From the NCBI GenBank assembly GCA_027063585.1, contig JAMORM010000009.1, positions 1-12,928 on the forward strand: a stretch of DNA of 12,928 bases, given 5' to 3'. Position 1 is the stretch's first letter. The number at the start of each line of letters is the position of its first letter. The stretch comes from Sulfurimonas sp. GTDB taxonomy: Bacteria; Campylobacterota; Campylobacteria; Campylobacterales; Sulfurimonadaceae. The translations under genes were made by a program, and so were the position numbers. Of the stretch, positions 1 to 12,928 are shown piece after piece. The notes below the pieces were generated by a model. It was given only the letters and a program-made list of their open reading frames with translations. It searched no databases and was not told the origin of the DNA.

Positions 1-2057
1 TGCCCGTCATGCACCCGTACATCCAGCATAACAGTTTTTGGATGCGGTAGGTCCATATAGTCACGATTTCCCATCACTATATCGTTGGGAACATACAGCC
101 CTCCCCGCTCCTGCACTTCAATTAATGGATGGCGCAATTGCATAATCTGCATAAAGTTTTCATCCTCTTTGGCTTCGACTATCATCGGTCTTGAATGTTT
201 GTAATCCTGTGCCACTTTTGAAGAACTAACCCCCACGTCTAAATCTGCCACATAGCTAATAACTCTGTCAAAAAGAAGCGAGTATCGTCGCTCAAACAAC
301 GCCTGTAACCCAATATATCGCTCTTTTACCAAAACAACAATTTTTCGGCGATTTTTCATAATATTGTCAGAGAGTTTATCGGTAAAAGCAGACGTTATTT
401 TGACATTATTTGTCAACTTTTTAACGCTGAAATCTGCAAAATCCTCACTCTTTTTAAATTCACTCTCAATCAATGAAAACCTATTCTTACTCAAAGAGAT
501 GTAATATCCCTCTTTTTCCAAAAGTCCCAATGTTACAAGCTTGGTAGAACTTCCTGCATTTACACTTTTAAGAAGTGCTTCAATTTTACTTATAATATCT
601 TCCAATGCAATTAGCATAACAGCATTTTCTTTTACCAAAGTATCTATGGCTTCATCAACACCGCTCATTAAAAAGTTTTCATCAACCGTCGCATTTGTAA
701 AACGCCGTGATATATCCAAATCTATCGTTTTTGTTATGTCCCGCAGAAATTCTTCGACCTCACTCTCATGAAAAGGCGTTTTTTGAATTTTATGTTTTTT
801 GACATAGAGCATCAACTCTTTGACACTCACCATAGAGTCATACATATGGTTCATCTCAAATGGATGCAGTCTGCCAAGACTCAAGCGGCGTGAAAGTCTC
901 TCAAGGTCATAAACTCCTCGCATCATTTCATCAAGGTACCTTACATGTGAGGAAACTTTCTCTATTAAGTTATAACGGCGTTCAAGTTCATCCTCTTCCA
1001 TTATCGGGTTTAACAGCCGTTCTTTTAAGAGTCTTTTGCCTATAGCCGTTGCACTTTTATCAAGCATTTTTAACAGTGTAAACTCTTTTCTATCTTTGGA
1101 AATGATACCCATCTGCTCTAAAGCATTATTACCCAGGTACATAAAACGACGGTTATCTATAACACGCGGCATCGCCATCTTTTGCACTATATGATAGTCA
1201 TGTTCTATCACAAAATCAATAAGAATAGCCAAAGCTTCCGTAATCATAGGAGAGCGTTCCAAATCTAAATGTTCTATGGGAGAAAGAAGCGATTGTATTT
1301 GATACACTTCTTTAAAAAGCTCATTTTGAAACTCTATTTTTGCCCGCTTGTTATTCACCGAGTAGTGATAATGTTCGGGAATTTCCAAATACTGCATCAC
1401 GTGACGCTGGTCGTCAATACCGTCTAAAAACGTCACAACAATTTCACTAGTTCTGTAAACATTTAAAAGGTTAAAAACTTCATCAAGCGCATAAGCAGGA
1501 TCTTCACTTGTTCCATGTGTCTCATACAGCCAAGTTTTACCCGTTGTTACATCGATGGCAGAGTAACCAACTGTGTAAATATCACGAAATTTATCAATCA
1601 AAATGGAAACAATGTAGTTATCATCATTATCGACAATATGCTCAAAATTGGTACCGGGTGAAACAATTTGTGAAATATAACGACTGATTTTAGGAGGATT
1701 TCCCTTTTGCTTTACGACAATAACCGTATACTTCTGCTCTTGAATCAAACGGTTGAGATAGCGCTCAAAAGAAACGGCAGGAACACCGGCAAGCAGAGGA
1801 TTTTTTTCAGAATTGTCTATAATTTTTTTATTTTTTTTCGTAAGCTGTATATTTAAAAGCTCGGCTATCTCTTTGGCTTTACCAATCTGTTCATCATCAT
1901 TGTTAACTTCATACACTTCAAAAAAAGTACCGATTTCCATAAAAACAACAGTATCCTGCCCATACTTCTGCTCAAAAAATCGCTGTAAATCAAAATATAT
2001 TTGGGTTAAAAGTTTCTCTTTATTGTTTAATATTTTACTAACATCTGATGACTGCAT
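1..2057 (-). CDS. mutS: MutS-family mismatch repair ATPase, MutS7-like, 3' end outside window
   Basis: DNA mismatch-recognition ATPase; 685 codons are visible and there is no stop in the window. Domain I is at residues 18-120: FMEIGTFFEVYEV (40-51) carries the Phe-x-Glu mismatch-reading motif as F45-F46-E47, and PLLAGVPAVSFERYLNRLI (87-105) is the usual second conserved block. ISQIVSPGT (128-136) marks the end of domain I. A connector domain, a long helical lever/clamp region and the HPLIE element that precedes the ATPase domain follow. The Walker A has not been reached by residue 685, whereas canonical MutS has it near 610-620. That extra length, and the lineage, suggest the MutS7 subfamily, which is known to carry a C-terminal HNH nuclease; this part is not visible here. 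The start is the first ATG after an AAAAGAG stretch. The family call is firm; the subfamily is an inference. Confidence 0.9.
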   Translation of the reverse strand, partial: MQSSDVSKILNNKEKLLTQIYFDLQRFFEQKYGQDTVVFMEIGTFFEVYEVNNDDEQIGKAKEIAELLNIQLTKKNKKIIDNSEKNPLLAGVPAVSFERYLNRLIQEQKYTVIVVKQKGNPPKISRYISQIVSPGTNFEHIVDNDDNYIVSILIDKFRDIYTVGYSAIDVTTGKTWLYETHGTSEDPAYALDEVFNLLNVYRTSEIVVTFLDGIDDQRHVMQYLEIPEHYHYSVNNKRAKIEFQNELFKEVYQIQSLLSPIEHLDLERSPMITEALAILIDFVIEHDYHIVQKMAMPRVIDNRRFMYLGNNALEQMGIISKDRKEFTLLKMLDKSATAIGKRLLKERLLNPIMEEDELERRYNLIEKVSSHVRYLDEMMRGVYDLERLSRRLSLGRLHPFEMNHMYDSMVSVKELMLYVKKHKIQKTPFHESEVEEFLRDITKTIDLDISRRFTNATVDENFLMSGVDEAIDTLVKENAVMLIALEDIISKIEALLKSVNAGSSTKLVTLGLLEKEGYYISLSKNRFSLIESEFKKSEDFADFSVKKLTNNVKITSAFTDKLSDNIMKNRRKIVVLVKERYIGLQALFERRYSLLFDRVISYVADLDVGVSSSKVAQDYKHSRPMIVEAKEDENFMQIMQLRHPLIEVQERGGLYVPNDIVMGNRDYMDLPHPKTVMLDVRVHDG

Positions 2058-2089
2058 ATAACTCTTTTTGAATCTTTTATAGTATCGTG

Positions 2090-2095
2090 ATTATA
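2090..2095 (-). promoter_or_regulatory. -10 box of the mutS promoter
   Basis: A perfect TATAAT on the minus strand lies about 33 bases upstream of the mutS ATG. The predicted transcript start near 2083 would leave a leader of about 26 nt. No convincing -35 hexamer is seen, as is common in Campylobacterota. Confidence 0.55.
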
Positions 2096-2113
2096 TCATA
2101 AGAAGGATTTAAA

Positions 2114-2185
2114 ATGCTGAACAAGAAGACATCTGAAAAAAACCTATCTTTTTTTGATTTTAATTGTAGTATATTTATAATATAA
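2114..2185 (+). other. Doubtful 23-codon ORF between mutS and the CRISPR array
   Basis: ATG follows a good Shine-Dalgarno-like AGAAGGA with about 6-7 bases of spacing and reads 23 codons (MLNKKTSEKNLSFFDFN...) to a TAA inside an AT-rich hairpin. The composition is lysine-rich then hydrophobic and resembles no family I know. It may be chance, a small peptide gene, or the leftover 5' end of a gene displaced when the CRISPR locus arrived. Confidence 0.15.
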
Positions 2186-2197
2186 CTTTTATATTAT
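2177..2197. terminator. AT-only perfect inverted repeat at the distal end of the CRISPR array
   Basis: A 9-bp perfect stem (ATAATATAA / TTATATTAT) closes a 3-base loop, 28 bp beyond the last repeat and before the mutS promoter. It could slow or end the array transcript, which otherwise points straight into mutS. It has no G-C pairs and no following T-run on either strand, so it is not a standard intrinsic terminator. Confidence 0.25.
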
Positions 2198-2224
2198 TGA
2201 AAGATTTACTATAAAAATACTTTA

Positions 2225-3573
2225 CTTCCAAGCTGCCTATGCGGCAGTTTACAATTTGTAGGTGCTAAAAATGCAGTCTCTGGACTTCCAAGCTGCCTAT
2301 GCGGCAGTTTACTTGAATTAGTAAATCAACTTGTTCAAAAGCTTCTTCCAAGCTGCCTATGCGGCAGTTTACTACTTATCATTATATCGCTGGAACTGTC
2401 CAACCTTCCAAGCTGCCTATGCGGCAGTTTACCATTTATCTATTTTATACCGTCCGTTATGGGACTTCCAAGCTGCCTATGCGGCAGTTTACTTATAGTG
2501 TCTGGAGATGGACATGCTGAGGCTCTTCCAAGCTGCCTATGCGGCAGTTTACCAGACGAGGCAGGAGTAGAACTCAATTCAAGCCTTCCAAGCTGCCTAT
2601 GCGGCAGTTTACTTTTAGTAAAACTTGCTTTAATTGTACCTTTTCTTCCAAGCTGCCTATGCGGCAGTTTACCAGAGTCTTTGTTTGAAGAGCTTGAAGA
2701 AATCCTTCCAAGCTGCCTATGCGGCAGTTTACACATATTCATAGTCTGAAACTTTATAGTTATTCTTCCAAGCTGCCTATGCGGCAGTTTACCAATTTGT
2801 TCTCCTCAAAATTGGCTTATTCTTCTTCCAAGCTGCCTATGCGGCAGTTTACAGTCACCTTTAATGTCACCTTTAAAAGACATATCTTCCAAGCTGCCTA
2901 TGCGGCAGTTTACTTGCATATAATATTCTAAACAAAGATGAGAAACTTCCAAGCTGCCTATGCGGCAGTTTACCAACAAAAGCCGAAGAAGCTGCATTTG
3001 TTACACTTCCAAGCTGCCTATGCGGCAGTTTACTGTTTCCGAATCTATGCAGGTTTAAGTTTAAACTTCCAAGCTGCCTATGCGGCAGTTTACTATACGT
3101 GTAATCTCTACTTAGACGCTCAACACTTCCAAGCTGCCTATGCGGCAGTTTACAGAGTCGTAAAGAAAACCAACCCTGCCTGTTCCTTCCAAGCTGCCTA
3201 TGCGGCAGTTTACTTTTTTTGATACTGAAAATAAAATAAAAATTTCTTCCAAGCTGCCTATGCGGCAGTTTACTGTCTGACTTTGAACTAAATCAAGAAG
3301 AAGACCTTCCAAGCTGCCTATGCGGCAGTTTACACAAAGAGCGAAAAATAGATAAAAGTCATTTACTTCCAAGCTGCCTATGCGGCAGTTTACTTATCAA
3401 AAGGTACAAAAAAACAACTATTTATCTTCCAAGCTGCCTATGCGGCAGTTTACTTTTCCCAAGAAAAGGAATATTACATAAAATACTTCCAAGCTGCCTA
3501 TGCGGCAGTTTACACATATACAAATACAACAGGTAAGCCAATAATCTTCCAAGCTGCCTATGCGGCAGTTTAC
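2225..3573 (-). CRISPR. Type I-F CRISPR array, 23 repeats and 22 spacers
   Basis: The 28-bp repeat occurs at 2225, 2285, 2345, 2405, 2465, 2525, 2585, 2645, 2705, 2765, 2825, 2886, 2946, 3006, 3066, 3126, 3186, 3246, 3306, 3366, 3426, 3486 and 3546, and every copy reads identical. Spacers are 32 bp, except 2853-2885, which is 33 bp. On the minus strand the repeat has the type I-F stem-loop, arms CTGCC/GGCAG around a GCATA loop, so the crRNA strand is minus, co-oriented with cas. Cas6f cleavage after the stem would leave an 8-nt 5' handle CUUGGAAG. The leader lies at the 3573 side, so the newest spacer should be 3514-3545 and the oldest 2253-2284. No two spacers are alike and I saw no spacer match elsewhere in the window. 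Confidence 0.98.
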
Positions 3574-3628
3574 AACAAAAAAATACTTGGGAAGCACCTT
3601 GACATCACAAAAGAAAGCAATTTAAGAA

Positions 3629-3634
3629 ATTATA
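3629..3634 (-). promoter_or_regulatory. -10 box of the CRISPR array promoter
   Basis: A perfect TATAAT in the context GGTATAATTT on the minus strand sits 55 bp upstream of the first repeat, preceded by a long A/T tract. Transcription would start near 3622 and give a leader RNA of about 50 nt before the first repeat. Confidence 0.55.
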
Positions 3635-3653
3635 CCTTTATTTTTTATATATT

Positions 3654-3677
3654 TAAAAAACCTCCAAAATAGGGGTT
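3654..3677 (-). terminator. Probable intrinsic terminator of the cas operon
   Basis: On the minus strand, AACCCC, a 6-base loop TATTTT and GGAGGTT form a six-pair stem with one bulged A, followed directly by a run of Ts. It begins about 30 bases after the cas6f stop codon and before the leader -10 box. The bulge weakens it, so partial read-through into the array is possible. Confidence 0.5.
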
Positions 3678-3708
3678 ACTAAACATATTCAAAAATTAAA
3701 GGTTATTT

Positions 3709-4260
3709 TTAAAACCATGGAATTGTAGCATTTTTACTCAAACCAAATGTATCAAAATCTCCTTTTTTTTCCTTGTCTTGTAATATTCCAAATGCGATAA
3801 ATCTTCTATGTAATTGACCATTAGACATACTTACAAGTTCTACAAAAGGATTATCTAAACCTTTTTGAAGCATCTGTATTTTGTATTTTTTTACATCTTC
3901 TTCAGGGATAGTTCCTCTTTTTATAAGCCGTCTCAGTTTAGCTTCAGTCATATTTTGTTGTATTCTTGAAACTGTCCGGTATTGCACTACACTTGGAATA
4001 GCTTTTATACTAGAAACTTTACAGTTTTTAGCATACTGACCTAGCCACTCTTTTGCCTCTAACTTTATAAGAGCCTCTTCTGAACCATGAATGCGTAAAA
4101 GCCTACCAAGTTTTAATCTATATTCGGGAAAGCTCGCACCAATATTTTTTGACTTCAAATCATATAGGCGTTTATGAAAAGCACTATACACTTGATTCAA
4201 TAATATATTTTCTCGTATCTCTTTATTTGGCATTAATTGTATTTCTATGTAATGGGTCAT
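3709..4260 (-). CDS. cas6f: Cas6f (Csy4) crRNA-processing endoribonuclease
   Basis: Binds the repeat hairpin in the array transcript, cuts just after the stem and stays bound to the crRNA 3' end as part of the surveillance complex. The 183 residues are close to the usual ~187. It starts MTHYIEI, has the catalytic His at H29 (AFHKRL), SFPEYR at 43-48, an Arg/Lys-rich RNA-binding helix at 95-116 (RTVSRIQ...LRRLIKRG), and ends with the family's GLSK...PWF. Aligned by hand from memory, S144 falls where catalytic Ser148 of the Pseudomonas enzyme lies. Its ATG overlaps the cas5fv stop by 4 bp and follows GAGAGG. It is the last gene of the operon and lies next to the array whose repeat stem it should recognise. 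Confidence 0.95.
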   Translation of the reverse strand: MTHYIEIQLMPNKEIRENILLNQVYSAFHKRLYDLKSKNIGASFPEYRLKLGRLLRIHGSEEALIKLEAKEWLGQYAKNCKVSSIKAIPSVVQYRTVSRIQQNMTEAKLRRLIKRGTIPEEDVKKYKIQMLQKGLDNPFVELVSMSNGQLHRRFIAFGILQDKEKKGDFDTFGLSKNATIPWF

Positions 4261-5276
4261 CTTTTTACCTCTCTGGTATCAATCTTAGTAACATACGCCA
4301 AACCTTTTTTACCAAGATGAAAGCTTGAAACTCCTGCGTTTTCTATATCTTTTTTTAAAGTTTTAGCTTCATCTCTTGAAATATCAATGAAGATTTCTAA
4401 TGTACCACTAGCTTTGGTTAACATTGAGGTTACTTGTCCCTCTCCTTCTTTAAAACTTTTAGCAATATATGGATTTCCAAAAATCTTTTTTTTCTCACCT
4501 GTTGTAAAACGGTTCATAAAATCTTTTTTGGTAAATAAGCGTTTTGAAATACCTGTAATCGTTCCTGTTTTGGTCATAACTGAACTTAAATCATATTCTG
4601 ATGAAAGTCTCTCTAATTGTAAATAAAGAGCAGAACAGTAAAAATTTAGAGGAACAACTTTGTCTTTATTATTTTTATAGTTTGTACCTTCAAATTTTTT
4701 TTCTAAAACTTCAAGAGCTTCAATCACTCCATTTTTATTATTTAATGCTTTTAATTTACCAAGCTCTGCAAATCGTTCAGAAATAACTAAAGGATCAAGC
4801 ATGATATTTTTTTCTATCTTTTTACCATAAATAATAAATTCTAACAACTCATCAACATCTAATGCCAAAACTCCCCAAAATTCTTTGGAATAATCAGAAA
4901 TAAACATTTTATCATCCGTTTTTATCATGCCAGTATAGGAATTTTGATCTGTATTTCCTGACATATTTCGTAGATAAACAAGTTCACTATTTTTCACTTT
5001 AACATCATCTTTAAAAGTAACCAAAGGCTCGATATCTTTAAAATAATAATTCTCATCTTTTTGTGCCTGATAAAGCTTTCTTTGCTCTCCTATTAATCGA
5101 TTTAAAATACCCATGACTGTACTATGTGTAACATCTCGAAAGATATAATTTTCACTTTTTTTCAAAGCAGAAATAGACCCTATAAATTTTCTTCCTTTTT
5201 TTGGCAAGACTTCATCATTGCTACCATCAAGAAAAGAGTTTCGCCATGAAGCCTCATACTCTATTTCTATTTTCAT
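4257..5276 (-). CDS. cas5fv: Cas5fv, 5'-handle-binding and PAM-reading subunit of type I-F2 Cascade
   Basis: The protein has 339 residues. In the studied Shewanella putrefaciens I-Fv system, Cas5fv holds the crRNA 5' handle and its added helical domain replaces the missing large subunit in PAM recognition. This protein matches that family: WRNSFLDGSN (11-20) near the start, VMGILNRLIGEQRKLYQ (54-70), RNMSGNTDQNSYTGMIK (103-119), FWGVLALD (133-140), then a helix-rich stretch (about 141-235) that fits the inserted domain. The C-terminal half has ISKR.FTKKDF, GNPY and GAGVSSF.LGKKGLAYV-type motifs (the last as NAGVSSFHLGKKGLAYV). The start codon overlaps the cas7fv stop (TAATG) with GAGAAG just before it, showing translational coupling. 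Databases may label it hypothetical or Csy2-like; family assignment is from recalled similarity, not a search. Confidence 0.88.
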   Translation of the reverse strand: MKIEIEYEASWRNSFLDGSNDEVLPKKGRKFIGSISALKKSENYIFRDVTHSTVMGILNRLIGEQRKLYQAQKDENYYFKDIEPLVTFKDDVKVKNSELVYLRNMSGNTDQNSYTGMIKTDDKMFISDYSKEFWGVLALDVDELLEFIIYGKKIEKNIMLDPLVISERFAELGKLKALNNKNGVIEALEVLEKKFEGTNYKNNKDKVVPLNFYCSALYLQLERLSSEYDLSSVMTKTGTITGISKRLFTKKDFMNRFTTGEKKKIFGNPYIAKSFKEGEGQVTSMLTKASGTLEIFIDISRDEAKTLKKDIENAGVSSFHLGKKGLAYVTKIDTREVKR

Positions 5277-6235
5277 TACTTCTCTTTCTCATAAAAATAG
5301 CTTGCATACGGAGATTTTGGCATATTAGAAATACTACTTTCATCCTCTTTAATTCTCATCATTTTAGAACTGTCATTATAATCTACTATCACTTCATCAA
5401 CATACATATAAGATTTTGCTTGGCGAATGGTAAGTTCTTTTAATTTACTAAGTGTTGCGTCTATCAAGACATCTATAGCATCACTATTAAGTAAAATCCC
5501 TACTTCACCCTCTTCAAATATAGTACCATTTCTTACATAATTTTCGTGAAATACGGCTTTTGGAGAACGATTTTTTTTATCAATAGAAGCAATGTATTTT
5601 TCAACCAATTGTGCTACTTCTTCTCCTTCACCTGTTTTTATAGACATAGAAGCTCTATCAAATTTTTTATCCAAAGATATAAACTCCAACTGCTCAATAC
5701 TAATCGAACCGTATGAAATATATTCTGTATCACCAAATGTTGTTTTAGAAAAGAAAGATGAGCTATCTCTTTCTCCTGCTTGTCCAAACTGTTCAAAATT
5801 TCCATTGCCTAATTGGTCAACAAAATCTTCTAGAAGCAAGGGGCTTGTTCTTTTGTTTTGACTTGCAGGAACGACATATCCACGGACTAAACCTGTCATA
5901 GATGCTATGAGATTTTTAATATTTTTTTCGCTCGCATAATGCACATCAAATGCCTGCTCACGAAACAAGTGATGACGAACACAGTTTTGGCTAATATATA
6001 AAGGATTCTTTTTAAAATCAAGATCTGTTGCCTCTTTTTTATATTTGTATCCCGTATCTTTCTCTTTACCTGATAAATTTGTATATCCACGAAGTTTAGG
6101 CATTGTATGATTATCTACTGTTTTACCACCATCTCCGACTAAAGTAGTTGGTCCATTCCAATTCACTACTCCATGACCTTTAGCTATTATTTTAAAATCA
6201 ACACTTCTTATACCTGTTATTTTTTCTGCTTTCAT
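5276..6235 (-). CDS. cas7fv: Cas7fv, crRNA backbone subunit of type I-F2 Cascade
   Basis: The protein has 319 residues and should polymerise along the crRNA spacer, the role Csy3 has in ordinary type I-F. It carries the family's near-invariant N-terminus: [13 protein letters not shown] (20-32), [15 protein letters not shown] (40-54), then [20 protein letters not shown] (78-97), [20 protein letters not shown] (129-148) and [19 protein letters not shown] (165-183). The C-terminal [12 protein letters not shown] is also family-like. A good Shine-Dalgarno (AAGGAAAAGAAG) precedes the ATG, 13 bp after the cas2-3 stop. It sits third in the operon exactly where cas7fv lies in the Shewanella I-F2 locus. 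Family identity is from recalled similarity and synteny. Confidence 0.9.
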
Positions 6236-6248
6236 TCTTCTTTTCCTT

Positions 6249-9167
6249 TTATTTTGTTAATTGTCGTAACGATAATATGCCTATAGGTTGTTTTAAACCC
6301 ATGGCATAATATTGTGCATACTCATGCGGCTCACAGTTTACTTTTTCTAAATCTTTCAATGTATAGCTCAAATAAATAGGTGTATTCGGGTCTCTCGCAT
6401 CTATTCTTAATATTGCGTCAGTATATGCTTTTTGAGTACCTTTTATATTGTGATGTTTTTTTGCCATAAAAGCCAAAAGATTTTTTTGAGAATCAGGTTT
6501 CCCATCAAATCCATAGCCCTCAATAATCGAACTCTCTAAAGTTATTGCATCTTCAATATCTTCATAAGCATACTTATCAAAAATCTCAAATTTATCAGCA
6601 CTTTCTATTTTACATTGTGCCATCTGAACAAACAAGCTATTACCTCGTAGTGAATTTTTCTTTATCTTTACGCCTCCTTTTTCATCTTTTTTACTATTTG
6701 GAAAACTTTTTGGGTCAAGTATATTCTCATCTATAATTTCTACACTTTTTTTAAGAGCAGAAATTAAATCTTGACGAATAAACTTTTTTGCATTTTCATC
6801 TTTATAAAATGTTTCATAAAGTGTATAGATCTCATTGATAGTATAGCTCTCTTTTCTATTATTGTCTAGAAATTCATACCAAACTTTACTGCTCTGTAAA
6901 GCATCTAAATCTTTTAAAAAATGGGAACTTCCATCTTTTGATTTACCATTTTTTACCCCATCGGTTATAGCGATAGTGTAGACATTTACATCACTATTTT
7001 TACCAAATCTATCAAGCCGTCCCAGTCGTTGTAAAAAATTCTCTGCATGAGTCATCTCACTTATCATCTTGTCACAAGTGATGTTAAGCGATGCCTGTAT
7101 AACGGGACCTGATCTTAACACATCATACTTTTTCGTTCCCTCTTTTTTAAATGCGTCAAATATTTCATCAAAAAGATGTTTTTTATCTTTTGGTATAAAT
7201 TTCGAGTGAAATAAAATAGCATTCTCCTTAGCTTGATGCTCTATAAAACTGCGTTGAGCCATAATGGCTGTATTGCTAATAACAAAAGTATTTTTACTAT
7301 TTTGTTCTAACATCAAAGGATTGGTAGATTCATCTTTGTCATCATACTCTACAAACTCTATTTTATAATCAGAGTTATTAAAACTTTTCATCTCCACCAT
7401 CGCTTCATCATTTAATCGTAAAAATTCTTTAACAAACAAAGGGTTTGGCGTTGCAGAAACAAGTAATGTATTTGGATAGCTTTCATCTGTCTGTTGCATC
7501 TTTTTAGCCTCTATAAGTTCAGCAAAAAGTAGGTTAAAGCCTTGCATATTAATATATTCATGATACTCATCAAATACTACATGAGCATTCATAAAATCCA
7601 TAAAAGTTGTAATATACTTGTGTGTGGTAATACTATTTACTATCTGGTCAATAGTCGTAATAACAATATCAGAACTAAAAAGTTCATTTTCAGGTGTATC
7701 TTCTTTCTCCTCTTTACCATCGACTCTTCGCTTTTTTATCTCACCTGTTACGATCTCAAGCGAGCTGTTAGGTAGATACTCATCACTACCCAAATCAGCA
7801 TAAATTCCTTCACAAACCTGTACTCTTGGACAAACCCAATAAATGCGTTTAGCCGATGTCTTTAATGCCCACTCTAAAGCAATCTTGGTTTTTCCACACC
7901 CTGCTGAACCTTTAAGCACTCCTATATTTATCTCTTCATCGGCTAACTCTTGGGCTACCTTTTTTTGCTCTTTATTTCGTTCACTATTTGGATATCTATT
8001 TTCAAAACCATCAAGGCAATCTTTTATTTGAGAAGATAATCCTCTATCTTGATGTAAAGCTCTATCCATCAAACTCTCTAATGTTTTATTGTCAATATAA
8101 CTTTCTAGCTCTTTTGCAGTAAGCCCAGAAACAAGTCTATCTGCTGTTACAATAGCTGTTCTAGCTATCGCATTTTTTGCGTTTATACCAATATTGAGTT
8201 TATAGCCCTCTAATTTCTCTTTTAAAGAGTAACGTTTATATTTTGGTAAATCAATACCTTCTAATTTTTCCTCAATATCATCAAAACGAGGGATTTTTAT
8301 TGTACTTATTTTTAAATCTATCTCATCATAACTATTGGAAAGCTCATCTATGCTCGCAAAAATACCTTTTAGATTATCAATCGTATCACTATAGATCTTT
8401 TCAAAATTACTCATTTTATTGAAAATACCCACTACACCTTTTATTTCATATTTTTTACCTCGTAAAGGTTTAGCATGATGCCAATAAACAGCGTGTTTTA
8501 TAATGTCTAAAGTTTTAGTATTGTTCAATATATTAGCATCAAATAGTATTTCACACAAAAGTAAAGAAAATTCATTATGACGAGGATATTTTTGCCATGA
8601 GAATTTACCTGTTTTTTTATCAATATGCTCTCCTTCTTCAGGAATCTCTTTAAACTTCTTATTTAGTTTTATCCAATCTTGAAAACCAATATCTATCTTC
8701 CCTATATCATGCCAACACCCTGCTATATATACAACTTCTCCTAATTTATCATCAGGCACTATCTTCTCAAATAAGCACTTTGCCACATAACCCACAGCAA
8801 AAAGATGTTGGTCTAGCCGTTGTCCATTTGTATTTGCATATATCTTACCTATCATTATCTCTTTCTCCCCTATAAATCTTTTGGTCACTCCATAATGCAC
8901 AGGAACAACACCATTTTCATCAAATTCATCTCTGTTTCCGACAACCCATAAAAAATCACTTCTACTTCTACTGCGTATCCAATGACAACTCACAGCCGTA
9001 CTCTTTGAAGCTGTCTTTCTAAGTAATTTTTGCACAGCATTCAAACCCTCTTTTGTTATAATAGTTTGCCAGGTATTACTGCCTATTCTATTGGCAAAAG
9101 AATCTAAAATTCTTCTTGTTTTTTTGAGTGCATTTTTTTCACATTGGGAGATAAATGTCACCATCAT
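6249..9167 (-). CDS. cas3: Cas2-Cas3 fusion, type I-F nuclease-helicase
   Basis: A 972-residue fusion used in both adaptation and interference. Residues 1-80 are a Cas2 domain ([20 protein letters not shown], then [19 protein letters not shown] at 52-70). The HD nuclease domain follows, with H121, CWHDIGK (H153, D154), H197 and H230/H231 as likely metal ligands. The helicase core has Walker [11 protein letters not shown] (419-428), motif II DEYH (533-536), motif III SATP (571-574) and motif [12 protein letters not shown] (713-722), then a C-terminal domain. All catalytic motifs seem intact. The start overlaps the cas1 stop by 4 bp (ATGA); a second ATG follows at once and either could serve. 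Cas2-Cas3 fusion is the hallmark of type I-F, and cleavage would need recruitment by the Cas5fv/Cas7fv complex. Confidence 0.96.
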
Positions 9168-10129
9168 AGTGATGACTTAATATAATAAAGGGAAGCATTT
9201 TGTACTTCATTAAACATAAAATCTAAAGCTTTATGTTCAACAAAAGTCTGTAGGCATTGAGAACGAAACTCTTTTTCACTCTGTTTTTCTTTTGCACAGA
9301 TAAAAGCCCAAGGTAAAATAAGTGCATCTTTAACAAGATCAGCTACATCAAATACCAATGCGCCTCTTCTCGTTTTTCCGTGCATTACTGCAAAACCATG
9401 TGAAATACCAAGAACCCACAATGTTGTAGCACCCAAGCCATAGGCTAAATAATTTCCATGATCCAAAAAAGCATTAGCACCTTCTGCTTTAGAATGTTCA
9501 CGAATGAAACCCAATTGATTAGTCTTTTTCGCTGCATATTTATAAAGTTTTTTAGTAAGATCTGCTTCAATTTGTAGTAGTTTTCCCACACTATGGGCAT
9601 TAACTATATTTTCTAATGATTTGTCAAACTCATTTTTCAATTCTGCTATATTAAAACCTTCAAGTTTTAATTCTCTATCTTTTGCCCAGACTTTTTGTAT
9701 AAAAGTTATTCTCGCTATTTGAAAACGTTTTGCTGTATCTAATCTCTTTGTTTCATCAAACCAAAACTGCATCCAACCTTGAATATATTCTGTCGGTCTA
9801 TATTCGCTTTGAGGTGTAAACCATTCAATCTCGGTTGCCATTAAAAGAGGAGTTGCTCCACCTCCGCTAAAACCGACGAGAACACCTGCCTGAGCAAGCA
9901 TTCTCATTGCTGCCTGAGTTATAGACGTACCCGTTCCTAGTAGTAAGCATGTAGTATTTGCAATAGGAATATTCCAATACTGATATTCTTTTTCATTTTC
10001 ACTAAGATAAAGTACTCGTCCGTCTTTTTGTACTACACGACACATTTCTAGGTAATATATATTTGCTCTTTTAGAGTGTAAAATAGCTTTTAAGTCTGTT
10101 AAAGATTCCATAATAGAAAATGATAACAT
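9164..10129 (-). CDS. cas1: Cas1, type I-F spacer integrase
   Basis: Integrates new spacers at the leader end of the array in complex with Cas2-3. The N-terminal LKAILHSKRANIYYLE, IPIANTTCLLLGTGTSITQAA (55-74) and TPQSEYRPTEYIQ (105-117) are typical of the I-F Cas1 branch. The metal ligands are present: E188 (LLQIEAD), H250 (GISHGFAVMHG) and D261/D264 (VFDVADLVKD). Length is 321 residues from the first ATG. The internal ATG at 10111 (residue 7, MESLTDLK) gives an N-terminus nearer the family norm, and neither start has a clear Shine-Dalgarno. It is the first gene of the operon, with only 63 bp between it and the tRNA-Ser 3' end. I see no strong promoter in that gap, so low-level reading from the tRNA promoter is possible. 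Confidence 0.96.
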   Translation of the reverse strand: MLSFSIMESLTDLKAILHSKRANIYYLEMCRVVQKDGRVLYLSENEKEYQYWNIPIANTTCLLLGTGTSITQAAMRMLAQAGVLVGFSGGGATPLLMATEIEWFTPQSEYRPTEYIQGWMQFWFDETKRLDTAKRFQIARITFIQKVWAKDRELKLEGFNIAELKNEFDKSLENIVNAHSVGKLLQIEADLTKKLYKYAAKKTNQLGFIREHSKAEGANAFLDHGNYLAYGLGATTLWVLGISHGFAVMHGKTRRGALVFDVADLVKDALILPWAFICAKEKQSEKEFRSQCLQTFVEHKALDFMFNEVQNASLYYIKSSL

Positions 10130-10192
10130 ATTTTGTTAAAAAAACATCAAGCTACATTAATAAAAATTTAATTGGAGAAAGAATTCTTCAAG

Positions 10193-10282
10193 TGGTGGAC
10201 GAGGAGAGATTCGAACTCTCGGTACAGTTACCCATACGCATCCTTAGCAGGGATGTGGTTTCAGCCACTCACCCACTCGTCC
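10193..10282 (-). tRNA. serX: tRNA-Ser (anticodon GCU), CCA encoded
   Basis: The minus strand folds as a long-variable-arm tRNA. Acceptor arms GGACGAG/CTCGTCC pair fully. The anticodon stem CATCC/GGATG holds the loop CTGCTAA with anticodon GCT. A long variable arm (TATGGGTAACTGTA region) precedes the T arm GAGAGTTCGAATCTCTC. The gene ends ACCA, so the CCA tail is encoded and the discriminator base reads A. It decodes AGC/AGU serine codons. The symbol is only a placeholder. The cas operon begins 63 bp downstream on the same strand. Confidence 0.95.
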
Positions 10283-10296
10283 TTTTGAAGACCGAG

Positions 10297-10302
10297 ATTA
10301 TA
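10297..10302 (-). promoter_or_regulatory. -10 box of the tRNA-Ser promoter
   Basis: A perfect TATAAT on the minus strand (context ACTATAATCTCG) lies 14 bases before the tRNA 5' end, a spacing that fits a very short 5' leader removed by RNase P. The -35 region is not recognisable. Confidence 0.6.
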
Positions 10303-10353
10303 GTACTGTTTTCATAATATCTAGCTTAAAGTTATAGTTTTTTTATTTTGTTG

Positions 10354-10359
10354 TATAAT
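10354..10359 (+). promoter_or_regulatory. -10 box of the LapG-like protease promoter
   Basis: TGTATAAT, an extended -10 box, lies about 25 bases upstream of the ATG at 10385 and is preceded by a T-rich tract. AGGAGAGG just before the ATG is a strong ribosome binding site and fixes that start. The roughly 100-bp gap shared with the tRNA-Ser promoter on the other strand makes this a divergent promoter region. Confidence 0.6.
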
Positions 10360-10384
10360 ACATAATAAAGTACGAGGAGAGGAT

Positions 10385-10981
10385 ATGAAAAAACTACTTT
10401 TTTATCTTAGTATTTGTATTTTCATATATGCAGATACTTATCCCTCTTTTACACAGCAAGAACTTAAAAAAAGTAATATTGCCGACTATGTCAATACTCT
10501 TGTAAAATACAAAAAGCTCTCAAAAACACAACAACTACGGCAGATAAATTTTTATCTCAACCAGATGCTTCCACAATACGATGTCATCACACAACATAAA
10601 GAAGATCAATGGGCAACACCAAAAGAATTTTTAAATCTCGGCTATGGAGACTGTGAGGACTATGTGCTAATTAAATATTATTCACTTATAAAACTCGGTT
10701 TTGATGAAAGAAAACTTTTTTTAACCTTAGTAAAAGAGCATTATTCTGGCGGTTATCATATGGTTTTAAGTTATTTCAACAAAAAAGGTCTGCCACCACT
10801 TGTGCTTGACAATTTAAGTTACAAAATTTTGGATTTAAACAAAAGAAAAGACCTAACACCTCTCCTTTTTATCAACAGTACAGGTGTTTACAAGACAAAT
10901 AAGTACTATAGACTTAAAAAAGTTGCAGACAAATACAAAGAATTTGAAGAAGTTCAACATAAAGTCAAACAAAATTTTTAA
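10385..10981 (+). CDS. Secreted transglutaminase-like cysteine protease, LapG family
   Basis: The 198-residue protein opens with a short signal peptide (MKKLLFYLSICIFIYA, likely cut before D17), so it should act in the periplasm. The core motif of bacterial transglutaminase-like cysteine proteinases is clear: QWATPKEFL then GYGDCEDYV with catalytic C90, GGYHMVL with H125 and VLDNL with D142. The best-known member, LapG, cuts the N-terminus of a giant surface adhesin to release biofilm cells and is held in check by the c-di-GMP receptor LapD. No adhesin or LapD gene lies nearby, so target and control are unknown. The C-terminal tail (about 175-198) is strongly charged. The gene runs toward pyrF and their stop codons overlap by 2 bases, so no terminator separates them. 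Confidence 0.85.
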   Translation: MKKLLFYLSICIFIYADTYPSFTQQELKKSNIADYVNTLVKYKKLSKTQQLRQINFYLNQMLPQYDVITQHKEDQWATPKEFLNLGYGDCEDYVLIKYYSLIKLGFDERKLFLTLVKEHYSGGYHMVLSYFNKKGLPPLVLDNLSYKILDLNKRKDLTPLLFINSTGVYKTNKYYRLKKVADKYKEFEEVQHKVKQNF

Positions 10982-11661
10982 ATCAATGCTAATATTTTCG
11001 AAACAACTGCAGCAGGATTCTCAGCCTGATAAATAGGACGTCCTACGACTATAAAATCTACAAGTGCCTCTTTTGCATAGGCAACATCTGCAACTCTTTT
11101 TTGATCGCCTGCATCTTCACCAAAAGGACGAATTCCAGGTGTTAGTGTCATAAAATCTGCACTTGTAATCTTTTTAATAGATGCAGACTCAAAAGCCGAA
11201 CAAACTACACCGTCAAGCCCGCTTTGCATCGCATCTTTTGCAAATTGGTCAGCTTTTGTAGCTATATCACTTGCGTAAACCTCTTGAAACTCTTCTTCAC
11301 TAAAAGATGTAAGAGCTGTTACGGCCAAAACAAGTGGGCGCTTCTCATATTTTTCTAAGCGTTGCATTACAGTTTTCATAGCACGTTTTCCGGCACTTGC
11401 ATGGACATTAAACATATCAACACCAAGTCCCATTATTGACTCGGCAGCATCTGCCATAGTATTTGGTATGTCATACAGTTTAAGGTCTAAAAATATTTTA
11501 AAATCAGGGTTAATTTGCTTGATGGCTTTTAAAAAATCTTCACCATCACGAATGTAAGTACGAAGTCCGACTTTAAGCCAGACATCATACTCTTTTATTT
11601 TTTGTATCAGTGCTAAATTTTCTTCTTTTGTAGGTAAATCAAGGGCAACGCATAATTCCAT
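10978..11661 (-). CDS. pyrF: Orotidine 5'-phosphate decarboxylase
   Basis: Catalyses the last step of de novo UMP synthesis, OMP to UMP plus CO2, in the cytoplasm as a dimer. The 227-residue protein is full length for the bacterial group 1 enzyme. CVALDLP (4-10) opens the barrel, and the catalytic Lys-Asp-Lys-Asp set is visible as K30, then D59, K61 and D64 in FLDLKLYDIPNT. Phosphate-binding PGIRP (175-179) and VVGRPI (205-210) are at the C-terminus. The start is 28 bp after the acs stop with only a weak AAAGAG ribosome site. A TATAAT overlaps the acs stop codon, so pyrF may have its own promoter as well as read-through. No other pyrimidine genes lie alongside. Confidence 0.97.
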   Translation of the reverse strand: MELCVALDLPTKEENLALIQKIKEYDVWLKVGLRTYIRDGEDFLKAIKQINPDFKIFLDLKLYDIPNTMADAAESIMGLGVDMFNVHASAGKRAMKTVMQRLEKYEKRPLVLAVTALTSFSEEEFQEVYASDIATKADQFAKDAMQSGLDGVVCSAFESASIKKITSADFMTLTPGIRPFGEDAGDQKRVADVAYAKEALVDFIVVGRPIYQAENPAAVVSKILALI

Positions 11662-11688
11662 ACTGACTCTTTATAGTTTATTTATGAA

Positions 11689-11694
11689 ATTATA
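11689..11694 (-). promoter_or_regulatory. Possible -10 box of a pyrF promoter inside the acs stop region
   Basis: TATAAT on the minus strand overlaps the acs TAA and lies about 28 bases before the pyrF ATG, in the context TGTTATAATTT. Transcription would begin near 11682. The acs coding constraint is slight here, which leaves room for a true promoter, but TAA in an AT-rich genome makes chance matches common. Confidence 0.35.
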
Positions 11695-12928
11695 ACATAC
11701 ATGATTGCACAATACTTTGTATTTTTGCAACAATACTAGGATCTTCCAGAGTAGAAATATCTTGAGTAATTTCCTCGCCTTTTGCGATCGAGCGAAGAAT
11801 TCTTCTCATAATTTTCCCACTTCTTGTTTTAGGTAATCCCGGTATAAAAACCATATCATCACAAAGAGCAATATTTCCTATCTCTTTTTTAATGATACTA
11901 TTGATGGCTTTTACTTCTTCTACCTCATCGGCAATACCTTCATCTGATTTGAGTACAACATATGCAAAAATGCCTTCACCTTTAAGTTCATGCGGTTTAC
12001 CTACAACGGCAACCTCAGCAACATTAGGATGTTTTTTAATAGCTGCTTCAATTTCAGCAGTGCCCATTCTATGACCGCTTACATTAATAACATCATCCGT
12101 ACGACCGGTAATTGTAATATATCCGTCTTCGTCATAAATAGCACCATCACCCGTAAAGTAAACAGGTTTACCCTCTTTTTTCACATCACCAAAGTAAGAT
12201 TTCACAAATCGCTCTTCATCTCCCCAAACACCACGAATCATTGAAGGCCAAGGACGTGTTACACACATGTAACCGCCTTCTCCAACTTCAACTTTTTCAC
12301 CACTCAGAGGGTCTAAAATCTCTGCCATAATTCCAGGAAGAGGGAATGTCGCACATCCCGGTTTAATAGGTGTTGCCCCTGGAAGCGGAGAAACTATATG
12401 CCCTCCTGTTTCAGTTTGCCAGTAGGTATCAACAATAGCGCATTTACTGCCACCTACCTCTTCATAGTACCATTTCCAAGCCGGCGGATCAATCGGCTCA
12501 CCCACAGTTCCAAGAACTTTCAAGCTACTAAGATCATATTTAGCCGGTTCATCTTCACCCATTTTATGAAGTACACGAATGGCAGTAGGTGCAGTATAAA
12601 ACTGATTAATTTTATACTCTTCGACCATTTTCCAAGGACGCCCTGCATCAGGATAGGTAGGCACACCCTCAAACATTACTGTTGTTGCACCCATAGCAAG
12701 AGGACCGTAAACTATATAAGTATGCCCTGTAATCCAACCAACATCGGCAGTACACCAGTATGTATCATTCTCTTTTACATCAAATACCCATTCCATAGTC
12801 ATTTGTGCCCAAAGAATATATCCCGCAGAGTTATGTTGCACCCCTTTTGGTTTCCCTGTTGATCCTGAAGTATAAAGCAAGAAGAGAGGATCTTCACTAT
12901 CCATAACTTCAGGTTCACAATGTACATC
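11690..12928 (-). CDS. acs: Acetyl-CoA synthetase, C-terminal part, 5' end outside window
   Basis: AMP-forming enzyme that activates acetate to acetyl-CoA through acetyl-AMP. About 412 codons are present and the frame stays open to the window edge, so the gene starts beyond it; the internal ATG at 12904 is not the start. Full-length Acs is about 650 residues, so roughly the N-terminal third is missing. Visible motifs in order are the P-loop [12 protein letters not shown] (near 12874-12839), [33 protein letters not shown] with the hinge Asp, [15 protein letters not shown], and [11 protein letters not shown] (near 11800-11832), whose SGK lysine is the catalytic one controlled by acetylation in other bacteria. 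All active-site motifs are intact. The C-terminus is complete, ending in SCML. Confidence 0.97.

Follow-up and report, generated by a model that had tools for sequence, protein, structure and literature searches.

A complete type I-F2 CRISPR-Cas system, probably functional, in a Sulfurimonas-like campylobacterotum

Among the closest known relatives of the system reported here is the type I-F2 (I-Fv) system of Shewanella putrefaciens. Its PAM is GG on the target strand, which is CC as written here, and a dinG helicase gene lies beside its array, according to the passages available from PMC4605320 and PMC12714560. The available part of PMC6546366 describes how Gln113 of its Cas5fv distorts the first PAM pair. 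The compact I-Fv effector has already been used for genome reduction (PMC12714560, in excerpt), and a 2015 paper (PMC4605320, in excerpt) names nine beta- and gammaproteobacteria with I-F2. A search of open-licence literature gave no paper on Campylobacterota I-F2; sequence databases already name such a protein (P0029).

Here we analyse a window of 12,928 nt, which is an entire contig (C9) of a genome assembled to 1.53 Mb in 247 contigs and 73.4% complete. We conclude with high confidence that it carries a complete, probably working I-F2 system of a Sulfurimonas-like campylobacterotum, that this system belongs to an established Campylobacterota clade, and that the cassette probably moved between genera as a unit.

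The cas operon and its class

Five cas open reading frames lie on the minus strand at 3709-10129, and the ORF list returns the genes, sizes, order and coordinates exactly as the sequence-only reading had given them. The cas1 gene (Cas1f/Cas1fv, 321 aa; 9164..10129) matches NCBIfam TIGR03637 with 457.6 bits and the PADLOC Cas1fv model with 561.2 bits. It is followed by the cas2-3 fusion (972 aa; 6249..9167), which consists of a Cas2 domain in residues 1-79, an HD nuclease and a helicase (Pfam Cas3_I-F_Cas2, 1e-39; PADLOC Cas3fv, 1272.4 bits over the whole length). The guide backbone is encoded by cas7fv (319 aa; 5276..6235; 535.7 bits to PDB 5o6u chain C), whose product reaches 463.5 bits with the NCBIfam Cas7fv family NF040577 against a cut-off of 200. 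Next comes cas5fv (339 aa; 4257..5276), whose product has the helical domain that replaces Cas8f (Pfam Cas5fv_helical, PF20158, 205.7 bits; 5o6u chain F, 377.7 bits). The operon ends with cas6f/csy4 (183 aa; 3709..4260), which encodes the guide-processing nuclease (Pfam Cas_Csy4, 184.9 bits; 5o6u chain B, 182.3 bits). All five assignments are far beyond chance. The junctions are tight, as had been read from the letters: cas1 and cas2-3 overlap by 4 nt, cas2-3 and cas7fv are separated by a single gap of 13 nt, and cas7fv/cas5fv and cas5fv/cas6f overlap by 1 and 4 nt, respectively. The ORF list holds no cas8f candidate inside the operon.

Most of the catalytic motifs are in place. Pattern searches locate HDIGK (153), GSAGCGKT (420), DEYH (533), SATP (571) and GRLDR (716) in Cas2-3, His29 and SMSNGQ (144) in Cas6f, and HGK (250) in Cas1. 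For two other metal-site stretches of Cas1 a crude pattern search gave no match, so the earlier statement that all its catalytic residues are intact is not borne out residue by residue, although the protein scores well with both Cas1 models.

The set cas1, cas2-3, cas7fv, cas5fv and cas6f is the gene content of I-F2, and the class proposed at first sight is upheld by profiles, by PDB sequence matches and by the trees described below. The two middle proteins match Cas7fv and Cas5fv along their whole length, and no Csy1-3 family of Pfam or NCBIfam matches either of them up to E = 1. Hence they are nearer to Cas7fv and Cas5fv than to Csy2 and Csy3, with one exception: PADLOC, whose best models for three of the other proteins are Cas1fv, Cas3fv and Cas5fv, scores the 319-aa protein 13 bits higher with its plain 'Cas7f' model (PDLC01393, 584.3 bits) than with 'Cas7fv' (571.4 bits). 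The best PDB sequences for all three effector subunits are chains of the S. putrefaciens I-Fv Cascade (5o6u/5o7h/9g44).

A decayed I-F1 system, or one of the transposon-associated I-F3 kind, would be the alternative, and I-F1 is known in the genus, since a profile search finds Csy1 (PF09611) in 5 of its 135 genomes. The operon lacks the cas8f (csy1) of I-F1, and I-F3 is marked by the absence of cas1 and cas2-3, which are here both present and full length. No tniQ or Tn7-like transposase is evident by eye in the ORF list of the window. With the whole-length Cas7fv and Cas5fv matches and the absence of Csy1-3 in the Pfam and NCBIfam searches, we consider a decayed I-F1 or I-F3 system extremely improbable. 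A cas8f elsewhere in the genome had been named at the outset as evidence that would refute the class; the same search for Csy1 in the window's own genome is negative within a 73.4%-complete assembly, in which a cas8f could have been missed. A search for cas1 in this genome gives a single copy. Within that assembly, a Cas5fv with the extra helical domain goes together with the lack of a cas8f match, as expected for I-F2.

Array, phage targets and PAM

The span first proposed, 3709-10129, omits the CRISPR array. The array lies downstream of cas6f, on the same strand, at 2225..3573 and has 23 identical 28-nt hairpin repeats. Its 22 spacers are 32 nt long, except for a single one of 33 nt, and the whole is of the type I-F kind. 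The 135 bp between cas6f and the array (3574..3708, minus strand) form the putative leader, judged by position and by an alignment with seven relatives, to which the stretch GGTATAAT is common.

Several spacers derive from phages. Pieces of 20-23 bases from seven of the 22 spacers (7, 5, 18, 10, 1, 17 and 22) were scanned against a viral collection; they were picked for lower AT content or position, so the sample is not random. Five of the seven matched, while 18 and 17 gave no match. All 22 spacers were then checked against the viral loci fetched by the scan, and eight have protospacers there. Those of spacers 1, 5, 7 and 10 are exact, while the mismatches number one for spacer 22, two for 15, three for 8 and four for 9. 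Spacers 8, 9 and 15 matched though they had not been used for fetching the loci, and reversed spacers gave no protospacer in the same loci. Spacer 10 targets a major head protein, 5 a major tail protein, 8 a lambda J-like tail fibre, 9 a minor tail protein and 1 a gene with a weak tail-fibre match; the genes targeted by 7 and 15 have no PHROG match. The viral contigs L142 and L151 have tail genes in common. With several spacers directed against genes for heads and tails of related tailed phages, the array is a record of real infections. The targets of spacers 5, 7 and 15 lie inside 0.7 kb of one viral contig and those of spacers 1, 8 and 9 inside 4.4 kb of another, a clustering that primed adaptation might leave.

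Two other comparisons gave nothing that we use. Against annotated phages the array matched 11 records, which we put down to chance, as the best E is 0.4. Against 135 genomes of the genus 27 matched, the own genome included, and no protospacer is claimed; judged by register, the strong matches look like other CRISPR arrays whose repeats are similar, and the remaining ones are short, not each of them having been checked.

The PAM can be read from these natural targets. It is CC on the spacer strand at the 5' side, that is, two G-C pairs, as in S. putrefaciens. The best protospacer is preceded by 5'-CC for five of the eight spacers (5, 9, 10, 15 and 22), against a CC background of 3.06% in the same contigs (binomial chance near 1e-6 by our own arithmetic), and for 10 of 15 distinct protospacer contexts. 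Three spacers deviate: TC precedes the best protospacer of spacer 1, CG that of spacer 7 and CA that of spacer 8. Spacers 1 and 7, two of the four with exact matches, have no exact protospacer adjoining CC; escape mutation is one possible reason for such non-CC protospacers. Gln113 of S. putrefaciens Cas5fv corresponds to Gln111 here, and the TKKDF stretch, which presumably holds the PAM-contacting lysine and aspartate, is kept.

We suggest the following mechanism by homology. Cas1 and Cas2-3 would insert pieces of phage DNA of about 32 nt at the leader end of the array. The transcript would be cleaved by Cas6f within each repeat, with Cas5fv gripping the 5' tag and Cas7fv lining the guide. 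The helical domain of Cas5fv, in place of Cas8f, would recognise the CC/GG PAM, and Cas2-3 would finally unwind and cut the target. Expression, assembly and interference are thus predictions from the sequence, and the system is complete, probably active and otherwise ordinary. A locus with intact genes that is no longer expressed or adapting in its host is conceivable, and the patchy occurrence of the system would fit it: of the 60 genus genomes examined, three carry it, counting the window's own, and in one of the three it is a remnant. We regard such a silent locus as quite improbable, since the five frames are open, the 23 repeats are without any difference, and the exact matches to phage contigs include the leader-most spacer.

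Distribution and probable movement of the cassette

At E <= 0.001 a search with Cas5fv gives 2,176 homologues, 120 of them listed. In addition, 84,980 species genomes were scanned for two conserved Cas5fv stretches, which gave 147 loci, 80 of them kept. Each of the five genes reaches 80% coverage in 59 of the kept loci; contig ends cut some of the others. A pattern scan of viral contigs gave five fitting stretches, none of them a relative of Cas5fv. Quick, unrooted maximum-likelihood trees were built for Cas5fv (81 rows), Cas7fv (79) and Cas1 (64). In all three the Campylobacterota rows (9, 9 and 7, the window included) form one clade with 100% support. In the Cas7fv tree, unrooted as it is, this clade is nested in a mixed group of 31 rows (support 97) to which gamma- and zetaproteobacteria also belong. 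The single clade in three trees argues that the system is no recent stray from Gammaproteobacteria. It had been proposed that the operon, next to housekeeping genes of another phylum, would be a horizontal acquisition, to be checked by a Cas1 tree. That tree, like the other two, gives no support for foreignness to the phylum, and this part of the proposal falls; transfer between Campylobacterota genera stands, with the caveat on the binning of metagenome-assembled genomes (MAGs) given below.

Cas5fv occurs in 3 of 99 relatives, own genome included, and all three are among the 60 of the genus. The remnant, in G029 (L107:13203-14209), consists of the end of cas5fv and cas6f and adjoins array fragments. 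The Campylobacterota I-F2 loci compared are L004-L009, L030 (NZ_JALXBK010000101.1, Sulfurimonas sp.) and L033. In L033 (Sulfurovum; 8001-9065) Cas5fv is 60% identical to that of the window, as against 85, 81 and 75% for Cas1, Cas7fv and Cas6f, and its branch in the Cas5fv tree measures 0.75, where the median is 0.18; at this locus rapid change seems to have affected only the PAM-reading subunit.

The chromosomal neighbourhood is that of the genus. A tRNA-Ser(GCT) gene lies 63 bp upstream of cas1 (10193..10282, minus strand; ARAGORN, Rfam tRNA). The other neighbours, named from their translations, are mutS, a transglutaminase-like protein gene, pyrF and acs. Most of the genus genomes examined have matches to the tRNA-Ser gene and pyrF, and in relatives mutS and acs are close to these two, which anchors the window in its chromosome. 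The gap between tRNA-Ser and mutS is seen whole in two relatives only, as the stretches fetched from the others show no mutS. In G011, a complete genome whose MutS part is 96% identical, the gap measures 2.1 kb and holds a gene for a ParE-like toxin. It is 9.8 kb in G012, where an inovirus-like prophage (L103:5991-15732) carries genes for a Zot-family ATPase, a secretin, a replication protein and a tyrosine recombinase. A 27-bp repeat containing the 3' end of the tRNA borders that prophage on both sides. The cassette of the window has no such repeat of the tRNA 3' end near its far edge, and we do not claim integration of the cassette at the tRNA.

Cassette and array are 92.6% identical in DNA to L004 (window 2345-10141) and 85.5% to L005 (2585-10143). 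Both alignments end 12-14 bp before cas1, beyond which the flanks have no match to those of the window. Distant relatives match only from inside cas1 (window 10112 or 10096) and are thus uninformative on the cassette edge. The Cas proteins of the window and L004 are 96-99% identical. Elsewhere in the L004 genome acs and pyrF are 75% and 70% identical in DNA to those of the window (acs 82% in protein), and in the L005 genome 71% and 69%. The mutS gene was dropped as a further yardstick, because its match in the L004 genome, at 47% protein identity, is possibly a paralogue. The window shares no spacer with the 45 of L004, so arrays turn over even between near-identical cassettes. The cas1 of L004 is preceded by a tyrosine recombinase gene, whose end is 53 bp away. 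The cas1 of L005 (3152-4103) runs across two frames (residues 6-94 and 94-321), by a frameshift or an assembly error.

L004 and L005 are MAG contigs, which makes a binning error the main caveat on transfer. If these contigs came from Sulfurimonas-like organisms and were mis-binned, the likeness would not mean movement between genera. In line with this, both are short, and the 6.7-kb flank of L004 is of other composition (27% GC) with mobile-type genes, so that this flank does not name its host. Against it, the pattern is seen in two separate genomes, and the flank of L004 differs from the tRNA-Ser/pyrF flank of the window. We therefore hold mis-binning to be unlikely and prefer transfer of the cassette between genera.

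A bolder reading, which we offer tentatively and think doubtful rather than expected, is that the Campylobacterota cassette of about 7.9 kb (five genes, leader and array) is a mobile immune module. It would pass from genus to genus and settle in hot spots, for example the tRNA-Ser-mutS gap or islands that carry a tyrosine recombinase; its whole array would then be replaced. If so, the fact that homology breaks off 12-14 bp before cas1 in two unrelated settings would argue for a recurrent route of mobilisation and not for chance recombination.

Comparison with known systems

Our analysis is further evidence for an established presence of the smallest type I effector in Campylobacterota. It gives a PAM for this I-F2 clade, read from natural targets, connects a Sulfurimonas-like host by its spacers with a group of tailed phages, and provides distant orthologues of the compact effector.

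Other I-F2 operons are at times interrupted. Gaps of more than 250 bp occur between cas1 and cas2-3 in 10 of 64 loci (the one in L037 looks like a break of the cas2-3 frame), between cas2-3 and cas7fv in 6 of 73 and between cas7fv and cas5fv in 3 of 79, and between cas5fv and cas6f in none of 75. By Pfam, PIN-domain (VapC-like) genes lie within the operons of L012, L018, L026 and L054 and a ParE-like gene in that of L037; similar toxin-like genes are recognised by likeness in L017, L040, L042, L056 and L057. The hosts of this set are methanotrophs and others, and the genes could be addiction modules for the operon. Between cas1 and cas2-3 Pfam finds KilA-N (L019, L027), ORF6N (L048) and Bro-N (L062), often phage genes; L013, which has no Pfam match, and L071 are added by likeness. 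The Campylobacterota locus L008 has an unplaced ORF of 140 aa at this place (1093-1512).

With type I-F1 the system shares the kinship of Cas1f, Cas2-3 and Cas6f, and the PAM. However, I-F1 has Cas8f (Csy1), Csy2 and Csy3. The other Campylobacterota I-F2 loci (L004-L009, L030 and L033) belong to the same clade and have the same operon order, with repeats that are identical or differ by 1-6 bases; their flanks are different, and no spacer is common to the window and L004, L005, L006, L007, L009 or L030. The I-F2 system of S. putrefaciens CN-32 (5o6u, 5o7h, 9g44) has the same five genes in the same order, the Cas2-3 fusion, the GG (CC) PAM and a Cas5fv with the helical domain, 55% identical to that of the window, and likewise lacks Cas8f. 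Unlike it, the window has no dinG beside the array, and its system belongs to another phylum and another clade.
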